A stretch of DNA of 64,000 nucleotides from Hirschia baltica ATCC 49814. Lineage in GTDB: Bacteria; Pseudomonadota; Alphaproteobacteria; Caulobacterales; Hyphomonadaceae. Below the pieces are notes generated by a model. That model was not told the origin of the DNA. It worked only from the letters and a program-made list of their open reading frames with translations, and did not search any database. Position numbers and translations under genes: made by a program. The stretch's first letter is position 1. Every line of letters begins with the position of its first letter. The stretch is taken from positions 1,612,001 to 1,676,000 of the forward strand of contig NC_012982.1 of assembly GCF_000023785.1 (NCBI RefSeq), read 5' to 3'. This document shows positions 1 to 64,000 of this stretch, in pieces.

Positions 1-2
1 CT

Positions 3-737
3 GGGTTCAAGTCTGGTGCTTTTCAGGAAGAACCTGACGCTGCGACTGCTCGAAATGCTGTCGCTCCTGAGGAAGTCTTGAATTATGAATTGGGTGTAAA
101 ATCAGATTTTTTTGATGGGCGTGCGCGTGCAAATGTATCGATGTTTTATTCAGACTACTCTGACTTGCAAACCATTCAATCTGTTGATGATGCAACTCCT
201 AATTCAGGTGGTGCACGCGTTGTTGTAGATTCTGGAAATGCAACGATTCATGGTATTGAGACTGAGTTCCGGCTTTTAGCGACAGATAATATTGAACTCA
301 GCTTATTGTATACTTATCTGGATGCTACGTTTGATCAGTTTATTGAAACGAGTGAATTTCTTGCTGATGGAACTGAAGTCTTCGACGATTTAGCAGGCAA
401 TAGACTAAGTCGTACGCCGGAGCATGCAACTTCATTTTCTGCCGCTTATAACTCAGACCAGTTTAGTTGGGGGGCTTTCAAAATCGGTTTGGATGCAAAT
501 TATCAGAGCAAAATTTTCGATGATAATAGCAATAATGACTTGGAAGTACGTAAAGCTCGAACTCTTTTAGATGCATTTTTTACATATGAGCCAAATACCA
601 GTTTCTCCATTCAGGTTTGGGGACGAAACCTAACCGATGAAACATATCGAGTTCATCAAGTGGGCCTTGGTCCATCCCTGTTTGCTCAATATGGCGCACC
701 TCGGCAAATAGGTCTCACAGCCAGCTATACATACTGA
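3..737 (+). CDS. TonB-dependent receptor, C-terminal fragment (5' end outside window)
   Basis: The reading frame is open from the left edge to a TGA at 735-737, giving about 244 residues. This is the distal part of a TonB-dependent outer-membrane receptor beta-barrel. Alternating polar/hydrophobic strands are visible, with typical receptor phrases such as NYELGVKSDFFDGR and WGRNLTDETYR, and the protein ends in an aromatic residue (SYTY), as outer-membrane proteins usually do for assembly by BAM. The plug domain and TonB box are upstream of the window, so the substrate cannot be read. The gene lies just ahead of a 2-hydroxycarboxylate transporter on the same strand, so it may bring the same compound (or its iron complex) across the outer membrane; that is inference. 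Confidence 0.9.
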   Translation, partial: GFKSGAFQEEPDAATARNAVAPEEVLNYELGVKSDFFDGRARANVSMFYSDYSDLQTIQSVDDATPNSGGARVVVDSGNATIHGIETEFRLLATDNIELSLLYTYLDATFDQFIETSEFLADGTEVFDDLAGNRLSRTPEHATSFSAAYNSDQFSWGAFKIGLDANYQSKIFDDNSNNDLEVRKARTLLDAFFTYEPNTSFSIQVWGRNLTDETYRVHQVGLGPSLFAQYGAPRQIGLTASYTY

Positions 738-783
738 TTGGTATATCTGAATTTCGTGAATGAAAATGTGATTTAATTTAATT

Positions 784-821
784 GCGCTGGGCGATGTTCA
801 ATCGATTGAATAGCGCAGCGC
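784..821. promoter_or_regulatory. Nested inverted repeat between receptor and transporter genes
   Basis: A perfect 14-bp palindrome, TTCAATCGATTGAA (797-810), is enclosed by inverted arms GCGCTG (784-789) and CAGCGC (816-821). There is no T-run after it, so it does not look like an intrinsic terminator. It lies 15-50 bp ahead of the transporter start, where an operator or attenuator would act. Whether a protein binds here, for example the LysR regulator encoded at 2370, is unknown. Confidence 0.35.
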
Positions 822-836
822 AGTTAAAGAAATGAA

Positions 837-2210
837 TTGCCAGATACATTCTTGCTACAGCTGCGTCTTGTGGCCATGGCCTATAGATTTTTGAAACTTG
901 GGAATTACACTTTGACCGCTAGTATAAAGAAAATTGTAGAGTTTGAATTAGCTGGAATAGCTATCGTTCCTTTTGGAATAATGGCTATCTTAAGCGCTAT
1001 TTTTCTAATCTCTGGACATATTCAGGAAGCAGGTCTGCCTGGGGCGTTTGCCCTTATGTGGTCTGTCGGATTTGTTCTATATTCGATTGGTGAAAAATTA
1101 CCGATCTGGAAAGAGTATGCGGGAGGTGGACTCATTATGGCATTCCTTGGGAGTGCTGTGTTGGTACATTTTGGTGTTATACCGAAAGAAGAAAGCGAGT
1201 TTCTGACAGCATCGGTTATCGACAACCGCTTTTTGTATCTCCTGCTAGTTGGGTTGGTTGCGGGAACGATACTTTCAGTTGATCGCAAATCTTTGATGCG
1301 CTCTGTTGTCGGATTGGTGCCTGTAATATTTTTTGCAATTTCTGGTGCGGTTGTACTTGGCGTTCTTATCGGATGGTTTTTTCAAGTAGAGCCAGCACGA
1401 ATAGTGACCCATTATGTGCTTCCAATTATGGGGGGAGGTAATGGAGCAGGGGCGATACCAATGTCAGAAATTTACGCTGACGCTACTGGAGAAAATGGTG
1501 CAAAATATTATGGTTTTGCAATTTCTGTTTTAACCATTGCAAACATGGTCGCTATATTGATGGCATCTGTACTGAACAAAATCGGACAAGCATTTCCAGC
1601 TTGGACAGGAAACGGCAAATTAAGTGACGATGAAAATTTTCAAGAGTTAGCTCCCGCAACAGAAAACTCCGAACCAACCAAAGAAATGAGTACACTCAGT
1701 GCATTGTTTTTTACAGTGGCAATGTTGTTACTTGCGATGTTGTTATATTCTTTGTTTCCACAAGTTCACCTTTTTGCTTGGGCAGTTTTGATTTTTGTTT
1801 TCTTGAATGTCTCGGATTTACTGCCTAAGTCTCTGGTTTCCGCGTTGGCGCTAGTGAATGAATGGGGGATGAGAACATTCATTGTCTTGGTATTGGTTGC
1901 AGTTGGTTTGATGACAGACCTAAATGATCTTATTACTGCCTTTAGTATTCAAAATGTCGTTATTTCAGCAGCAATAGTTATAGGTGCCAGCCTTGGCGCA
2001 GGGCTAAGTGCAAGATTATTTAAGTTCTTCCCCATCGAAGCCGCGATCGCTGCAGGGCTGTGTATGGCTAACAGAGGTGGGAGTGGAGATCTAGAAGTGT
2101 TGGGTGCATCTAAAAGAATGGCTTTGTATCCATTTGCGCAAATTTCATCACGCATTGGAGGCGGGATAGTTCTATTTTTGGCCGGATATCTTTTTAGTAT
2201 TCTACTTTAG
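837..2210 (+). CDS. 2-hydroxycarboxylate transporter family (2HCT, CitS/MaeN-like) symporter
   Basis: A polytopic inner-membrane protein of 457 residues in the 2HCT family, whose members exchange or co-transport citrate, malate and related 2-hydroxycarboxylates with Na+ or H+. The two diagnostic reentrant-loop motifs are present: GGGNGAGAIPMSEIY near residues 199-213 and CMANRGGSGDLEVLG near 409-423. The latter is followed by KRMALYPFAQISSRIGG, whose first Arg aligns with the substrate-binding arginine of CitS as I recall it. About 11 hydrophobic segments are visible. The start is uncertain: TTG at 837 has only a weak AAAGA upstream, and ATG at 876 is also in frame and fits the family N-terminus. 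The actual substrate cannot be read; the adjacent LeuCD-like and hydroxyacid dehydrogenase genes suggest a branched or substituted hydroxydicarboxylate. Confidence 0.88.
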   Translation: MPDTFLLQLRLVAMAYRFLKLGNYTLTASIKKIVEFELAGIAIVPFGIMAILSAIFLISGHIQEAGLPGAFALMWSVGFVLYSIGEKLPIWKEYAGGGLIMAFLGSAVLVHFGVIPKEESEFLTASVIDNRFLYLLLVGLVAGTILSVDRKSLMRSVVGLVPVIFFAISGAVVLGVLIGWFFQVEPARIVTHYVLPIMGGGNGAGAIPMSEIYADATGENGAKYYGFAISVLTIANMVAILMASVLNKIGQAFPAWTGNGKLSDDENFQELAPATENSEPTKEMSTLSALFFTVAMLLLAMLLYSLFPQVHLFAWAVLIFVFLNVSDLLPKSLVSALALVNEWGMRTFIVLVLVAVGLMTDLNDLITAFSIQNVVISAAIVIGASLGAGLSARLFKFFPIEAAIAAGLCMANRGGSGDLEVLGASKRMALYPFAQISSRIGGGIVLFLAGYLFSILL

Positions 2211-2219
2211 AACAGTTTT

Positions 2220-2238
2220 ACGAGTTGGTACTCGTTTT
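2220..2238 (+). terminator. Possible weak terminator after the 2HCT gene
   Basis: ACGAGT (2220-2225) and ACTCGT (2230-2235) form a 6-bp perfect stem with a TGGT loop followed by a short T-run. The stem is short, so termination would be partial. It separates the transporter from the LysR gene. Confidence 0.35.
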
Positions 2239-2369
2239 AGGTAGGAAGTGTTCGGATAATCGGAAGTGCATCTAGTATGATTGGCTGCATTTCCTCTGAC
2301 TAAATCGCAACTAGTTATAGATCTTTATAGAGCATCATGTTTTTAGCCCTAGCATGCCAAGGAGGTTGA

Positions 2370-3248
2370 ATGAATTCAGAATGGTTGTTGGATTTTCTGG
2401 AGCTTACTGATGCAGGTAGCTTTTCTCGAGCGGCACAGCGCAGGTATATTACACAATCAGCCTTCAGTAGGCGTATTCGATCACTTGAAGAATGGGTCGG
2501 TACTTCTCTTGTAAATCGCGATACTCATACCATGAAATTGACGCCTTCTGGCGAGAGTTTCACAATTGTAGCTGAGCAGGTGATTAGGTCTCTTGAAGCA
2601 GGTCGCAATGAAGCATGTGCAATTGAACGTGCTTCAATTGAAACGGTTCACTTTGCTGCAACGCATGCTCTATCTTTGACGTTTTTTCCAACTTGGTTGC
2701 GGAAGTTAGAAAAGGATGAGCCAGCTTCGACTACTTTGAAACTTACTGCAGACCATATGTTAGCGTGTGAAAAACTTATGCAAGAAGGTAGGTCTCAATT
2801 TTTACTCTGCCATCATCATGAAAATTCTAATCTTCAATTGGGGCAAGGGTTTAAATCAGTAAAATTAGGTGAGGACATTTTATTGCCTGTCGTTTCTTTG
2901 AAATTGAAAGAAACTGTAGAACCCCGGAATTTGCCGCTGTTGAGCTTTTCTCCTGAATCTGGATTGGGAAAAATACTTTCGTGCGTCCTTGATGATAATA
3001 TCGACACACCTAGCAAACAGCCTGTTTTTACATCTCATTTGGCGAGTGTGTTGACATCAATGGCCAGACAGGGGCGAGGAATTGCTTGGACTGTCCTAAG
3101 TATTGTGGCTGATGATCTTGAAACTGGTTCGTTGGTTCGCGCATCTGACCAACAAATACCTGTCGAAATACGATTGTGGAGAGCTGCAGCTAGGCAATCG
3201 CCAGCGGCCGAAAGGCTATGGAGCAAGGTTTTAAAATCTTTGCAATAG
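2370..3248 (+). CDS. LysR-family transcriptional regulator
   Basis: A regulator of 292 residues with an N-terminal winged helix-turn-helix at about residues 5-63 (SFSRAAQRRYITQSAFSRRI) and a C-terminal ligand-binding domain. Its wording resembles the HypT/YjiE subgroup of LysR proteins (AFSRRIRSLE, a THALSLTFFP segment at the domain junction, GIAW near residue 230, PAAERLW near the C-terminus). The ATG at 2370 is supported by a strong AAGGAGGT ribosome-binding site 6-7 bases upstream. It sits between the transporter and the convergent dehydrogenase/leuDC operon and probably controls both; this is inferred from position. Residue identities do not reveal the ligand. Confidence 0.88.
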   Translation: MNSEWLLDFLELTDAGSFSRAAQRRYITQSAFSRRIRSLEEWVGTSLVNRDTHTMKLTPSGESFTIVAEQVIRSLEAGRNEACAIERASIETVHFAATHALSLTFFPTWLRKLEKDEPASTTLKLTADHMLACEKLMQEGRSQFLLCHHHENSNLQLGQGFKSVKLGEDILLPVVSLKLKETVEPRNLPLLSFSPESGLGKILSCVLDDNIDTPSKQPVFTSHLASVLTSMARQGRGIAWTVLSIVADDLETGSLVRASDQQIPVEIRLWRAAARQSPAAERLWSKVLKSLQ

Positions 3249-3289
3249 TAGAGACTATATTCAGTTTCTATTTTGAAACTGATAAATCC

Positions 3290-4293
3290 TTACAGTTTGC
3301 GTCCATCAACAATCACACATTGTTTGGGAGGTTTGCGATTTAATATGACATCAACTGCGCATTTAGCTGCGATCATATTGGTGCGTTGAAGGGCTTCTTC
3401 CGTCGACGCACCAGCATGTGGTGCTGCGATAACATTGTGAAGCGATAAAAGGGAGTTTGTTATAGCTTTTTTGGATGGGTCATTTTCACTTTCGTACACG
3501 TCCAAACCAGCACCTCTGATTTGATTATTTTCTAACGCGTGAAGCAATGCACTATCATCAACCAATCCACCTCGACCAGTATTTATTAATATTGCTGATG
3601 ATTTCATTTTTCCCAATGCTTCTGCATCAATCAAATGATGAGTTTCGCGTGTTAATGGGGCATGAATCGATATGTAATCAGACTCGCGTAAGATGGTATC
3701 AAGATCAGATTGCAATAAATTGTAATCCTCGATGTCTTGTGTCGTTAGCCTTGGTGAAGATACTAATATTTGTGCCTCAAAACCTTTGAGCCTTTGGGCA
3801 AGACTGCGACCTGTTCGTCCAAAACCAATAATCCCCACTTTTTTTTGGAAAAGCTCCGTTCCTACAAGTATGCCCCATTCACCTTTGATCATTGATTTTT
3901 GCGCTTCCTGAAATCTACGTCCAACAGAAATCATCATGCCGATGACTTGGTCGGCGACAGAGGCATCATTTCCACCTGCTGCAATGGTGACTACTTTTCC
4001 CAATTCTTTTGCAGCTATAGTATCCACTTTTTCATAACCTACACCGCGTCGCGATATAATAGCTAAATCAGGGAGGCCCTCGAGCACGTCTCTCGTAATG
4101 TGAACGTGACCAACAATCCAACCTCCGGCACCTTCAAGTAAACTGTGCAGATCTATTTTATCAAGTTGTGCTTCTGTTTTACCCACTGGTAGCTTCGGCA
4201 AAACTACCTCTATCTTGTGTGTCTGCAGATATTCTATTGCTGCTTTGTCGAAAAACTTTTGCGTGATGACGACCTTTTTTTGGGGGGGGTCAT
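3290..4293 (-). CDS. D-2-hydroxyacid dehydrogenase, reading frame broken by a homopolymer tract at codons 2-6
   Basis: The body encodes a D-isomer-specific 2-hydroxyacid dehydrogenase (SerA/hydroxypyruvate reductase type) that interconverts a 2-hydroxy and a 2-oxo acid with NAD(P). Visible features are the nucleotide-binding motif GIIGFGRTGRSLAQ, the Arg-containing INTGRGGLVDD segment, GAGLDVYESE and the catalytic-His segment APHAGAST. In the plain frame the only available start is TTG at 4201, which would remove the first beta-strand of the fold. The natural start is ATG at 4293, with AAGGA eight bases upstream and 20 bp after the leuD stop. From that ATG the frame runs through C8 then A7 and stops at 4234-4236. 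One extra base in that run, or a -1 slip on the A-run, joins it to the body and restores the expected N-terminus (KKVVITQKFFDKAAIEYL), about 334 residues. It may be a sequencing error, a phase-variable switch or slippage. Confidence 0.8.
4275..4289 (-). repeat. Homopolymer run (C8 then A7 on the coding strand) at the start of the dehydrogenase gene
   Basis: On the plus strand this is T7 followed by G8. On the coding strand ATG-A is followed by eight C and seven A. Runs of this length are prone to replication slippage and to sequencing error, and the A-run followed by G resembles a slippery site. It is exactly where the frame of the dehydrogenase gene is lost. Confidence 0.9.
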
Positions 4294-4313
4294 ATTAAAT
4301 TCCTTCGAGTGTT

Positions 4314-4919
4314 TCAGGTCAGCCAGCTAAATTTAGTAAGGTATTTTGCTTGAAAGGCATCAATTTCATGTTTTCGCTCAAGCGTCATATCTATGGCGTC
4401 TAACCCATTCAAAAGCATGTGTTTGCGTTTGTTGCTGATATCGAACTTGATCGTCGTATCTGGTGTTTCGATTGTCTGACTTTTCAAGTCTATTGTGAGT
4501 TGCCGACCTGAGTTTGCGCAATGCATCAATGTTTTCACATTGGCTTCGCTTATTTCGATAGCAAGCAAACCATTTCTAGCGCAATTGTCGAAGAATATGC
4601 CAGCAAATGATGAGGCGAAAATGGCCTTTATTCCAAATTGTTGTAGTCCCCAGACAGCGTGCTCTCTGCTTGATCCGCAGCCGAAATTTGGACCTGCAGC
4701 TATGAATTTAGAATTCAACCATTGCTTTTTGTTCAATATAAAATCTGGATTAATTTTCCCGAATTTGTCATGGCGCAAGTTATAGAAAACACCTTCAGCT
4801 AAACCTTCTCTGTCTATTCCTTTGAGAAAGGTTTTAGGCATAATGGTATCTGTATCAATATTTTGGGCAGGCATAGGAGCCACTATGCCTGTATGCTGGA
4901 GGAATGATTCAAAAGGCAT
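4314..4919 (-). CDS. LeuD-like small subunit of an aconitase-family hydro-lyase
   Basis: A protein of 201 residues, the usual length for the 3-isopropylmalate dehydratase small subunit, the swivel domain of a two-subunit aconitase-superfamily enzyme. The substrate-recognition motif GPNFGCGSSREHA (about residues 76-88) and the N-terminal NIDTDTIMPKTFL segment are present. Its ATG overlaps the last 11 bases of the leuC-like gene, implying translational coupling. Together the subunits would dehydrate and rehydrate a hydroxy-dicarboxylate and so move its hydroxyl group. Leucine biosynthesis is possible, but there is no leuA or leuB here. The neighbouring 2HCT transporter, LysR and hydroxyacid dehydrogenase point instead to a catabolic paralogue (citramalate, dimethylmalate or a similar substrate); this is inference. 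Confidence 0.87.
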   Translation of the reverse strand: MPFESFLQHTGIVAPMPAQNIDTDTIMPKTFLKGIDREGLAEGVFYNLRHDKFGKINPDFILNKKQWLNSKFIAAGPNFGCGSSREHAVWGLQQFGIKAIFASSFAGIFFDNCARNGLLAIEISEANVKTLMHCANSGRQLTIDLKSQTIETPDTTIKFDISNKRKHMLLNGLDAIDMTLERKHEIDAFQAKYLTKFSWLT

Positions 4920-6339
4920 GTGTAGGCTGCATATTTCTTACATCACATAGGTGACCTGAGATGGCGGCGGCGGCGACCATTTCAGGACTCATTAAATGTG
5001 TTCGGCTATCTACACCTTGTCTTCCTTCAAAATTTCTATTTGTACTGGGGGCACACCGTTTCCCGGGGGCAATGATGTCGTCATTCATTGCTAGACACAT
5101 TGAGCAGCCAGATTGTCGCCATTCAAATCCAGCATCAATAAAGATTTTATCTATGCCTTCTTGTTCGGCAATTTGTCGAACTTGGCTGGACCCAGGCACG
5201 ACCATTGCGCGTATTTGTGGGGCAATTTTCCTGCCTTTTAGAACATTGGCAGCAGCACGAAGGTCTTCAATTCGTGCATTCGTACAGGACCCGATAAAAG
5301 CAAAATCAATAGTAAGATCAGTCAACTTCGTGCCTGGCTTAAGCCCCATATATTTTAAGGCGCGTTCCATAGCTTTTTGGTTTGCCGGATCTTTACTTTT
5401 TTGCGGGTTAGGGATGAAACCCGTAATGGGGACAGCCTGATCTGGGCTAGTTCCCCAAGTAACCATTGGTTCGATGTTTCTAATGTTTATATCTATAGTT
5501 TTTTCGAATATCGCATCAGGTGAACTTTGAAGAGTTTGCCAATAAAGTATTGCCTCATCCATTTGCTCGTTTTGTGGCGCGCGAGTTTTACCTTTTAGGT
5601 ATTCATATACTTTATGATCTGGTGCTATTAATGCGACTCTTGCTCCGCACTCAACTGCCATGTTGCAGACGGTCATACGGCCTTCTATGGACATTTTCGT
5701 GATAGCAGGGCCTGTGAATTCGACAGCATAACCCCGCGCTCCGTCCGCTCCTATATTGCGGACTATAGACATGATAATATCTTTGGCGGATATTCCTGCT
5801 GGTGGCTCCCCACTTATGTTTATTTTCATGTTCAAAAGTTTTTGGTACGGCAGAGTTTGAGTTGCCAATAAGTGCTCAATATCAGACGTACCTATACCAA
5901 ACCCAATGGAACCGAAGGCTCCATATGTTGTCGTGTGGCTATCGCCTGCAGCAATAATTAGACCGGGTAAAACTAAACCAAGTTCTGGCATGACTACATG
6001 TTCAATACCCTGATTTTTATGATAAATATCAAATAACTCAATATTGAAGTCAGAGCAATTTTTTTCAAAATAAGACATTTGAATATTCTCTGATTGTAAA
6101 GAGGATGTCGTCGTTCTTTTAGGGTGGGTGGAGTTAACATGATCGATAACGGCGAGTGCTGCTTTAGGTCGATATACACTTCGGCTCGCGTTTCTTATTC
6201 CAGTGAAGGCCTGCGGGCTTGTGTATTCGTTCAGGACCGTACGATCAATATACAGTAAAATTTCCTGATCTGACGCTACTGGCTTACATACAGTGTGAAT
6301 ATCGATTAGTTTATCATATAATGTGCTTGGCAATGCCAT
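4909..6339 (-). CDS. LeuC-like large subunit of an aconitase-family hydro-lyase ([4Fe-4S])
   Basis: A protein of 476 residues matching the length and layout of the 3-isopropylmalate dehydratase large subunit. The three cluster-binding cysteines are visible: Cys352 in IGSCTNARIEDLR, and Cys412 and Cys415 in GCSMCLAMN. Also present are AAGDSHTTTYGAFG, VTWGTSPDQAVPITG and NRNFEGRQGVDSRTHL. Some stretches depart from ordinary LeuC: HVVMPELGLVLPGLIIAAGDSH where LeuC usually has a GPEQG...PG type sequence, and APSTNRNF where ASTSNRNF is common. This favours a paralogue with a different substrate. It is the first gene of a three-gene minus-strand operon (leuC-like, leuD-like, dehydrogenase). ATG at 6339 has only a weak ribosome-binding site. 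Confidence 0.87.
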   Translation of the reverse strand: MALPSTLYDKLIDIHTVCKPVASDQEILLYIDRTVLNEYTSPQAFTGIRNASRSVYRPKAALAVIDHVNSTHPKRTTTSSLQSENIQMSYFEKNCSDFNIELFDIYHKNQGIEHVVMPELGLVLPGLIIAAGDSHTTTYGAFGSIGFGIGTSDIEHLLATQTLPYQKLLNMKINISGEPPAGISAKDIIMSIVRNIGADGARGYAVEFTGPAITKMSIEGRMTVCNMAVECGARVALIAPDHKVYEYLKGKTRAPQNEQMDEAILYWQTLQSSPDAIFEKTIDINIRNIEPMVTWGTSPDQAVPITGFIPNPQKSKDPANQKAMERALKYMGLKPGTKLTDLTIDFAFIGSCTNARIEDLRAAANVLKGRKIAPQIRAMVVPGSSQVRQIAEQEGIDKIFIDAGFEWRQSGCSMCLAMNDDIIAPGKRCAPSTNRNFEGRQGVDSRTHLMSPEMVAAAAISGHLCDVRNMQPTHAF

Positions 6340-6751
6340 TTCAATCTCATTGAAGATATAATGTTACTGAGATGTTAGCAGCTGATATAAAGTAGTGGTT
6401 GTGAAAATTTTGCATCAATTAATGTTAAAACAGCTGCCGCAATTCTTTTCAACCCGACATTGTATACTAATCAAAATCAGACAAGGGTGATGGGATAATG
6501 TTTCAAGCGTAATATCAACGCTACGTTCATCTAATTAGTTTTTCACATTTCTTAATCAGAGTGGAAATCAGACGTACAATATGTTCACGAGTATAATGAT
6601 TTTTGGCGAGGTTCTAAAGCATCTATAGATGTAGGTTTTCATGTTTCCAACTTACCAAAACTGGTAAAGTCGAAAATGAGTGGTTTAATCTGACTATGTC
6701 TTGAAGATTTTATTGAGAGAGATCGAACTTGTCATATCTTTGGTGTGTGAC
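6340..6751. other. Intergenic region upstream of the leuC-like operon
   Basis: About 410 bases, AT-rich, without a convincing gene. It should carry the promoter of the minus-strand leuC-like operon and of tRNA-Ser. Two short palindromes stand out: ATCTATAGAT (6621-6630) and TTACCA/TGGTAA with a 4-base spacer (6652-6667). Both are nearer the tRNA than the operon, and I cannot assign a regulator. Confidence 0.4.
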
Positions 6752-6841
6752 TGGAGGAGAGGAAGGGATTCGAACCCTCGATACGATCTCTCGCATACTC
6801 CCTTAGCAGGGGAGCGCCTTCAGCCGCTCGGCCACCTCTCC
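6752..6841 (-). tRNA. tRNA-Ser (anticodon GCU)
   Basis: Read on the minus strand from 6841: a 7-bp acceptor stem (GGAGAGG pairing with CCTCTCC at 6756-6762), the D-arm sequence TGGCCGAGCGGCTGAAGG, an anticodon stem-loop CTCCCCTGCTAAGGGAG with anticodon GCT, a long class-II variable arm typical of serine tRNAs, and the T-arm GGTTCGAATCC. The 3' CCA appears to be encoded at 6752-6754. The GCU anticodon reads AGC/AGU serine codons. Confidence 0.97.
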
Positions 6842-6944
6842 TCGATCAAGAATACTCTCCTAGCGGGTTTTGCTAGGGGAGAGCAAGTAGGAATTCCAAC
6901 AATTTTGGTGGGATTATAGTTTTTTTTGAAATACGCGTGTTCTG

Positions 6945-7544
6945 TTAATTGTCATAGACTTCTAAATCCGTGAGGGAAACGGTGTATGCAGCTTCTGCCA
7001 AATCGGTGTAGGTGCTATCAATATGGACATAGCCTTCAATCCAGACGGCTTGTTGCAGGTCTTTTAGTTTTATCGGCTTGTCTGTTTTGACGTATATTGT
7101 CTGATTAGGCGGAGGCGGTGGTGCGTGCAAACAAGCACCATAATAAGGGACAAGTAGAAATTCCTTGATCTTGGCATTTTTTCCAAATTCAAATGGAACT
7201 GTATAACCGGGAATGCGGATTTTGTGACCGTCCAAAATTTTCACTGTATTGTGAGTACCAAATTGCATTGCAACGTCGTTTTCGCCGCCTTCAGTCACAT
7301 TAAACAACGATTGCATTTGATTTTGGATTTGTGCAGCAGTGCGCTCGGCTTCTCCGGGAGGTAAAAGATCATCCCAGCCGATTTCAAACGTTTCGTCTTT
7401 GTCTTTTGGTAAAACGTAAGCAAGCGGGTCTATTTCAGTTTGCTCTGCACTGGGTTCTGAATTTGAGGCCGATTGAGCAAAAGCTTGACCGCCAATTGAT
7501 AAACAAGAAGCAAGTGCAGCAACGAATAAATGATTAAAACGCAT
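6945..7544 (-). CDS. DUF3299 periplasmic protein of the zinc ABC cluster
   Basis: A protein of 199 residues with a Sec signal peptide (MRFNHLFVAALASCLSIGGQ, cleavage probably after AFA near residue 23), so it is exported. The DUF3299 hallmark PYYGACLHAPPPPPNQ is present near residues 132-147, with a conserved Cys/His pair that could bind metal. It follows the ABC permease on the same strand. The combination of ATPase, FtsX/MacB-type permease and DUF3299 protein recurs in zinc-responsive loci such as zrgABCDE of Vibrio cholerae as I recall it. The molecular function is unknown; periplasmic metal handling is the likely theme. Confidence 0.8.
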   Translation of the reverse strand: MRFNHLFVAALASCLSIGGQAFAQSASNSEPSAEQTEIDPLAYVLPKDKDETFEIGWDDLLPPGEAERTAAQIQNQMQSLFNVTEGGENDVAMQFGTHNTVKILDGHKIRIPGYTVPFEFGKNAKIKEFLLVPYYGACLHAPPPPPNQTIYVKTDKPIKLKDLQQAVWIEGYVHIDSTYTDLAEAAYTVSLTDLEVYDN

Positions 7545-7598
7545 TTGTGTACTTTCTACAATTAATGCTGATTAGGTAGCTGTTAAATATGTCATGAT

Positions 7599-8951
7599 TC
7601 AGACCTTGATTGTAAGTCCGTCTGCAAGAGTGTTCTGTGTGGCACGTGCTGCCGGCCATAAAGACATAACTGCCGATAGCAATGTTACAATTATGATGGT
7701 TGCAAATTCCAACACACCGATCTGCATACCAATTAACGTCAATCCAAATTGAGCACCGATTATTGGGGCCACAAAGAATAAAATGGAATGAATGAGGGCT
7801 ACGCCTAAAACAGCTCCACAAATAGCCAAGAGCATTGCTTCAGTTATTATCAATGCAAATATATGGACTGGACCAGCACCAAGAGCGCGCAGAATTGCCA
7901 TTTCTCTGCGACGTTCTTTGAGGCTTGTAAATATTGTAATCAAGATAGTCGCTAGCCCTACAATGACAACGAAAAATGATATTGCGCTTAGCGCTTTTTC
8001 CGCTGAACCGACAATGCTCCAAAGAGAGGAGAGTGTCATTCCTGGAATAATGGAGAGAAGTGCTTCATTTGGGTATGTATTGACTTCGCGATTGAACCTG
8101 AGGACAGCAGCACGCGATTTTAACCCGATAAATGCTGCATTTATTGTATCTGGTTCAACATGTTTGTGTTCTACTTCATGCTCATGCTCATGCTCATGCT
8201 CATGCTCATGCTCATGCTCATGCTCATGCTCATGCTCATGCTCAGTGTGGTGCTCATCGCGGCTTTCTACGTCATCATCATGGGTAGCGTGAGCTGAAGC
8301 AGGCGTTGAGTGCATCGTCTCTATTGCTTCAAGGCTCACATGAATTGTTTTATCTACCGGTGTTCCTGTGGGCGCTAAAATCCCTACGACCGTGAAGGCG
8401 TGTTCATCATGATTATGGAATGAAACATCACCTATCCCATGCGAAAGAATGATTTTTTTACCCAGACCATAATCCAGACGACGTGCAATATCTGACCCTA
8501 TGACAACATCAAGTTTGTGTGGGTTGAAAAGTTCACCAGTTTTGAGTGCTAGGTTCTGGCTGTTGCCATATTTGTAGTGCTCAAAATAATCTAAAGATGT
8601 GCCCAGCACACGGTAGCCGCGGTGACTATCGCCAAGAGATATGGGAATTGACCATGCGACATCAAGCCTATGGGCAATAGCTTCATATGAATCCCAAGAC
8701 ATTGGACTTGTGGCATCACCAATTCTGAAAACAGAAAACAGCAAGAGATTGATTGGCCCTGTTCTGCCGCCAACTATAGCGTCGACTCCAGATATTGTGT
8801 TTTCAAAACTAGCACGAGCTGAATGTCTCGATTTTTCGACCCCTACAAAAAGTGCAACGCTCAATGAGACCGCTATGATTGTGAGTAATGCCGTTGTTTT
8901 TCGGGCTAGAATGCTTTTCCAAGCGAGATTTAGAATGGTTGTGCGGTTCAT
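7599..8951 (-). CDS. MacB/FtsX-type ABC permease with a Glu-His repeat periplasmic loop
   Basis: A protein of 450 residues with one N-terminal membrane segment (about 18-38), a large extracytoplasmic region, and three C-terminal membrane segments from about residue 315 onward, the usual FtsX/LolE/MacB layout. In the periplasmic part, residues about 236-259 are an almost uninterrupted Glu-His dipeptide run, flanked by more His, Asp and Glu (HATHDDDVESRDEHHTEH before; EVEHKHVEP after). Such tracts bind Zn2+ and similar ions in many transporters. ATG at 8951 overlaps the ATPase stop by 4 bp, so the two are co-translated. The overall role is probably zinc-linked transport or mobilisation, given the ZIP gene and Zur-like site nearby; direction and cargo are unproven. 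Confidence 0.88.
   Translation of the reverse strand: MNRTTILNLAWKSILARKTTALLTIIAVSLSVALFVGVEKSRHSARASFENTISGVDAIVGGRTGPINLLLFSVFRIGDATSPMSWDSYEAIAHRLDVAWSIPISLGDSHRGYRVLGTSLDYFEHYKYGNSQNLALKTGELFNPHKLDVVIGSDIARRLDYGLGKKIILSHGIGDVSFHNHDEHAFTVVGILAPTGTPVDKTIHVSLEAIETMHSTPASAHATHDDDVESRDEHHTEHEHEHEHEHEHEHEHEHEHEHEVEHKHVEPDTINAAFIGLKSRAAVLRFNREVNTYPNEALLSIIPGMTLSSLWSIVGSAEKALSAISFFVVIVGLATILITIFTSLKERRREMAILRALGAGPVHIFALIITEAMLLAICGAVLGVALIHSILFFVAPIIGAQFGLTLIGMQIGVLEFATIIIVTLLSAVMSLWPAARATQNTLADGLTIKV
8176..8244 (-). repeat. Hexanucleotide microsatellite, about 11.5 copies, coding (Glu-His)n
   Basis: The plus-strand unit CTCATG is repeated essentially without error from 8176 to 8244. It is read on the minus strand as alternating GAG and CAT codons. 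Because the unit is 6 bp, copy-number changes add or remove Glu-His pairs without shifting the frame. Confidence 0.97.
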
Positions 8952-9664
8952 TGTATCAACTCTCCCGAGAATTGATTGATTTGAGAGAGGTCGATAATGT
9001 GTTCAAACTGATTAGCTAAGCTTTCATCATGGCTCACAAATAACAATGTTGAATTATGAGTTGTGGTTATTTCCGATAACAGATTTATAAAGCTATCTCG
9101 GTTCTTTGTATCAAGTGCTGAAGTTGGCTCGTCCGCGATAACCAGATTGGGCCCACCAATAAGCGCACGGGCAGCTGCAACCCTTTGTTGTTGACCGACG
9201 GAGAGTTCTGAGACTGGCCGGCTCCAATATATATTAGGATCTAACCCAAGTTGATTGAGGAGGTCCTTGCCAGATTCTTCAATCGTGCCATTCGCTATTT
9301 TAGCAGTGCGGGCACGGGATTTAGAAAAACGACATGGGAGGCAGATATTTTCACATATCGAAAGATAAGGAAGTAAATTGAACATTTGAAAAATTATTCC
9401 CATCTGTTCTGCTCTAAACTTATCTCGTTTGGAGGAGGAATAATCCACGATATTCTCTTGGAAAACTTCAATTGAGCCAGATTGCGGTATTAAAATGCCC
9501 GCAATAATCCCGAGTAAAGTTGATTTTCCACTACCGCTATCGCCCTTAAGGAATGTACGACTTCCTTTTTCAATAACTAGACTAGGAATAGCGAGAGTAG
9601 TTTGATCGTTCTTCCAGCCAAATTTCAAGTCGGTGATTCGGATCGCCTCATCTAATGTCGTCAT
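8948..9664 (-). CDS. ABC transporter ATP-binding protein (LolD/MacB-type) of the zinc cluster
   Basis: A cytoplasmic ATPase of about 238 residues that drives the adjacent permease. Walker A is GDSGSGKST, followed by a Q-loop (GIIFQMFNLLPYLS), the ABC signature LSVGQQQRV, Walker B LVIADEPTSALD and the H-loop FVSHD. These are the proportions of the LolD/FtsE/MacB subfamily. An upstream TTG at 9697 is in frame, but ATG at 9664 is preferred because AAAGG lies just before it and it matches the family N-terminus. The stop overlaps the permease start (ATGA). Confidence 0.9.
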   Translation of the reverse strand: MTTLDEAIRITDLKFGWKNDQTTLAIPSLVIEKGSRTFLKGDSGSGKSTLLGIIAGILIPQSGSIEVFQENIVDYSSSKRDKFRAEQMGIIFQMFNLLPYLSICENICLPCRFSKSRARTAKIANGTIEESGKDLLNQLGLDPNIYWSRPVSELSVGQQQRVAAARALIGGPNLVIADEPTSALDTKNRDSFINLLSEITTTHNSTLLFVSHDESLANQFEHIIDLSQINQFSGELIQ

Positions 9665-9745
9665 GCAAATAGCCTTTGGAATATAACAACTTTTCAACGT
9701 AATATTACGGTGCGAGGTATTTGTGGATTGCTCATTTTGTATAGT

Positions 9746-9758
9746 GTTACTATATAAC
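9746..9758. promoter_or_regulatory. Candidate Zur (zinc uptake regulator) box
   Basis: GTTACTATATAAC is a partly symmetric 13-mer matching about 10 of 12 defined positions of the Zur core consensus GTTATANTATAAC as I recall it. It lies midway between the divergent ATPase operon and the ZIP gene, about 80-90 bp from each start, where a single repressor could control both. Assignment is by motif similarity only. Confidence 0.45.
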
Positions 9759-9844
9759 GATTAAATGTGTTAAGGCCATAAATCTATGGTGGCACAAAAC
9801 GACGCAATTCAGTTCAGTAAAAGAAAAAGGGCTCAGTTCAATAC

Positions 9845-10534
9845 GTGGAAAATCTCGTGCATATCTTGGAGAACAAATTCGACATTCCCATAGCTTTATC
9901 ATTTTCAATATTAGCTGGAATAATCTGTTTTCTCGGTATCATGCTGGCAGCATTCAACAGAACTATTGCTGAACGTTTTAGTCATATAGGGGCAATATTA
10001 GCAGGTTTTTTGTTAGGTCTAATTGCTATAACTCATCTTTTGCCTGAGTCTCTTTCATTTGGAATTTTGGCATCTTTATTTATATGCCTAGGGTTTTTGT
10101 TGGGCTTGTATTTGGATAAGGTCGGTCATGTTGATACTCAGCACATTGGGCATGTGACATTAACACCAATAATTGCGATTGCTCTTCATTCCTTTTTAGA
10201 TGGAATGATTTACGTTGTGTCGTTTGGGCATAGTCATGAAGGCGGGATATTTGCTGGCATTGGATTGGTGCTGCATGAACTGCCAGAAGGACTGATTACA
10301 TTTATCTTGTGCTTTTCATTATTGAAACGCCTTATACCTGCATTGACCCTTGCAATTTTCGCAGCAGCTCTCAGCACACCAATGGGTACAATTATTGGCA
10401 ATATCTTGGGGCATCACTGGGGTGAAGCATTCTTGGCTTACGCCTATCCTATTTCTGCAGGACTGGTCAGTTGGGCAAGTATAAGTTTGCTAAAAGAGCA
10501 TGCGGTCAAAATCCTTCCCAATCGAAATAGATAA
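9845..10534 (+). CDS. ZIP-family divalent metal transporter
   Basis: An inner-membrane protein of 229 residues with about eight hydrophobic segments. The ZIP metal-site motifs are present: HSFLDGMIYV (about residues 117-126) in the TM4 position and HELPEGL in the TM5 position, with an intervening HSHEGG. ZIP proteins move Zn2+, Fe2+ or Mn2+ into the cytoplasm. The start is GTG at 9845; no strong ribosome-binding site is seen. It is divergent from the metal-linked ABC operon and shares its upstream region, including the Zur-like site, so zinc import under zinc limitation is the likely role (inference). Confidence 0.87.
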   Translation: MENLVHILENKFDIPIALSFSILAGIICFLGIMLAAFNRTIAERFSHIGAILAGFLLGLIAITHLLPESLSFGILASLFICLGFLLGLYLDKVGHVDTQHIGHVTLTPIIAIALHSFLDGMIYVVSFGHSHEGGIFAGIGLVLHELPEGLITFILCFSLLKRLIPALTLAIFAAALSTPMGTIIGNILGHHWGEAFLAYAYPISAGLVSWASISLLKEHAVKILPNRNR

Positions 10535-10540
10535 AGCCCT

Positions 10541-10906
10541 TCAAAGTGCTTTTGTAAGAGCAGTTATAATTCCTGCAACTAGGGCGTCTTTTTGTCGTTC
10601 TATTAGCGGAAGTTCTTTATAAGGTATCAATAAAGGATGTGTTTTGGCTTTTTGGTCCTTTATCGGCCCATAAACCCATCCATTGTCTTTTTTTTCTTGC
10701 ATCCATTGATCATGCTGGGCGGATTCTGACGCATCTGGATTCTCAATTCTAAATCGGGCCCCTTCAACAGAAGCTTTTTTCATCCAGTTGGGAGCTTTTT
10801 TCCAATGAGGGATTGCTTCTTGGTTGTGCGCAGCTTGGAAAGCTCTCACCGCTTCATGCATAACACGAGCAATGACTAATATTTCAGCTTCGGAATCTTG
10901 GACCAT
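10541..10906 (-). CDS. Small RyR-domain protein
   Basis: A protein of 121 residues that is essentially a single RyR (ryanodine-receptor repeat) domain: IARVMHEAVRAFQ near residues 12-24, then GWVYGPIKDQKAKTHPLLIPY (about 76-96) and a KDAL helix. RyR domains were named from eukaryotic Ca2+-release channels and occur in scattered bacterial proteins with poorly known roles, possibly ligand sensing. ATG at 10906 has a good AAGGAG site 6 bases upstream. It is divergent from the 606-residue RyR-domain membrane protein, 143 bp away, and the two are probably functionally linked. No signal peptide or membrane segment is seen. Confidence 0.75.
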   Translation of the reverse strand: MVQDSEAEILVIARVMHEAVRAFQAAHNQEAIPHWKKAPNWMKKASVEGARFRIENPDASESAQHDQWMQEKKDNGWVYGPIKDQKAKTHPLLIPYKELPLIERQKDALVAGIITALTKAL

Positions 10907-11049
10907 AAAAGCTCCTTGAGAATATTTTCGTCTTGACGATATATTGATTCAGCTAAACTCTGAAGATGAAGAGACGAGTGCTGACTATATGTATGATATA
11001 CTGAATAAATTCGTTTTATTTTAGTCGATCTTAAATCCGCGTTGGGATA

Positions 11050-12870
11050 GTGATGCTTTTTGTTAGATTTATTCTGCGTCGATTTGAAAGTCTTGGACTT
11101 CACCGGTCTGCATTTCTTTACTGGATTTTGTTAGTAATTGTATCTTCAGTTTCCATTGTGTGTGGTTATTTGGGGTGGATGAATTGGCAGCTTGATCCGA
11201 GTAGTGGAGGCTTTGTGCCGCGAAGCCATGAAGACAGAAACTGGCAAACGATAATCGAAGCTGTGCAATTGAGCGTAAAGTCTATTTTTGCGTCAGATAT
11301 TTATATTTCCACTTCTCTTCAAGATATGCCTCCCAAGCTTCAAATAGCACGCCTATTTGGTTCATTTGCTTTTGTATTGATGTTTGGAAGAATTTTTATT
11401 TTTGCGCTCGGCGGCAAAGCATCAAGATTGTTTATGTGGGCGAGAAAAAATCATGATGTCGTTTTAGGAGATGATGAACTAGCTGAAAAATATGCAACTC
11501 TTGCAGAAGTTAAAGTCACACATATTACAAATAGTAATGTTGGCCACAACACGCTTAAGCCAGATGGCCGGTTAAAAGTTGATCTTGTCAAAGCGGGAGT
11601 CAGTAGAGCAAGGCGTGTTATTGTAGCGATGTCCAGCGATGTCGAAACATGGTCAGAAGCGCAAAAGATTGCTCATATCTATCCTGACACGGAAATTCTT
11701 GCGCATATTACAGACCCATGGCTTTTGGAACGTATAGGCAAAGCTGATCCTGCAACGCATCTAAAGCCATTCTCTTTTGTCTCTGGTGCGGCGCGAGAGG
11801 TTATGCTTGCTCATCCACCATATCTTTTAGCGCGTCGAAAACAATCCGATGTGCAGCATATTATTATTGTTGGCTTTGGGTATCTTGGGCAAGCATTGGT
11901 GAGAGAGTTTTTGATAACGTCGATATCCAACGCGCCCGCCAGAATGGCTGTAACGATTATCGATCCAGACGCCAAAAAACAATCAGCGGCATTTAAGGCG
12001 CGTCATCCAGGGTTAAGTGATTATGTCGACTTTGCTTTCATGGCAGGTGAACTCACATTGAAGTCTCCGACGATAGAGGCGCATCTGATCCAAAGATGTA
12101 AAGACATGCCTGCATGTGCGGTTTATATCGCACTTGAGGAAGAAGAGCACCCATTGGTCAGCGCTGTTGCAATTAAAGATAGAGCAGAACGAGAAGGATG
12201 GTTTGATGCGCCGATTTTTGTGAATTCAGCTGAAGGTTCTGGATTGAAAAAAGTGCGGCAGGGTGCTGGCAAATTGGGTCAGAAAGCGAATGCCTCTGAC
12301 ACATGCAATTCTCACAATATTTTAAGCGAGTTATCGCTCATTCCTTTTGGATCATGGGAAAACGGGATGGATGGCACTGAGCTTTTAACCCCAGATTATG
12401 ATGAGATACCTCGTAAATTTCATGAGACCTATATAGAGACGCTCAACAAAACCAATAAAGCCAAAGTTCTCTCAAATGACTGGGATTTATTAGAAGAAGA
12501 ATTTCGCGTTGCAAATCGGAGAGTAGCTGGCCACATTAGAGCAACGTTGGATGCAGCTGGGTTTGATCTCAATGCTTGGTTGGAAAAAGGGAGTGAGGGA
12601 GGGCATTCCTATAAATGCACAGATTTGCCCGAAGCTGCTGCCAATTTTCTCGATTTGGACAATGTATATGAAATTGAAAAACTAGCGCAATTGCAGCACA
12701 AACGGTGGATGTTTGATCGGTTGTTGAATGGTTGGAAATATGACCCAGTTCGAAACAATCAAGCAAGACTGCATAACTGTCTTGTCGAGTATGATCAGTT
12801 AGATGAAAGTACGAAGGAACAAGATCGTGCTATGGTTCGTCAAATAGCAAGCATCATTCGTTCAGTTTAA
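11050..12870 (+). CDS. Two-TM protein with tandem Rossmann (TrkA-N/RCK-like) domains and a C-terminal RyR domain
   Basis: A protein of 606 residues. There are hydrophobic segments at about 20-42 and 103-121 with an extracytoplasmic stretch between. A first, degenerate nucleotide-binding-like domain spans about 135-240, and a second Rossmann domain begins at IIIVGFGYLGQALV (271-284, GxGxxG) with an acidic residue after strand 2 (TIIDPD), as in NAD-binding RCK domains. A C-terminal RyR domain lies at about 540-606 (LAQLQHKRW, LNGWKYDPVRNNQARLH). The layout recalls ligand-gated K+ channel subunits, but I see no TVGYG selectivity filter between the two membrane segments. It starts at GTG 11050 or ATG 11053. 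Divergent from the small RyR protein. Function unknown; a ligand-controlled membrane effector or transporter is one hypothesis. Confidence 0.78.
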   Translation: MMLFVRFILRRFESLGLHRSAFLYWILLVIVSSVSIVCGYLGWMNWQLDPSSGGFVPRSHEDRNWQTIIEAVQLSVKSIFASDIYISTSLQDMPPKLQIARLFGSFAFVLMFGRIFIFALGGKASRLFMWARKNHDVVLGDDELAEKYATLAEVKVTHITNSNVGHNTLKPDGRLKVDLVKAGVSRARRVIVAMSSDVETWSEAQKIAHIYPDTEILAHITDPWLLERIGKADPATHLKPFSFVSGAAREVMLAHPPYLLARRKQSDVQHIIIVGFGYLGQALVREFLITSISNAPARMAVTIIDPDAKKQSAAFKARHPGLSDYVDFAFMAGELTLKSPTIEAHLIQRCKDMPACAVYIALEEEEHPLVSAVAIKDRAEREGWFDAPIFVNSAEGSGLKKVRQGAGKLGQKANASDTCNSHNILSELSLIPFGSWENGMDGTELLTPDYDEIPRKFHETYIETLNKTNKAKVLSNDWDLLEEEFRVANRRVAGHIRATLDAAGFDLNAWLEKGSEGGHSYKCTDLPEAAANFLDLDNVYEIEKLAQLQHKRWMFDRLLNGWKYDPVRNNQARLHNCLVEYDQLDESTKEQDRAMVRQIASIIRSV

Positions 12871-12912
12871 AATGTAATCATCTATGATGAAATAGAGTGA
12901 AATCCATAAATA

Positions 12913-13164
12913 CTAAGCCACTCGACGTAGTTTCGGACCATTTGGTCGAGGCACCGGTTTGTTTCCTGAGCCATCATTTGGAATCAGAATTTCGTGATCA
13001 TTCATCGGTGATCTGGCTGACACACCGAAGGTCTCCAGAGCATTGATAGCTGCTTCCAGGTCTGCAAGCGCTATGCGCCATACTGGAAGACCTTCTATTT
13101 CTTCATCAGGGTTTTCACCCAGAAAAGCACAGTATCGCCGTGCTAAGACCTCGTATGATTTCAT
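12913..13164 (-). CDS. Hypothetical protein, 83 residues
   Basis: A small soluble protein (MKSYEVLARRYCAFLGENPD...) with a mixed helical first half and a proline- and asparagine-rich basic tail (PVPRPNGPKLRRVA). ATG at 13164 follows a GGGGG tract that could act as a ribosome-binding site. It is convergent with the RyR membrane-protein gene. I do not recognise a family. It is supported by start context and reasonable codon use only. Confidence 0.5.
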   Translation of the reverse strand: MKSYEVLARRYCAFLGENPDEEIEGLPVWRIALADLEAAINALETFGVSARSPMNDHEILIPNDGSGNKPVPRPNGPKLRRVA

Positions 13165-13373
13165 TTCAATCCCCCATATGATTGGATTTAGCCAAAACTA
13201 TTTAGGGGTCAGAATGAACTCAGGTAGTTTTCGTAATCTTAATAAGACGGAATCAATTTTAAATTTTAATGATTAAATGCAGTAGAGGTCTGCAAAATCG
13301 TTTTCCATCAATATGTTGTGCGCGATTAATATGATGAAAACAAATTTCAATATTCCACTGAAACGCATAATTT

Positions 13374-14441
13374 CTACTGTTTGGGGATGGGACGCCCGTA
13401 ATAATCGCGTTCAACGACTTCCCGTGATGCACTTGATTCTTCCGTTGAAATTGTTTCTGCATCAGTGCCTAAATCAGGTGTTGGAGCAGTCGTACCATTG
13501 GTCTTGTTAGGTGCCGTCATACGATTTGCACCACCGCGTTCTTCTTTGGCATCGCTTAGAACATCGTTCAGCCCTAGCTCTTTGGCTGTGAAGGCCACAA
13601 GACCACCAGATTTGCACAGCATTTCAACAACATTTTGGCGTGTTTGAAGTTCAATCATACGCATGACTGCTTTGCGGACTTCTGGGTCTCTATTCGCAAG
13701 TGTGTCTGCAAGTTTATCTATGTGTTGTTGGTCAATCCAAATCGGACCAATAGGGCGACCATCAGGCCCAGACTGCGCAGCTTGCGCCTCAGCCATTGTA
13801 TCAACTTCAACAAAAGAGAAATTGGCTTCGTATATTTTTATACCAAGCGGCATGCCATTTAGCATGTTTCCATCTTTGGATTCTTCTTCAATTTCCCGTA
13901 AGGACTGTGTGACAGCTTGTTCAATACGAGTTTGTTGCGCGCGAATATCTTCGTCATTGCATCGTGTAATTTCGTTATCAAATAGATTTTCAATGCGGTT
14001 GGCAAAAGTAGCACCAAAATTATCTAATTGGCTGGAAATATGGATACGTTCAATGTCCAGACGAAAGACAACATTGGCTGTTATTTCCAATTGGTGACGG
14101 TCGAGCGTTAAACTTCTAAATGGCTTGGGTGTACAAGTGTTTACAGTCAATGAAATTCGACCCGTACGTCGATTTACAAGAGATTTTGTGAAAAACTCAC
14201 CAGTCTGTGATTTGCGCGAAGGGTAAGTGATATCAGGAGCATCTTTGTCTCGTAAAACTGACATTTTCGGGTCCCACAGTGTCGCTGGTTCCCTGAGCGC
14301 GCCGACTATCTCGCCCTGAGATTGGACCACATAGGTGTGGTTTGGGTTTGCATCAAATGTGCGGGAGGCTCGGTAAATCAGGAGACCGATCAATACTAAC
14401 AAAAGTACTGCGCAAACTAATACCAGAATTGTCATTACCAT
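13374..14441 (-). CDS. SPFH/Band-7 domain membrane-anchored protein
   Basis: A protein of 355 residues with one N-terminal membrane anchor (about residues 3-23) followed by an SPFH (prohibitin/stomatin) type domain: VNRRTGRISLTVNTCTPKPF, LEITANVVFRLDIERI, then a helical region with an EEESKDGNMLNGMPLGIKIYE turn, where the end of the domain usually sits. The C-terminal about 70 residues are low-complexity and Thr/Ser/Glu-rich (APTPDLGTDAETISTEESS). Such proteins form membrane-associated oligomers and influence protein quality control or membrane organisation. No NfeD-type partner gene is adjacent. Start at ATG 14441, or ATG 14435 two codons later. Confidence 0.75.
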   Translation of the reverse strand: MVMTILVLVCAVLLLVLIGLLIYRASRTFDANPNHTYVVQSQGEIVGALREPATLWDPKMSVLRDKDAPDITYPSRKSQTGEFFTKSLVNRRTGRISLTVNTCTPKPFRSLTLDRHQLEITANVVFRLDIERIHISSQLDNFGATFANRIENLFDNEITRCNDEDIRAQQTRIEQAVTQSLREIEEESKDGNMLNGMPLGIKIYEANFSFVEVDTMAEAQAAQSGPDGRPIGPIWIDQQHIDKLADTLANRDPEVRKAVMRMIELQTRQNVVEMLCKSGGLVAFTAKELGLNDVLSDAKEERGGANRMTAPNKTNGTTAPTPDLGTDAETISTEESSASREVVERDYYGRPIPKQ

Positions 14442-14561
14442 GTTGGTGATGTCCCATTTGCAACAATTATTAAAAACCCATTAATCGGCACGGTACAACT
14501 GCTAAAGCGGATGTTCAATCGCTTTCGTGTTTTAGCCGAGAATTAACACAGTTCTAATCTC

Positions 14562-15743
14562 CTAATTGGGGTTTTCTGCTTTGTATTTGTATAGCCAGTC
14601 TTGGCGGTTGTTTATAAAATTAGGAAATAATCGGGCAGCAATCTGTATTGGTTTGTAATGAATTAATCGGGATATTGGTTGGCCGTGATGGAATAAGTTC
14701 ATATTCGCACGGGCTCCCGCTTGGACGCGGCTGGTTCGCGGCTTTCTTATTTTCTCAAAAGTTTTAAGGGCTTCAGACCAAGAATAATTTTCTAAACATG
14801 CGGCAAGAATTTCCGCATCTTCAATGCCCATAACTGCGCCTTGCGCCAAGAACGGAAGCATAGGGTGTGCAGCGTCTCCTAACACGACCAATCGACCGTT
14901 TGTCCAAGTTTTTAATGGCATTCGATCGTGCAATGCCCATTTAAAACATGAATCAATAGATTGGGTGAGTGTTCGTATTTCTGGAGCAAAGCTCGAGAAA
15001 TCTTGAATTAAATCTTGCGGATTGCCGCGTTCTGTCCAGCTCTCTTTTTGCCAACTTTCTTGTTCAACAACTCCGACAAAATTTACAAGCTCACCTGATC
15101 TTAGGTAGTAAGTCACAGCATGTCGTTTATCACCAGTCCAAACGGTAGCCGACGGAGGAATTAAGTCCTTGGGCAAATCTTTGGTTGGAATGACGGCCCT
15201 CCAAGCGAGATTACCTGTGAAACGAGCGGTGTTTTTTCCTACAATGTGTTCGCGAACGATAGAATGAATACCGTCAGCACCAATTACAACATCTCCATTA
15301 TACACGGCCCCGTTAGAACAGGTGACTGAAGCGCTTTCCCCATTCTCGACAAGCTTTACGACTTTGTGGTCAGTATAAATTTCGCATTTGGAAGAATTTT
15401 TGACTTCTTTTTCTAAGATTGAAAGAAGGTCAGCTCTATGGATATGAAGATAGGGTGAGCCGTACTTTGTCTCAGTGTCAGTTAGAGGAATTGAAAAAAC
15501 GTTTTTACCTGAATGACCCAGCTTCATATCAAGCGATTTAGGTCTAAATGCTAAATCTTCTAACTGTGTTTGAAGCCCCAGCTTATATAGGACGCGGGTG
15601 CCGTTAGGGCTTAGCTGAAGGCCCGCTCCAACTTCTTTAAATTCTGAAGCCTGTTCGAATATGACAACATGCATACCGCGTTCAGCGCAGCATAATGCTG
15701 TCGTCAATCCGGCTATTCCGCCACCTATAACCAATACTTTCAA
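14562..15743 (-). CDS. FAD-dependent aromatic-ring hydroxylase-like monooxygenase
   Basis: A protein of 393 residues of the p-hydroxybenzoate hydroxylase superfamily (salicylate / 3-hydroxybenzoate 6-hydroxylase type). The three FAD motifs are clear: GGGIAGLTTALCCAERG at the N-terminus, the DG motif VVIGADGIHSIVR near residue 155-167, and the GD motif RLVVLGDAAHPMLPFLAQG near 285-303. The start is TTG at 15743, chosen because a strong AGGAGGAG site lies about 6 bases upstream. It stands alone between the SPFH gene and the ED operon, with no ring-cleavage gene nearby, so the substrate is not predictable. Confidence 0.85.
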   Translation of the reverse strand: MKVLVIGGGIAGLTTALCCAERGMHVVIFEQASEFKEVGAGLQLSPNGTRVLYKLGLQTQLEDLAFRPKSLDMKLGHSGKNVFSIPLTDTETKYGSPYLHIHRADLLSILEKEVKNSSKCEIYTDHKVVKLVENGESASVTCSNGAVYNGDVVIGADGIHSIVREHIVGKNTARFTGNLAWRAVIPTKDLPKDLIPPSATVWTGDKRHAVTYYLRSGELVNFVGVVEQESWQKESWTERGNPQDLIQDFSSFAPEIRTLTQSIDSCFKWALHDRMPLKTWTNGRLVVLGDAAHPMLPFLAQGAVMGIEDAEILAACLENYSWSEALKTFEKIRKPRTSRVQAGARANMNLFHHGQPISRLIHYKPIQIAARLFPNFINNRQDWLYKYKAENPN

Positions 15744-15833
15744 ACACTCTCCTCCTGAAAAGGTGTGGAATTTGATGTGTTTGCATCAATCGCTTGTGTA
15801 TTGGTCAATGTGGCGAAATGGCTTTCTGTTGAA

Positions 15834-17252
15834 TTAAACGTTCACGACCTCAAGGCGCCAAGCAAGATTATCATCAAGCCCTTTGGTTTGGAATGCACAT
15901 GCTATTTTGCCGGATACATCCGGTCCTAATTGCTCTTTTACCGTTGTGATCAAATCAATATCACTCATCGTACCGGCACTAGAAAGCGGCTCTACCCCCC
16001 AGAACAGGGACATGTGTCCAAGTTTGGTTTTGTCTTGCGTGTGCGCAATTAGGCGTTTTTTCAAGCGTGCGCGTGAGAACCTTGAGATGATAGAGAAGTG
16101 AGCTGTAGAAATGAAAACGGCTTCACAATTATTATGAGTAGCCATATCTTCAACAGCATTCGCCACAAAGTCAGCATCCATAGAGTCACTGTCACTGCTT
16201 GGGGCAAAACTACTTGACGATTTTTCGTATTCACGATCATTTTCAACAGTTTTTACGATGCGGTCCATAATCGCAACGGCTGTTGCAGGGTGGCGACCTA
16301 CCGCAGTTTCAGATGACAACATAATCGCATCAGTACCTTGGTAGATAGCAGTGGCAACATCGGAGGCTTCTGCCCGTGTTGGTGAAGCTGATTCCACCAT
16401 AGATTCCAGCATGTGCGTGGCGACGATAACTGGTTTTCCAGCTGCGCGAGATGCACGAACAATACGACGTTGAAGAATAGGCACCATTTCAGGCGGATAT
16501 TCTACTCCCAAATCCCCACGGGCGACCATAATACCATCTGAACCATCAACAATGTCATGAAGGTTTTCAATAGCTGCAGGTTTCTCAACTTTTGCAACCA
16601 AACGACCGCGTCCCTTCATTAAAGCACGAGCTTCTTCAAGGTCTGAACGGGTTTGAACAAAAGAAAGCGCGATGAAGTCAGCACCCAAACTACAAGCAAA
16701 CTCAAGGTCATCTTTATCTTTAGGGGTCAGTGCGGGAACAGGCAGAGCTTTGCCTAACAATGTAAACCCTTTTTTATCACCAATTTTACAAGGTATGTCA
16801 GATTTTACCCATGGTGTATCACCAGCTTTCGTGACGGTTAGAACAATTTTCCCATCATCAACTAGAACTTGGTCTCCCACTTCCATCACTTTGAGGATTT
16901 CAGGGTGAGGAACTGGGATCACATTCTCTTCATCAGACTTTTTGCCTGGAACAAGTTTGATTTCTTCATCCATGCTGAGACGGATATATCCTTCAGGAAA
17001 GCTCCCAACACGAATTTTGGGACCTTGCATATCTGCAAGTACGCCTAAAGGACGGCCAACTTTTTCCTGAGCCAGACGAACATAATCATAATTACGTTTA
17101 TGTCCTTCATGGTCGCCGTGTGAAAAATTCAATCTGAAAATATCTACACCAGTTTCAGCCAATAGGCGGATTGTGTCGGGTGCGGAGCTTCCAGGACCTA
17201 GTGTCGCGACTATTTTTGCACGGCGGCTTGTCGGGGAGGCAAAACGGCTCAT
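15834..17252 (-). CDS. pyk: Pyruvate kinase
   Basis: A protein of 472 residues, the usual length for bacterial pyruvate kinase, which converts phosphoenolpyruvate and ADP to pyruvate and ATP. Visible landmarks are RRAKIVATLGPGS, FRLNFSHGDHEGH, the metal/phosphate segment KVEKPAAIENL, ARGDLGVEYP and the active-site Thr segment ATHMLESMVESASPTRAE. The C-terminal domain (from about 350) is somewhat divergent. It is the last gene of the minus-strand Entner-Doudoroff operon, 20 bp after eda, so lower glycolysis is co-transcribed with sugar entry. Confidence 0.95.
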   Translation of the reverse strand: MSRFASPTSRRAKIVATLGPGSSAPDTIRLLAETGVDIFRLNFSHGDHEGHKRNYDYVRLAQEKVGRPLGVLADMQGPKIRVGSFPEGYIRLSMDEEIKLVPGKKSDEENVIPVPHPEILKVMEVGDQVLVDDGKIVLTVTKAGDTPWVKSDIPCKIGDKKGFTLLGKALPVPALTPKDKDDLEFACSLGADFIALSFVQTRSDLEEARALMKGRGRLVAKVEKPAAIENLHDIVDGSDGIMVARGDLGVEYPPEMVPILQRRIVRASRAAGKPVIVATHMLESMVESASPTRAEASDVATAIYQGTDAIMLSSETAVGRHPATAVAIMDRIVKTVENDREYEKSSSSFAPSSDSDSMDADFVANAVEDMATHNNCEAVFISTAHFSIISRFSRARLKKRLIAHTQDKTKLGHMSLFWGVEPLSSAGTMSDIDLITTVKEQLGPDVSGKIACAFQTKGLDDNLAWRLEVVNV

Positions 17253-17272
17253 TGGGATGTCCTAGGAAAAGT

Positions 17273-17914
17273 TTAGTTGTTGGCTATTTTCATGGCTTCT
17301 TGGGCAGTGGCTTCAATTCCATCCCAATCATTGTTTGCTAAAGCAGCATCACTTACCAACCAGCCACCGCCGACGGCAACTACATTTGGTATTGCAAGAT
17401 ACGTCATCATATTGCTTGGGCTAACGCCGCCTGTTGGCATGACTTTCAAATTTTGAAGGGGTGCTACCAATGCTTTAAGTGCACTCGCTCCACCAATTTT
17501 TTCTGCTGGGAAGAATTTCACGACTTCAAAGCCTTCTTCCATTCTCTGAAGAGCTTCACTCGCAGTTGCTATACCTGGGAAAGCAGGAACGCCTGATTCA
17601 ATAAGTGCAGCTGCGAGTTTAGGAGTACAACCTGGTGAAACAGAAAACTCAGAACCAGCTTTTAATGTGGCATCAAGATCGGCAGGCGTTAAAATAGTTC
17701 CAGCACCGACGATAAGTTCAGGCTGTGCAGCTTTCATTTCAGAAATGACTTCAAGCGCCGCGTCTGTTCTTAAAGTGACCTCAACAAATTTTACACCACC
17801 TTTATAAAGTGCTTGAGCAAGAGGAGCAGCATGTCTGACATCTGACACTGTTAACACTGGAACAACAGGGGCGGAGGTAAGAGCTTCCAAGACTGGTTTC
17901 ATATCACATGTCAT
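17273..17914 (-). CDS. eda: KDPG aldolase (2-dehydro-3-deoxy-phosphogluconate aldolase)
   Basis: A protein of 213 residues. It splits 2-keto-3-deoxy-6-phosphogluconate to pyruvate and glyceraldehyde-3-phosphate. The class-I aldolase features are visible: the catalytic Glu in FVEVTLRT, the VGAGTILTPADLD segment, the PGCTPKL motif, and the Schiff-base Lys in VVKFFPAEK (about residue 135). It sits between glk and pyk in the operon, 12 bp after glk. Confidence 0.95.
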   Translation of the reverse strand: MTCDMKPVLEALTSAPVVPVLTVSDVRHAAPLAQALYKGGVKFVEVTLRTDAALEVISEMKAAQPELIVGAGTILTPADLDATLKAGSEFSVSPGCTPKLAAALIESGVPAFPGIATASEALQRMEEGFEVVKFFPAEKIGGASALKALVAPLQNLKVMPTGGVSPSNMMTYLAIPNVVAVGGGWLVSDAALANNDWDGIEATAQEAMKIANN

Positions 17915-17926
17915 ATCAAAATCCGT

Positions 17927-18907
17927 TTAGTATGCTGCTGCGCCCAACAATGGCGCTTCGGCGCTGGTGATTAAATATATTGGAACATCAGTCATATAAG
18001 ATGACATAGGCCCACGATCGAAAAAGCGCGATAAGGCTTCTGGCGCGCTGATGTAGTCGATCAGAGCAGTCGTTACACCGCCCGCAGCAACAACACCACC
18101 TTTTGCACCATTAGCCAAAACGGCATTTCCGTATGCCGTCATTACGGTGTTTGCTCTCATCCTGCAAACGGCATCACATACTTTATCACCTAATTTCGCA
18201 CGTTCATGTGCTGTCGCAGGGGAAAGTTTCTCAGGAGTCTGTCCAAAAACTTCGAACATGGTCTCTAAAAGTTGATTAAACCCGACACCGGCACTCACTG
18301 ATTCGATAGAAACATAGGACGCCTTTTCTAAAAGCCTCTTATAGACATCTGCTTCTAGCGCTGTCGTCGGTGAGAAAGCTTGATGGCCTCCCTCACCACG
18401 TAGAACTTGCCATGTTTTATTTTCATTTGGAATAAGTGTCGCAAACCCAAACCCTGTTCCGGGCCCAGCGACGATAATGGGTCTTCCGGGTGCCGAAATG
18501 CCTTCGCAGATTGTTTTCAATCCTTGTCCATCAGAATTTAAACCTAATTCAGGGATGGAGCGAGCCATTGCTGCAAAATCATTGAGAAGGTCTACTTGAT
18601 CCATTCCAAATTGCTTTGCGAGTTCTTCTCCGCAAACTTGCCAACTAGAATGATTAGTTAAAGTCACAGTGTTGTTACGGATTGGTCCAGCCAAGGCAAA
18701 AACAGCTCTTTTGGGCTTGATGTCTATTGTTGCAAGAAAAGCATCTAATGCGTCTGAAAACGTCTCATATTTTACATTGGGAGATTTCCAAAAGTGCTCA
18801 ATTTTTGTTGGACCTCCGTAGCGACGAGGGTCTTTTGAAACAGCAAAACGCACATTTGTGCCACCTACATCGCCGACAACTACATACTCAGACACGACTT
18901 TTCCCAT
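17927..18907 (-). CDS. glk: Glucokinase
   Basis: A protein of 326 residues of the Glk/ROK-related bacterial glucokinase family. It phosphorylates cytosolic glucose with ATP. Phosphate-binding VVGDVGGTNVRFAV is at the N-terminus, and the LLNDFAAMA and GPGTGFGFATLI motifs and a GGHQAFSP segment follow. It starts at ATG 18907, five bases after the edd stop, so the two are probably translationally linked. Its place inside the operon indicates that internalised glucose is fed into the ED pathway. Confidence 0.94.
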   Translation of the reverse strand: MGKVVSEYVVVGDVGGTNVRFAVSKDPRRYGGPTKIEHFWKSPNVKYETFSDALDAFLATIDIKPKRAVFALAGPIRNNTVTLTNHSSWQVCGEELAKQFGMDQVDLLNDFAAMARSIPELGLNSDGQGLKTICEGISAPGRPIIVAGPGTGFGFATLIPNENKTWQVLRGEGGHQAFSPTTALEADVYKRLLEKASYVSIESVSAGVGFNQLLETMFEVFGQTPEKLSPATAHERAKLGDKVCDAVCRMRANTVMTAYGNAVLANGAKGGVVAAGGVTTALIDYISAPEALSRFFDRGPMSSYMTDVPIYLITSAEAPLLGAAAY

Positions 18908-18912
18908 CTTGT

Positions 18913-20748
18913 TTAAGCGTCCATTATACCAAAAATGCCGCCACCTTTTTCCGCTTCTTCAGCAACGTTGCGGAAAACTGCAAACATTTCTCTACCGAGA
19001 CCAATACCAGGGTCTTTTTCTCTAGTGGCCCGTGGACGAGAGAGAAAGTCGTCGGGTTGAACTGTTAATGTCCCAGCATTTGCATCAAGCGAAATGAGAT
19101 CACCATCTTGGATGCTGGCTATTGGTCCCCCTGCAAGAGCTTCTGGTCCCATGTGGATTATTGCTGGGAATTTCCCAGAAGCTCCAGACATGCGACCGTC
19201 TGTAATAAGGGCAACTTTAAAGCCTTTATCTTGAAGAAGCCCCAGAATAGGTGAGAGGCCGTGTAATTCAGGCATACCATTCGCTTGCGGTCCCTGAAAA
19301 CGCACCACAATAACAACATCACGGTGTAGTTCACCTTTTTCAAAAGCATTTTTAACGGCGTGCTGTGAATCGAACACAGCTGCTGGAGCTGAAACTTTCC
19401 GATTTTCTTCTTTTACTGCTGAAATTTTAATAATACCGCGGCCGATAGGGCAGTCTATGAGTTTTAAACCACCATCTTTCGCCATAGGGTTGTCTTTTGT
19501 ACGAAGAACGTCCTCGTTTAAACTTTCTTCAGGCGCAGCTTTCCATGTGAGCGTTTCACCATTCATAGTTGGTTCTTCACAATAGCGCTCTAAGCCGCCA
19601 TCACCTGCAACAGTTGTTACATCATTATGAACGAGGCCAGAAGCAAGAAGCTCACGAACAACAAAACCCATTCCTCCTGCAGCATGGAAATGGTTCACAT
19701 CAGAAGGGCCATTGGGATATATTTTACATAAAAGTGGTGTGACATCAGCTATATCTTGGAAGTCAGACCAATTTATCAGGATACCTGCTGCCCGAGCGAT
19801 AGCTGGAATGTGCAAAGCATTATTGGTAGAGCCACCTGTAGCCATCAAGCCAACGACCGCGTTCACAATTGAGCGTTCGTCGATGACTTTGCTAATTGGT
19901 GTGTATGCCGCTTCACCTTTCATATGAGATATAGCTGCAGCTTGTTGAGCCGCTGCTTCCGTCAGGGCAGTACGAAGATTTGTACCAGGAGGCACAAAAG
20001 CAGCACCAGGAATATGCAAGCCCATCATTTCCATCATCATTTGATTGGAATTTGCAGTTCCGTAGAATGTACATGTTCCGGCAGTGTGATAACTTTCGCT
20101 TTCCGCCTTTAGAAGTGCGTCTCGCCCGACTTCGCCTGCTGCATATAGCTGACGAATACGTTGTTTCTCGGGATTGGGCAGACCAGAAGGCATTGGCCCT
20201 GCAGGCACGAATATACCGGGTAGCCAGCCAAATCGTACAGCTGCAATAAGCAGACCCGGCACAATTTTATCACATATTCCAAGATATAATGCGGCATCGA
20301 AAGTGGAGTGGCTTAATGCCACTGCGGTGCTCAATGCTATGGTGTCACGAGAAAAAAGCGACAATTCCATGCCGTCTTGCCCCTGAGTGACACCATCACA
20401 CATTGCTGGCACCCCACCAGCAACTTGAGCCGTCGCACCAACTTTTCTGGCTGCTGCCCGAATAATATCTGGATATTTTTCATAAGGCTGGTGAGCGGAG
20501 AGCATATCATTATAGGCTGTCACAATACCAATATTGGGCCATTCAGCGCCCAACATCGCGTTTTTATCATGTATGGGACAAGCAGCAGATGCGTGAGCGA
20601 GGTTTCCATCGGTTAAACGAGATCTCGCCGAGGCTGTCGGTCGCTGACTGTCCATCAATGATAGATAGGATGCTCGCGATTTTTCAGAGCGTTTGATAAT
20701 CCGGTCTGTTACGTCGGCTATTGTTTTATTTATCGGTGAAACTGCCAT
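18913..20748 (-). CDS. edd: 6-phosphogluconate dehydratase
   Basis: A protein of 611 residues, the usual length for Edd, an iron-sulfur dehydratase of the IlvD/Edd family that turns 6-phosphogluconate into KDPG. Cluster-binding cysteine segments are visible: GVPAMCDGVTQGQDGME, LGICDKIVPG and TCTFYGTANSNQM. The C-terminal LITDGRMSGASGKFPA motif is conserved. Second gene of the operon, 43 bp after zwf. Confidence 0.96.
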   Translation of the reverse strand: MAVSPINKTIADVTDRIIKRSEKSRASYLSLMDSQRPTASARSRLTDGNLAHASAACPIHDKNAMLGAEWPNIGIVTAYNDMLSAHQPYEKYPDIIRAAARKVGATAQVAGGVPAMCDGVTQGQDGMELSLFSRDTIALSTAVALSHSTFDAALYLGICDKIVPGLLIAAVRFGWLPGIFVPAGPMPSGLPNPEKQRIRQLYAAGEVGRDALLKAESESYHTAGTCTFYGTANSNQMMMEMMGLHIPGAAFVPPGTNLRTALTEAAAQQAAAISHMKGEAAYTPISKVIDERSIVNAVVGLMATGGSTNNALHIPAIARAAGILINWSDFQDIADVTPLLCKIYPNGPSDVNHFHAAGGMGFVVRELLASGLVHNDVTTVAGDGGLERYCEEPTMNGETLTWKAAPEESLNEDVLRTKDNPMAKDGGLKLIDCPIGRGIIKISAVKEENRKVSAPAAVFDSQHAVKNAFEKGELHRDVVIVVRFQGPQANGMPELHGLSPILGLLQDKGFKVALITDGRMSGASGKFPAIIHMGPEALAGGPIASIQDGDLISLDANAGTLTVQPDDFLSRPRATREKDPGIGLGREMFAVFRNVAEEAEKGGGIFGIMDA

Positions 20749-20791
20749 GGGACTGTCTCCAAATCTGTGGCCTAGATTTTATGTTGAATGT

Positions 20792-22273
20792 CTATTCAGC
20801 GGAGTCTAAGCGCTTCCAATATCGATTGTCTTTTGCAAGCAACACGTCTGCAGTGGAGGGACCATCACTACCCGCAGGGTAAGTTTCCATAGGTCTATCA
20901 TCGTCAGCCCAAGCTGCGAGTAGGGAATCTGCCCACACCCAAGCTTGTTCAACTTCTTCACGCCGCATAAATAGCGCAAGATTTCCACGCACGACATCCA
21001 TCAATAGACGTTCATAAGCGTCTGGATAGCGTATCATGAAATTGTCAGCCCAAGATAGGTTGAGAGGTAGAGATTTTACGCGCAATCCACCCGGACCAGG
21101 TTCCTTGATCTGCAAGAATAGGTGAACACCTTCATCGGGCTGCAATCTGATAATTAGCTTATTTGGTGATGCACCGCTTTGCATTCCGAAAATTGAATGT
21201 GGAGCTGGTTTAAATCTTATCACGATTTCCGACTGACGAGATTGTAAGCGTTTTCCCGTACGCAGATAGAAAGGCACGCCTTGCCAGCGCCAATTTTGAA
21301 TCTCAGTCTTTAGGGCGACATAAGTTTCGGTCCGGCTGCTTTTCTTTTCTTCGGGAAGTTCGTCCTTATACCCTTTAACAGTTGCGCCGTTTATCGTGCC
21401 CGCGCGGTATTGTGCGCGAACAGTGCATTCTCGCGCGGAAGCTGCATCAAATGATTTTAACGCACGCAACACTTTGATTTTTTCAGTCCGCACGTCATCA
21501 GCGTCAAGTGAGTTAGGTGGTTCCATTGCTGTTAAACACAATAGTTGCAATAGATGGTTTTGGACCATGTCTCTTAGCGCACCGGAGTTGTCATAGTAAT
21601 CCGCACGGCTTTCTAACCCAACAGATTCGGCAACAGTGATTTGAACATTATCGACTGTGTTTCTATTCCATAACGGTTCAAACAGCATGTTCGCAAAACG
21701 TAATACCAAAAGGTTTTGAACTGTTTCTTTGCCGAGATAATGGTCAATACGGAAGATTTGATCTTCCTCAAAGACGCTTCCAACACCAGCATTGATTTCT
21801 TGCGCTGTTTCTAAATTGCGGCCAATGGGTTTCTCCAGCACCACACGTGATGTCGGGGTCACTAGACCTTTATCGCCGAGGTTTTTACATAATGGTGTGT
21901 AGAGACGGGGAGCCATCGCTAGATAGAAAACACGAGGGCGATCATCTTTTGCAACACATTTTTTCAGGTCTGCCCAGTTTGACTTAGGATCCGTCGCGTC
22001 GATTTGGACGTAATGAAGCAATTTCGCAAAATTGTTAAATTTTTCGTCGTTTAACTCGCCTTGTTGGGCTTCGAGGCAAGCTTCACGGGCAAACGCAATA
22101 AACTCATCTTGCGTCCATTCACTACGAGCGGTTCCCACGATATTACAAACATCGGGAATTTGATTGTCTTTGAAACGATGAAATAGTGCAGGAATTAGTT
22201 TTCGTTTGGATAGATCGCCGGTTCCACCGAAGATTACTATATCAAACGGATCTACAGGAATGAATTCAGCCAT
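20792..22273 (-). CDS. zwf: Glucose-6-phosphate 1-dehydrogenase
   Basis: A protein of 493 residues, the standard length. The NADP-binding motif [18 protein letters not shown] is at residues about 14-31, and the catalytic segment [13 protein letters not shown] is near 174-186. It oxidises glucose-6-phosphate to 6-phosphogluconolactone and is the first enzyme of the ED operon that it opens. No 6-phosphogluconolactonase (pgl) lies between it and edd, where many alphaproteobacteria carry one. Confidence 0.96.
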
Positions 22274-22671
22274 CAGGTTTCTCGCTCTTCAAATCAGTCT
22301 ATGTCATGTTTCGACAAAGGTATTTTGGCGCAATCAGAATACTAATTCGGGTAGAATTCTATCTAAACAGACCAAAATGATCGCGCTATCATTTTTACCT
22401 TATAGATGAAGTTTTTAATTTGTATAGGCTCGATTACTAAGCATTTTTGCAAGTTCTAGTGTGCGTCTTATCCCTTTATACGGGAATAGTTTTGACCCTA
22501 TAAGCTGAATCGGTCAAATTCAAAAAGAAATAGTTGGTTATTAGTTAGGTAAATGCCTATCTAGTAGGCTGTTTGTCGGAAATTCATCAAGGTAGGAAAA
22601 CCAAATAGTGGTGGACATTGCCAAAAGCGCGCTACGCAACGCGTTCGATAATAGAAGTTGGAGACTGGGTA
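22274..22671. other. Divergent intergenic region between the ED operon and the GumN-like gene
   Basis: About 400 bases, AT-rich, with no supported gene. It must hold the promoter of the zwf-edd-glk-eda-pyk operon (minus strand) and that of the TraB/GumN gene (plus strand). A GCGCGCTACGC-like stretch near 22627 and short inverted repeats are present, but I could not recognise a specific operator. Confidence 0.4.
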
Positions 22672-23586
22672 ATGAATAAAAATCTAATAGGTATCTTGGC
22701 TTCGTTGGCATTGTTTATTCTTCCCGCAGGATGTTCAGCAGAAAAAGTTGAGCTAAATGATGGTGCGACTGAAGCTCAAGGCCCAGCGATTTGGCGCACT
22801 GGAGATGAAGACACGACTGTCTATCTTTTTGGAACAGTGCATGTTTTGCCGCCAAGTCTGGTTTGGCGTAATACCAAATTCAACGAAATTTTCGACCAAG
22901 CCGATATTGTGTATTTTGAAGCGGATGTCTCTGGGCAAGACCCCGCCTTAGTAAGAGCAATATCAAAATTGGGTTTTATGCCCATCGGTGAAGATCTATT
23001 TTCTATTTTGTCATCCTCAGAACGTGATGAAATCGTGGAAGCGATTAAAACCCTAAATTTGCCAAGCGCAGCTATTGCTAAAATGCGCCCATGGTTCGCT
23101 GCAATGGCGATCACATTACAAACAATCGAATCAATGGGGCAGGACCCTGAATCTGGTGTCGAGCAGGTTTTGCACCCAGAAGCAAAAGCTGCAGGAAAAG
23201 AGTTGCGGTATTTTGAAACCGCAGAAGAGCAGCTCTCTTTCATGGCAAACTTGGATCAAAGTGTTCAAGTGAATATGTTGATGGAGACGGTTCGCCAAAT
23301 CGACGATATAGGCAAAACAATTATCGCAATGGACAATGCGTGGGTCGTTGGAGATGTTGCAGGGCTTCATGACATCGTAATGTCTGATCCTTCAATGGCT
23401 TCTGATGAAATGATGGAAGTCATGCTTGAAAAACGGAATCAAAACTGGGTCGTGGAGTTGAATAGAGTTGTTGAAAAAGAAGAAGGCGTCTTTTTCGTAG
23501 CGGTGGGAGCAGCTCACCTTGTTGGCGACAAATCAGTGGTTCAAATGTTGAAAGATGGTGGATTTGACGTCACGCGCCTTCAATAA
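22672..23586 (+). CDS. TraB/GumN-family lipoprotein
   Basis: About 304 residues from ATG 22672, which has a GGAG site 9 bases upstream; an upstream TTG at 22618 is in frame but would bury the signal peptide. The N-terminus is a lipoprotein signal (MNKNLIGILASLALFILPAG with Cys next; Pro at -3 of the lipobox is unusual). The TraB/GumN/PrgY domain follows: the GTVHVLPPSLVWR motif, EQLSFM in the middle, and the C-terminal VAVGAAHLVGDKSVVQMLK motif with conserved His. Members resemble metal-dependent proteases (Tiki-like), but few are characterised. It probably acts at the cell envelope. A strong terminator follows. Confidence 0.87.
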   Translation: MNKNLIGILASLALFILPAGCSAEKVELNDGATEAQGPAIWRTGDEDTTVYLFGTVHVLPPSLVWRNTKFNEIFDQADIVYFEADVSGQDPALVRAISKLGFMPIGEDLFSILSSSERDEIVEAIKTLNLPSAAIAKMRPWFAAMAITLQTIESMGQDPESGVEQVLHPEAKAAGKELRYFETAEEQLSFMANLDQSVQVNMLMETVRQIDDIGKTIIAMDNAWVVGDVAGLHDIVMSDPSMASDEMMEVMLEKRNQNWVVELNRVVEKEEGVFFVAVGAAHLVGDKSVVQMLKDGGFDVTRLQ

Positions 23587-23597
23587 AGCCGCATAAC

Positions 23598-23630
23598 AAA
23601 AAGGACGTTGATTTTATCAACGTCCTTTTT
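23598..23630. terminator. Strong bidirectional intrinsic terminator
   Basis: A perfect 14-bp stem, AAAAAGGACGTTGA (23598-23611) paired with TCAACGTCCTTTTT (23617-23630), with a 5-base loop and T-runs in both directions. It ends the GumN-like gene on the plus strand and the glmM/zinc-finger genes on the minus strand. Confidence 0.92.
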
Positions 23631-23649
23631 GCGTATATGTCTTCAACTA

Positions 23650-23847
23650 TTATTTAGTTGGATCTTGCTCGCTACCTTTAAGAACAAAGCGTCTGTCGCA
23701 ATATTTGCATTCGACGATGTCGTCCTCGACCATGTCATACCAGACCAATGGATGACCAAGTGCTCCGCCACCACCATCACAAGAGGTCTTGTGGCCATCG
23801 ATAACAATGATTTCGTGTTGAATATCTGTGTCTTGTGTTTGTGTCAT
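23650..23847 (-). CDS. zf-CHCC (NDUFS6-type) zinc-finger protein
   Basis: A protein of 65 residues with the zf-CHCC arrangement: Cys in TSCDGGGGALGHP, the His of GHP, and CKYCDRRF near the C-terminus, giving a C-H-C-C zinc site. Homologues in alphaproteobacteria and mitochondria (complex I subunit NDUFS6) are associated with complex I. ATG at 23847. It lies downstream of glmM and is followed by the shared terminator. Confidence 0.87.
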   Translation of the reverse strand: MTQTQDTDIQHEIIVIDGHKTSCDGGGGALGHPLVWYDMVEDDIVECKYCDRRFVLKGSEQDPTK

Positions 23848-23932
23848 GATAAAACTGATTTTTGGGTTGCTGACTTTTCTTCTTGGTAGAGTGCGTTTGT
23901 GCTTTGCGTCAATGCTAAACTCACTCTGTCAG

Positions 23933-25282
23933 TTATCCAATTGCTTGTTTGACCGCAGCAACGACATCTTCAACCGCCTTATTCATCATGGATTCCTCTT
24001 CGGCTTCAGCCATGACCCGAATGAGAGGTTCCGTTCCTGATTTGCGAACAACAAGACGACCTTTAGAGCCTAATTCTTCTTCAACATCTTTCATCACTTG
24101 TTTAACAGCTTTAGTTGTAAGCGGATCTTTGCCTGAGTAACGAATATTATCGAGGCGTTGTGGTGCTTTATCGAAAACATGAGCAACTTCAGATACTGGC
24201 TTTCCTGTTTTGCAAACAACTGCAAGAACTTGCAAAGCTGCGACGAGACCGTCACCAGTTGTTGCATAATCACTCATCACCACGTGACCAGATTGCTCAC
24301 CTCCAAGGTTTACCCCGTTTTCACGCATATCCTGAACAACATAGCGGTCTCCCACTTTTGTACGACGAAGTTCAATGCCGATTGATTTTAGGAAGTTTTC
24401 TAGTCCAAGATTAGACATGACAGTTGCTGATATCGCAGGTTTGGACAGCTTGCCTTCTTCTTTCCAGCTTTGAGCAATCAAACCAAGAACTTGATCACCA
24501 TCTATGATGATCCCTTTTTCATCGCATAAAACGACGCGATCAGCATCACCATCAAGTGCAATACCTATGTCAGCCCGGTATTTTAAGACCGCCTCAGAAA
24601 GCGCGCGCGTATCAGTTGAGCCGCATTCTTCATTGATGTTAAAACCATTTGGTGAAACACCCAAAGAAACGACTTCTGCGCCTAGCTCGTATAAAACTTT
24701 AGGCGCGACTTTATAAGCTGCCCCATGTGCGCAATCGACGACAATGCGCAATTTGTTCAAGCGCTGACGGCGCGGGAAGGTGGCTTTTACGATTTCCACA
24801 TATCTAGATTGTGCATCATCTATTCGGCTCGCTTTACCCAGTTTGGCAGACGCAGCCAAATCTGCATCCATTGGGCGTTCCATAAGCGATTCGATTTCAA
24901 GTTCGGCTTCATCCGATAGCTTAAAACCGTCAGGTCCAAATAGTTTTATTCCATTGTCTTGATAAGCGTTGTGAGAAGCTGAAATCATAACGCCCAGATC
25001 TGCACGTAAAGATCGTGTAAGCATTGCAACACCAGGAGTTGGCAATGGTCCAAATAATACCACGTCCATTCCAGCGGCTGTAAATCCAGCGGTAAGTGCT
25101 GGTTCGATCATATAACCTGATAAGCGAGTATCTTTTCCTATAACAACGGTGTGGCGACGCTCATTATCTTGTTTAAAATAGCTTGCCGACGCCATTCCCA
25201 GCCGCATCACGACTTCAGGTGTCATAGTGCCTTTATTGGCAGGCCCACGAATTCCATCAGTTCCAAAATACTTGCGTGACAT
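23933..25282 (-). CDS. glmM: Phosphoglucosamine mutase
   Basis: A protein of 449 residues, the standard GlmM length, converting glucosamine-6-phosphate to glucosamine-1-phosphate for UDP-GlcNAc, peptidoglycan and [11 protein letters not shown] is at the N-terminus, the phospho-serine loop [13 protein letters not shown] is near residues 99-111 (catalytic Ser103), the metal loop is DGDADR near 240, and the phosphate-binding loop is [14 protein letters not shown] near the C-terminus. No ftsH/folP genes are attached on this side. Confidence 0.96.
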
Positions 25283-25563
25283 TTATGGTTGATTCCTCGT
25301 CGCTTGGGTCGATCTGAAAGATTCTGTCTTTCCACTACGATGCAATTAGCAAGCTATTTGTAGTTGGAAAAGGCATAACGGCTCTGAATTCTTTTAATAA
25401 AACTATTTGAGCATGATTATTCTGCAAGTTTTAGCTACATATTTCGTGTGAATGAATCTTATCATAACCGTCCCCCTTTTAACGAAGCATCTTCTCACCT
25501 ACGTGTATGACAAACAATAGCAGGTATTATTTACAGCTGCGCCCTAAGTTAGTGGAGCCAAAC

Positions 25564-26517
25564 ATGAATTCTCAAAACACTTTTCCAGACTTCGCTATAG
25601 AATTGACAGGGCTTCAAAAAACATATGAAGCCAAAGGGAAGATGGAAGCAAAGCGTGCGCTCAAGGGGATTGACCTTAAAATTCCGCGCGGCTCTATTTT
25701 TGGATTGTTGGGGCCAAACGGCGCTGGAAAATCAACATTGATCAATATCATGTCAGGACTTGTCAATAAATCCGAAGGGCAAGTTAAAGTATGGGATTAT
25801 GATCTGGATACGAACCCTCGTGAAGTCGCGTCTGCATTGGGTGTCGTCCCCCAAGAAGTCAACATGGATCCATTTTTTACACCCCGTGAAAGTATGGAGC
25901 TTATGGCTGGTTTTTACGGTGTGCCAGAAAAAGAGCGTAGATCAGATGAAATTCTTGAGGCGCTAGGGCTTGGCGACAAAAAAGATGCATATGTACGTCA
26001 ACTTTCTGGCGGAATGAAGCGTCGTTTGATGGTTGCAAAAGCAATGGTGCACACGCCGCCAATACTAATTCTTGATGAACCTACAGCTGGGGTAGATGTA
26101 GAACTGCGTCGTCAATTATGGGAATATGTAAAAGAATTACACGCAAAAGGGACAACAATTGTCCTGACCACGCATTATCTTGAAGAAGCCCAAGAGATGT
26201 GCGACCAGATTGCGATCATCAATCATGGAGAAGTTATTGCGTGTGAGAGTACGGATACTTTGTTGTCTCGCATGGATCGAAAAAAATTAATTGTTCATCC
26301 AGAAACGGCAATTGATGAAATACCGGAAACGTTAAAAGACTTGGATATTGCTATGCGCCCAGACGGAGCACTGATTGTTTCCTATCGAGCAAACGAGACT
26401 CGTGTCATGGATCTATTAAATCGTATGCGTGAATCTGGAGTACGTATTAAAGATCTCGCCACAGAAGAGGCTGATCTAGAAGATGTCTTTGTTTCAATGA
26501 CGCGCGAAGAGGCATAA
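25564..26517 (+). CDS. ABC-2-type transporter ATP-binding protein without adjacent permease
   Basis: A protein of 317 residues from ATG 25564 (GGAG upstream; an earlier in-frame ATG at 25507 would add 19 residues). Walker A is GPNGAGKST, the signature LSGGMKRRL, Walker B PILILDEPTAGVD, and the H-loop LTTHYLEEAQ. The long C-terminal extension (about residues 240-317) is typical of CcmA/YadG/drug-exporter ATPases that pair with an ABC-2 permease. No permease gene follows: the next 317 bases are non-coding, and then cysD begins. The partner must be encoded elsewhere, or the gene acts alone. Confidence 0.87.
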   Translation: MNSQNTFPDFAIELTGLQKTYEAKGKMEAKRALKGIDLKIPRGSIFGLLGPNGAGKSTLINIMSGLVNKSEGQVKVWDYDLDTNPREVASALGVVPQEVNMDPFFTPRESMELMAGFYGVPEKERRSDEILEALGLGDKKDAYVRQLSGGMKRRLMVAKAMVHTPPILILDEPTAGVDVELRRQLWEYVKELHAKGTTIVLTTHYLEEAQEMCDQIAIINHGEVIACESTDTLLSRMDRKKLIVHPETAIDEIPETLKDLDIAMRPDGALIVSYRANETRVMDLLNRMRESGVRIKDLATEEADLEDVFVSMTREEA

Positions 26518-26834
26518 CAATCCCTTCAAAACTGAATTTCTATACTAAAACTCTCTGATCAGGATATTTATTATTCTGGTCTCTGTTTTATTTAAAATAA
26601 AACAATCGAAACAAAGGCCAATACTTTGACGGAATTGTATATTGCAATTAGAGATTAGTTGAGTTTTGGGTGGGGTGAACATCAGTTGAGTTTCGCTAAT
26701 ATAACACATAAGTGGAATAGAAGTAATTCTAGTTGTGTCACTTTGGACGACTGATTATCTCTTCATCAAATAGCTAGATTAAAGTTGCTCCTGTTTATTG
26801 ATAGGCGTGGCAATCGAAGAAGATTGATGAATAA
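26518..26834. other. Intergenic region upstream of cysD
   Basis: About 317 AT-rich bases with no gene. A perfect 9+9-bp inverted repeat, GTTTTATTT-A-AAATAAAAC (26585-26603), may be the end of the ABC transcript or an operator. The promoter of cysD-cysNC-cysQ must lie here. No riboswitch that I know of is recognisable. Confidence 0.4.
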
Positions 26835-27755
26835 ATGTCGAAGAACGAAATTTCCAAAGATCGTCTAACGCACCTTCAGCGTTTGGAAGCTGAAAGCATT
26901 CACATCATGCGTGAGGTTGCAGCTGAGGCTGAAAAGCCGGTGATGCTGTATTCAGTGGGTAAAGATTCCGCTGTGATGCTGCACCTTGCAAAAAAGGCCT
27001 TTTATCCATCCCCGCCACCATTTCCATTGATGCATGTAGACACAACATGGAAATTTAAAGCCATGTATGAGTTGCGAGAGAAAGCAGCAAAAGATGCAGG
27101 CATGGAGTTGATTGTCTATCAAAATCCTGAAGCTAAAGAAAAAGGGATTAATCCATTTGATCATGGCTCACTTCACACAGATATGTGGAAGACAGAAGGG
27201 CTAAAACAAGCGCTTACAAAATATGGCTTTGATGCAGCCTTTGGTGGCGCACGTCGTGATGAAGAAAAGTCTCGCGCAAAAGAGCGTATCTTTTCGTTTA
27301 GAACAGCTAATCACAGATGGGACCCGAAAAACCAACGTCCAGAGCTTTGGAAGCAGTATAATATGCGCAAAGCTAAAGATGAAAGCATTCGTGTTTTCCC
27401 AATATCCAACTGGACTGAATTAGATATCTGGCAGTACATCCACCTAGAAAACATCGACATTGTTCCCCTTTATAAAGCCGCTATGCGTCCAACAGTCGAA
27501 CGCGATGGCATGCTTCTCATGGTTGATGATGAACGTTTCCCGCTTAAAGACGGTGAAGTGCCTGAGATGAAGTCTATTCGTTTTAGAACGCTTGGTTGTT
27601 ACCCGCTTACAGGTGCGGTCGAGTCTGAAGCGGCAACCCTTCCAGAGATTATCCAAGAAATGCTCCTGACAACGACTTCCGAGAGACAAGGTCGTGCGAT
27701 TGACCATGACCAATCAGCATCTATGGAGAAGAAAAAGCAGGAAGGGTATTTCTAA
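26835..27755 (+). CDS. cysD: Sulfate adenylyltransferase subunit 2
   Basis: A protein of 306 residues, the usual CysD length. This ATP-pyrophosphatase-type subunit makes adenosine 5'-phosphosulfate from sulfate and ATP. The PP-loop motif [12 protein letters not shown] is near residues 41-52; [17 protein letters not shown] and the C-terminal [21 protein letters not shown] tail are conserved. First gene of the sulfate-activation operon, one base from cysNC. Confidence 0.96.
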
Positions 27756-27756
27756 A

Positions 27757-29685
27757 ATGACCACTGAAACAACAAATACTCATGCCGATAAAGCTTATGA
27801 AGCCGAAGCCCTTATAGGGCAGGATATTGATGCCTACCTTCTAAAGCATCAGCATAAATCCATGTTGCGCTTCATCACATGTGGATCTGTGGATGATGGA
27901 AAATCTACACTTATCGGTCGTCTGCTTTACGATTCAAAAATGATCTTTGAAGATCAGTTGGCAAGCCTAGAAAATGATTCAAAATCTGTCGGTACACAAG
28001 GACAAGAAATAGATTTTGCACTGCTTGTTGATGGATTAGCAGCAGAGCGCGAGCAAGGTATCACTATTGATGTGGCTTACCGCTTTTTCGCGACAGAAAA
28101 ACGCAAATTTATCGTTGCTGACACACCAGGACATGAACAATACACCCGCAATATGGTGACAGGTGCGTCTACGGCTGATCTTGCTGTTATTTTGATTGAT
28201 GCGCGTCAGGGTGTTCTCACACAAACAAAACGCCATTCCTACCTTGTGAACTTATTGGGCATTAAAAATGTCGTACTTGCCGTCAATAAGATGGACCTTG
28301 TTGATTATAAAGAAGAGCGATTCAACGAAATTGTTGCGGACTACAAAATATTTGCTGACTCAATTGGTATGTCTGCTTTTACCGCGATCCCGATATCGGG
28401 CCTTGCTGGTGACAACATTGTCGACAAAAGCGTAGCAACACCTTGGTATACTGGTCCGACACTTATCTCGCACCTCGAAGAAGCACCGCTCAATGATACA
28501 CTGATGGCAGAACGCGACTTCCGCATGTCTGTGCAATGGGTAAACCGTCCAAACTTGGATTTTCGCGGTTTTTCAGGGCTGATAACATCTGGAACTGTTC
28601 GTCCCGGCGACGCTATTCGGGTACTCCCATCGGGTAAAACATCTACCATTAAGTCCATTGTAACGATGGATGGTGATCTTGAAGTGGCGACTGTCGGTCA
28701 ATCTGTGACTTTGACATTCAATGACGAGATTGATTGTTCTAGGGGAGATATCATTGCTGCTTCTGATGCGCCGCCTGAAGTTGCTGATCAATTTGAAGCA
28801 ACAATTGTCTGGATGGCAGAAGAAGAAATGCTGTCAGGACGTCCGTATCTTTTAAAGATAGGTTCAAACACCGTATCTGCCACAATCACTGAACCCAAAT
28901 ATGAAGTGAATGTGAATACCGCAGGTCAGTTGCCGTCAAAAACTTTGAAGTTAAATTCTATCGGTGTGTGTAACATATCAACGTCTAAACCTGTGACGTT
29001 TGAAAGTTATAGCGATAATCCTGATATGGGTGGGTTTATCCTTATAGACCGAATGACGAATGCGACAGTTGCCGCAGGTATGATCCATTTTGCGTTGCGT
29101 CGGTCTCAGAACATCCATTGGCAAGCTGTAGATGTTGATCGTGAGGCTCATGCGGCCCAGAAAAACCAAACCGCGCGATTATTGTGGTTCACAGGTTTGT
29201 CTGGCTCAGGAAAATCAACAATTGCAAACCTTGTCGAGAAAAAACTGTTTGCTGCTGGTAAGCACACATTCTTGCTTGATGGTGATAATGTGCGTCATGG
29301 GCTAAATAGAGACCTTGGCTTTACCGATGCTGATCGGGTTGAAAACATCCGCCGCGTGGGTGAGGTTGCAAAACTCATGACGGATGCTGGCTTGATCGTC
29401 ATGACAGCCTTCATCTCGCCATTCCAAGCCGAACGACAAATGGTGCGTGACCTTTTCACTGAAGGTGAATTTATCGAAGTGTTTGTTGATACACCGCTTG
29501 AAGTGGCGGAGCAGCGTGATGTTAAAGGACTTTATAAGAAGGCGCGCGCTGGAAACCTGAAAAACTTCACGGGTATTGATAGTCCTTATGAGGCCCCTGC
29601 AAACGCAGAAATTCGGGTAAACACCGTTGAAATGTCTGCGGATGAAGCCGCTGATCTAATCGTTGAAAAGTTGATGGCATTATGA
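27757..29685 (+). CDS. cysNC: Bifunctional sulfate adenylyltransferase subunit 1 / APS kinase
   Basis: A protein of 642 residues from ATG 27757, one base after the cysD stop; an upstream in-frame ATG at 27694 lies inside cysD and is unlikely. The N-terminal GTPase half (CysN, about 1-440) shows [30 protein letters not shown] and NKMDL. The C-terminal APS kinase (CysC, from about 460) shows [29 protein letters not shown] and FISPFQAER. The fusion makes PAPS directly from sulfate and is common in alphaproteobacteria. Confidence 0.96.
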
Positions 29686-30428
29686 GTGAACTAAGTGATG
29701 CGCAATTAGCGGCAGAGCTTGCTGACGCTGCGGGAAAGATACTTTTAGAAGTTCGTGCGTCGGGGCTAGTCGACGGAAAAGCATTAGGAAAAACAGGGGA
29801 TGAAACCTCAAATGCTTTCTTGATGCAGGCACTGGCGCACCAGCGGCCAGATGATGCGGTTCTGTCTGAAGAAAGTAAGGATGATAAATCACGCCTTGAA
29901 AAGTCACGCGTGTGGATTATCGACCCTGTTGATGGCACGCGCGAATATGGCGAAGGGCGTACTGATTGGGCGGTGCATGTCGCACTATCTATAGATGGAA
30001 AACCGTCCATCGGAGCTGTTGCTTTGCCGGGGATGGATTTAGTCTTGCGCTCTGATCAGCCACCTGCACTAAAACCGATGAATAACCCGCCCAAAATGTT
30101 GGTGTCACGCTCTCGCCCTGGTAAAGAGGCGACAGCTGTTGCCGAAGCTATGGGAGCTGAATTGCTTCCAATGGGCTCAGCTGGTGCTAAAGCAATGGCT
30201 GTTGTGCGCGGCGAGGCAGACATTTATCTGCATTCTGGCGGGCAATATGAGTGGGACAATTGTGCACCAATCGCCGTCGCAAATGCAGCAGGATTGCACA
30301 CCTGCCGCATGGATGGATCAGAATTCAAATATAATTGCGATGATACTTATCTTCCTGATCTATTGATCTGCCGCCCCGAGCTTGCTGATGCAGCCCGCAA
30401 AGCAATAGACGCTCTTAATCTAGATTAA
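29682..30428 (+). CDS. cysQ: 3'(2'),5'-bisphosphate nucleotidase / inositol-monophosphatase family
   Basis: A protein of 248 residues. The lithium-sensitive phosphatase motifs are present: VLSEESKDD, the metal-binding [21 protein letters not shown] and the C-terminal [15 protein letters not shown]. The enzyme removes PAP formed during PAPS reduction. ATG at 29682 overlaps the cysNC stop by 4 bp, so all three are co-translated, which supports the CysQ assignment over a general inositol phosphatase. Confidence 0.9.
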
Positions 30429-30437
30429 GCTACTATT

Positions 30438-30869
30438 TTAGCGTTTTAGCTTAGTAGATAGGATGACAGCTGTACTTGTGCGTTCGACTCCATCAATCTC
30501 GATAAGGCCGTCAATGGCTTTGTCGAGCATTTCGACGGTTGTAGATGACACAATAACGATGAGATCATAATCTCCACTTACTGAATGAATTTCTTCAACA
30601 GACGTATTGTCTTTGATCTTTGCAATGACGCTGTGAGTCTTCTTAGCGTCAAGCGTGACGGATATATGCGCGCGAACACGTGCTTTTTGGTAGGCTTCAG
30701 ATAGCACGACTGTATAAGAAGATATTACGCCTGCTTCTTCAATTTTTTCTAATCGTTTCTGTGCAGTAGATCTCGATACACCTAGGGTGGAGGCTATATC
30801 TGTAACACTCATTCGTGCATTTTCTCGCAAGACATTTATAAGCTGGTCGTCTTTTTCAGTAATTGACAT
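30438..30869 (-). CDS. Lrp/AsnC-family transcriptional regulator
   Basis: A protein of 143 residues from ATG 30869 (an upstream in-frame start at 30908 would add an unusual basic leader). N-terminal winged HTH (DDQLINVLRENARMSVTDIA, SRSTAQKRLEKIEEAG) and a C-terminal RAM ligand-binding domain with the GDYDLIV motif. It is divergent from the astC operon with a palindrome between, so it is probably the arginine- or amino-acid-responsive regulator of the AST genes (inference from position). Confidence 0.9.
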   Translation of the reverse strand: MSITEKDDQLINVLRENARMSVTDIASTLGVSRSTAQKRLEKIEEAGVISSYTVVLSEAYQKARVRAHISVTLDAKKTHSVIAKIKDNTSVEEIHSVSGDYDLIVIVSSTTVEMLDKAIDGLIEIDGVERTSTAVILSTKLKR

Positions 30870-30883
30870 TCGAATCCTCGTAT

Positions 30884-30896
30884 TTCGCAATGCGAA
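30884..30896. promoter_or_regulatory. Candidate Lrp/AsnC operator
   Basis: TTCGCA-A-TGCGAA is a perfect 13-bp palindrome 15 bp upstream of the regulator start, with further symmetric half-sites ACATTCG (30866-30872) and CGAATGT (30893-30899). It lies in the divergent region between the regulator and astC. Lrp-family proteins bind such dyads; binding is not proven. Confidence 0.45.
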
Positions 30897-31000
30897 TGTT
30901 AAAAGCATTAAATAGTATAAAAATCCACCCCAATATGCACAAAAGAATACTGTTTTTTGTTTCTTAAATTTGCTCTGCTTAGTCCAAACGGGAGAAGTTT

Positions 31001-32206
31001 ATGCAACGTCGTAGTCACATATTTCCAACTTATGCACCGCCAGCAATTCAATTTGAACGTGGGGAGGGTGTCCGTCTCTGGGATACAGAAAGACGGGAGT
31101 ATTTAGACTTTATTTCAGGTATTTCGGTCAACACTTTGGGACATGCACACCCCGATTTGATAAAATCGCTCGAAAATCAGGCACAAAAACTATGGCATTT
31201 GTCTAATATGTTCGATGTGCCTGGTCAATCTGAGCTTGCTGACCGTTATTGTGAACTTAGTTTTGCCGACCGAATCTTCTTTGCGAACTCAGGTGCAGAG
31301 GCTGTTGAATGCGCGTTGAAGGCGGCAAGACGCTATCATTTTGAAAAAGGTGAGCCGGATCGAATCGAAATTATCGGTTTTGATGGCGCGTTTCATGGAC
31401 GCACATATGCGACGATAAACGCTGCTGGTAATCCAAATTATCTAAAAGGCTTTGGTCCTGCTTTGCCGGGATATACCAAATTGCCATTTGGAGACATGAA
31501 TGCATTTCAAAATGCCTTAAGTGACAAAACAGCTGCTGTTATAATTGAACCTGTTCAAGGTGAGGGGGGCTTGCGTCCCGTTCCACTTGCTGACCTCACA
31601 TTGATGCGAAAACTTTGTACGGAAGCTGGAGCATTATTAATCTATGATGAAGTGCAATGCGGCGCAGGGCGTACAGGTAAACTATTTGCCCATGAATGGG
31701 CCCAAGATGCGACACCAGATTTGATGGCTACCGCGAAAGGCGTAGGGGGAGGTTTTCCTCTAGGGATGACTTTCTCAACCGAAGAAGTGGCGCAATATAT
31801 GGTGCCCGGTACACATGGCACAACATATGGCGGCAATGCTTTAGCCGTTGCTGTCGGCCATGCCGTTCTTGATCATATTTCCAAACCCAATTTTCTTCGC
31901 CATGTTGAAACTGTTTCCGAACAGATCCGTGATGGCTTTGAAGCTATTAAATCTGAGGTTTCAGATTCAATTGTAGACGTGCGCGGTAAGGGGCTTCTTA
32001 TAGGAGCAAAACTTGCAGTTTCCAACATTGCTGTGCGCGATGCTACGCGTGATTTGGGGCTTTTAATCGGGGTTGCAGGTGACAATGTTGTGCGTCTCGC
32101 TCCCGCTCTGAATGTATCATCAGTAGATGTCGAAGAAGCGATCAACCGTTTGAGAAAAGCGCTGATATCCGTGAAATCACAGGAATCTGAGAAAGAGTTG
32201 GTTTAA
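31001..32206 (+). CDS. astC: Succinylornithine/acetylornithine aminotransferase (AstC/ArgD type)
   Basis: A class-III PLP-dependent aminotransferase of 401 residues. SGAEAVECALKAAR binds the cofactor phosphate, VIIEPVQGEGG and YDEVQCGAGRTG are conserved, and the Schiff-base Lys246 lies in ATAKGVGGGFPLG. In the arginine succinyltransferase pathway it converts N-succinylornithine to N-succinylglutamate semialdehyde; the same fold serves as ArgD in biosynthesis. Its position directly before an astA-like gene and next to astB/astD favours the catabolic role, though dual use is common. Confidence 0.9.
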   Translation: MQRRSHIFPTYAPPAIQFERGEGVRLWDTERREYLDFISGISVNTLGHAHPDLIKSLENQAQKLWHLSNMFDVPGQSELADRYCELSFADRIFFANSGAEAVECALKAARRYHFEKGEPDRIEIIGFDGAFHGRTYATINAAGNPNYLKGFGPALPGYTKLPFGDMNAFQNALSDKTAAVIIEPVQGEGGLRPVPLADLTLMRKLCTEAGALLIYDEVQCGAGRTGKLFAHEWAQDATPDLMATAKGVGGGFPLGMTFSTEEVAQYMVPGTHGTTYGGNALAVAVGHAVLDHISKPNFLRHVETVSEQIRDGFEAIKSEVSDSIVDVRGKGLLIGAKLAVSNIAVRDATRDLGLLIGVAGDNVVRLAPALNVSSVDVEEAINRLRKALISVKSQESEKELV

Positions 32207-32207
32207 C

Positions 32208-33305
32208 ATGTCATCTATCTCAGGATTATATGTCGTGCGTGCGATTGATCCATCAGATCTTGAAGGCTTTTTCGCGCTTGCTCAAATCTCTGGACCCGGT
32301 TTCACAAGTTTACAGCCCAATATGGAATATTTGAAGCGTTATATTGACGCTTCCATGGAGAGTTTCGCAAACCCAGATGTAAAGAAATCTCAGAAATTCC
32401 TACTGGTGATGGAAGAGCTAAATACGGGCAAAGTTGTTGGTTGCGCCGCTGTGAAAACAAAAATCGGTATTGAACGTCCATTTGTCGATTTTGTGATGAA
32501 AGATGGACGTGGAAACCCGACAAAAGATGTTCGCAATGCTCTGTATTTGGACCCAGATCACGCATTTGACGGTGCAACGGAAGTAGGGTCTCTCTTTATG
32601 CATCCTGAGCATCGTAAAGGCGGTTTGGGCAGATATCTGGCTAAATCACGTTATATGTTGATCGGGACAGCCCCAGAAGTATTTTCCAGTCCAATCATTG
32701 CCGAATTGCGCGGTAATCAGGATGCGAGCGGAAAATCACCATTTTATTCAAGCGTCCATAAAGCGCGTTTACAAAAGACTTTTGAAGAAGCAGATGAATT
32801 CATCACGCATGCCGATGATGAAGGCATGAAAGCAGTGATACCGACAGCTCCTATTGTCATAGAAAACCTTCCGCCTGAAGCGCATAAAGCTATAGGTCAA
32901 CCACATGAAAGCGGTGTGGGCGCTTATCATCTCTTGATGAAAGAAGGCTTCTCACAAACTGCAATTGTCGACCTTTTTGACGCTGGACCAATCATGTCAG
33001 CCTCATTTGAAGACCTTGCAACCATCCGCGAAAGTCGGAATGTCAGATTGAACATCAAGAGCATACCAATTGACCCAAAATTGATGATGGTCAGCTCTAC
33101 CAAATTGTCCAGCTTTAGGGCTGTGATTGGTGAGTTTGAATGCGATGAAACATCTGTCTCACTAAATGTTCAAGCAGCAACAGCCCTAACAGAGAATGAC
33201 GGTGCAAATGTGCGATACTGGACACGCCCAGATGAACATAAGCATATCGGATTGCGAAGAGATGAGCGAGGCAGCATAAGCAAAACCGAAAAGGTTTATG
33301 AATAG
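32208..33305 (+). CDS. Arginine/ornithine N-succinyltransferase-like protein (AstA family, paralogue 1)
   Basis: A protein of 365 residues of the AstA family. The acyl-CoA-binding region HPEHRKGGLGRYLAKSRY, AELRGNQD, GKSPFYSSV and the VDLFDAGP motif are present. It starts two bases after astC. A second, distinct AstA family member is encoded at 38838-39896. Pseudomonads also have two AstA-type subunits (AruF/AruG) that form a heteromer; the same may hold here, although the genes are in opposing operons. The C-terminal about 40 residues are a charged extension. Confidence 0.85.
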   Translation: MSSISGLYVVRAIDPSDLEGFFALAQISGPGFTSLQPNMEYLKRYIDASMESFANPDVKKSQKFLLVMEELNTGKVVGCAAVKTKIGIERPFVDFVMKDGRGNPTKDVRNALYLDPDHAFDGATEVGSLFMHPEHRKGGLGRYLAKSRYMLIGTAPEVFSSPIIAELRGNQDASGKSPFYSSVHKARLQKTFEEADEFITHADDEGMKAVIPTAPIVIENLPPEAHKAIGQPHESGVGAYHLLMKEGFSQTAIVDLFDAGPIMSASFEDLATIRESRNVRLNIKSIPIDPKLMMVSSTKLSSFRAVIGEFECDETSVSLNVQAATALTENDGANVRYWTRPDEHKHIGLRRDERGSISKTEKVYE

Positions 33306-33307
33306 CT

Positions 33308-34708
33308 ATGGTTCAAACACATGTAAGTTCAGACCATATCCGTCAGCATTTTACTGCTGCAATGTCTAAAATGTATCGCGAAGAAGTCCCTGCCTATGCG
33401 GACCTTGTTGATATTGTTGATGACGTCAATTCTGAAACGATTGCTCAAAATTCTGAAGTAAGAAATAAAATAGAAGCAGAAGGCGGTATCTCCACCTTAA
33501 ATGCTGAACGTCATGGTGCTATCCGGGTAGGAAAACCGGAAGAATTACACATATTACGCCGCGCTTTTGCGGTGATGGGAATGTTTCCAGTGGGGTATTA
33601 TGACCTCTCTGTTGCGGGCCTACCTGTCCATTCAACAGCATTTCGTCCCATAAAAGCCGACGCGCTCGCCAAAAACCCGTTTCGTATTTTTACCTCACTA
33701 TTGCGGTTAGACCACATTGCAGACGAGAAGCTAAGAAATATTGCTGGTGATATTCTGTCCAAACGTCAAATCGTGACGAATAGGGCTATCGAGCTTATTG
33801 AGCAGGCTGAAATAAAGTCAGGCCTATCTCACTCGCAAGCAGAGGAGTTTGTTTCTGAGTTGTTGGAAACTTTCCGTTGGCATTCAAAGGCATGTGTTGA
33901 TGTCTCAACATACAAATCACTAAAAGATCAGCATCCGCTTATTGCTGATATTGTGAGCTTTGCCGGCCCGCATATCAATCATCTGACACCGCGTGTTCTT
34001 GATATCGATGAAGCGCAAAGACGTATGCCACTCAGAGGTTTGAACCCTAAAGATTCTATCGAAGGCCCGCCCTTAAGAAAGTGTCCAATCTTATTGCGTC
34101 AAACGGCATTCAAAGCTTTGAACGAAGCCGTTAAATTTGCTGACGAAAATGATGAAGACACTATGGGAAAACACACTGCACGATTTGGAGAGATAGAGCA
34201 GCGTGGAATAGCACTAACGCCCAAAGGCCGTGCGCTTTATGATGAACTCCTTGCAAACGCAAAAAACAAATCATCACAAACGGATACACCTGAATCCAAA
34301 AGCTATTTTGATATTCTAAAGGATGAGTTTCAGGCATTTCCAGATGATTGGGACGTCATGAGAAAAGAAGGTCTTGCTTATTTTTATTATCAACTCACGC
34401 AAGCAGGCAAAGTCGACGCAAATAGCGGTGGTCTGCGTCAATCATTGGAGGCGTTAATAAGTGACGGACTGGTTGAAGCTATACCCATTACCTATCAAGA
34501 TTTTCTTCCTGTAAGTGCAGCCGGTATATTTAGATCAAATCTGTCTTCCAATGACGAAAAGCTTTATGCGTCGGATGCCAATCAAGCACAGTTCGAGGAA
34601 GATCTGGGCGCAACAGTGCAAGACCCTTTTGCACTGTATGAGATGCAGCAAAATCACTCGATAGAGAAGTGTTTGAAAATGCTAAATCCTGTTGGCTGCA
34701 TAGATTAA
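33308..34708 (+). CDS. DUF1338 (HglS/YdcJ-type) non-heme iron dioxygenase-like protein
   Basis: A protein of 466 residues of the DUF1338 family. The metal-site region ERHGAIRVG (about 65-73), FPVGYYDLSVAGLPVHSTAF and NPFRIFTSLLR are conserved, and a later HLTPRVLDID segment supplies a second His. Characterised relatives (HglS) are Fe(II) enzymes that convert 2-oxoadipate to D-2-hydroxyglutarate. It is the third gene of the astC operon, two bases after the AstA-like gene, although no step of the standard AST pathway needs such an enzyme. It may act on a 2-oxo acid made by the aminotransferase, for instance from lysine; this is speculation. Confidence 0.82.
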   Translation: MVQTHVSSDHIRQHFTAAMSKMYREEVPAYADLVDIVDDVNSETIAQNSEVRNKIEAEGGISTLNAERHGAIRVGKPEELHILRRAFAVMGMFPVGYYDLSVAGLPVHSTAFRPIKADALAKNPFRIFTSLLRLDHIADEKLRNIAGDILSKRQIVTNRAIELIEQAEIKSGLSHSQAEEFVSELLETFRWHSKACVDVSTYKSLKDQHPLIADIVSFAGPHINHLTPRVLDIDEAQRRMPLRGLNPKDSIEGPPLRKCPILLRQTAFKALNEAVKFADENDEDTMGKHTARFGEIEQRGIALTPKGRALYDELLANAKNKSSQTDTPESKSYFDILKDEFQAFPDDWDVMRKEGLAYFYYQLTQAGKVDANSGGLRQSLEALISDGLVEAIPITYQDFLPVSAAGIFRSNLSSNDEKLYASDANQAQFEEDLGATVQDPFALYEMQQNHSIEKCLKMLNPVGCID

Positions 34709-34735
34709 TTTACGGTTCCAATAGAGTGCCTTTTA

Positions 34736-34770
34736 AAGGGCATCAACGCGTTGTTGATGCCCTTCTTTTT
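34736..34770. terminator. Bidirectional terminator between the converging AST operons
   Basis: The stem AAGGGCATCAA (34736-34746) pairs with TTGATGCCCTT (34754-34764) and is followed by CTTTTT; an A/T-rich flank on the left gives some termination in the other direction. It lies between the DUF1338 stop and the astD stop. Confidence 0.85.
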
Positions 34771-34777
34771 GTTCTAT

Positions 34778-36193
34778 TTAACCGATCTGGCGCGCTTGGG
34801 GCCAAGCACAATAATCTGCTGCATAATATGCACTTGGACGTGCGTTGCCTGATAGGCCGGGGCCACCAAATGGCATAGCACCAGAAGCACCTGTTGTTGG
34901 ACGGTTGCGGTTCAAAATACCCACTCTGAGGCGCGCTTGTGCATATTCCCAAACACTATCATCAGACGTCACGACGCCCGCAGATAATCCAAAGCGCGTC
35001 GCATTTGCTAATTTGATTGCTTTATCTAAATCATCTTCACGGTAAACCTGCAGGAATGGTCCAAATAATTCCTCATCTGGCGGCGTTTCAGCATCCGTCA
35101 TATCAATGATTCCTGGGCGCACAATCCCTGTGCCTTCAACCATATCTGAAAGAGGTTTTATGAGGTTTCCGCCGAGTTCAACGCGTTCATTCTGGAAAGC
35201 AATTGCTTGTTCTACTGCACGCGCAGACACCAGAGGGCCAAGATAGACATCTTTCCCATCCCACGGCCCAATTTTGACTGCATCAATTTTACCAATAACC
35301 GCGGCAAGGATTTCATCGCCTTGCTTTTCAGATGGCAAAATTAAGCGTCGTGTACAGGTGCAGCGCTGGCCAGTTGTTACGAAGGCTGATTGGAAGACAA
35401 TTTCTGCGGCGGCTTCAATATCATCTGTTTTGTGAATGATAAGCGGGTTATTGCCGCCCATTTCAAGCGCGAGCATAATATCTGGTCGACCTGCAAAATG
35501 CTTGTGAAATGCCGTTCCAGTATGGTGTGAACCCGTGAAAAGCAAACCATTAATATCTGCGTTTAAAAGTGCCTGACCTGTGTCTCGTCCGCCTTGGACA
35601 ACGTTTAAACATCCAGCTGGCAATTCTGCTTCATCAAAAGCGTCCACCATAATTTTAGCAACACCGGGCGCGAGTTCTGAAGGTTTGAAAACAATCGTAT
35701 TCCCAGCGAGGAGTGCGGGAACGATGTGACCATTTGGTAGGTGGCCGGGGAAATTAAATGGACCAAAGACAGCCATAACGCCAAAGGGGCGGTGTGTCAG
35801 AGATATAGCTCCAAAATCAGCTTCTTTTGTCCAGCTTCCAGCTCTATCATTTTGAGCGGTCATGGACCCTGCAATTTTGGCAATCATTGCACCGGCTTCC
35901 GTGATGGCTTCCCACGCAGGTTTACCCATATCACGGCTAATTGCGTCCGCTATTTCCTGTTTACGGTTTCCAAGCGCGGTAGCGTAATTTTTTAAGATTG
36001 TGTCGCGCTCTTCTTGAGGTTTTAACGACCAAGTATCGAATGCGTTGCGAGCTGCTGCTGTAGCGTTGTTCACTTGGTCGGCATCCGCTGCCTGGTATTT
36101 ACCGACAACCGAACCATCTGATGGTGATATGCTGTCGAAAGCAGATCCGTTACCTTGGCTCCAGACCCCATTTATATATGTATCTAATGTCAT
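34778..36193 (-). CDS. astD: N-succinylglutamate 5-semialdehyde dehydrogenase
   Basis: A protein of 471 residues of the aldehyde dehydrogenase superfamily with AstD wording: IDGLLFTGSHHTGTAFH at the cofactor site, catalytic Glu in LALEMGGNNPL and catalytic Cys in TTGQRCTCTRRL. The C-terminal NRPTTGASGAMPFGGPGLSGN is also AstD-like. It oxidises N-succinylglutamate semialdehyde to N-succinylglutamate with NAD. Last gene of the minus-strand astA-astB-M20-astD operon. Confidence 0.94.
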   Translation of the reverse strand: MTLDTYINGVWSQGNGSAFDSISPSDGSVVGKYQAADADQVNNATAAARNAFDTWSLKPQEERDTILKNYATALGNRKQEIADAISRDMGKPAWEAITEAGAMIAKIAGSMTAQNDRAGSWTKEADFGAISLTHRPFGVMAVFGPFNFPGHLPNGHIVPALLAGNTIVFKPSELAPGVAKIMVDAFDEAELPAGCLNVVQGGRDTGQALLNADINGLLFTGSHHTGTAFHKHFAGRPDIMLALEMGGNNPLIIHKTDDIEAAAEIVFQSAFVTTGQRCTCTRRLILPSEKQGDEILAAVIGKIDAVKIGPWDGKDVYLGPLVSARAVEQAIAFQNERVELGGNLIKPLSDMVEGTGIVRPGIIDMTDAETPPDEELFGPFLQVYREDDLDKAIKLANATRFGLSAGVVTSDDSVWEYAQARLRVGILNRNRPTTGASGAMPFGGPGLSGNARPSAYYAADYCAWPQARQIG

Positions 36194-36204
36194 TGGTTTA
36201 GCCC

Positions 36205-37479
36205 TTAATCCATGAGCGATTTAATGTGTGCAGCGTCTATTCGACCATCTGCAAGCCGGTTCAGTATGAGCGTGGTCAGTCCTGCGCGTTCGGCAAAGCT
36301 ATCGAGAACAACAAATTCATCAGACGAATGAATGTTGCCGCCGCGAACACCAAGTGTGTCAATATTGGGCGTGCCGGCCTGAAAGACGTTATTGCCTTCA
36401 CAAACACCGCCGGTATCTTGGAATGTGAGTGACAGCCCGAGTGCGCCTGCTGTTGCATCTACAACTTCGAAAAGGCGTGATTGCGCAGCATTTCGTGGCT
36501 TAGGTGGGCGATAGAAACTGCCAATCATTTGTGCTGAAATACCGTCGCGTTTAAGAACTTTCTTCAATAGGGTTTGAAGGGAGCGTACTGCTAGATCAGC
36601 ACGTGTTTGATCGGGTGCGCGTATTCCCAATCTTAGCACCGCATTGTCAGGCACAATATTTACGGCATTGCCGCCATCTATTGCGCCGACATTGAAGGTT
36701 ACCGTATCCATTGCGGCATCAAGTTTTTCAACACCTAAAGCAAATTCTGCGGCTGCAAGTATAGCGCTGCGACCAGCCTCTGGTGCGCGTCCAGCATGGG
36801 AGGCTAGGCCTTTAAAGACTATGTCATAAATTGCAGAGCCTTTCCGGCCGCCAGACATAGCACCCGATTCCATAGCGGGTTCAAAGGTAAGGCCGATATG
36901 TGCAGTCTTAGCTGCTTTCGCAATAAAGGGCGCACTTGCAAAATTTCCAGTCTCTTCATCAGGGCTAAGCGTGATTGAATAGCCTAGTTTGTCCTTGTGT
37001 GGGCCTGCTTCAAAAGCCTTTAATGCTTCAAGCATCACAACAATTCCACCCTTCATATCGGCTAGACCGGGGCCATTTAACTTTCCATCACCAATATCTT
37101 TGATGTCTTCAAATGTGCCTTCGGGAAAAACAGTATCGTAATGTCCGGTCATAACCACTTGCACAGGTGCATCTGATCTAGACGTAACAGTGATAACTGG
37201 CCCGGATTGGAAATAGGTTTTGTCGCCTTGGTTGTTTATCTTTTCGATGGCAGGCGTTTTATGCGATTCTACTACGGCATCTAGTTCGCCAAAAGCTTCC
37301 ACCAATAGGGGAGCGAAACTTTCTAATCCAACAGCGTTCCAACTGCCTGTATTAATCTTAGCCCATTCAACCGTTTTTGCGATCATTGCGTCATGTCGTG
37401 AATGAATTAAATCTAAAGCCGTGACATCTTCAGAAGTCTTCTTTGCCAACGCGAAAATATCTTCTTTTGTTAATGTCAT
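36205..37479 (-). CDS. M20-family metallohydrolase in the AST operon, likely succinylglutamate desuccinylase substitute
   Basis: A protein of 424 residues of the M20 peptidase family (CPG2/ArgE/DapE type). The zinc site and catalytic residues are visible: TGHYDTVFPEG, GPGLADMKGG and the Glu-Glu of SPDEETGNFAS; the dimerisation domain begins near GSAIYDIVFKGLASHAGR. Its start overlaps the astB stop by 4 bp. The usual last AST enzyme, AstE (a different, M14-type fold), is absent from this locus, so this hydrolase probably removes succinate from N-succinylglutamate. This is inferred from context; specificity is unproven. Confidence 0.88.
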   Translation of the reverse strand: MTLTKEDIFALAKKTSEDVTALDLIHSRHDAMIAKTVEWAKINTGSWNAVGLESFAPLLVEAFGELDAVVESHKTPAIEKINNQGDKTYFQSGPVITVTSRSDAPVQVVMTGHYDTVFPEGTFEDIKDIGDGKLNGPGLADMKGGIVVMLEALKAFEAGPHKDKLGYSITLSPDEETGNFASAPFIAKAAKTAHIGLTFEPAMESGAMSGGRKGSAIYDIVFKGLASHAGRAPEAGRSAILAAAEFALGVEKLDAAMDTVTFNVGAIDGGNAVNIVPDNAVLRLGIRAPDQTRADLAVRSLQTLLKKVLKRDGISAQMIGSFYRPPKPRNAAQSRLFEVVDATAGALGLSLTFQDTGGVCEGNNVFQAGTPNIDTLGVRGGNIHSSDEFVVLDSFAERAGLTTLILNRLADGRIDAAHIKSLMD

Positions 37480-38828
37480 GAATATGCTCCGGCCTTTTGG
37501 AATTCATAAATAGACCCAAGATCCATGATCTGAGTCAGTTCATCCAAAGCAGCGCGCGTTTCGTTCAGCAGTTTTGGGTCGCCAAGATCAGCAGGCGCAA
37601 GTGCTTCGCGATAATGGGTTTTTACCCAGGTCTCTAAGCGATCTATTTTTGAATGGGACATAATGGCTGGCTGGTGCATTTTAGCGAGCTCGTCATCGGT
37701 GAGCTGGACCCGAAGACGCAGACATGCAGGACCGCCGCCATTACGCATGCTTTGGCGTAAATCCATGTAGATAGCCTGCTCAATCGGGGTGTCGCCCGCC
37801 ACACAAGCATCGGCAAAGCTTTTCGATGCTGCATTCTCCTGTGCATCAGCAGGTAAAATCAGCGCCATTTTGCCATTTGGCAGGGTAATTAATTGGCTAT
37901 TGAAAAAATAAGATTGGATAGCATCTTCGATAGGAAAGTCTTTGTTCATTGCAGTCACAAAAACCGGATCAAAACCTAAAGGCTCCGCTTTGCGCCGAAT
38001 AATGTCCTGCAAAGCAATTAAATCGTCAAAAGCAGCCTCATGGAACAGTAAAACCGGACCATTAGCGACACACACTACATCATTGTGAAATGCGCCTGCA
38101 TCAATGGCGCGATTGCTTTGACGAACGAAAAGGGTGGTTGCATCATTAAGCCCGTGAAAACGAGCAACAGCCTGACTCGCTTCTAATGTTTGGCGTGCAG
38201 GGAATTTAGCGACATTCTCGCTATTGTTTAGCGCTTCGCGTCCGTAAACAAAGACTTCTAAGCCTTTATCGGCATGAGTTTTACATAGACGGTTATGATT
38301 GGCAGCACCTTCATCACCAAAGAGCGTGTTTGCGGGTAATGCTTCATGTACCGAAAACGCGCTTTCGTCAGCAAACAATTTGCGCAAAATGGTTTCGGCC
38401 TGCGGTCCTTCAATACTGCGATGTGGCATTGCTGAAAGGTTTGCTGGTGTGAAATGAACCTTTCCATCCGCAGTATCGCAACTTGGCGAAACCGTCGCAG
38501 CATTTGCTGTCCACATACAAGAAGCGGATGCGTAATTACTAACTAGGACTGGGCTTGCTTTATAAGCTGCCTGCAATACGTCAACATCTGAGCCTGTAAA
38601 GCCAAGCTTATGCAAACCTGCCATGAAGGGGCGTTCTTGCGGCGGCATAACTGCTTGAGTAAGTCCCAAATCAATCAGTTTTCGCATTTTTCCTAGCCCT
38701 TGTAGGGCTGCACCTTGCGGATTTGAAATTTGGCCTTTGTTGGATTTAGAAGCCAAATTTCCAACTGACATGCCGCCATAATTATGCGTTGGGCCAACAA
38801 GTCCGTCGATATTGATTTCATGAGTCAT
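37476..38828 (-). CDS. astB: N-succinylarginine dihydrolase
   Basis: A protein of 450 residues with typical AstB sequence: IDGLVGPTHNYGGMSVGNLAS at the N-terminus, PANTLFGDEGAANHNRLC, and the catalytic Cys369 in RNGGGPACLRLRV. It hydrolyses N-succinylarginine to N-succinylornithine, two ammonia and CO2. Second gene of the operon, 9 bp after astA. Confidence 0.96.
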   Translation of the reverse strand: MTHEINIDGLVGPTHNYGGMSVGNLASKSNKGQISNPQGAALQGLGKMRKLIDLGLTQAVMPPQERPFMAGLHKLGFTGSDVDVLQAAYKASPVLVSNYASASCMWTANAATVSPSCDTADGKVHFTPANLSAMPHRSIEGPQAETILRKLFADESAFSVHEALPANTLFGDEGAANHNRLCKTHADKGLEVFVYGREALNNSENVAKFPARQTLEASQAVARFHGLNDATTLFVRQSNRAIDAGAFHNDVVCVANGPVLLFHEAAFDDLIALQDIIRRKAEPLGFDPVFVTAMNKDFPIEDAIQSYFFNSQLITLPNGKMALILPADAQENAASKSFADACVAGDTPIEQAIYMDLRQSMRNGGGPACLRLRVQLTDDELAKMHQPAIMSHSKIDRLETWVKTHYREALAPADLGDPKLLNETRAALDELTQIMDLGSIYEFQKAGAYS

Positions 38829-38837
38829 GGCAATTCC

Positions 38838-39896
38838 TTATTTGTTGGCACTAGCAAGGTCGGCAAGTCGGTCGCTATGGCGTGTTGCAGCGATCCAAAG
38901 TTTTGCCGTTTCAGATAGTTCAAAAGCATTGGCAACGCTTTGGGGAGCCACATTGTTTCGAAGGTCTGCTTTTGCAATTGTCGCTCTAAAGTCGGTTTTA
39001 TGACCAGAGAACAGCATGGAATAATCGCCTTCTACATCGTCATCCAAAGTTTGGGTCCGAACTGCTGTTCTTGCGATAGATGTGTCCGAGATCTCGCATT
39101 CAATGGCAGGACCACCGTCAAACACGTCACATAGGTCTGTTTTTTTGAAACCTGCATTCATAAGCAAGTCCATAGCTTTGCCCGACAAACGATGAGGTCG
39201 TCCAATGAAGTCCTGTGTCTCAGGGGGCAGGAGGTTTAAGAGAATCGGCAAACTTGGAATCAATTCAGCTATAAAGCGTCCATCTTCAGAGCTAAGTTCA
39301 TCTGCTTCCTTAAATGGAAGGTCTATGAATTTTGATGCGATAAAATTCCAAAATGGCGCTTCACCATTTTCGTCAAGCCATCCTCGAATATCGGCCATCA
39401 AAGTTTTGGAAAAAAAATCTCTGTGTTGATCTATGAATGCCAACCTACCTAATGAGAGCAATCTACCAACACCGCCGCCACGCACTTCTTTTGAGAGGAA
39501 CAGAGTAGCGAGTGCTGTGTTACCATCGAATTCTGTTGAAAATTGTAGGCTATCATGTGCTGTTTTTAAGCTCGGGGTCGTAGAGCGCCGTGTGTGACGG
39601 CTCAATTTAAAGCTACAATAGGGGCGTTCACGACCAAGCCTGGGCAATATCGCTGACATACCGACGACTTTTCCGTCCATTTCGACAACGAAGAAAATCC
39701 GGTTTGCGGATTCGTCGCCAGATAGAAAGCGCTGAGTTTCATCAATATAAGCAGCTATTTTTTCAGGCGTACGAGGAACTGTTGTGAGGCCGGCCCCTAA
39801 TGAGCTGGTAAGAGCAGCTAAGCCGTCAATATCGGCGGGCGTTGCTAGTCTGAAAATATTCACAGAAGAATTCCTTTTAAACAGTCTGGATGACAC
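38838..39896 (-). CDS. astA: Arginine N-succinyltransferase (AstA family, paralogue 2)
   Basis: A protein of 352 residues. FRLATPADIDGLAALTSSLGAGLTTVP at the N-terminus, the acetyltransferase-like loop SKEVRGGGVGRLLSLGRL, ADIRGWLDENGEAPFWN and CDVFDGGPAIEC match the AstA family. It transfers succinyl from succinyl-CoA to the alpha-amino group of arginine, the committed step of the pathway. First gene of the minus-strand operon, directly before astB, which makes it the better candidate for the true AstA of the two paralogues. Confidence 0.9.
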   Translation of the reverse strand: MSSRLFKRNSSVNIFRLATPADIDGLAALTSSLGAGLTTVPRTPEKIAAYIDETQRFLSGDESANRIFFVVEMDGKVVGMSAILPRLGRERPYCSFKLSRHTRRSTTPSLKTAHDSLQFSTEFDGNTALATLFLSKEVRGGGVGRLLSLGRLAFIDQHRDFFSKTLMADIRGWLDENGEAPFWNFIASKFIDLPFKEADELSSEDGRFIAELIPSLPILLNLLPPETQDFIGRPHRLSGKAMDLLMNAGFKKTDLCDVFDGGPAIECEISDTSIARTAVRTQTLDDDVEGDYSMLFSGHKTDFRATIAKADLRNNVAPQSVANAFELSETAKLWIAATRHSDRLADLASANK

Positions 39897-40021
39897 CCTA
39901 TGATAGGCAAATGAATAACGTTTACTATGGCGTTTCTGATATCAATATGATGGTTTGGCTTTCCATTTGGTGTGAGAATGCATACATAGCGCCTAGAAAT
40001 TTATAAGTTGAGGAGTCTGCT

Positions 40022-40882
40022 GTGAGCGACACATCGAGCGTTAAAGCTCTAAATTCTACCGTCGAAATTGCTTGCCCGCGTGGGAATATCAAAATTGGAC
40101 CGGATGCTCCTCTGACATTTTTTCTTGGGCCTTGCGCTTTAGAAAGCCGCGAACATGCATTGTTTATGTCGAATGCAATTCTAGAAATAGCTGACAAATT
40201 GGGCGCACAAGTCGTTTATAAGACTTCATTTGATAAAGCGAACCGGACGAGCATGTCGGGTTATCGCGGCCTGGAGCTAGATGAAGCGTTAGATATCTTT
40301 GCTGAAGTTAAGGATAAAACTGGATTGCCAATGCTGACCGATGTTCACTTGCCGGATCAGTGTGAAAAAGTGGCCAAGGTTGTTGATGTTCTTCAGATAC
40401 CAGCATTTCTTTGCCGTCAAACAGATATGCTACAAGCTGCAGCGGAGACTGGTGCTGTTGTAAAAGTGAAAAAAGGCCAATTCCTCGCACCTTGGGACAT
40501 GAAAAATGTCGTAAACAAGCTGATCTCTATGGGGGCAAAGGATGTCTTGCTTACAGAACGTGGCTCCTCTTTTGGGTATAATGCATTAGTGACTGATATG
40601 CGCGGCCTACCTGAAATGGCAGCCATGGCACCAGTTGTTATTGATGCCACTCACTCCGTCCAACAACCGGGTGGAAAAGGTGGTTCCACTGGCGGTCAAC
40701 GTGAATATGTTCCCGTTATTGCTAAGGCTGCTGTTGCTGTTGGTGTTTCAGGTGTTTTCCTTGAAACACACCAAGATCCGGACAATGCACCTTCAGATGG
40801 ACCAAATATGGTTATTTTATCTGAACTTGAAAAACTGATGAGTGAGTTGATTCAGATCAATGCGCTCGTGAAAAGTTTCTAA
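40022..40882 (+). CDS. kdsA: 3-deoxy-8-phosphooctulonate (KDO-8-P) synthase
   Basis: A protein of 286 residues, the standard length. It condenses PEP and arabinose-5-phosphate for the LPS inner core. FLGPCALESREHAL, YKTSFDKANRTS, LTDVHLPDQCE, TERGSSFGYN and VIDATHSVQQPGG are all conserved. GTG start at 40022 with GAGGAG upstream. In many proteobacteria kdsA lies beside pyrG and eno; here it stands alone and ends in a strong terminator. Confidence 0.96.
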   Translation: MSDTSSVKALNSTVEIACPRGNIKIGPDAPLTFFLGPCALESREHALFMSNAILEIADKLGAQVVYKTSFDKANRTSMSGYRGLELDEALDIFAEVKDKTGLPMLTDVHLPDQCEKVAKVVDVLQIPAFLCRQTDMLQAAAETGAVVKVKKGQFLAPWDMKNVVNKLISMGAKDVLLTERGSSFGYNALVTDMRGLPEMAAMAPVVIDATHSVQQPGGKGGSTGGQREYVPVIAKAAVAVGVSGVFLETHQDPDNAPSDGPNMVILSELEKLMSELIQINALVKSF

Positions 40883-40907
40883 CTTAAGTCTGGTTTGAAT
40901 TTGGTAT

Positions 40908-40942
40908 AAAAGCCGCACTTTGAAAATCAAAGTGCGGCTTTT
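40908..40942. terminator. Strong bidirectional terminator shared by kdsA and the uracil-DNA glycosylase gene
   Basis: A perfect 16-bp stem, AAAAGCCGCACTTTGA (40908-40923) with TCAAAGTGCGGCTTTT (40927-40942), and a 3-base loop with T-runs on both strands. The stop codon and last codons of the minus-strand glycosylase gene (40927 onward) are part of one arm. Confidence 0.93.
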
Positions 40943-41598
40943 TGTTTTTGGATTTCGGATTGAATGCGTGAAAAAACGTTTTCAAACATTTCAGTGGTGA
41001 GGCGACCCGTATTCGTATTATAGCGAGAGCAATGGTAGCTATCTATCATTGTTAGTGCGCCATTGGGGCCGTTAAGCTTATGGATAGCGGCATGGGCGAA
41101 TTTGTAATTCGATAATTTGCCACCAAGCGTTCTAACTGTTGAATCGTGAGCGATTTTTCCAAGCGCCAATATGACTTTCAGTTGTGGTAGGTGCTGCATT
41201 CTGGAAACAAGAAACGGTCTGCAATTATTGATTTCTGGGCCGGTAGGTTTGTTTTGAGGCGGGACGCAGCGCACCGCATTTGTAATCATAGCGTCTACGA
41301 GTTCTAGGCCATCATCTGAACGAGAATCGTATTTCCCTTTAGAAAACCCGAATTTTTCAATCGTTGCGTAGAGCAAGTCGCCAGCATAGTCACCCGTGAA
41401 CGGACGCGCTGTCCGATTGGCTCCGGTAACACCCGGTGCTAGGCCTACGATAAGCAATTTTGCGTTTGATGGTCCAAAAGAGGGTACAGGCGCGTTAAAC
41501 CAATTAGGTTCTTTTGCACGGTATTCTTCTAGATACTCCACGAGACGTGGACACCTGTCACAATCAGAAGGAGCTTCTGGTGGAAAATTTTCAGTCAT
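40927..41598 (-). CDS. Family 5 (UDGb-type) uracil-DNA glycosylase
   Basis: About 223 residues from ATG 41598 (AGAGG 7 bases before); a longer in-frame start at 41649 is less likely. CDRCPRLVEYLEEYR at the N-terminus is part of the Cys set for the iron-sulfur cluster. Motif GLAPGVTGANRTARPFTGDYAG and the C-terminal SYHCSRYNTNTGRLT motif are those of family 5, thermostable-type UDGb, which removes uracil and other deaminated bases from DNA. LVDAMITNAVRCVPPQNKPT supplies further conserved residues. Confidence 0.9.
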   Translation of the reverse strand: MTENFPPEAPSDCDRCPRLVEYLEEYRAKEPNWFNAPVPSFGPSNAKLLIVGLAPGVTGANRTARPFTGDYAGDLLYATIEKFGFSKGKYDSRSDDGLELVDAMITNAVRCVPPQNKPTGPEINNCRPFLVSRMQHLPQLKVILALGKIAHDSTVRTLGGKLSNYKFAHAAIHKLNGPNGALTMIDSYHCSRYNTNTGRLTTEMFENVFSRIQSEIQKQKAAL

Positions 41599-41673
41599 GA
41601 AGCCTCTGTTGGTTGTCTCATTGCGGCCTACAAACAGATTTGTATACAAGAATTGTCTAGACTAAATTGTTAG

Positions 41674-42228
41674 CTAGTCTTCCTCATCCTCCAATTCGTC
41701 ATTTTCACGACCAATTATTTTGACTAAGTCACTTAGATCAATAAAATTGTCTGCTGAGCGCCTTAAATCATCTGAGATCATGGGGGGCTGTGTTTTTACG
41801 GAAGAGACGACAGACACGCGTAGTCCTCGGTTTTGAAGAGCTTTTACGAGAACGGTCAGATCGCCATCTCCAGAAAACAAAATGGCATGATCAAGTTTGT
41901 CGGCCAATGTGAGCATATCAACTGCGATTTCAACATCCATATCACCTTTGACGCGGCGACGGCCGGCTGCGTCAGTAAATTCTTTGGCAGGTTTGGTGAC
42001 GACATTATAGCCATTATATTGTAGCCAGTCGACGAGTGGCCTTATTGGCGAATATTCTTCATTTTCGATTAAAGCAGTATAGTAATAGGCTCGTAGTAGG
42101 CGGCCCTTTTTTCGAAATTCGCTCAAAAGTCGTCTGTAATCTAGTTCAACGTTTAGTGTTTTTGCGGCAGAGTATAGGTTTGCACCGTCAATAAACAGGG
42201 CTATCCGCTCATCTTTATAAAAGGCCAT
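41674..42228 (-). CDS. NYN-domain (LabA/DUF88-like) putative RNase
   Basis: About 184 residues from ATG 42228, chosen for its GGGAG site and because the conserved domain starts there (ALFIDGANLYSAAK). The PIN-like NYN catalytic aspartates are visible in FIDGANL, KGDMDVEIAVDM and LFSGDGDLTVLVKAL. Proteins of this family are predicted metal-dependent ribonucleases. The C-terminus is acidic (ENDELEDEED). Its start codon is 4 bp from that of folK, which is transcribed the other way. Confidence 0.87.
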   Translation of the reverse strand: MAFYKDERIALFIDGANLYSAAKTLNVELDYRRLLSEFRKKGRLLRAYYYTALIENEEYSPIRPLVDWLQYNGYNVVTKPAKEFTDAAGRRRVKGDMDVEIAVDMLTLADKLDHAILFSGDGDLTVLVKALQNRGLRVSVVSSVKTQPPMISDDLRRSADNFIDLSDLVKIIGRENDELEDEED

Positions 42229-42232
42229 ACAA

Positions 42233-42817
42233 ATGTTGCTCCCTACAACACGGGTTAGTACAAATGACAACACTATAAATGGGCGCGGACAGGGAGGCGT
42301 ATATGTCGCCTTGGGAAGCAATTCCGCATTTACTGATCATGAGGAACAGCAGCTTGAAGGTGCGGGCCTGTTTCAATCTGTCCTGCGCACTCTTGAGTGT
42401 GCCGGTATAAAAACATTGCATAAATCTAGTATTTGGGTGTCCCCCGCGTGGCCAGACCCTAATCTTGGTGAATTTTTCAATGCTGTGGTCGAGTTAGCCC
42501 TTATTTGCGATGACGCGCAAGCACTAATGCATTTGCTACTTAAAATAGAGGATGAGTATGGGAGGGTTCGAACAGAAAAAAATGGTGCTCGTACTTTAGA
42601 TTTAGATTTGATTGATTTTCGATGTCAGGTCAAAATTTCAACTGATGAGAGTAATTTGATTTTGCCTCATCCACGTATGCATACTCGATCATTTGTCCTA
42701 TCGCCGTTGATGGAAATTGCACCTGATTGGCATCATCCATTAAAAGAGGCATCAATTGAATATATGGTTCATAAAGCTCAAAAACATTGGCCGTGCAGAA
42801 AATTCGGACCGTTTTGA
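42233..42817 (+). CDS. folK: 2-amino-4-hydroxy-6-hydroxymethyldihydropteridine pyrophosphokinase
   Basis: A protein of 194 residues. It makes the pyrophosphorylated pterin for folate synthesis. The HPPK landmarks are GVYVALGSN at the start of the fold, FNAVVELAL, LLKIEDEYGRVR, the metal-binding GARTLDLDLIDF and LPHPRMHTRSFVLSPLMEIAPDW. The first about 22 residues before the fold are not conserved, but no better in-frame start exists than ATG 42233 (AAAAGG upstream). The folB/folP partners are not in the window. Confidence 0.9.
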   Translation: MLLPTTRVSTNDNTINGRGQGGVYVALGSNSAFTDHEEQQLEGAGLFQSVLRTLECAGIKTLHKSSIWVSPAWPDPNLGEFFNAVVELALICDDAQALMHLLLKIEDEYGRVRTEKNGARTLDLDLIDFRCQVKISTDESNLILPHPRMHTRSFVLSPLMEIAPDWHHPLKEASIEYMVHKAQKHWPCRKFGPF

Positions 42818-42935
42818 TATCAAATAATTGAAATAGTCATGAATTGATCGCATTTATATGAAAATACCGATGATTAATGGGTTGAGTCTGGTTAAGAACT
42901 GGCTTATCCAGTTCGTTTGGCAGGAGAACATATAT

Positions 42936-43286
42936 ATGGCACGCGTCACCGTCGAAGATTGCATCGAAAAAGTACCTAACCGCTTTCAGCTTGTTTTGTT
43001 GGCTGGTCACCGCGCTCGCATGATCCGTGCTGGTTCGGAAATGACTGTAGATCGTGATGACGATAAAGATCCTGTTGTGTCTCTACGTGAGATTGCTGGT
43101 GACGGCGTGGATCTTGACCTGGTCAAAGAAAGCTATGTTTCTGAGCTTCAAGAAGTTCGGCCTAATGAAGAGGCTGAAAAAGAAGAAGATCGTTTGGCTC
43201 TCCAGGCAGCGCCTACACGTTCAGAAGAAGATGTTATCCGTGCGTATCAAGCAGAGCTAGAGAACGCACGCGAAGACCGTTACTAA
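42936..43286 (+). CDS. rpoZ: DNA-directed RNA polymerase subunit omega
   Basis: A protein of 116 residues from ATG 42936 (GGAG 9 bases upstream); an in-frame ATG at 42858 is not preferred because omega proteins begin MARVTVEDC. It contains the [20 protein letters not shown] motif and a long acidic C-terminal extension typical of alphaproteobacterial omega. It assists RNA polymerase assembly and ppGpp response, and leads directly into the RelA/SpoT gene. Confidence 0.95.
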
Positions 43287-43304
43287 ATACTAAAGTGAGG
43301 CGAA

Positions 43305-45584
43305 ATGGCTGACGATACGTCAGAACTCCATGCCGCCTTGCGCGAACCTGGCCTACCCACAGGCAAAGGGCGTCGTTTTTTACGTCAGTATGAATTAGTA
43401 GAGCGCGTTCTCGCATACCAGCCAGACGCGGATGAAGACGCGCTCAATCGTGCATATGTATTTGCGATGGTCCGTCACGGCGCGCAAACACGCCACTCAG
43501 GTGATCCGTATTATGCTCACCCTGTATCTGTCGCGGGAATTCTTACCGACCTTAAGCTAGATTATTCAACCATTATCGCGGGCTTACTCCATGATACCGT
43601 TGAAGATACTGATGTAACGCTTGAAGAGATCGAAGAATTATTCAGTAAAGACATCGCCGAAATAGTAGATGGTGTCACGAAACTCACGCAATTAGAATCG
43701 TCGAGCCGGGCTGCTAAACAAGCAGAGAATTTTCAAAAATTCATATTAGCGACGACGAAAGATATACGTGTTCTACTCGTCAAACTCGCCGATAGACTTC
43801 ACAATATGCGCACTATTCAATTTATGCCAAAGCCTGAAAGCAGGATACGCATTGCGCAAGAAACGATAGATATTTATGCGCCTTTGGCACGCCGAACAGG
43901 GTTATCTATTTTCGCTGGAGAGCTTGAAGACATCGCCTTTGCGGTCATAAACCCAGAAGCACGCGAAACTATAGAAAGACGATTGGCTGAAATGGCAGCG
44001 GATGCTGTTGAAGATGTTGAGCGCATCCAATCTGACATTGAAGTTCTAATGAGCGTAAATGGGATAAGCGGCGATATTCGGGGACGATTAAAGCGCCCCT
44101 ATAGCATTTGGCGTAAACTTGAAAATAAAGCGATTTCATTCAAAGATTTAGGTGACATATTCGCTTTTCGATTAATTGTGCCATCGGTTGCAGATTGCTA
44201 TCGCGCTTTGGGTATTGCCCATCAGCATTGGGCTGCGCTGTCTGGGCGATTTAAAGATTATATTTCCGTTCCCAAGCCTAATGGCTACCAATCCATACAC
44301 ACAACTTTTCAAGGACCCGGAAACCGGCGTGTAGAGTTGCAGATTCGTACAAAACAAATGGACGAAATCGCAGAGCGAGGAATCGCTGCTCATTGGCGGT
44401 ATAAAAACAAAAATTACGGGTTCGATAAGGATGGCGCTCGTGAGGCAGGACTAGATCCAGAAGATAGTCTATTAAGCTTTGCTGATATGCTTGGACATGG
44501 TGCGGATCCAGAAGAATTTCTTGAGCATGCCAAAATGGAAATGTTCCGAGATACTGTGTTTGCGTTTACCCCGCGAGGGCGTCTTGTGAAGTTGCCAGAT
44601 GGCGCAATGCCCCTAGATTTTGCCTATACGGTGCATACCGCCGTTGGGGATGAATGTGTCGGTGTTCGCATCAATGGAATTGAGCGACCGCTGCGTACAT
44701 TGATTCAAAATGGTGACACAATCGAGATTATACGTGGCCCGCGAGTCGAGCCACCGGCGAATTGGCGTAGTCTTGTTGTAACGGGAAGGGCTCGCTCAGC
44801 GATACGTCGTTTGACACGAGATAAAGAGCAAGAAGAGTTTACAAAACTTGGACGGCAAAAGCTGAATTTAGGATTGCGCCGTATTGGGCTTGATCCAATT
44901 GACATTAAGTTCAGGCAAATCGCTGTCCAAAGTGGTATGGCAACAACAGAGGAACTTCTTGAAGAGCTGGGACGTGGATTTATAGACCTCAAAGAGATAT
45001 TATCAAAAACCTTTCCTGAACACATTGAAAGTGAGATGCTTGAAGGGCGTCATGCAATTGACGACGATGAAACGGAGTCATTGTTATCAGGTGAAAAATT
45101 GATACCTGGTGTTGCTTTGCATCTTTCTGAATGTTGTTCACCTTTGCCCGGAGACCGTATCGTTGGCGTACAAATAGCAGGTAAGGGTGTCGATGTTCAT
45201 GTGATTGATTGTCAGAGACTGATGGATTTTGATAGTCAGCCAGAAGTTTGGATGGACCTAAGCTGGCGTCCAATCGCGTCCACAGATTTTTTCGCGGTTA
45301 GTCGGATACTTATTGCTCTATCAAATCAACGAGGGTCATTGGCGACCGTTTGTAAAACAATTTCAGAGGCTAATGGTAATATTATCAATATCGCCATAAA
45401 AAACCGGAATGAAGATTTCTTTGATTTTCAGTTTGATGTTGAAGTTGAAGATAAGCGAAGATTGACGCAAATTTTGGCAGCACTTCGGGCTTTGAGTGCT
45501 GTTGAAAGCGTTGATCGTATTCGTGGCTCACTAGAACATGATAGCAAAGTCAAAAATGATTCAGACAAGGAAAAAAGCAAGTGA
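43305..45584 (+). CDS. spoT: Bifunctional (p)ppGpp synthetase/hydrolase, RelA/SpoT homologue
   Basis: A protein of 759 residues with the full long-RSH layout. The HD hydrolase domain shows [10 protein letters not shown] and [11 protein letters not shown] (about 60-110). The synthetase domain (about 250-360) shows [22 protein letters not shown] and [17 protein letters not shown] domain lies near 400-460 ([24 protein letters not shown]), a Cys-containing region follows ([15 protein letters not shown]), and the C-terminal ACT domain is near 680-745. The hydrolase motif is intact, so both activities are expected. It is the single RSH typical of alphaproteobacteria. Confidence 0.96.
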
Positions 45585-46162
45585 ACACAGAAGAAGTATT
45601 AAATGAATTTCGCAAGGTGGATGCGTTACTTGAAGGACATTTTATTTTGTCTTCAGGACGCAGAAGCCCTGTGTTCTTGCAAAAAGCTTTGGTGTTTTCT
45701 CATCCTAAAACATCTGAAACACTGTGCTCTGCATTAGCGAAAAAACTGACAGAAAAATTTGGCCAGATTGATGTCGTATGTGGTCCTGCCGTAGGCGGCT
45801 TAATTCCGGGGTATGAAACAGCGCGCGCACTTGGTTGTCGTGCCATTTTTACAGAACGACAAGATGGTAAAATGACATTGCGTCGTGGCTTCGATATTAA
45901 AAAGGGTGAACGCGTGGTTGTTGTCGAAGACATTGTAACAACTGGCCTTTCAATGCATGAAACCTTTGACGCTCTAAATTTATTCGATGGTGATGTTATC
46001 GGGGGCGCATGTGTCGTTGATCGCTCCAATGGGGAAGCCGATGTTGGCTTGCCACTCGTTTCCTTAGCTGCGGTAGATTTCCCAGACTATGATGAAAATG
46101 ATTTACCACCTGAGCTAATGAAAATTCCTGCAATAAAGCCAGGCAGTCGAGGATTAAAATAG
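45581..46162 (+). CDS. pyrE: Orotate phosphoribosyltransferase
   Basis: A protein of 193 residues. It joins orotate to PRPP to give OMP in pyrimidine synthesis. [36 protein letters not shown] and the PRPP loop [14 protein letters not shown] are conserved. GTG start at 45581 overlaps the spoT stop by 4 bp. The order spoT-pyrE-pdxJ is characteristic of alphaproteobacteria. Confidence 0.95.
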
Positions 46163-46909
46163 ATGGCATTACCTTTTGCGCGCTTGGGGGTGAATATTGA
46201 CCATGTTGCAACCATCCGAAATGCGCGTGGAGGGGCGTGGCCTGATCCTGCTCGGGCTGCAAAAGCTGCTCGGGATGCGGGCGCAGATGGCATAACTATA
46301 CATTTAAGAGAAGATCGCAGGCATATTCGCGATGGTGATCTTGAAGCAGTAAGTGGCGCAATGTCACTTCCTATAAATCTGGAAATGGCCACAACTGAAG
46401 AGATGCTGAAAATTGCGTTAGATTTCAAGCCTCATGCCGTTTGTTTGGTACCAGAAAAACGTGAAGAGCGCACGACTGAAGGTGGTTTGGATGTTGCACG
46501 GCTTCATAACACCGTGGCACCCTTTGTGCGACGTCTCAATGATAATGGTTCTCGAGTATCTCTCTTTATAGAACCAGACCTAGTTCAGGTTGCGGTGTCC
46601 GAAGCAATTGGCGCGCCCGTCATTGAGTTACACACCGGAAAATATGTTGAACACGTGTTTGCGGGTGAAACACAAGAAGCAGAAATTGAGCTTGAGCGCC
46701 TGAAAATTGCTGCTTCTGAAGGTAAACGTCGGGGTATTGAAGTTCACGCTGGGCATGGCCTAACTTATGATACTATTGGCCCCGTCGCGAAAATTCCTGA
46801 GATTGCCGAATTTAATATCGGGCATTTCTTAATTGGAGAGGCGATATTTGTTGGGCTTGAAACAGCGGTACGCCACATGCGCGAGTTAATTGATGAGGCG
46901 CGTGCCTGA
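46163..46909 (+). CDS. pdxJ: Pyridoxine 5'-phosphate synthase
   Basis: A protein of 248 residues. It makes pyridoxine 5'-phosphate from 1-deoxyxylulose-5-phosphate and aminoacetone phosphate. [57 protein letters not shown] and AGHGLTYDT are conserved. ATG at 46163 directly abuts the pyrE stop. Confidence 0.96.
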
Positions 46910-46911
46910 GC

Positions 46912-47322
46912 ATGATATTGGGCATTGGGCAGGATATGACTGACATACGGCGAATTGAAAAATCGCTGTCTAAGTTTGGTGATCGCTTTACGCAGCGTGT
47001 GTTCACGAAACAAGAGAGAGAATTAGCTGATGGTCGCAAACGGCGTGCAGATACTTATGCAAAACGTTTTGCTGCTAAAGAGGCGTGCGCTAAGGCACTT
47101 GGTAGTGGTATTTGGCGCAATGGCGTTGGGTGGCAGGATATAGGTGTCACCCGTCAGGAAAATGGTGCACCGACCCTCGAACTTTCTGGCGGTGCAAAAC
47201 TATACCTTGAAAAGCTGACACCAGACGGTATGAAGGCGAATATTCATCTGACAATAACAGACGATTATCCCTACGCTCAAGCTATGGTGATTATCGAAGC
47301 TATTGCTGTGCAAGGGGCGTAA
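46912..47322 (+). CDS. acpS: Holo-(acyl-carrier-protein) synthase
   Basis: A protein of 136 residues. It attaches 4'-phosphopantetheine to acyl carrier protein. [15 protein letters not shown] with the metal-binding Asp at the N-terminus and [17 protein letters not shown] are the AcpS motifs. It lies two bases after pdxJ; its stop codon directly abuts the rnc start, leaving no room for the lepB found here in many relatives. Confidence 0.95.
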
Positions 47323-48090
47323 ATGCCGAGACCGAATTCAAGCCATACTGGCAAACGTCGTCGAAATAGAGATCGAGTACGTCGGTCAACGCCGCCTAGA
47401 TTGAACAATGATGCTAGAGCGACGATACAGGAAATTGCCGGTATCAAGTTCAAAGATGTAAGTCTTTTAGATCGCGCTTTTACGCATACGAGTGCTGTGC
47501 CGGGCGAGGCTGCGGACTGGAGTAATGAACGGCTAGAGTTTTTAGGGGACCGAGTGCTTGGTCTCGTAGCGGCTAGTCAGCTTATTACGCGTTTTGAAAA
47601 AGAGCGGGAAGGTGGATTAGCCCCGCGTTTGAATGCTTTGGTTAGTCGTGATACATGTGCGAAAATCGCTGCTGAAATTAATTTGGGGCAGTATTTGATA
47701 TTGGATGCCTCTGAGAGTTCTGCTGGTGGTACAACAAAACCGTCTTTGCTTGCGAATGTTACTGAAGCTTTGATCGGTGCTATCTATCTTGATGCTGGGT
47801 TAGCAGCATCTGAACGCTTTATTGTAAAATACTGGAAAGAGTATTTTAAGACGCTCACGGATGTACCTCGTGATCCTAAATCAGCCCTTCAAGAATGGGC
47901 GCAAGGTGATGGGCGGCCAGCGCCTAACTATGAGAATATTGATCGTACAGGTCCTGATCATGCACCTGTTTTTACTGTTGAAGTGCGTGTCGAAGGTGTC
48001 AGACCTGCAAAAGGTGAAGGCTCTTCTAAGCAGGAAGCTCAAAGAGCTGCTGCAAGTGCAATGTTAAATAATGTTGGAGAAACTTCTTGA
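47323..48090 (+). CDS. rnc: Ribonuclease III
   Basis: A protein of 255 residues. It cleaves double-stranded RNA in rRNA maturation and regulation. The signature NERLEFLGDRVLGLV is near residues 67-81, a second metal-binding segment is VTEALIGAIYLDAG, and a C-terminal double-stranded RNA-binding domain (PKSALQEWAQGDGRPAPNY through SKQEAQRAAASAML) follows. The first about 27 residues are a basic leader (HTGKRRRNRDRVRRS), longer than in many homologues. Confidence 0.96.
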   Translation: MPRPNSSHTGKRRRNRDRVRRSTPPRLNNDARATIQEIAGIKFKDVSLLDRAFTHTSAVPGEAADWSNERLEFLGDRVLGLVAASQLITRFEKEREGGLAPRLNALVSRDTCAKIAAEINLGQYLILDASESSAGGTTKPSLLANVTEALIGAIYLDAGLAASERFIVKYWKEYFKTLTDVPRDPKSALQEWAQGDGRPAPNYENIDRTGPDHAPVFTVEVRVEGVRPAKGEGSSKQEAQRAAASAMLNNVGETS

Positions 48091-49082
48091 GCGATAAGCC
48101 AGAAGAATACGAAAAAGAAGATATTGAAGCTAGCCTTCAGGAACCTCGTGAAACTAGAGCTGGCTTTGTAGCCGTTATCGGTTCGCCTAATGCCGGTAAG
48201 TCCACATTGGTAAACCGGTTGGTTGGGGCAAAGGTTTCAATTGTAACGCACAAAGTGCAAACAACGCGGTTTCAAGTGCGTGGTGTGATGATGCGCGGTG
48301 ATGCTCAAGTTGTCCTCGTGGATACCCCCGGAATTTTCGCGCCAAAGCACCGTTTAGATCGTGCTATGGTGAAATCTGCTTGGGATGGAGCTGAAGGTGC
48401 AGATCAAATCATTCACCTTGTTGATGCAAGTTCTCGTTCTCATAAGATTGACGATAAGGTCACGGGTGCAGACAAAAAAACGATAATTGATGATCAGCGT
48501 ATCATTGATGATCTGAAGGCGTCTGGACGAAAAGCAATTCTTGCACTGAACAAAATAGACCTATTTGATCGCGAAGATCTCATACCCATTTCAAAAGAAT
48601 TATTCAACGAAGGTGTGTATTCAGATGTCTTCATGATTTCCGGCCTAAGAGGCGGCGGCGTCCGCCAACTGGCGGATCACATAGCAGGGAATATGCCCGT
48701 CGGTCCTTTTTTATTTCCGGAGGATCAGGCCGCAGATATGCCTTCCCGTTTGTTGGCTGCAGAAGTAACACGTGAAAAACTTATGCTTCGTTTGCATGAG
48801 GAATTACCATATCAAATGACCGTTGAAACAGAAAATTGGGAACGTTTCAAAGATGGTTCCATTCGCGTGGATCAGATTATCTATGTTGCACGCGAAGGAC
48901 ACAGAAAGATTGTGCTAGGAAAAGGTGGTCGTGCGATAAAGGACATTGGTCAGCAAGCGCGGAAGGATCTTCAAGAAATCTTTGAAACGCCGATCCATTT
49001 GTTTACACGCGTGAAAGTTTCAGAAAAATGGGCTGAAAGTCGTGAGAGGTTTTCAGCCATCGGACTGGATTTTGATGTTTAA
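48087..49082 (+). CDS. era: GTPase Era
   Basis: A protein of 331 residues with a TTG start at 48087 overlapping the rnc stop. GTP-binding motifs are GSPNAGKSTLVNRLVG, DTPGIFAPKHRLDRAM and NKIDLF; the C-terminal KH domain contains VLGKGGRAIKDIGQQARKDL. It binds 16S rRNA during 30S maturation. An insertion relative to E. coli Era is visible around residues 115-145 (KIDDKVTGADKKTIIDDQ). Last gene of the rpoZ-era cluster; recO does not follow. Confidence 0.96.
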   Translation: MSDKPEEYEKEDIEASLQEPRETRAGFVAVIGSPNAGKSTLVNRLVGAKVSIVTHKVQTTRFQVRGVMMRGDAQVVLVDTPGIFAPKHRLDRAMVKSAWDGAEGADQIIHLVDASSRSHKIDDKVTGADKKTIIDDQRIIDDLKASGRKAILALNKIDLFDREDLIPISKELFNEGVYSDVFMISGLRGGGVRQLADHIAGNMPVGPFLFPEDQAADMPSRLLAAEVTREKLMLRLHEELPYQMTVETENWERFKDGSIRVDQIIYVAREGHRKIVLGKGGRAIKDIGQQARKDLQEIFETPIHLFTRVKVSEKWAESRERFSAIGLDFDV

Positions 49083-49167
49083 CAGCCTCTCATAATTTCC
49101 TAACATTATTTGAAACGAAAATTTACGAGCATGTGCTATATTCCTTGGATACCAAAGGAGAGTGCAC

Positions 49168-49554
49168 ATGCATACGCTCGAGAAGCAGTTGTTTAGGGCT
49201 TTATGGTCTGGTGCGATATTATTTATACTTATTGTTTTAGGTTGCGCTCTTTCTGTTGCTTTAATGGTTTATTTTAAACAATATGAGCTTGGGTTAATTT
49301 TTCCGACCATTGGTGTTTTGTGTATGGTGTTTGGTGAGAAAATCCTTCGAGCCATGGAAGCCGCGGGTGGAGAAGATCCGGGTGGAGCTGGTTCGACGCT
49401 CATTAGATCAGCAGTTGTTGCTGTTGTTGTCGTCATGATTCCAACTATGTGTTGGGGGTTAGTTCTTTCAGTTTCAGGCCTTATGGTGTCTGGTATGGAA
49501 GCAGGAAATTTTCCTAAAGATGCCGCAGCATTTTCATTACTTTTTAGAAGCTAA
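49168..49554 (+). CDS. Small membrane protein of unknown function
   Basis: About 128 residues with hydrophobic segments near 14-36, 42-58 and 80-110. ATG at 49168 is chosen because AAAGGAG lies 7 bases upstream, whereas the in-frame GTG at 49162 is too close to it. I do not recognise a family. It lies 85 bp after era on the same strand; its stop overlaps the stop of the convergent glycosyltransferase gene by 3-4 bases. Confidence 0.72.
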   Translation: MHTLEKQLFRALWSGAILFILIVLGCALSVALMVYFKQYELGLIFPTIGVLCMVFGEKILRAMEAAGGEDPGGAGSTLIRSAVVAVVVVMIPTMCWGLVLSVSGLMVSGMEAGNFPKDAAAFSLLFRS

Positions 49555-50351
49555 TCGTGCATTCTTGGCGACTGATTGGCTTCATGTTGTTTCCATGCTT
49601 CACGTGCCTTTGCTAATCTAATGAACCGTGCAAACGCATAGATTACGCTTTCGGTGAAGCCATTCACCCCAAAAAGAACATATCGTCTAAGAAACATTGA
49701 TTTAAGGAAGGCTGTCATAGGTTCAGTTAGAAGTCTAAGAACCGATGGTTTTCGGCCTTTTTTAATCATGTCTTCTGCCTGCATGCTACTGTAACGATTG
49801 ATTTTTTCAATTGCATGGTGATGAGATCGGAAACAACGGTGATTAATATGATGTTTCAATTTTCCGCTGACTTCATTTGGTTTTAGAACAACTGAATCAT
49901 GCACTAATTCAGATTTAAAGCCTGCTTTTTCTCGATTGTAGAGACGAATCGGATCGTTTGAAGGAGCAAATGGGCGCGGCCCCTTATCAAATGGAAAGCA
50001 TATTAATATAGGAATTTGATAGGCAGCCAGAGGTGGTTCTTGTCCACCTTCAAACATTGAAGTGATTTCCCTGCGAAGGCTATCACTAACTTCTTCGTCA
50101 GCATCAATATTTAATAGCCACTTTTGAGAGCATAGTGTTTCCCCAAAAACTTTTTGAGGACCATACCCCGCCCATTCATTAAAAACGACGTCAGCACCTG
50201 CATTACGTGACACTTCTACAGTGTCATCTGTGCTACCACTGTCTATGACGAAAACCTCTTCAACCCAATCAATAACAGATCTTATGACAGGAAGAATACG
50301 GTCGGCTTCATCTCTTGCAATAATAAAGACTGAAAGAGGGAGCTTATTCAT
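49551..50351 (-). CDS. Family 2 glycosyltransferase (WaaE/KdtX-like)
   Basis: A protein of 266 residues. The GT-A nucleotide-binding region LSVFIIARDEADRILPVI, the DSGSTDDTVE motif and the DxD-type NIDADEEVS segment are present. The sequence ordering resembles WaaE/KdtX lipopolysaccharide-core transferases, which add a hexose to the inner core, and SFCFPF-like aromatic segments follow. ATG at 50351. No other LPS genes are adjacent apart from kdsA 10 kb away. Confidence 0.87.
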   Translation of the reverse strand: MNKLPLSVFIIARDEADRILPVIRSVIDWVEEVFVIDSGSTDDTVEVSRNAGADVVFNEWAGYGPQKVFGETLCSQKWLLNIDADEEVSDSLRREITSMFEGGQEPPLAAYQIPILICFPFDKGPRPFAPSNDPIRLYNREKAGFKSELVHDSVVLKPNEVSGKLKHHINHRCFRSHHHAIEKINRYSSMQAEDMIKKGRKPSVLRLLTEPMTAFLKSMFLRRYVLFGVNGFTESVIYAFARFIRLAKAREAWKQHEANQSPRMHD

Positions 50352-50426
50352 ATTCTATTTCCAATGGTTTAGGATTCTGCACGATGTTAGGTATCCTAAC
50401 AGTTTCGGAATTCGACAAAAGCTATC

Positions 50427-51686
50427 TTATTCTGTGCCAAGTATTTTCTCTATTTTATTAATAGGCGCAATTTCAATGCGTTCAATTGGCGGAAGAGGAG
50501 GTGCGGGTTTTGCTCCATACTTATCCAGCCAAGCACTGGTTATACGAGCGCGTTTAGCAGCGTCATGCGCCAGATCAGAATAGAATAAATTATAAGGTGG
50601 TGCCAACATGCGTGCCAGACTATTTGGCGGCGTATTTAAACTTTGATTTTTTGTATGACTTACAACTAGAAAACCATTTACACACTGGCTGGATATAGCA
50701 TTTTCCACTATTTCCGCTTCGTCTAATTGTAAAAGCTCGCTGGCATTTACCGATCCTCTATGAAGTTTTTCTCCAATTAACTCAGTCGTTGTATTTCCCA
50801 TACTTGGATTGAAACAAATAAGTTTTGCATCTCCTGTTGGTGCGATATTGTTTGCCTCATCCCAATAAACAGCGCGTGAAAGAATGTTCTTAGTACGCGC
50901 CACATCATTTTCATTAATAGTGTTCCATGATGCGATGCATCCTGTTTGTTCATCAGTAGAGCATATTTCAAAAGGGCTATTTTTGTTTGAGTACAATTTT
51001 TCAGAAGTCGGCGATTCTATTAAATAGGTTGCAACTAAACGGTTTTGCATTTGATCTGTTTGAAATTGCTTCTTTAATAATCGCCTTGCATATAGGCCAC
51101 CTTGCCCGACACCAACAAGAATAACAGCTCTACCTTGGTTTCTCGTCTCCATATAGACTTGGAAAGCTGAGTCGATGTCATCAAACGCCAGTTTAAATGC
51201 TTTTTGAGAATTTTCATTGATATTGTACTCGCCGTGAAGCGTTACCTGACGATATAATGGGGCATACACTGGCGCAAATTTTTGAAAAGGCCCTGCAAAA
51301 TTGGGAAGCATTTCAGATTGCAAACGCAATTTTGAGTCAACATTGTCAATATTGGTATTCCATCCATCTGATGAGGCTGATGTCGTTCCGTGAATAAAGA
51401 AAACATCTACGCCCCAAGGAGTTTCCCAAGCTCCATCGGGCTTTGTTTCAGGATATAGTGCCCATGATCTTGGAGCTAGATAATCAGGGCGTTCGCTTTT
51501 GGGGAGAGTGAAAGACGAAATAGGCTCTATTGATTTTAAAAAGCGAGCATTGGCTCCACTCATATAAATTATCAAATAGAGCAACGTACAGAAAATAAGA
51601 AAGCCTAACAGTGTTAGAATAATCAAAAATTTTGAATTTGACGATTTGAGAGCTGTGAATTTTAAACCAGTAAAATTTTTAACCAA
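50427..51686 (-). CDS. DUF3089-like membrane-anchored alpha/beta-hydrolase-fold protein, nucleophile apparently missing
   Basis: A protein of 419 residues with an N-terminal membrane anchor (about 20-42). The DUF3089 wording is visible: RPDYLAPRSWALYP, VDVFFIHGTTSASSDGWN, and a late HTKNQSL/YSDLAHDAAKR region. Where active relatives have a nucleophile elbow of the S-x-S-Q-G kind, this protein has VLVGVGQGGLYARRLL (about 166-181), without Ser at the expected place. It may therefore be a non-catalytic member, or use another residue. ATG/TTG start near 51686. No conserved neighbours. Confidence 0.68.
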   Translation of the reverse strand: MVKNFTGLKFTALKSSNSKFLIILTLLGFLIFCTLLYLIIYMSGANARFLKSIEPISSFTLPKSERPDYLAPRSWALYPETKPDGAWETPWGVDVFFIHGTTSASSDGWNTNIDNVDSKLRLQSEMLPNFAGPFQKFAPVYAPLYRQVTLHGEYNINENSQKAFKLAFDDIDSAFQVYMETRNQGRAVILVGVGQGGLYARRLLKKQFQTDQMQNRLVATYLIESPTSEKLYSNKNSPFEICSTDEQTGCIASWNTINENDVARTKNILSRAVYWDEANNIAPTGDAKLICFNPSMGNTTTELIGEKLHRGSVNASELLQLDEAEIVENAISSQCVNGFLVVSHTKNQSLNTPPNSLARMLAPPYNLFYSDLAHDAAKRARITSAWLDKYGAKPAPPLPPIERIEIAPINKIEKILGTE

Positions 51687-51988
51687 AAGCTCAATCCTTC
51701 AAGTGGGATATTCTAATTCTTCAAATATATACAATATATTGTAATTTAAACCATGCTAGTTGTGTAGCTATCACAATCGACGGCACGTGAATTGAGATTA
51801 AAAAAATATAAAAATACGAAGAAATGTCCATTTAATTGAATATTGCTATATTTCGGCTGCAATTATGGTGTTTTAACCAATGCTTAGGGATCGCTTTTTG
51901 AAACTTGCACAAGCAGTTCTTATATAGGTTCATAGTTTGGTTTTCGTTTAAGTCACCTCTTTGAGATGGATAGGGTAAAGCGCGTAAA
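51687..51988. other. AT-rich divergent intergenic region with a 14-bp palindrome
   Basis: About 300 bases without a convincing gene, between the divergent DUF3089-like and DUF502 genes. TACAATATATTGTA (51730-51743) is a perfect palindrome 44 bp upstream of the DUF3089-like start and could be an operator. Promoters for both flanking genes must lie here. Confidence 0.4.
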
Positions 51989-52783
51989 ATGTTCAATAAG
52001 TCTAAAAAGAACACCACAAAACAAGAAGAACATTTGTTTCATCTAAATCCAAAAAAACGAGTTGGTCCATTGGCTTGGTTGCGCTCTCGCTTCTTTACTG
52101 GAATTGTCGTAACTGCCCCGATTGCGATTACTGTTGGTCTAATTTGGGGTGTCATTACTTTCATTGATGACAAAGTAAAACCATTGATTCCCAATCAGTG
52201 GAACCCTGAAACTTACACTCAGTTTGCATTGCCTGGACTGGGGGTAATCGTTGTTTTTGTTAGTGTGTTGTTTGTCGGGATAATAGCGGCGAATTTGATT
52301 GGCCGTTCCTTAGTTGGTGCAGGTGAAGGGCTTATTGGTCGTGTTCCGCTTGTTCGTAATATATATACTGCAATAAAACAGATATTTGAAACATTGGCAG
52401 CAAGTCAGACAGATAATTTCAAAGAAGTGGTGATGCTTGAATACCCACGAAAAGGTGCATGGGCTGTCGGTTTCATAACTGCATCGGTTCGAGGCGATAT
52501 GGCAAAAAAAATGCCGGGTATGGTAGGTGTATTTGTACCAACGACGCCAAATCCGACGTCGGGATTCTTAATTTACATCCGGCGTGATGATCTTGTTGTT
52601 TTGGACATGTCTGTTGAAGAGGGTGCAAAGCTCATAATATCAGCAGGTTTAGTGGTTCCAGAAGTTGGTAATTCAAAAGCAAACAAACCGCCAGTGGCAT
52701 CAATAGCAGGTGATGAGAAGCTAAAGTTGACTGAAGATGAGATAAACACAGAAGACCTTGGTGTGCCGTCTGAAAAGATTTAA
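51989..52783 (+). CDS. DUF502 family membrane protein
   Basis: A protein of 264 residues with two membrane segments (about 30-55 and 80-105) and the DUF502 signature RSRFFTGIVVTAPIAITVGL, LPGLGVIVVFVSVLFVGIIA, and GRVPLVRNIYTAIKQIFETL. The family is widespread in proteobacteria (and plants, as LIKE-COV) with no clear biochemical role. Its stop is 3 bp from the convergent recG stop, an arrangement common in alphaproteobacteria. Confidence 0.87.
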   Translation: MFNKSKKNTTKQEEHLFHLNPKKRVGPLAWLRSRFFTGIVVTAPIAITVGLIWGVITFIDDKVKPLIPNQWNPETYTQFALPGLGVIVVFVSVLFVGIIAANLIGRSLVGAGEGLIGRVPLVRNIYTAIKQIFETLAASQTDNFKEVVMLEYPRKGAWAVGFITASVRGDMAKKMPGMVGVFVPTTPNPTSGFLIYIRRDDLVVLDMSVEEGAKLIISAGLVVPEVGNSKANKPPVASIAGDEKLKLTEDEINTEDLGVPSEKI

Positions 52784-52786
52784 TTT

Positions 52787-54850
52787 TCAGTACTTTATAG
52801 CGATATCGGTTTTAAATAATTCATTTAAAAGACTTATTGCTTCTGTCCGAGGAGGATTTGAATTTGGGCCTTCAGAAAGTAGCTGTTTCACATCGTTGCG
52901 AACAAGTTGGAACATTTCAATGTGACGAGTTAGGTCTATAATTTTAAAGTTTGGCAGTCCTGATTGTTTTAACCCTAATAGGTCCCCAGGGCCTCGTTGT
53001 TTAAAATCAGCCTCAGCAATTAGAAAACCATCTTCAGTTTCTCGCAAAGTGTTCAAACGTTTTTGACCGCTTTCAGACAAGGGCGGTTTGTATAGAAGTA
53101 AACAAGAAGAGCTTTTATCTCCACGTCCGACACGACCTCTAAGCTGATGGAGTTGAGCAAGGCCAAAGCCTTCTGCATGCTCAATAACCATTATGGTTGC
53201 TTCAGGAACGTCGATACCAACTTCAACCACTGTCGTTGCGACTAAAACACTAGCTTCGCCCGTTCGAAAAGCATCTAAGGCTGCATCTTTTTCTGCTGGT
53301 GCCATTTTGCCATGAACAAGGGCAACGGGGTGTTTTACATATTTTTGAAGTATCTCCTTACGCGCAATCACGGACGCATCTTCTGCTGTTTCAGAATCAA
53401 TTGCAGGACATACCCAGAAAGCGCGTTCGCCGCGGTCTGCTGCTTTTGCAACAGCAATCATGACATCTTCAATGCGTTCTTCAGAAGCAACGCGTGTTGT
53501 GATGGGTTTCCTTTGTTGAGGTTTTTCATCCAAAATACAAGTGTCTAGGTCACCATTGATTGCGGCGGCAAGGGAACGGGGAATGGGTGTTGCACTCATC
53601 ATCAACATGTGAGGAGCATTGCCTTTGGAGGTTAGTTTTAGCCTGTCTGCTACACCAAAACGATGCTGTTCATCGATGATTACCAAGCCTAGATTTGGAA
53701 GTTGAACATCCGTTTGGAATAAAGCTTGAGTGCCTGAAAGACAGTGTATTTCCCCAGCGGCAACTGCATCTAATAGTTCTTTTCGGCGTTTTTTGCTATC
53801 TCTTCCGGTAAGGGCTTCGCAGCGATAACCGATTGGTTTTAAAAAGTTTTGTAAGGCAGTAGCCTGTTGACGGGCAAGGACTTCAGTAGGTGACATAAAA
53901 GCCGAAAATTGACCTGAAGCAGCTGCCTGAGCAATGGCAAGCGCGGCCACGAGTGTTTTCCCTGTTCCAACATCTCCTTGCAGCATACGGCGCATTGGAA
54001 GCTCACGTGCGAGGTCAGTTTGGATGTCTTTAAATGCACGCAATTGTGCGTGCGTTGGTGAGAATTTGAGGGCTTCGAGTAGGTTATTTGTTGCGTGAGT
54101 GTGTCGGGGGATGGGAGTTGCTGGTGTTTTTTGGCGATTGAGGCGAATTTCATTCAGTGCGAATTCACGAGCAAGGGCTTCATCATATGCCAGCCGTTCA
54201 TGTGCAAGATTTAGAGCTGGTTGATCTAATGTTTCAGGTTGATGGAGTTGCTTGAGCGCATCTACAAAACTTGGCCATTTTTTTTGTTCAAGGAAAGCTT
54301 GATCAATCCACTCAGGTAATTGAGGAAGGTTTTCTAATGACGCCGAAATAGCTTTTTGGAGCAGACGGGAAGTTACACCTGCAGTCAGGCGATACACAGG
54401 CTCCACTTCAGGTGGTTCTTCTCCCTTTGCTGGATTGCAGACATGATCAGGGTGCACCATTTGTCTCTGGCCGTTAAAGTCTTCGATCAGCCCAGACACG
54501 ATCATTTCCTGGTTCATTGGAAACTGTTTTTGCAACCAAGCAGGTTGTGCGCGAAAGAAAACCAGCGTCAAGAAACCAGTATCGTCTAACAAGCGAACAC
54601 GGGTTGGTGCATTACCTTGTCCAGCAAAGACAGAATCAACAACACCGCGTACTGTTGCGATTTCACCAACAATTGTTTCAAAGAATGAATCGCGGACACT
54701 TCTGTCAATCCAATTAATCGGCAAATGCAGCAATAGATTCAATACCGTATCACCGCCAACCAGCCTTTGGAGGAGTGGAGCAGTTTTAGGACCAATGCCA
54801 GGAAGGCTTTTGAGGTCCTTAAAGAATGGAAAGAGGATTTCTGGTCTCAT
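52787..54850 (-). CDS. recG: ATP-dependent DNA helicase RecG
   Basis: A protein of about 687 residues from ATG 54850 (MRPEILFPFFKDLKSLPGIG, the usual RecG N-terminus); an in-frame start at 54889 would add 13 residues. It has an N-terminal wedge/OB domain, the helicase motifs LQGDVGTGKTLVA (Walker A), IIDEQHRFGV (DExH), MSATPIPRSLA, and the HQLRGRVGRGDKSSSCLLLY region. It remodels stalled replication forks and Holliday junctions. Divergent from sdhE-mfd. Confidence 0.95.
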   Translation of the reverse strand: MRPEILFPFFKDLKSLPGIGPKTAPLLQRLVGGDTVLNLLLHLPINWIDRSVRDSFFETIVGEIATVRGVVDSVFAGQGNAPTRVRLLDDTGFLTLVFFRAQPAWLQKQFPMNQEMIVSGLIEDFNGQRQMVHPDHVCNPAKGEEPPEVEPVYRLTAGVTSRLLQKAISASLENLPQLPEWIDQAFLEQKKWPSFVDALKQLHQPETLDQPALNLAHERLAYDEALAREFALNEIRLNRQKTPATPIPRHTHATNNLLEALKFSPTHAQLRAFKDIQTDLARELPMRRMLQGDVGTGKTLVAALAIAQAAASGQFSAFMSPTEVLARQQATALQNFLKPIGYRCEALTGRDSKKRRKELLDAVAAGEIHCLSGTQALFQTDVQLPNLGLVIIDEQHRFGVADRLKLTSKGNAPHMLMMSATPIPRSLAAAINGDLDTCILDEKPQQRKPITTRVASEERIEDVMIAVAKAADRGERAFWVCPAIDSETAEDASVIARKEILQKYVKHPVALVHGKMAPAEKDAALDAFRTGEASVLVATTVVEVGIDVPEATIMVIEHAEGFGLAQLHQLRGRVGRGDKSSSCLLLYKPPLSESGQKRLNTLRETEDGFLIAEADFKQRGPGDLLGLKQSGLPNFKIIDLTRHIEMFQLVRNDVKQLLSEGPNSNPPRTEAISLLNELFKTDIAIKY

Positions 54851-54940
54851 AAATAAATTCACGGTATTGCGACGCATACGACCTGACAATTACCTCAAAC
54901 ATGCCTATGTGTCTTTATTCGAATTTAGGAGATGATGAAC

Positions 54941-55216
54941 ATGGACGCCCGCAGACGTAAACTCCTCTTTAGAGCCAACCATCGTGGTTTCAAAGAAATG
55001 GACATGATGATGGGTGAATTTGCAGGTAAGCATCTCGATCAAATGGATGAAAAAGCGCTGGATGAATTCGAGCGACTTCTCGATACTGACGACCAAGATG
55101 TTTATGGCTGGATTATTGGTCGCGAGCAGGAACCTGAAATGCTGCAAGGTAAAGTCATGGATATGCTGAAAGCATTCGATTTACCCACTCATATGAAAGA
55201 GAAAGGACTGCTTTAG
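54941..55216 (+). CDS. sdhE: FAD assembly factor SdhE
   Basis: About 91 residues from ATG 54941, which has AGGAG 9 bases upstream; two in-frame ATGs at 54932 and 54935 are too close to that site. The RGxxE motif of the family is visible (HRGFKEMDMM), as is the helical core FERLLDTDDQDVYGWIIGRE. It covalently flavinates succinate dehydrogenase. Its position between recG and mfd is typical of alphaproteobacteria. Confidence 0.94.
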   Translation: MDARRRKLLFRANHRGFKEMDMMMGEFAGKHLDQMDEKALDEFERLLDTDDQDVYGWIIGREQEPEMLQGKVMDMLKAFDLPTHMKEKGLL

Positions 55217-55244
55217 CAGTTCATAAAAAGAGACCACGAATATA

Positions 55245-58200
55245 ATGAAAGTTTGGGATACGATTGCAGGGCTAAAAGCGCCCATCGACGCGTATGAATC
55301 TCCATTTGGAGCGGACGTGCGTGTGTTTGTTGAAGCTATCAATAAACGCAAAGGCGTTGGCGTGTATGTTGCGCGTGATGAACGCCAAGCTCTGCAAGTG
55401 TTATCAATAGCAAAATTCTTCCAGCCACATATGGCAATGATCAATTTTCCGGCTTGGGATTGTCTGCCTTATGATCGCGTTAGCCCAACGGCGCACATTT
55501 CGGCTATGCGCTGTTCTGCGCTTGCAAGATTATCTCACAGAGATCCTAAAGAGAAAATTCTTGTCGTCACGACCGCTCATGCGCTTGTTCAGCGAGTTGC
55601 ACCTGTTACCAAAATGGCAGAAGCCAGTTTTGCTGCCGGGATAGGCGCTGATGTTGATCAGCAAGCACTACAGGATTATCTGACGATTAATGGTTATACG
55701 CGAACCGACATCGTTCGTGAGCCGGGTGAATATGCCATTCGCGGTGGTATTGTCGATATATATCCGCCGGATAGAATTGAGCCGGTGAGGTTGGATTTTT
55801 TTGGAGATAATCTTGAATCTATCCGCTCTTTTGATGCTGAAAGCCAACGGTCTACAAACGATCTTAAAGAAATAGCTTTCGCACCAGTCAGTGAAATCTT
55901 CTTCACAGATGAAGCGCTTACTTTATTTCGTCGAAATTATCTTGAGAGCTTTGGGCCACCAGGTGGTGACCCTAGTTATGAAGCTGCACGCGCTAAAATA
56001 CGCAGGCAGGGTATAGACCAGTGGCTTCCTCTTTTTCACGAAAAGCTGGAAACGCTTTTAGAATATGCCGGTAATGATGCGCTGTTAGGGTTTGATAATC
56101 AGGCTGAAACAGTAGGGTTGGATAGGATTGCACAAGCTAAAGATTATTTTGAAACCCGCGTTCATGCTGCTGGCGGTGATGTCATGGATGCCAAAGTATT
56201 GGCTCCTGACAAGCTTTATCTTTCCAAAGACGAATTTGAATTAACGCGATCTTCAGGTGCGGTGGTTCGTTTTCATCCTTCTGAAAATCCAGGAAAGAAG
56301 GATGTTCTATTTGTCGGTGCTCGCGCAGGCAAAGATTTTGCGGTTGAACGGTCCAATCCAGAAGCCAATGTTTTTGATGCAGCAGTGAGTTTAGCAAAAG
56401 AACATTTAGCCAATAAACGAAAAGTGGTGTTTGCAGCTTGGTCAGCGGGATCAGCAGATCGTTTGAAAACTGTTCTGTCAGATCATGGATTGCCAGAGGT
56501 GCGGAGCGCTGAAGATTGGTCAGCAGCGAAAGCTGCAAATGCACCTGTCATCGTTGAAACGTCCATGGAATCTGGTTTTACGTTTTCTGACTTAGCTGTC
56601 ATCGCCGAGCAAGATATGCTGGGTGATAAGCTGGCAAGACCACGCAAACGTAAGAGGAAAACGGCTAGTTATATTGCAGAAGCGGCCGCTTTGTCTCCCG
56701 GTGATATGATTGTTCATATTGATCATGGTGTGGGTCGGTATGAGGGTCTTCAGACTGTTGATGTTGGATCAGCCCCGCATGACTGTTTAGAGCTAGTTTA
56801 TGCCGGTGGCGATAAGATTCTTTTACCCGTTGAAAACATAGAGTTGATCAGCCGTTACGGTGCAGATTCCGGTGAAGGATCGATGGATAAGCTGGGCGGC
56901 GCGGGATGGCAGTCTCGCAAAGCTAAAGCTAAGAAAAATATAATGGAAATGGCAGGCGACCTTATTCGCATTGCCGCAGAACGCGAAATGAGAAAAGCGG
57001 AGAAAACTGCTGATGCAGATGGTCTGTTTGATGAGTTTTGTGCACGTTTTCCATATGAAGAAACGGATGATCAACTTAATGCTATAGAAGATTGTCTGAG
57101 TGATTTAGCATCGGGTAAGCCGATGGATCGCTTAGTTTGTGGGGATGTCGGCTTTGGTAAAACTGAAGTCGCGCTTCGCACAGCTTTTGTTGCGGCAATG
57201 AGCGGGATGCAGGTCGCTATTATCGCGCCGACAACACTATTGGCACGTCAGCATTATAGAACGTTCAAAGAGCGGTTTGAGGGGTGGCCAATCAAGGTGC
57301 GGCAGCTCTCGCGGTTTGTATCGGCAAAAGAGCAAACCACGACACGCGAAATGCTTGCAAGCGGTGACGCAGATGTTGTTGTGGGCACACATGCAGTGAT
57401 TTCAAAACAAGTAAAATTCAAGCGTCTTGGCTTGCTGGTTGTAGACGAAGAACAGCGTTTTGGGGTTAAGCATAAAGAGCGCATGAAGGAGATGAAAGCC
57501 GATATTCATGTGCTAACTCTTTCTGCAACGCCTATTCCTAGAACACTGCAATTGGCGCTTACGGGTATTCGTGATCTATCCATTATCGCCACGCCGCCAA
57601 TCGATCGATTATCAGTGCGTACATATACGGTTGAGTTTGATCCGGTGACTGTGCGGGAAGCTTTACTGAGAGAACGTTATCGAGGTGGTCAATCGTATTT
57701 TATTGCGCCTCGTGTGTCTGATCTGCCATTCCTTGAGCGTTTTCTACGTGAGCAAGTTCCAGAAGTGTCGTTCTTGTCTGCGCATGGACAAATGGCATCG
57801 GGCCAACTTGAAGACATTATGAATGATTTTTATGATGGTAAAGCCGATGTTCTTCTTGCAACAACGATTGTGGAATCTGGCTTAGATATTCCGCGTGCCA
57901 ACACTATCGTTATCCATAGAGCTGACAAATTTGGTTTGGCTCAGCTTTACCAACTTCGTGGTCGTGTAGGGCGCTCTAAACTTCGTGCGTATGCCTATAT
58001 GACGACGAAAAAAGACATGGTGCTTTCAGAGACAGCTGAAAAACGCCTAAAAGTGTTGCAATCGCTTGATAGTCTTGGCGCTGGTTTCATGCTGGCTAGC
58101 CATGATCTAGATATGCGGGGCGGGGGTAACCTGCTGGGGGATGCACAATCGGGACATGTGCGCGAGGTGGGTGTTGAGCTGTATCAACAAATGCTGGAAG

Positions 58201-58703
58201 ATGCTGTAAATGCGCTTAAAACAGGTGAAGTAGAACCATCTGATGATTGGTCACCAATGATTGATCTTGGCGCTGCTGTTCTTATCCCTGATTATTATGT
58301 GGCTGATCTGACTGAACGTCTATCATTGTATCGTCGTTTGTCTGATCTTGAAACTGAGGAAGAGCGTGAAAGCTTTGCAGCCGAATTGATTGACCGATTT
58401 GGTGAACTTCCAGATGAAACCAAGCAATTGCTTGAGGTCACTGCTGTTAAAAATATGTGTAAAGAGCTTGGCATTTCCAAGCTCACGTCTGGCCCTAAAG
58501 GTGCAGTCATTACATTCCGTGATAAACCGCCGATAGATCCTGCACAATTAATTGCTTGGGTTCATACACGGCCAAGCATGATGAAGCTACGGCCGGATAT
58601 GAAGCTTGTTATCAACGGAACTTGGCCAAATGCCGAACATCGATTGAAGGCTGTGAAAGGTGTTTTAAGAGAATTAGACAGTGCGGCGAAAGATTCAGAT
58701 TAG
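55245..58703 (+). CDS. mfd: Transcription-repair coupling factor
   Basis: A protein of 1152 residues, the usual Mfd length. A UvrB-like N-terminal region (about 1-340) is followed by the RNA-polymerase-interacting domain near 480-560 (PGDMIVHIDHGVGRYEGLQ). The translocase domain has CGDVGFGKTEVALRTAF near 631-647 (Walker A), VVDEEQRFGVKHKERMK near 730, LSATPIPRTLQLAL, and the TRG region YQLRGRVGRSKLRAYAYM; an auto-inhibitory TRCF domain is at the C-terminus. It removes stalled RNA polymerase and recruits UvrA. Confidence 0.96.
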   Translation: MKVWDTIAGLKAPIDAYESPFGADVRVFVEAINKRKGVGVYVARDERQALQVLSIAKFFQPHMAMINFPAWDCLPYDRVSPTAHISAMRCSALARLSHRDPKEKILVVTTAHALVQRVAPVTKMAEASFAAGIGADVDQQALQDYLTINGYTRTDIVREPGEYAIRGGIVDIYPPDRIEPVRLDFFGDNLESIRSFDAESQRSTNDLKEIAFAPVSEIFFTDEALTLFRRNYLESFGPPGGDPSYEAARAKIRRQGIDQWLPLFHEKLETLLEYAGNDALLGFDNQAETVGLDRIAQAKDYFETRVHAAGGDVMDAKVLAPDKLYLSKDEFELTRSSGAVVRFHPSENPGKKDVLFVGARAGKDFAVERSNPEANVFDAAVSLAKEHLANKRKVVFAAWSAGSADRLKTVLSDHGLPEVRSAEDWSAAKAANAPVIVETSMESGFTFSDLAVIAEQDMLGDKLARPRKRKRKTASYIAEAAALSPGDMIVHIDHGVGRYEGLQTVDVGSAPHDCLELVYAGGDKILLPVENIELISRYGADSGEGSMDKLGGAGWQSRKAKAKKNIMEMAGDLIRIAAEREMRKAEKTADADGLFDEFCARFPYEETDDQLNAIEDCLSDLASGKPMDRLVCGDVGFGKTEVALRTAFVAAMSGMQVAIIAPTTLLARQHYRTFKERFEGWPIKVRQLSRFVSAKEQTTTREMLASGDADVVVGTHAVISKQVKFKRLGLLVVDEEQRFGVKHKERMKEMKADIHVLTLSATPIPRTLQLALTGIRDLSIIATPPIDRLSVRTYTVEFDPVTVREALLRERYRGGQSYFIAPRVSDLPFLERFLREQVPEVSFLSAHGQMASGQLEDIMNDFYDGKADVLLATTIVESGLDIPRANTIVIHRADKFGLAQLYQLRGRVGRSKLRAYAYMTTKKDMVLSETAEKRLKVLQSLDSLGAGFMLASHDLDMRGGGNLLGDAQSGHVREVGVELYQQMLEDAVNALKTGEVEPSDDWSPMIDLGAAVLIPDYYVADLTERLSLYRRLSDLETEEERESFAAELIDRFGELPDETKQLLEVTAVKNMCKELGISKLTSGPKGAVITFRDKPPIDPAQLIAWVHTRPSMMKLRPDMKLVINGTWPNAEHRLKAVKGVLRELDSAAKDSD

Positions 58704-58717
58704 AAAATGAGAAGCGT

Positions 58718-60001
58718 TTAGGCAGCTGCGTGTCCTTTGTCATTTTGCGTATTTGATAGCGCATCGGATAATAGCTGGTTGGCTGATTGCTCTGGATTTA
58801 ACTCTGTTACTTTCCAGCTAATGGTAACTTGTCTGGCCGGTTGGTTGAGTTCACTTTCAAATGCAGTTGCATCGAGAACACCTTCTATTCGCCGTGCCGC
58901 ATAACTTGCAGTTTGTTTCGTTGAGCCGGGCATAGAGATGGCGAGTGTTGAGTCATTTAAGCGAGTTGGTGCATCTTGCACTCTCAATAATGTGCGCACA
59001 ACGCTGGCAGTGTAGGCTAAATCTCTGATATCAGCTTTATCATCTGCTCCTAAGACATCTATAATTAGGACAGTAAGCGGTTGGTTGAAGTCAAGTGACC
59101 ACTCTATTTGACGGTCAAGATGATCTTCAAAGAAGTTTCTGGTGAACAGGCCAGTTTCCGCATCAGTAATGCTTGATTGAGGTGCTAAGAATTCTTTTGC
59201 CGACGGTGCTTGGTTTGAAGTAAGTTCAAGCAATTGGTCTGAAATAGCCTCTAGCGAAGAGTTGTCATCAATAATATCTGCGGCACTTTCAATGATGTGC
59301 TCACTAGGAATATAGTCTGACTTACCAAGCGCGAGTATGGGCATTTCTGCAAGGTTAGAACTGCGCTGGACCATTGCACAGAAATTATCAGGCCGAATTG
59401 ATGTAGCACTTACATCCAGCAAAACAGCAGCAAATTTATGGTCATGTAGATAGTCAAAAGCCGTGTATGCGCTGAAAGCTGCTATGATGTTGACCCCAAG
59501 TGTTTCCAGGTGATTTTTAAGGGACATGAAACGCGTGGAAGCTTCACCAACGTAGAGGACGTCATAGTTCTTATCTTCCGCTTGGGTAGTAAAGATACAA
59601 CCATAACGTTTGTAACTCTCGCGTCTTAACTCTATTTCTGCGCGTCGAGCCGCAGTACGGTGAGCAAAATGGAAGCGGGATCTGGCTAATTTTAACGCGT
59701 TGTCTGAACTCAATCGAACATCTGCACGTTTAGGTGTTTCTGCTCCGCACGGAAATTTGCCAAGAGTTACAATTAGACTACTAGAAAAGCGGCTTTCACA
59801 CGTGTATTGAATAACTTCTTCAACGAGAGCAGGGCGGCACGTTGTTAAGTCGATAAGGAATATATCGACCATATTTGAAAATTCCCCAGAATGTGCATCA
59901 AGCTGCAAATCTGCAAGGGTTTTACAAATGGTTTGTGAGCGGTCGTGGTCACCACATATGACTGAAATTTTGAGCTGATTTGAAAATTCACTTCGAGCCA
60001 T
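58718..60001 (-). CDS. Receiver-like protein with a degenerate GGDEF domain
   Basis: A protein of 427 residues. The N-terminal about 140 residues are an unassigned region ending in an Arg-rich helix. A receiver-like domain spans about 150-260 (YDVLYVGEASTRFMSLK, FAAVLLDVSATSI with a possible phospho-Asp, MPILAL). The C-terminal domain (about 275-415) is GGDEF-like: DAETGLFTRNFFEDHLDRQI and LTVLIIDV, but the active-site loop reads LNDSTLAISMPG instead of GG(D/E)EF, so cyclase activity is not expected. The layout recalls PleD/PopA-type c-di-GMP effectors. It is convergent with mfd and lies just downstream (minus strand) of the candidate small RNA and the active cyclase. Confidence 0.75.
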   Translation of the reverse strand: MARSEFSNQLKISVICGDHDRSQTICKTLADLQLDAHSGEFSNMVDIFLIDLTTCRPALVEEVIQYTCESRFSSSLIVTLGKFPCGAETPKRADVRLSSDNALKLARSRFHFAHRTAARRAEIELRRESYKRYGCIFTTQAEDKNYDVLYVGEASTRFMSLKNHLETLGVNIIAAFSAYTAFDYLHDHKFAAVLLDVSATSIRPDNFCAMVQRSSNLAEMPILALGKSDYIPSEHIIESAADIIDDNSSLEAISDQLLELTSNQAPSAKEFLAPQSSITDAETGLFTRNFFEDHLDRQIEWSLDFNQPLTVLIIDVLGADDKADIRDLAYTASVVRTLLRVQDAPTRLNDSTLAISMPGSTKQTASYAARRIEGVLDATAFESELNQPARQVTISWKVTELNPEQSANQLLSDALSNTQNDKGHAAA

Positions 60002-60065
60002 AGATATTCATCCCGCTTCAGAGGTACTGAAGCTGTAAGATGACTTATTTACCTTTAGGGTTGTT

Positions 60066-60319
60066 TAGACAAAGTTGATTTATTTCAATAAAATTTGATG
60101 TAAATTTTACGCAATTTATGATGTAAGTAATTATTTTATAAGTATTTTTATTTTTTTGTGTGGTTTGATGAATAGAGTGTGAATTGTGAAGTCAAATAGA
60201 ATTCATTCCAATAATATAAAATAGAAACACGACCAAAAAGGCTTTTAAGTCCCTCTAGAGCTGACGTGGTCAAATTATTCTTTACTGAACCGGCGTTTTC
60301 AAAACGTCGGTTTTTTTTT
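60066..60319 (+). ncRNA. Candidate small RNA with its own promoter and terminator
   Basis: On the plus strand, between two minus-strand genes, there is a good sigma70-type promoter: TAGACA (60066-60071), a 17-base spacer and TAAAAT (60089-60094). About 190 bases later there is a strong intrinsic terminator at 60288-60319. The implied transcript of roughly 215 nt has no meaningful ORF and contains internal pairing (GACCA near 60231 with TGGTC near 60267). No plus-strand gene upstream can account for the terminator. I recognise no known RNA family. Expression is unproven. Confidence 0.4.
60288..60319 (+). terminator. Intrinsic terminator, plus-strand orientation
   Basis: The arms AACCGGCGTTTT (60288-60299) and AAAACGTCGGTT (60301-60312) pair over 12 positions with one G-T wobble, followed by a run of nine T (60311-60319). 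On the minus strand no T-run follows, so it works for plus-strand transcripts only. Confidence 0.85.
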
Positions 60320-60383
60320 GAGGACTTTTTAGATTAATCAGGAAAGTAGCGACATATGCGCCTTGAGAGTATGCAAATCCCTC

Positions 60384-61427
60384 TTAGGATAAACTAGGAT
60401 CACTTTCCAGTGTAATACGGTTTCTACCAGTTTGCTTTGAGTGGTAGAGGCAATGGTCGGCCCGTTCTATCAAGTTTGAAGCGCCTTCACCGGAACGATA
60501 ATTTGCGATGCCAAAAGACACTGTTACCTGCCCAAGAGGTTCACCCGTGGATCTGCGGATTAATTTTTTAGATTCAATGGTTTTGCGAACACTTTCAGCA
60601 AATTCGAAAGCTGTATCGAGAATTGTTCTTGGCATAATGATAGCAAATTCTTCACCACCATAACGTGCCACCAATGATTCGTTTACTGCTTTTTGCGCCA
60701 ATGAATTGGCGACAAACCTTATAACTTGGTCACCGGTTTGATGGCCCCACGTGTCATTGAAATTTTTGAAAAAATCGATATCGCATATGATGAGGCATAA
60801 ATCTGAACCGCTTTCCAAGCTTTCATTGATGCGTCTTTGCAGAACTTCATCAAATTGCTTACGATTAGCAACACCTGTGAGACCGTCTGTTAGTGCTTCT
60901 GCGCGTGCTGCTTGAAGAGATGTCCGCAGCATTTCTATTTCACGAGTCGATCTCAAGAGTTGGCGGTTCAAATTGTGATTTATATCGGACATTTCAAGCG
61001 TTGATTCAGATAACACTGAAACAATTCGGTTAAGTGCATCCGTAGATAAATCTGATTTTGAAAGCGTTTTGGCAGCTTTATCTAGTGTAACGCCATACTC
61101 TTCAGTTGTGTTACCTGCGCTCTTTAAAGCTTCAACGGCATCTGCGATTTCTTTCGCAATTTTTGTGCCTGTCTCCATAACTTGAGATGAAAGCTGGGTG
61201 GCCCCAAAGAAACGGTTGTGTAGTTTTTCTAATTCAATGTCAGTTATGGGGAGTCCATTAGAGAGTTTTTTATCAATCTCTCGAGTTAAATCAGGAGCCC
61301 ATCCTCGAATGTAGTTTAACCAGATTTCGTAGTTTTGAGGCGTTGCGCACAGTTTATATTCACCGATTTTATCAACGGCTGCATGACCAGTTTCTACACC
61401 ATTGGGTCCTGTGAGTTGTTCATACAT
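60384..61427 (-). CDS. Diguanylate cyclase with N-terminal helical domain
   Basis: A protein of 347 residues, no signal peptide or membrane segment. The N-terminal half is helical, with heptad-like stretches near 80-190 (probable coiled coil and dimerisation). The C-terminal GGDEF domain (about 190-347) has ALTDGLTGVANRKQFDEVL, CDIDFFKNFNDTWGHQTGD and the active-site RYGGEEFAIIMP (GGEEF variant), so it should make c-di-GMP. The RxxD inhibitory site usually five residues before GGEEF is absent (VNESLVARYGGEEF). ATG at 61427. It lies about 380 bp upstream of the degenerate GGDEF gene on the same strand. Confidence 0.9.
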   Translation of the reverse strand: MYEQLTGPNGVETGHAAVDKIGEYKLCATPQNYEIWLNYIRGWAPDLTREIDKKLSNGLPITDIELEKLHNRFFGATQLSSQVMETGTKIAKEIADAVEALKSAGNTTEEYGVTLDKAAKTLSKSDLSTDALNRIVSVLSESTLEMSDINHNLNRQLLRSTREIEMLRTSLQAARAEALTDGLTGVANRKQFDEVLQRRINESLESGSDLCLIICDIDFFKNFNDTWGHQTGDQVIRFVANSLAQKAVNESLVARYGGEEFAIIMPRTILDTAFEFAESVRKTIESKKLIRRSTGEPLGQVTVSFGIANYRSGEGASNLIERADHCLYHSKQTGRNRITLESDPSLS

Positions 61428-61561
61428 TGGATCGGATCCCTAGAATCAAGGCTTTTCTCTTATTGCCAGCCACAATGATTGATAAGTGTAAATATTGATT
61501 AACCGCCGAACAATAATTGTCTATGAATTTGCTAAATAAGTACAGACAGAATTAATTATAC

Positions 61562-62998
61562 CTAGCTAGTCGATGTTGTATCCACGGGACGGAGCAAGAA
61601 AGCGGGAATGTGATCTCCCATGCCTTTGAATGAAGGGCCTAAATCGTCATGACCGCGACGGTTCGTTTTTTTCTTTTTGTCAGCTCGATCATTTGCGTTT
61701 TTAGAAGCCATATTTTCTGACTGTTCAACAGAAGTAGATTCAACTTTTTCTACATTCGGAGTGTCATCATGCTTTTTGGTGTGACGATTGCGGCGTTTCG
61801 AGTTTTTGTTTTCATTCTTATTGTTCTGTTTACGCTCAGGTCTTGAAGATACTTCTTCAATAGACTTTTTTATTGCGTCATTAGTAAACTCTTCGACGTC
61901 CTTGCTGATCCGTTTTACAACTGCATCCCAAAGCTTTTGATCACGTGGTGATACGATTGTGTAACTTTCACCTGTGCGACCTGCGCGCCCAGTACGTCCA
62001 ATTCGGTGTACATAATCGTCTGAGTTTGGCGGAGGAGCATAGTTAAACACATGCCCTACATCAGGAATATCCAAACCACGTGCAGCAACATCAGAAGCGA
62101 CCAACAACGTTAGGTCTCCATTTTTGAATTTTTCTAATGTTTCCATCCGATAAGATTGAGATAGGTCTCCATGGATTGGAGCTGCATCAAAACCGTGCGC
62201 ATTCAAGGATTTTGCAACGATGTCGACTTCTCTCTTTCTGTTGCAAAAAACAATGCCGTTTTTAACTTCGCAGCTGGCGATTATCGCCCGTAAAATCCCG
62301 CGCTTGATTTCATCTTTGTCGCTCGGGGACTTTGTAACGTGTTGTGTAATAAGCTCAGCCGTCTGAGCAGGGCGAGCGACCTCAATCTGCTTTGGATCAT
62401 TTTGAAATTGTTTGGTGAGCTTTGCTATTTCAGGAGGCATCGTAGCTGAAAACAAAAGAGTTTGCCGACGCGGAGGTAGCAGTTTACATATTTTTTCAAT
62501 GTCTGGAATGAATCCCATATCGAGCATTCTGTCTGCTTCATCAATAACCAGCATTTGCACACCAGTCATAAGCAAGCGGCCACGTTCGAAATGGTCCATT
62601 AAGCGACCTGGCGTCGCTATCAGAACATCAACACCAGCAGTTAATTTTTTATCTTGATCCGCGAAGGATACGCCGCCAATCAGTAGGGCCATATTCAGCT
62701 TGTGATTGACGCCGTATTTTTCAAAATTATCCGCAACTTGCGCAGCAAGTTCTCTAGTGGGCTCTAGGATAAGGGTTCTTGGCATTCTAGCTTTCGCTCG
62801 ACCTTGTCCTAGTTTATGGATCATCGGTAGGACAAATGCAGCGGTTTTCCCTGTTCCAGTTTGCGCGATTCCAGTTACATCACGACCTTGGATAATGGCC
62901 GGTATAGCTTGTGCTTGAATAGGAGTTGGTTCAGTGTAGCCTGTTTCCTTTACAGCACTAAGCACGCGAGGATCTAAGTCCAAATCATCAAATGTCAT
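61562..62998 (-). CDS. rhlE: DEAD-box RNA helicase, RhlE type
   Basis: A protein of 478 residues. The Q motif/Walker A are GYTEPTPIQAQAIPAI and AQTGTGKTAAF; the DEAD box is VIDEADRMLDMGF; motif III is LFSATMPPEI; motif VI is HRIGRTGRAGR. The C-terminal about 100 residues are Lys/Asn/Arg-rich and disordered (KNENKNSKRRNRHTKK), an RNA-binding tail as in other RhlE proteins. A hairpin lies just upstream of its start in the leader. Confidence 0.93.
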   Translation of the reverse strand: MTFDDLDLDPRVLSAVKETGYTEPTPIQAQAIPAIIQGRDVTGIAQTGTGKTAAFVLPMIHKLGQGRAKARMPRTLILEPTRELAAQVADNFEKYGVNHKLNMALLIGGVSFADQDKKLTAGVDVLIATPGRLMDHFERGRLLMTGVQMLVIDEADRMLDMGFIPDIEKICKLLPPRRQTLLFSATMPPEIAKLTKQFQNDPKQIEVARPAQTAELITQHVTKSPSDKDEIKRGILRAIIASCEVKNGIVFCNRKREVDIVAKSLNAHGFDAAPIHGDLSQSYRMETLEKFKNGDLTLLVASDVAARGLDIPDVGHVFNYAPPPNSDDYVHRIGRTGRAGRTGESYTIVSPRDQKLWDAVVKRISKDVEEFTNDAIKKSIEEVSSRPERKQNNKNENKNSKRRNRHTKKHDDTPNVEKVESTSVEQSENMASKNANDRADKKKKTNRRGHDDLGPSFKGMGDHIPAFLLRPVDTTSTS

Positions 62999-63308
62999 AT
63001 GGTCTTCATGTTCGATCGTTTTTTTACGATCGGCCTTTTAATTGCGCATGCTTCATATTTTAAAACCGGATTGTTTTCTAAGAAGGAAGTCATGCTGGGT
63101 TGTCATAGCGGCGCTTGAATGCCGCAAGCGCTGCGTTGGCAGCCGTATCAATCGTCGCGCACCATAGGCATAACTGTATAAGAGTCAATCTTTTGCGTAA
63201 AGCAGCACTGACATCGTTCAATACTGTGAGTTTGATCCCTGGTGCTTATCAAATCGTCAGGAATGGACGTTATTGTTTTATATGCAGGAATTTAGGGAAG
63301 CAGATAGG
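62999..63308. other. Intergenic region upstream of the RhlE gene
   Basis: About 310 bases without a supported gene. Next to the helicase start, CGATCGT (63013-63019) and ACGATCG (63026-63032) form a perfect 7-bp hairpin with a 6-base homopolymer loop, which would be in the 5' leader of the helicase mRNA about 15 nt from the ATG. The remainder holds the helicase promoter and the 3' side of the transglutaminase-like gene. Confidence 0.45.
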
Positions 63309-64000
63309 CTATAAAGGCTTAACGTCTACGCTTTGATAGCTTGTTTGTGATCCTTCAGCTCGTAATACGCCCTTGATTGGAGAGATATCGGAATAATCTC
63401 GCCCATATCCTATTACAATATGGTCTTCATTCACGATGATATTGTTTGTTGGGTCAAATTCAAGCCAGCCCATATCTGGGCCTAACCAAGCGCGAACCCA
63501 TGCATGCATGGCATCTGCACCTTCTAAACGTTCTTTTCCTTCTGGGGGAATAGTTCGTAGATAACCCGAAACGTATGCTGCTGGAATATTCAGACTTCGA
63601 AGGCAAGCTATCATGATATGAGAAAAATCCTGACAGACACCGTGTCTGTTGGCAAAGGATTGCTCATAAGGCGTGTCAACTTGCGTTGCTCTGGAATCGA
63701 AAGTCATATCTCGATTGATTGCCTGATTTATAGTTTTAACAATAGTGAATACACTCATATCAGCAGTAATTTGATCTAAAGTGTAATTTTGAACACACTC
63801 GGTCGATGTTATTCGTTGGGAGGGGCCAATAAAATGGTGAGGCGAATCTGGAGAAAGAGACCTTATTTCCTTAAGTATTGCCTTCATTTGATTGAGGAGA
63901 GGGCTGGTATCAGCGGGCACAACAATACTCTCCCTCGTAATTTGAGATTTTGCTTTGAAAACAAGTGATTTATGTGGTGCCTGAAATGCTATGTGAAGTG
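63309..64000 (-). CDS. Transglutaminase-like (cysteine protease fold) protein, 5' end outside window
   Basis: The frame stays open from the stop at 63309 to the right edge, so the N-terminus is missing; a GTG at 63920 is only an internal candidate. About 230 residues are visible. The transglutaminase catalytic triad region is clear: Cys in NRHGVCQDFSHIMIACLRSL, His in ADAMHAWVRAWLG and Asp in WLEFDPTNN. Such proteins are often encoded next to alpha-E and circularly permuted ATP-grasp proteins, which may lie beyond the window. Role unknown; possibly peptide cleavage or cross-linking. Confidence 0.87.
   Translation of the reverse strand, partial: LHIAFQAPHKSLVFKAKSQITRESIVVPADTSPLLNQMKAILKEIRSLSPDSPHHFIGPSQRITSTECVQNYTLDQITADMSVFTIVKTINQAINRDMTFDSRATQVDTPYEQSFANRHGVCQDFSHIMIACLRSLNIPAAYVSGYLRTIPPEGKERLEGADAMHAWVRAWLGPDMGWLEFDPTNNIIVNEDHIVIGYGRDYSDISPIKGVLRAEGSQTSYQSVDVKPL

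Follow-up and report, generated by a model that had tools for sequence, protein, structure and literature searches.

A one-base shortfall in a compound homopolymer very probably explains the broken start of a leuCD-linked dehydrogenase gene in Hirschia baltica

Why does a 2-hydroxyacid dehydrogenase gene of Hirschia baltica ATCC 49814 lose its reading frame a few bases after its start codon? This strain (IFAM 1418T) is a free-living bacterium of the Baltic Sea, assigned to biosafety level 1 (PMC3368421). The gene lies on the minus strand of a 64,000-nucleotide stretch of contig NC_012982.1 (chromosome 1612001-1676000; hereafter the window), and its frame breaks at a run of eight Cs followed directly by seven As (C8A7). 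The initial annotation had offered a phase-variable switch, transcriptional or translational slippage, and an assembly error as possible causes. We find that the break is very probably an accidental shortfall of one base, arising by miscall or by mutation, and not a device. Among the causes listed, we rate assembly error highest. The frameshift is most likely an ordinary homopolymer shortfall.

The minus strand across the start reads CGAAGGAATTTAAT-ATG-A-C8-A7-GG, and immediately 5' of the ATG it reads AAGGA-ATTTAAT. The leuD-like gene ends 20 nt ahead of this ATG (4293). In its own frame, the ATG encodes only the 19-codon product MTPPKKRSSSRKSFSTKQQ*. The dehydrogenase itself is encoded in the -1 frame, which is open from 4294 to 3290 (334 codons from stop to stop) and, starting from 4294, has no ATG, GTG, or TTG ahead of the TTG at 4201. 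The start codon, the AAGGA, both runs, and the early stop are thus as first described, the rest of the protein does continue intact in another frame, and the gene is real. The proposed geometry also holds: the break falls within C8A7, and the frame is restored by a one-base gain or by a -1 slip on the last As of the tract. The tract is unique in our sample of the genome (944 kb, taken as stretches, including 800 kb of chromosome and 80 kb of plasmid), where no second adjacent pair of runs of at least six bases was found. C6A6 occurs twice in the genome, and the computed expectation for C7A6 is 0.01 per window.

Table 1. Features at the dehydrogenase locus (window positions).
Feature	Position	Strand	Basis
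CitS-like carboxylate symporter; directly after the dehydrogenase in Parvibaculum	837..2210	+	
LysR-type regulator, neighbour; near the operon in some relatives	2370..3248	+	
Dehydrogenase ORF, open part, 303 aa from TTG	3290..4201	-	PF02826 and PF00389; relatives 58-72% identical
Remainder of dehydrogenase N-terminus (KVVITQKFFD...), same frame, beta1/alpha1/beta2, lacking a start codon	4202..4274	-	Alignment, PF00389, model
ATG start and zero-frame reading, 19 codons, TAG at 4236-4234	4234..4293	-	Sequence, translation
Compound homopolymer, C8 (4289-4282) and A7 (4281-4275); joining the frames needs one more base	4275..4289	-	
Shine-Dalgarno-like AAGGA, 7 nt from ATG 4293	4301..4305	-	Sequence
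LeuD-like small subunit, next operon gene upstream	4314..4919	-	NCBIfam TIGR00171 / NF002458
LeuC-like large subunit	4909..6339	-	NCBIfam TIGR00170 / NF009116

The open frame belongs to the D-isomer-specific 2-hydroxyacid dehydrogenases. It matches both PF02826 (185.7 bits; gathering threshold 25.1) and PF00389 (68.6 bits; threshold 24.6), and the closest solved structure in a fold search is a phosphoglycerate dehydrogenase (1wwk, 36% identity). The protein differs from this broader group in its linkage to leuC-leuD-like genes, an arrangement seen in Alphaproteobacteria. It also scores under the cut-off of every named NCBIfam enzyme model. Scanned without its first 31 residues, it reaches 228 for PGDH (curated cut-off 454), 191 for GhrB (492), and 182 for glyoxylate reductase (455). 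The PF00389 match begins at profile position 1, directly past the C8A7 run. A structure model, used for N-terminal secondary structure only (pTM 0.70; Foldseek rmsd ~14 Å; domain orientation uncertain), places a strand at residues 7-10, a helix at 17-25, and a strand at 29-31, corresponding to beta1, alpha1, and beta2. The catalytic domain is complete only when the two frames are joined, as beta1 lies upstream of the TTG. Alignment and model thus agree with the initial annotation that joining the frames yields the expected N-terminal beta-strand.

Comparison with relatives from Hyphomonas, Parvibaculum, Emcibacter, and other Alphaproteobacteria (58-72% identity) points to what is missing. The gene is unbroken in all 16 distinct relatives, and in each the ATG stands exactly six codons ahead of the valines in a K/R-VVV(I)TQ motif. 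One additional C or A in the H. baltica run gives a leader of identical length, which indicates that the deposited gene is one base short in its compound homopolymer. Right past the run the sequence encodes KVVITQKFFD, whose alignment to the N-termini of 13 relatives needs no gaps; seven residues of this region are invariant (V8, V9, T11, Q12, F14, F15, and D16). Because of this, the joined frames are no chance overlap of ORFs. The C8A7 tract is absent from the first 33 nt of the relatives' genes, where runs are mostly of two to six bases, reach seven at most, and are all in frame. Together with the uniform start spacing, these in-frame variable runs show that the ancestral gene was continuous; among the sequences compared, only H. 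baltica has the long tract. Two other genomes of the genus Hirschia yielded no copy of the dehydrogenase gene at E <= 1e-60.

The surrounding operon is conserved as well. In all 12 of the larger loci recovered from relatives, the leuC-like gene, the leuD-like gene, and the dehydrogenase follow one another in that order, as in H. baltica, and some have a CitS-like symporter, a LysR regulator, or an AtuA-like gene close by. None of the neighbouring genes in H. baltica is broken, among them an AtuA-like gene that lies ~3 kb outside the window. The dehydrogenase is best explained as an ordinary member of this leuC-leuD-dehydrogenase operon, with a product of ~333 aa.

Its sequence also bears the marks of normal constraint. 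There are no stop codons in the open frame, and H. baltica departs privately from otherwise invariant columns at four positions, compared with 0-10 for the relatives. Kimura distances to the relatives average 1.21 times the relatives' mean distance among themselves for the dehydrogenase, compared with 1.41 times for LeuC and 1.29 times for LeuD. The gene thus diverges no faster than its operon partners and shows no sign of decay, so that any inactivation is either recent or not real. Constraint was normal until very recently, or is still present.

Our confidence in an accidental shortfall rests on the uniform start spacing in 16 relatives, the undecayed frame, the intact neighbours, and the unique compound run. 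The tract encodes a leader of six residues that separates the ATG from the first beta-strand, and the deposited sequence is one base short there. For annotation, this means that an apparently broken or truncated gene very probably encodes a complete enzyme, or went out of frame only recently.

The cause that we consider best placed, at a little under even chances, is a run-length undercall of the 2009 454-based assembly that survived Illumina polishing; the miscall itself is inferred. If so, the gene in living cells would simply be intact. The assembly combined 34x 454 Titanium with 116.6x Illumina GAii data for error correction (PMC3368421), and deletion errors of 454 sequencing cluster in homopolymers (PMC3116506). 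The H. baltica break resembles such errors in being a single-base shortfall at a long homopolymer in an otherwise intact gene of a 454-based assembly. It differs in that this genome was polished with Illumina reads at more than 100x, has a stated error of less than 1 in 100,000 (PMC3368421), and keeps most of its other long C-runs in frame.

Our census of runs bears on both sides of this reading. The genome has 21 distinct C8/G8-or-longer runs, of which 15 lie in continuing open frames, four lie outside clear coding sequence, and two break a frame. Both breaks (the dehydrogenase C8 and a C9 at chromosome 2919880) are one base short, as a miscall would predict. Against this, 15 of the 17 genic runs are in frame, C9 and C10 runs among them. 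A codon-model scan of shorter and longer runs with coding sequence on either side found the same frame kept in 128 of 132, and flagged three frame switches at T7 or A7; for at least one of these, a separate start precedes the run. Long runs are therefore mostly correct in this assembly, which weakens the miscall reading, though it still stands: C8A7 is the hardest run in the sample. The strain is also a member of the MBARC-26 mock community, for which public Illumina (HiSeq, 2x150) and PacBio data exist (PMC5037974). If the run is miscalled, a benchmark reference carries a small flaw.

Two observations from the scan concern other genes. The second C-run break (chromosome 2919880-2919888; L060:1501-1509, outside the window) separates an apparent signal-peptide start, MIFRKIVLSCLFSVLPLSGTTAQCETPEEV, from a serine carboxypeptidase-like (PF00450) ORF that lies one base out of its frame; relatives of this S10 peptidase are only ~32% identical, too distant for a homology comparison across the break. 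A stop was also flagged inside the paralogue L003.

The main competitor to a miscall is a real deletion that arose recently by replication slippage in the ATCC 49814 culture used for sequencing and that would have inactivated the dehydrogenase. Such a loss of function would be ordinary and, in so mutable a tract, revertible, and rich medium may not have selected against it. Neighbouring C8 and A7 runs are intrinsically prone to slip, the lack of decay in the rest of the gene fits a recent event, and most long runs in the polished assembly are in frame. Such a deletion fits the same data, but by sequence it is the same as a miscall, single-base loss is typical of 454 sequencing, and the second C-run break has the same sign. 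We regard a real deletion as quite possible, and place the miscall somewhat ahead of it; this ranking is a matter of judgement and not of computed figures.

Recoding, in which RNA polymerase slips on C8 or A7, or the ribosome slips by -1 on the A-run, so that some full-length product is made, is far less probable. The geometry would allow it: a ribosome that slips by -1 on the final AAA reads AAG followed by GTC, and one A or C gained in the mRNA likewise brings the frames together. A precedent is found in "pseudo pseudogenes", genes whose frame is interrupted at a homopolymer but could be regained by slippage, such as Citrobacter tssM, which is rescued by slippage on A11 (PMC4256274). Their runs, however, are A/T runs of at least nine, and bacterial transcription slippage has a threshold near A9, with even A8 called non-slippery (PMC1088944). 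The H. baltica tract has A7 alongside C8, and falls under this threshold, which concerns the A/T part of the tract only. Nor does it have the form of a programmed -1 frameshift site, which needs a zero-frame X XXY YYZ heptamer and a stimulator. The zero frame reads CCC AAA AAA AGG, out of that phase, and the RNA downstream shows no notable fold (z = -1.06). The site is also unconserved among relatives. The suggestion of transcriptional or translational slippage thus finds no support here.

Slightly less probable still is phase variation, in which C8A7 would be a selected, reversible ON/OFF switch for a metabolic gene. Contingency loci are often located right after the start codon, and the H. 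baltica tract resembles poly-C/poly-G loci of this kind in that its run of eight Cs adjoins the start codon, where a one-base change would flip the gene. However, it has no known length variants, and phase-variable loci are recognized by run lengths that vary among cells or strains and by conserved or enriched hypermutable tracts. Here, the tract is unconserved among the relatives compared, and in the 944-kb census A/T runs of at least eight are depleted while C/G runs of at least eight are near first-order expectation. This lack of a long-run excess argues against a switch, since genomes that use tract switches are expected to show one. Cytoplasmic metabolic enzymes such as this one are also unusual targets of phase variation. 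The on/off switch first proposed is thus unsupported, with the tract absent from relatives and long runs not enriched. Overall, it is highly improbable that C8A7 is a real reversible switch or a leaky slippage site giving cell-to-cell control of a leuCD-linked carboxylate pathway step. A proven switch would be an unusual thing to find in an operon of this kind, but no evidence here points to one.

It is likewise very unlikely that the functional protein is the 303-aa product of TTG 4201: this codon has an SD-like GAGG five bases upstream, but translation from it would leave out beta1, alpha1, and beta2 of the catalytic domain (as modelled) and the seven residues invariant in all relatives, 16 of 16 distinct relatives begin ~31 codons earlier, and the preserved N-terminal codons would be left without a function.

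Several further genes merit description. An AtuA-family gene (PF07287; L112:9617-11053, ~3-4.4 kb ahead of the window start) is 74% identical to a gene that several relatives carry close to their leuC-leuD-dehydrogenase operon, a linkage that hints at a larger catabolic cluster under conservation. Counting the copy in the window, H. baltica has four LeuC-like paralogues; the other three (chromosome 954897-956282, 1585248-1586621, and 1591482-1592885) are 44-48% identical to it. The similarity of a 156-aa ORF (L112:8526-8996) to a TonB-dependent receptor is confined to an internal stretch of the receptor, and the ORF is possibly a gene remnant. Within the window, the product of a minus-strand gene (7599-8951) resembles a permease and contains a long His-Glu repeat (HEHEHE...) that may form a metal-binding loop.
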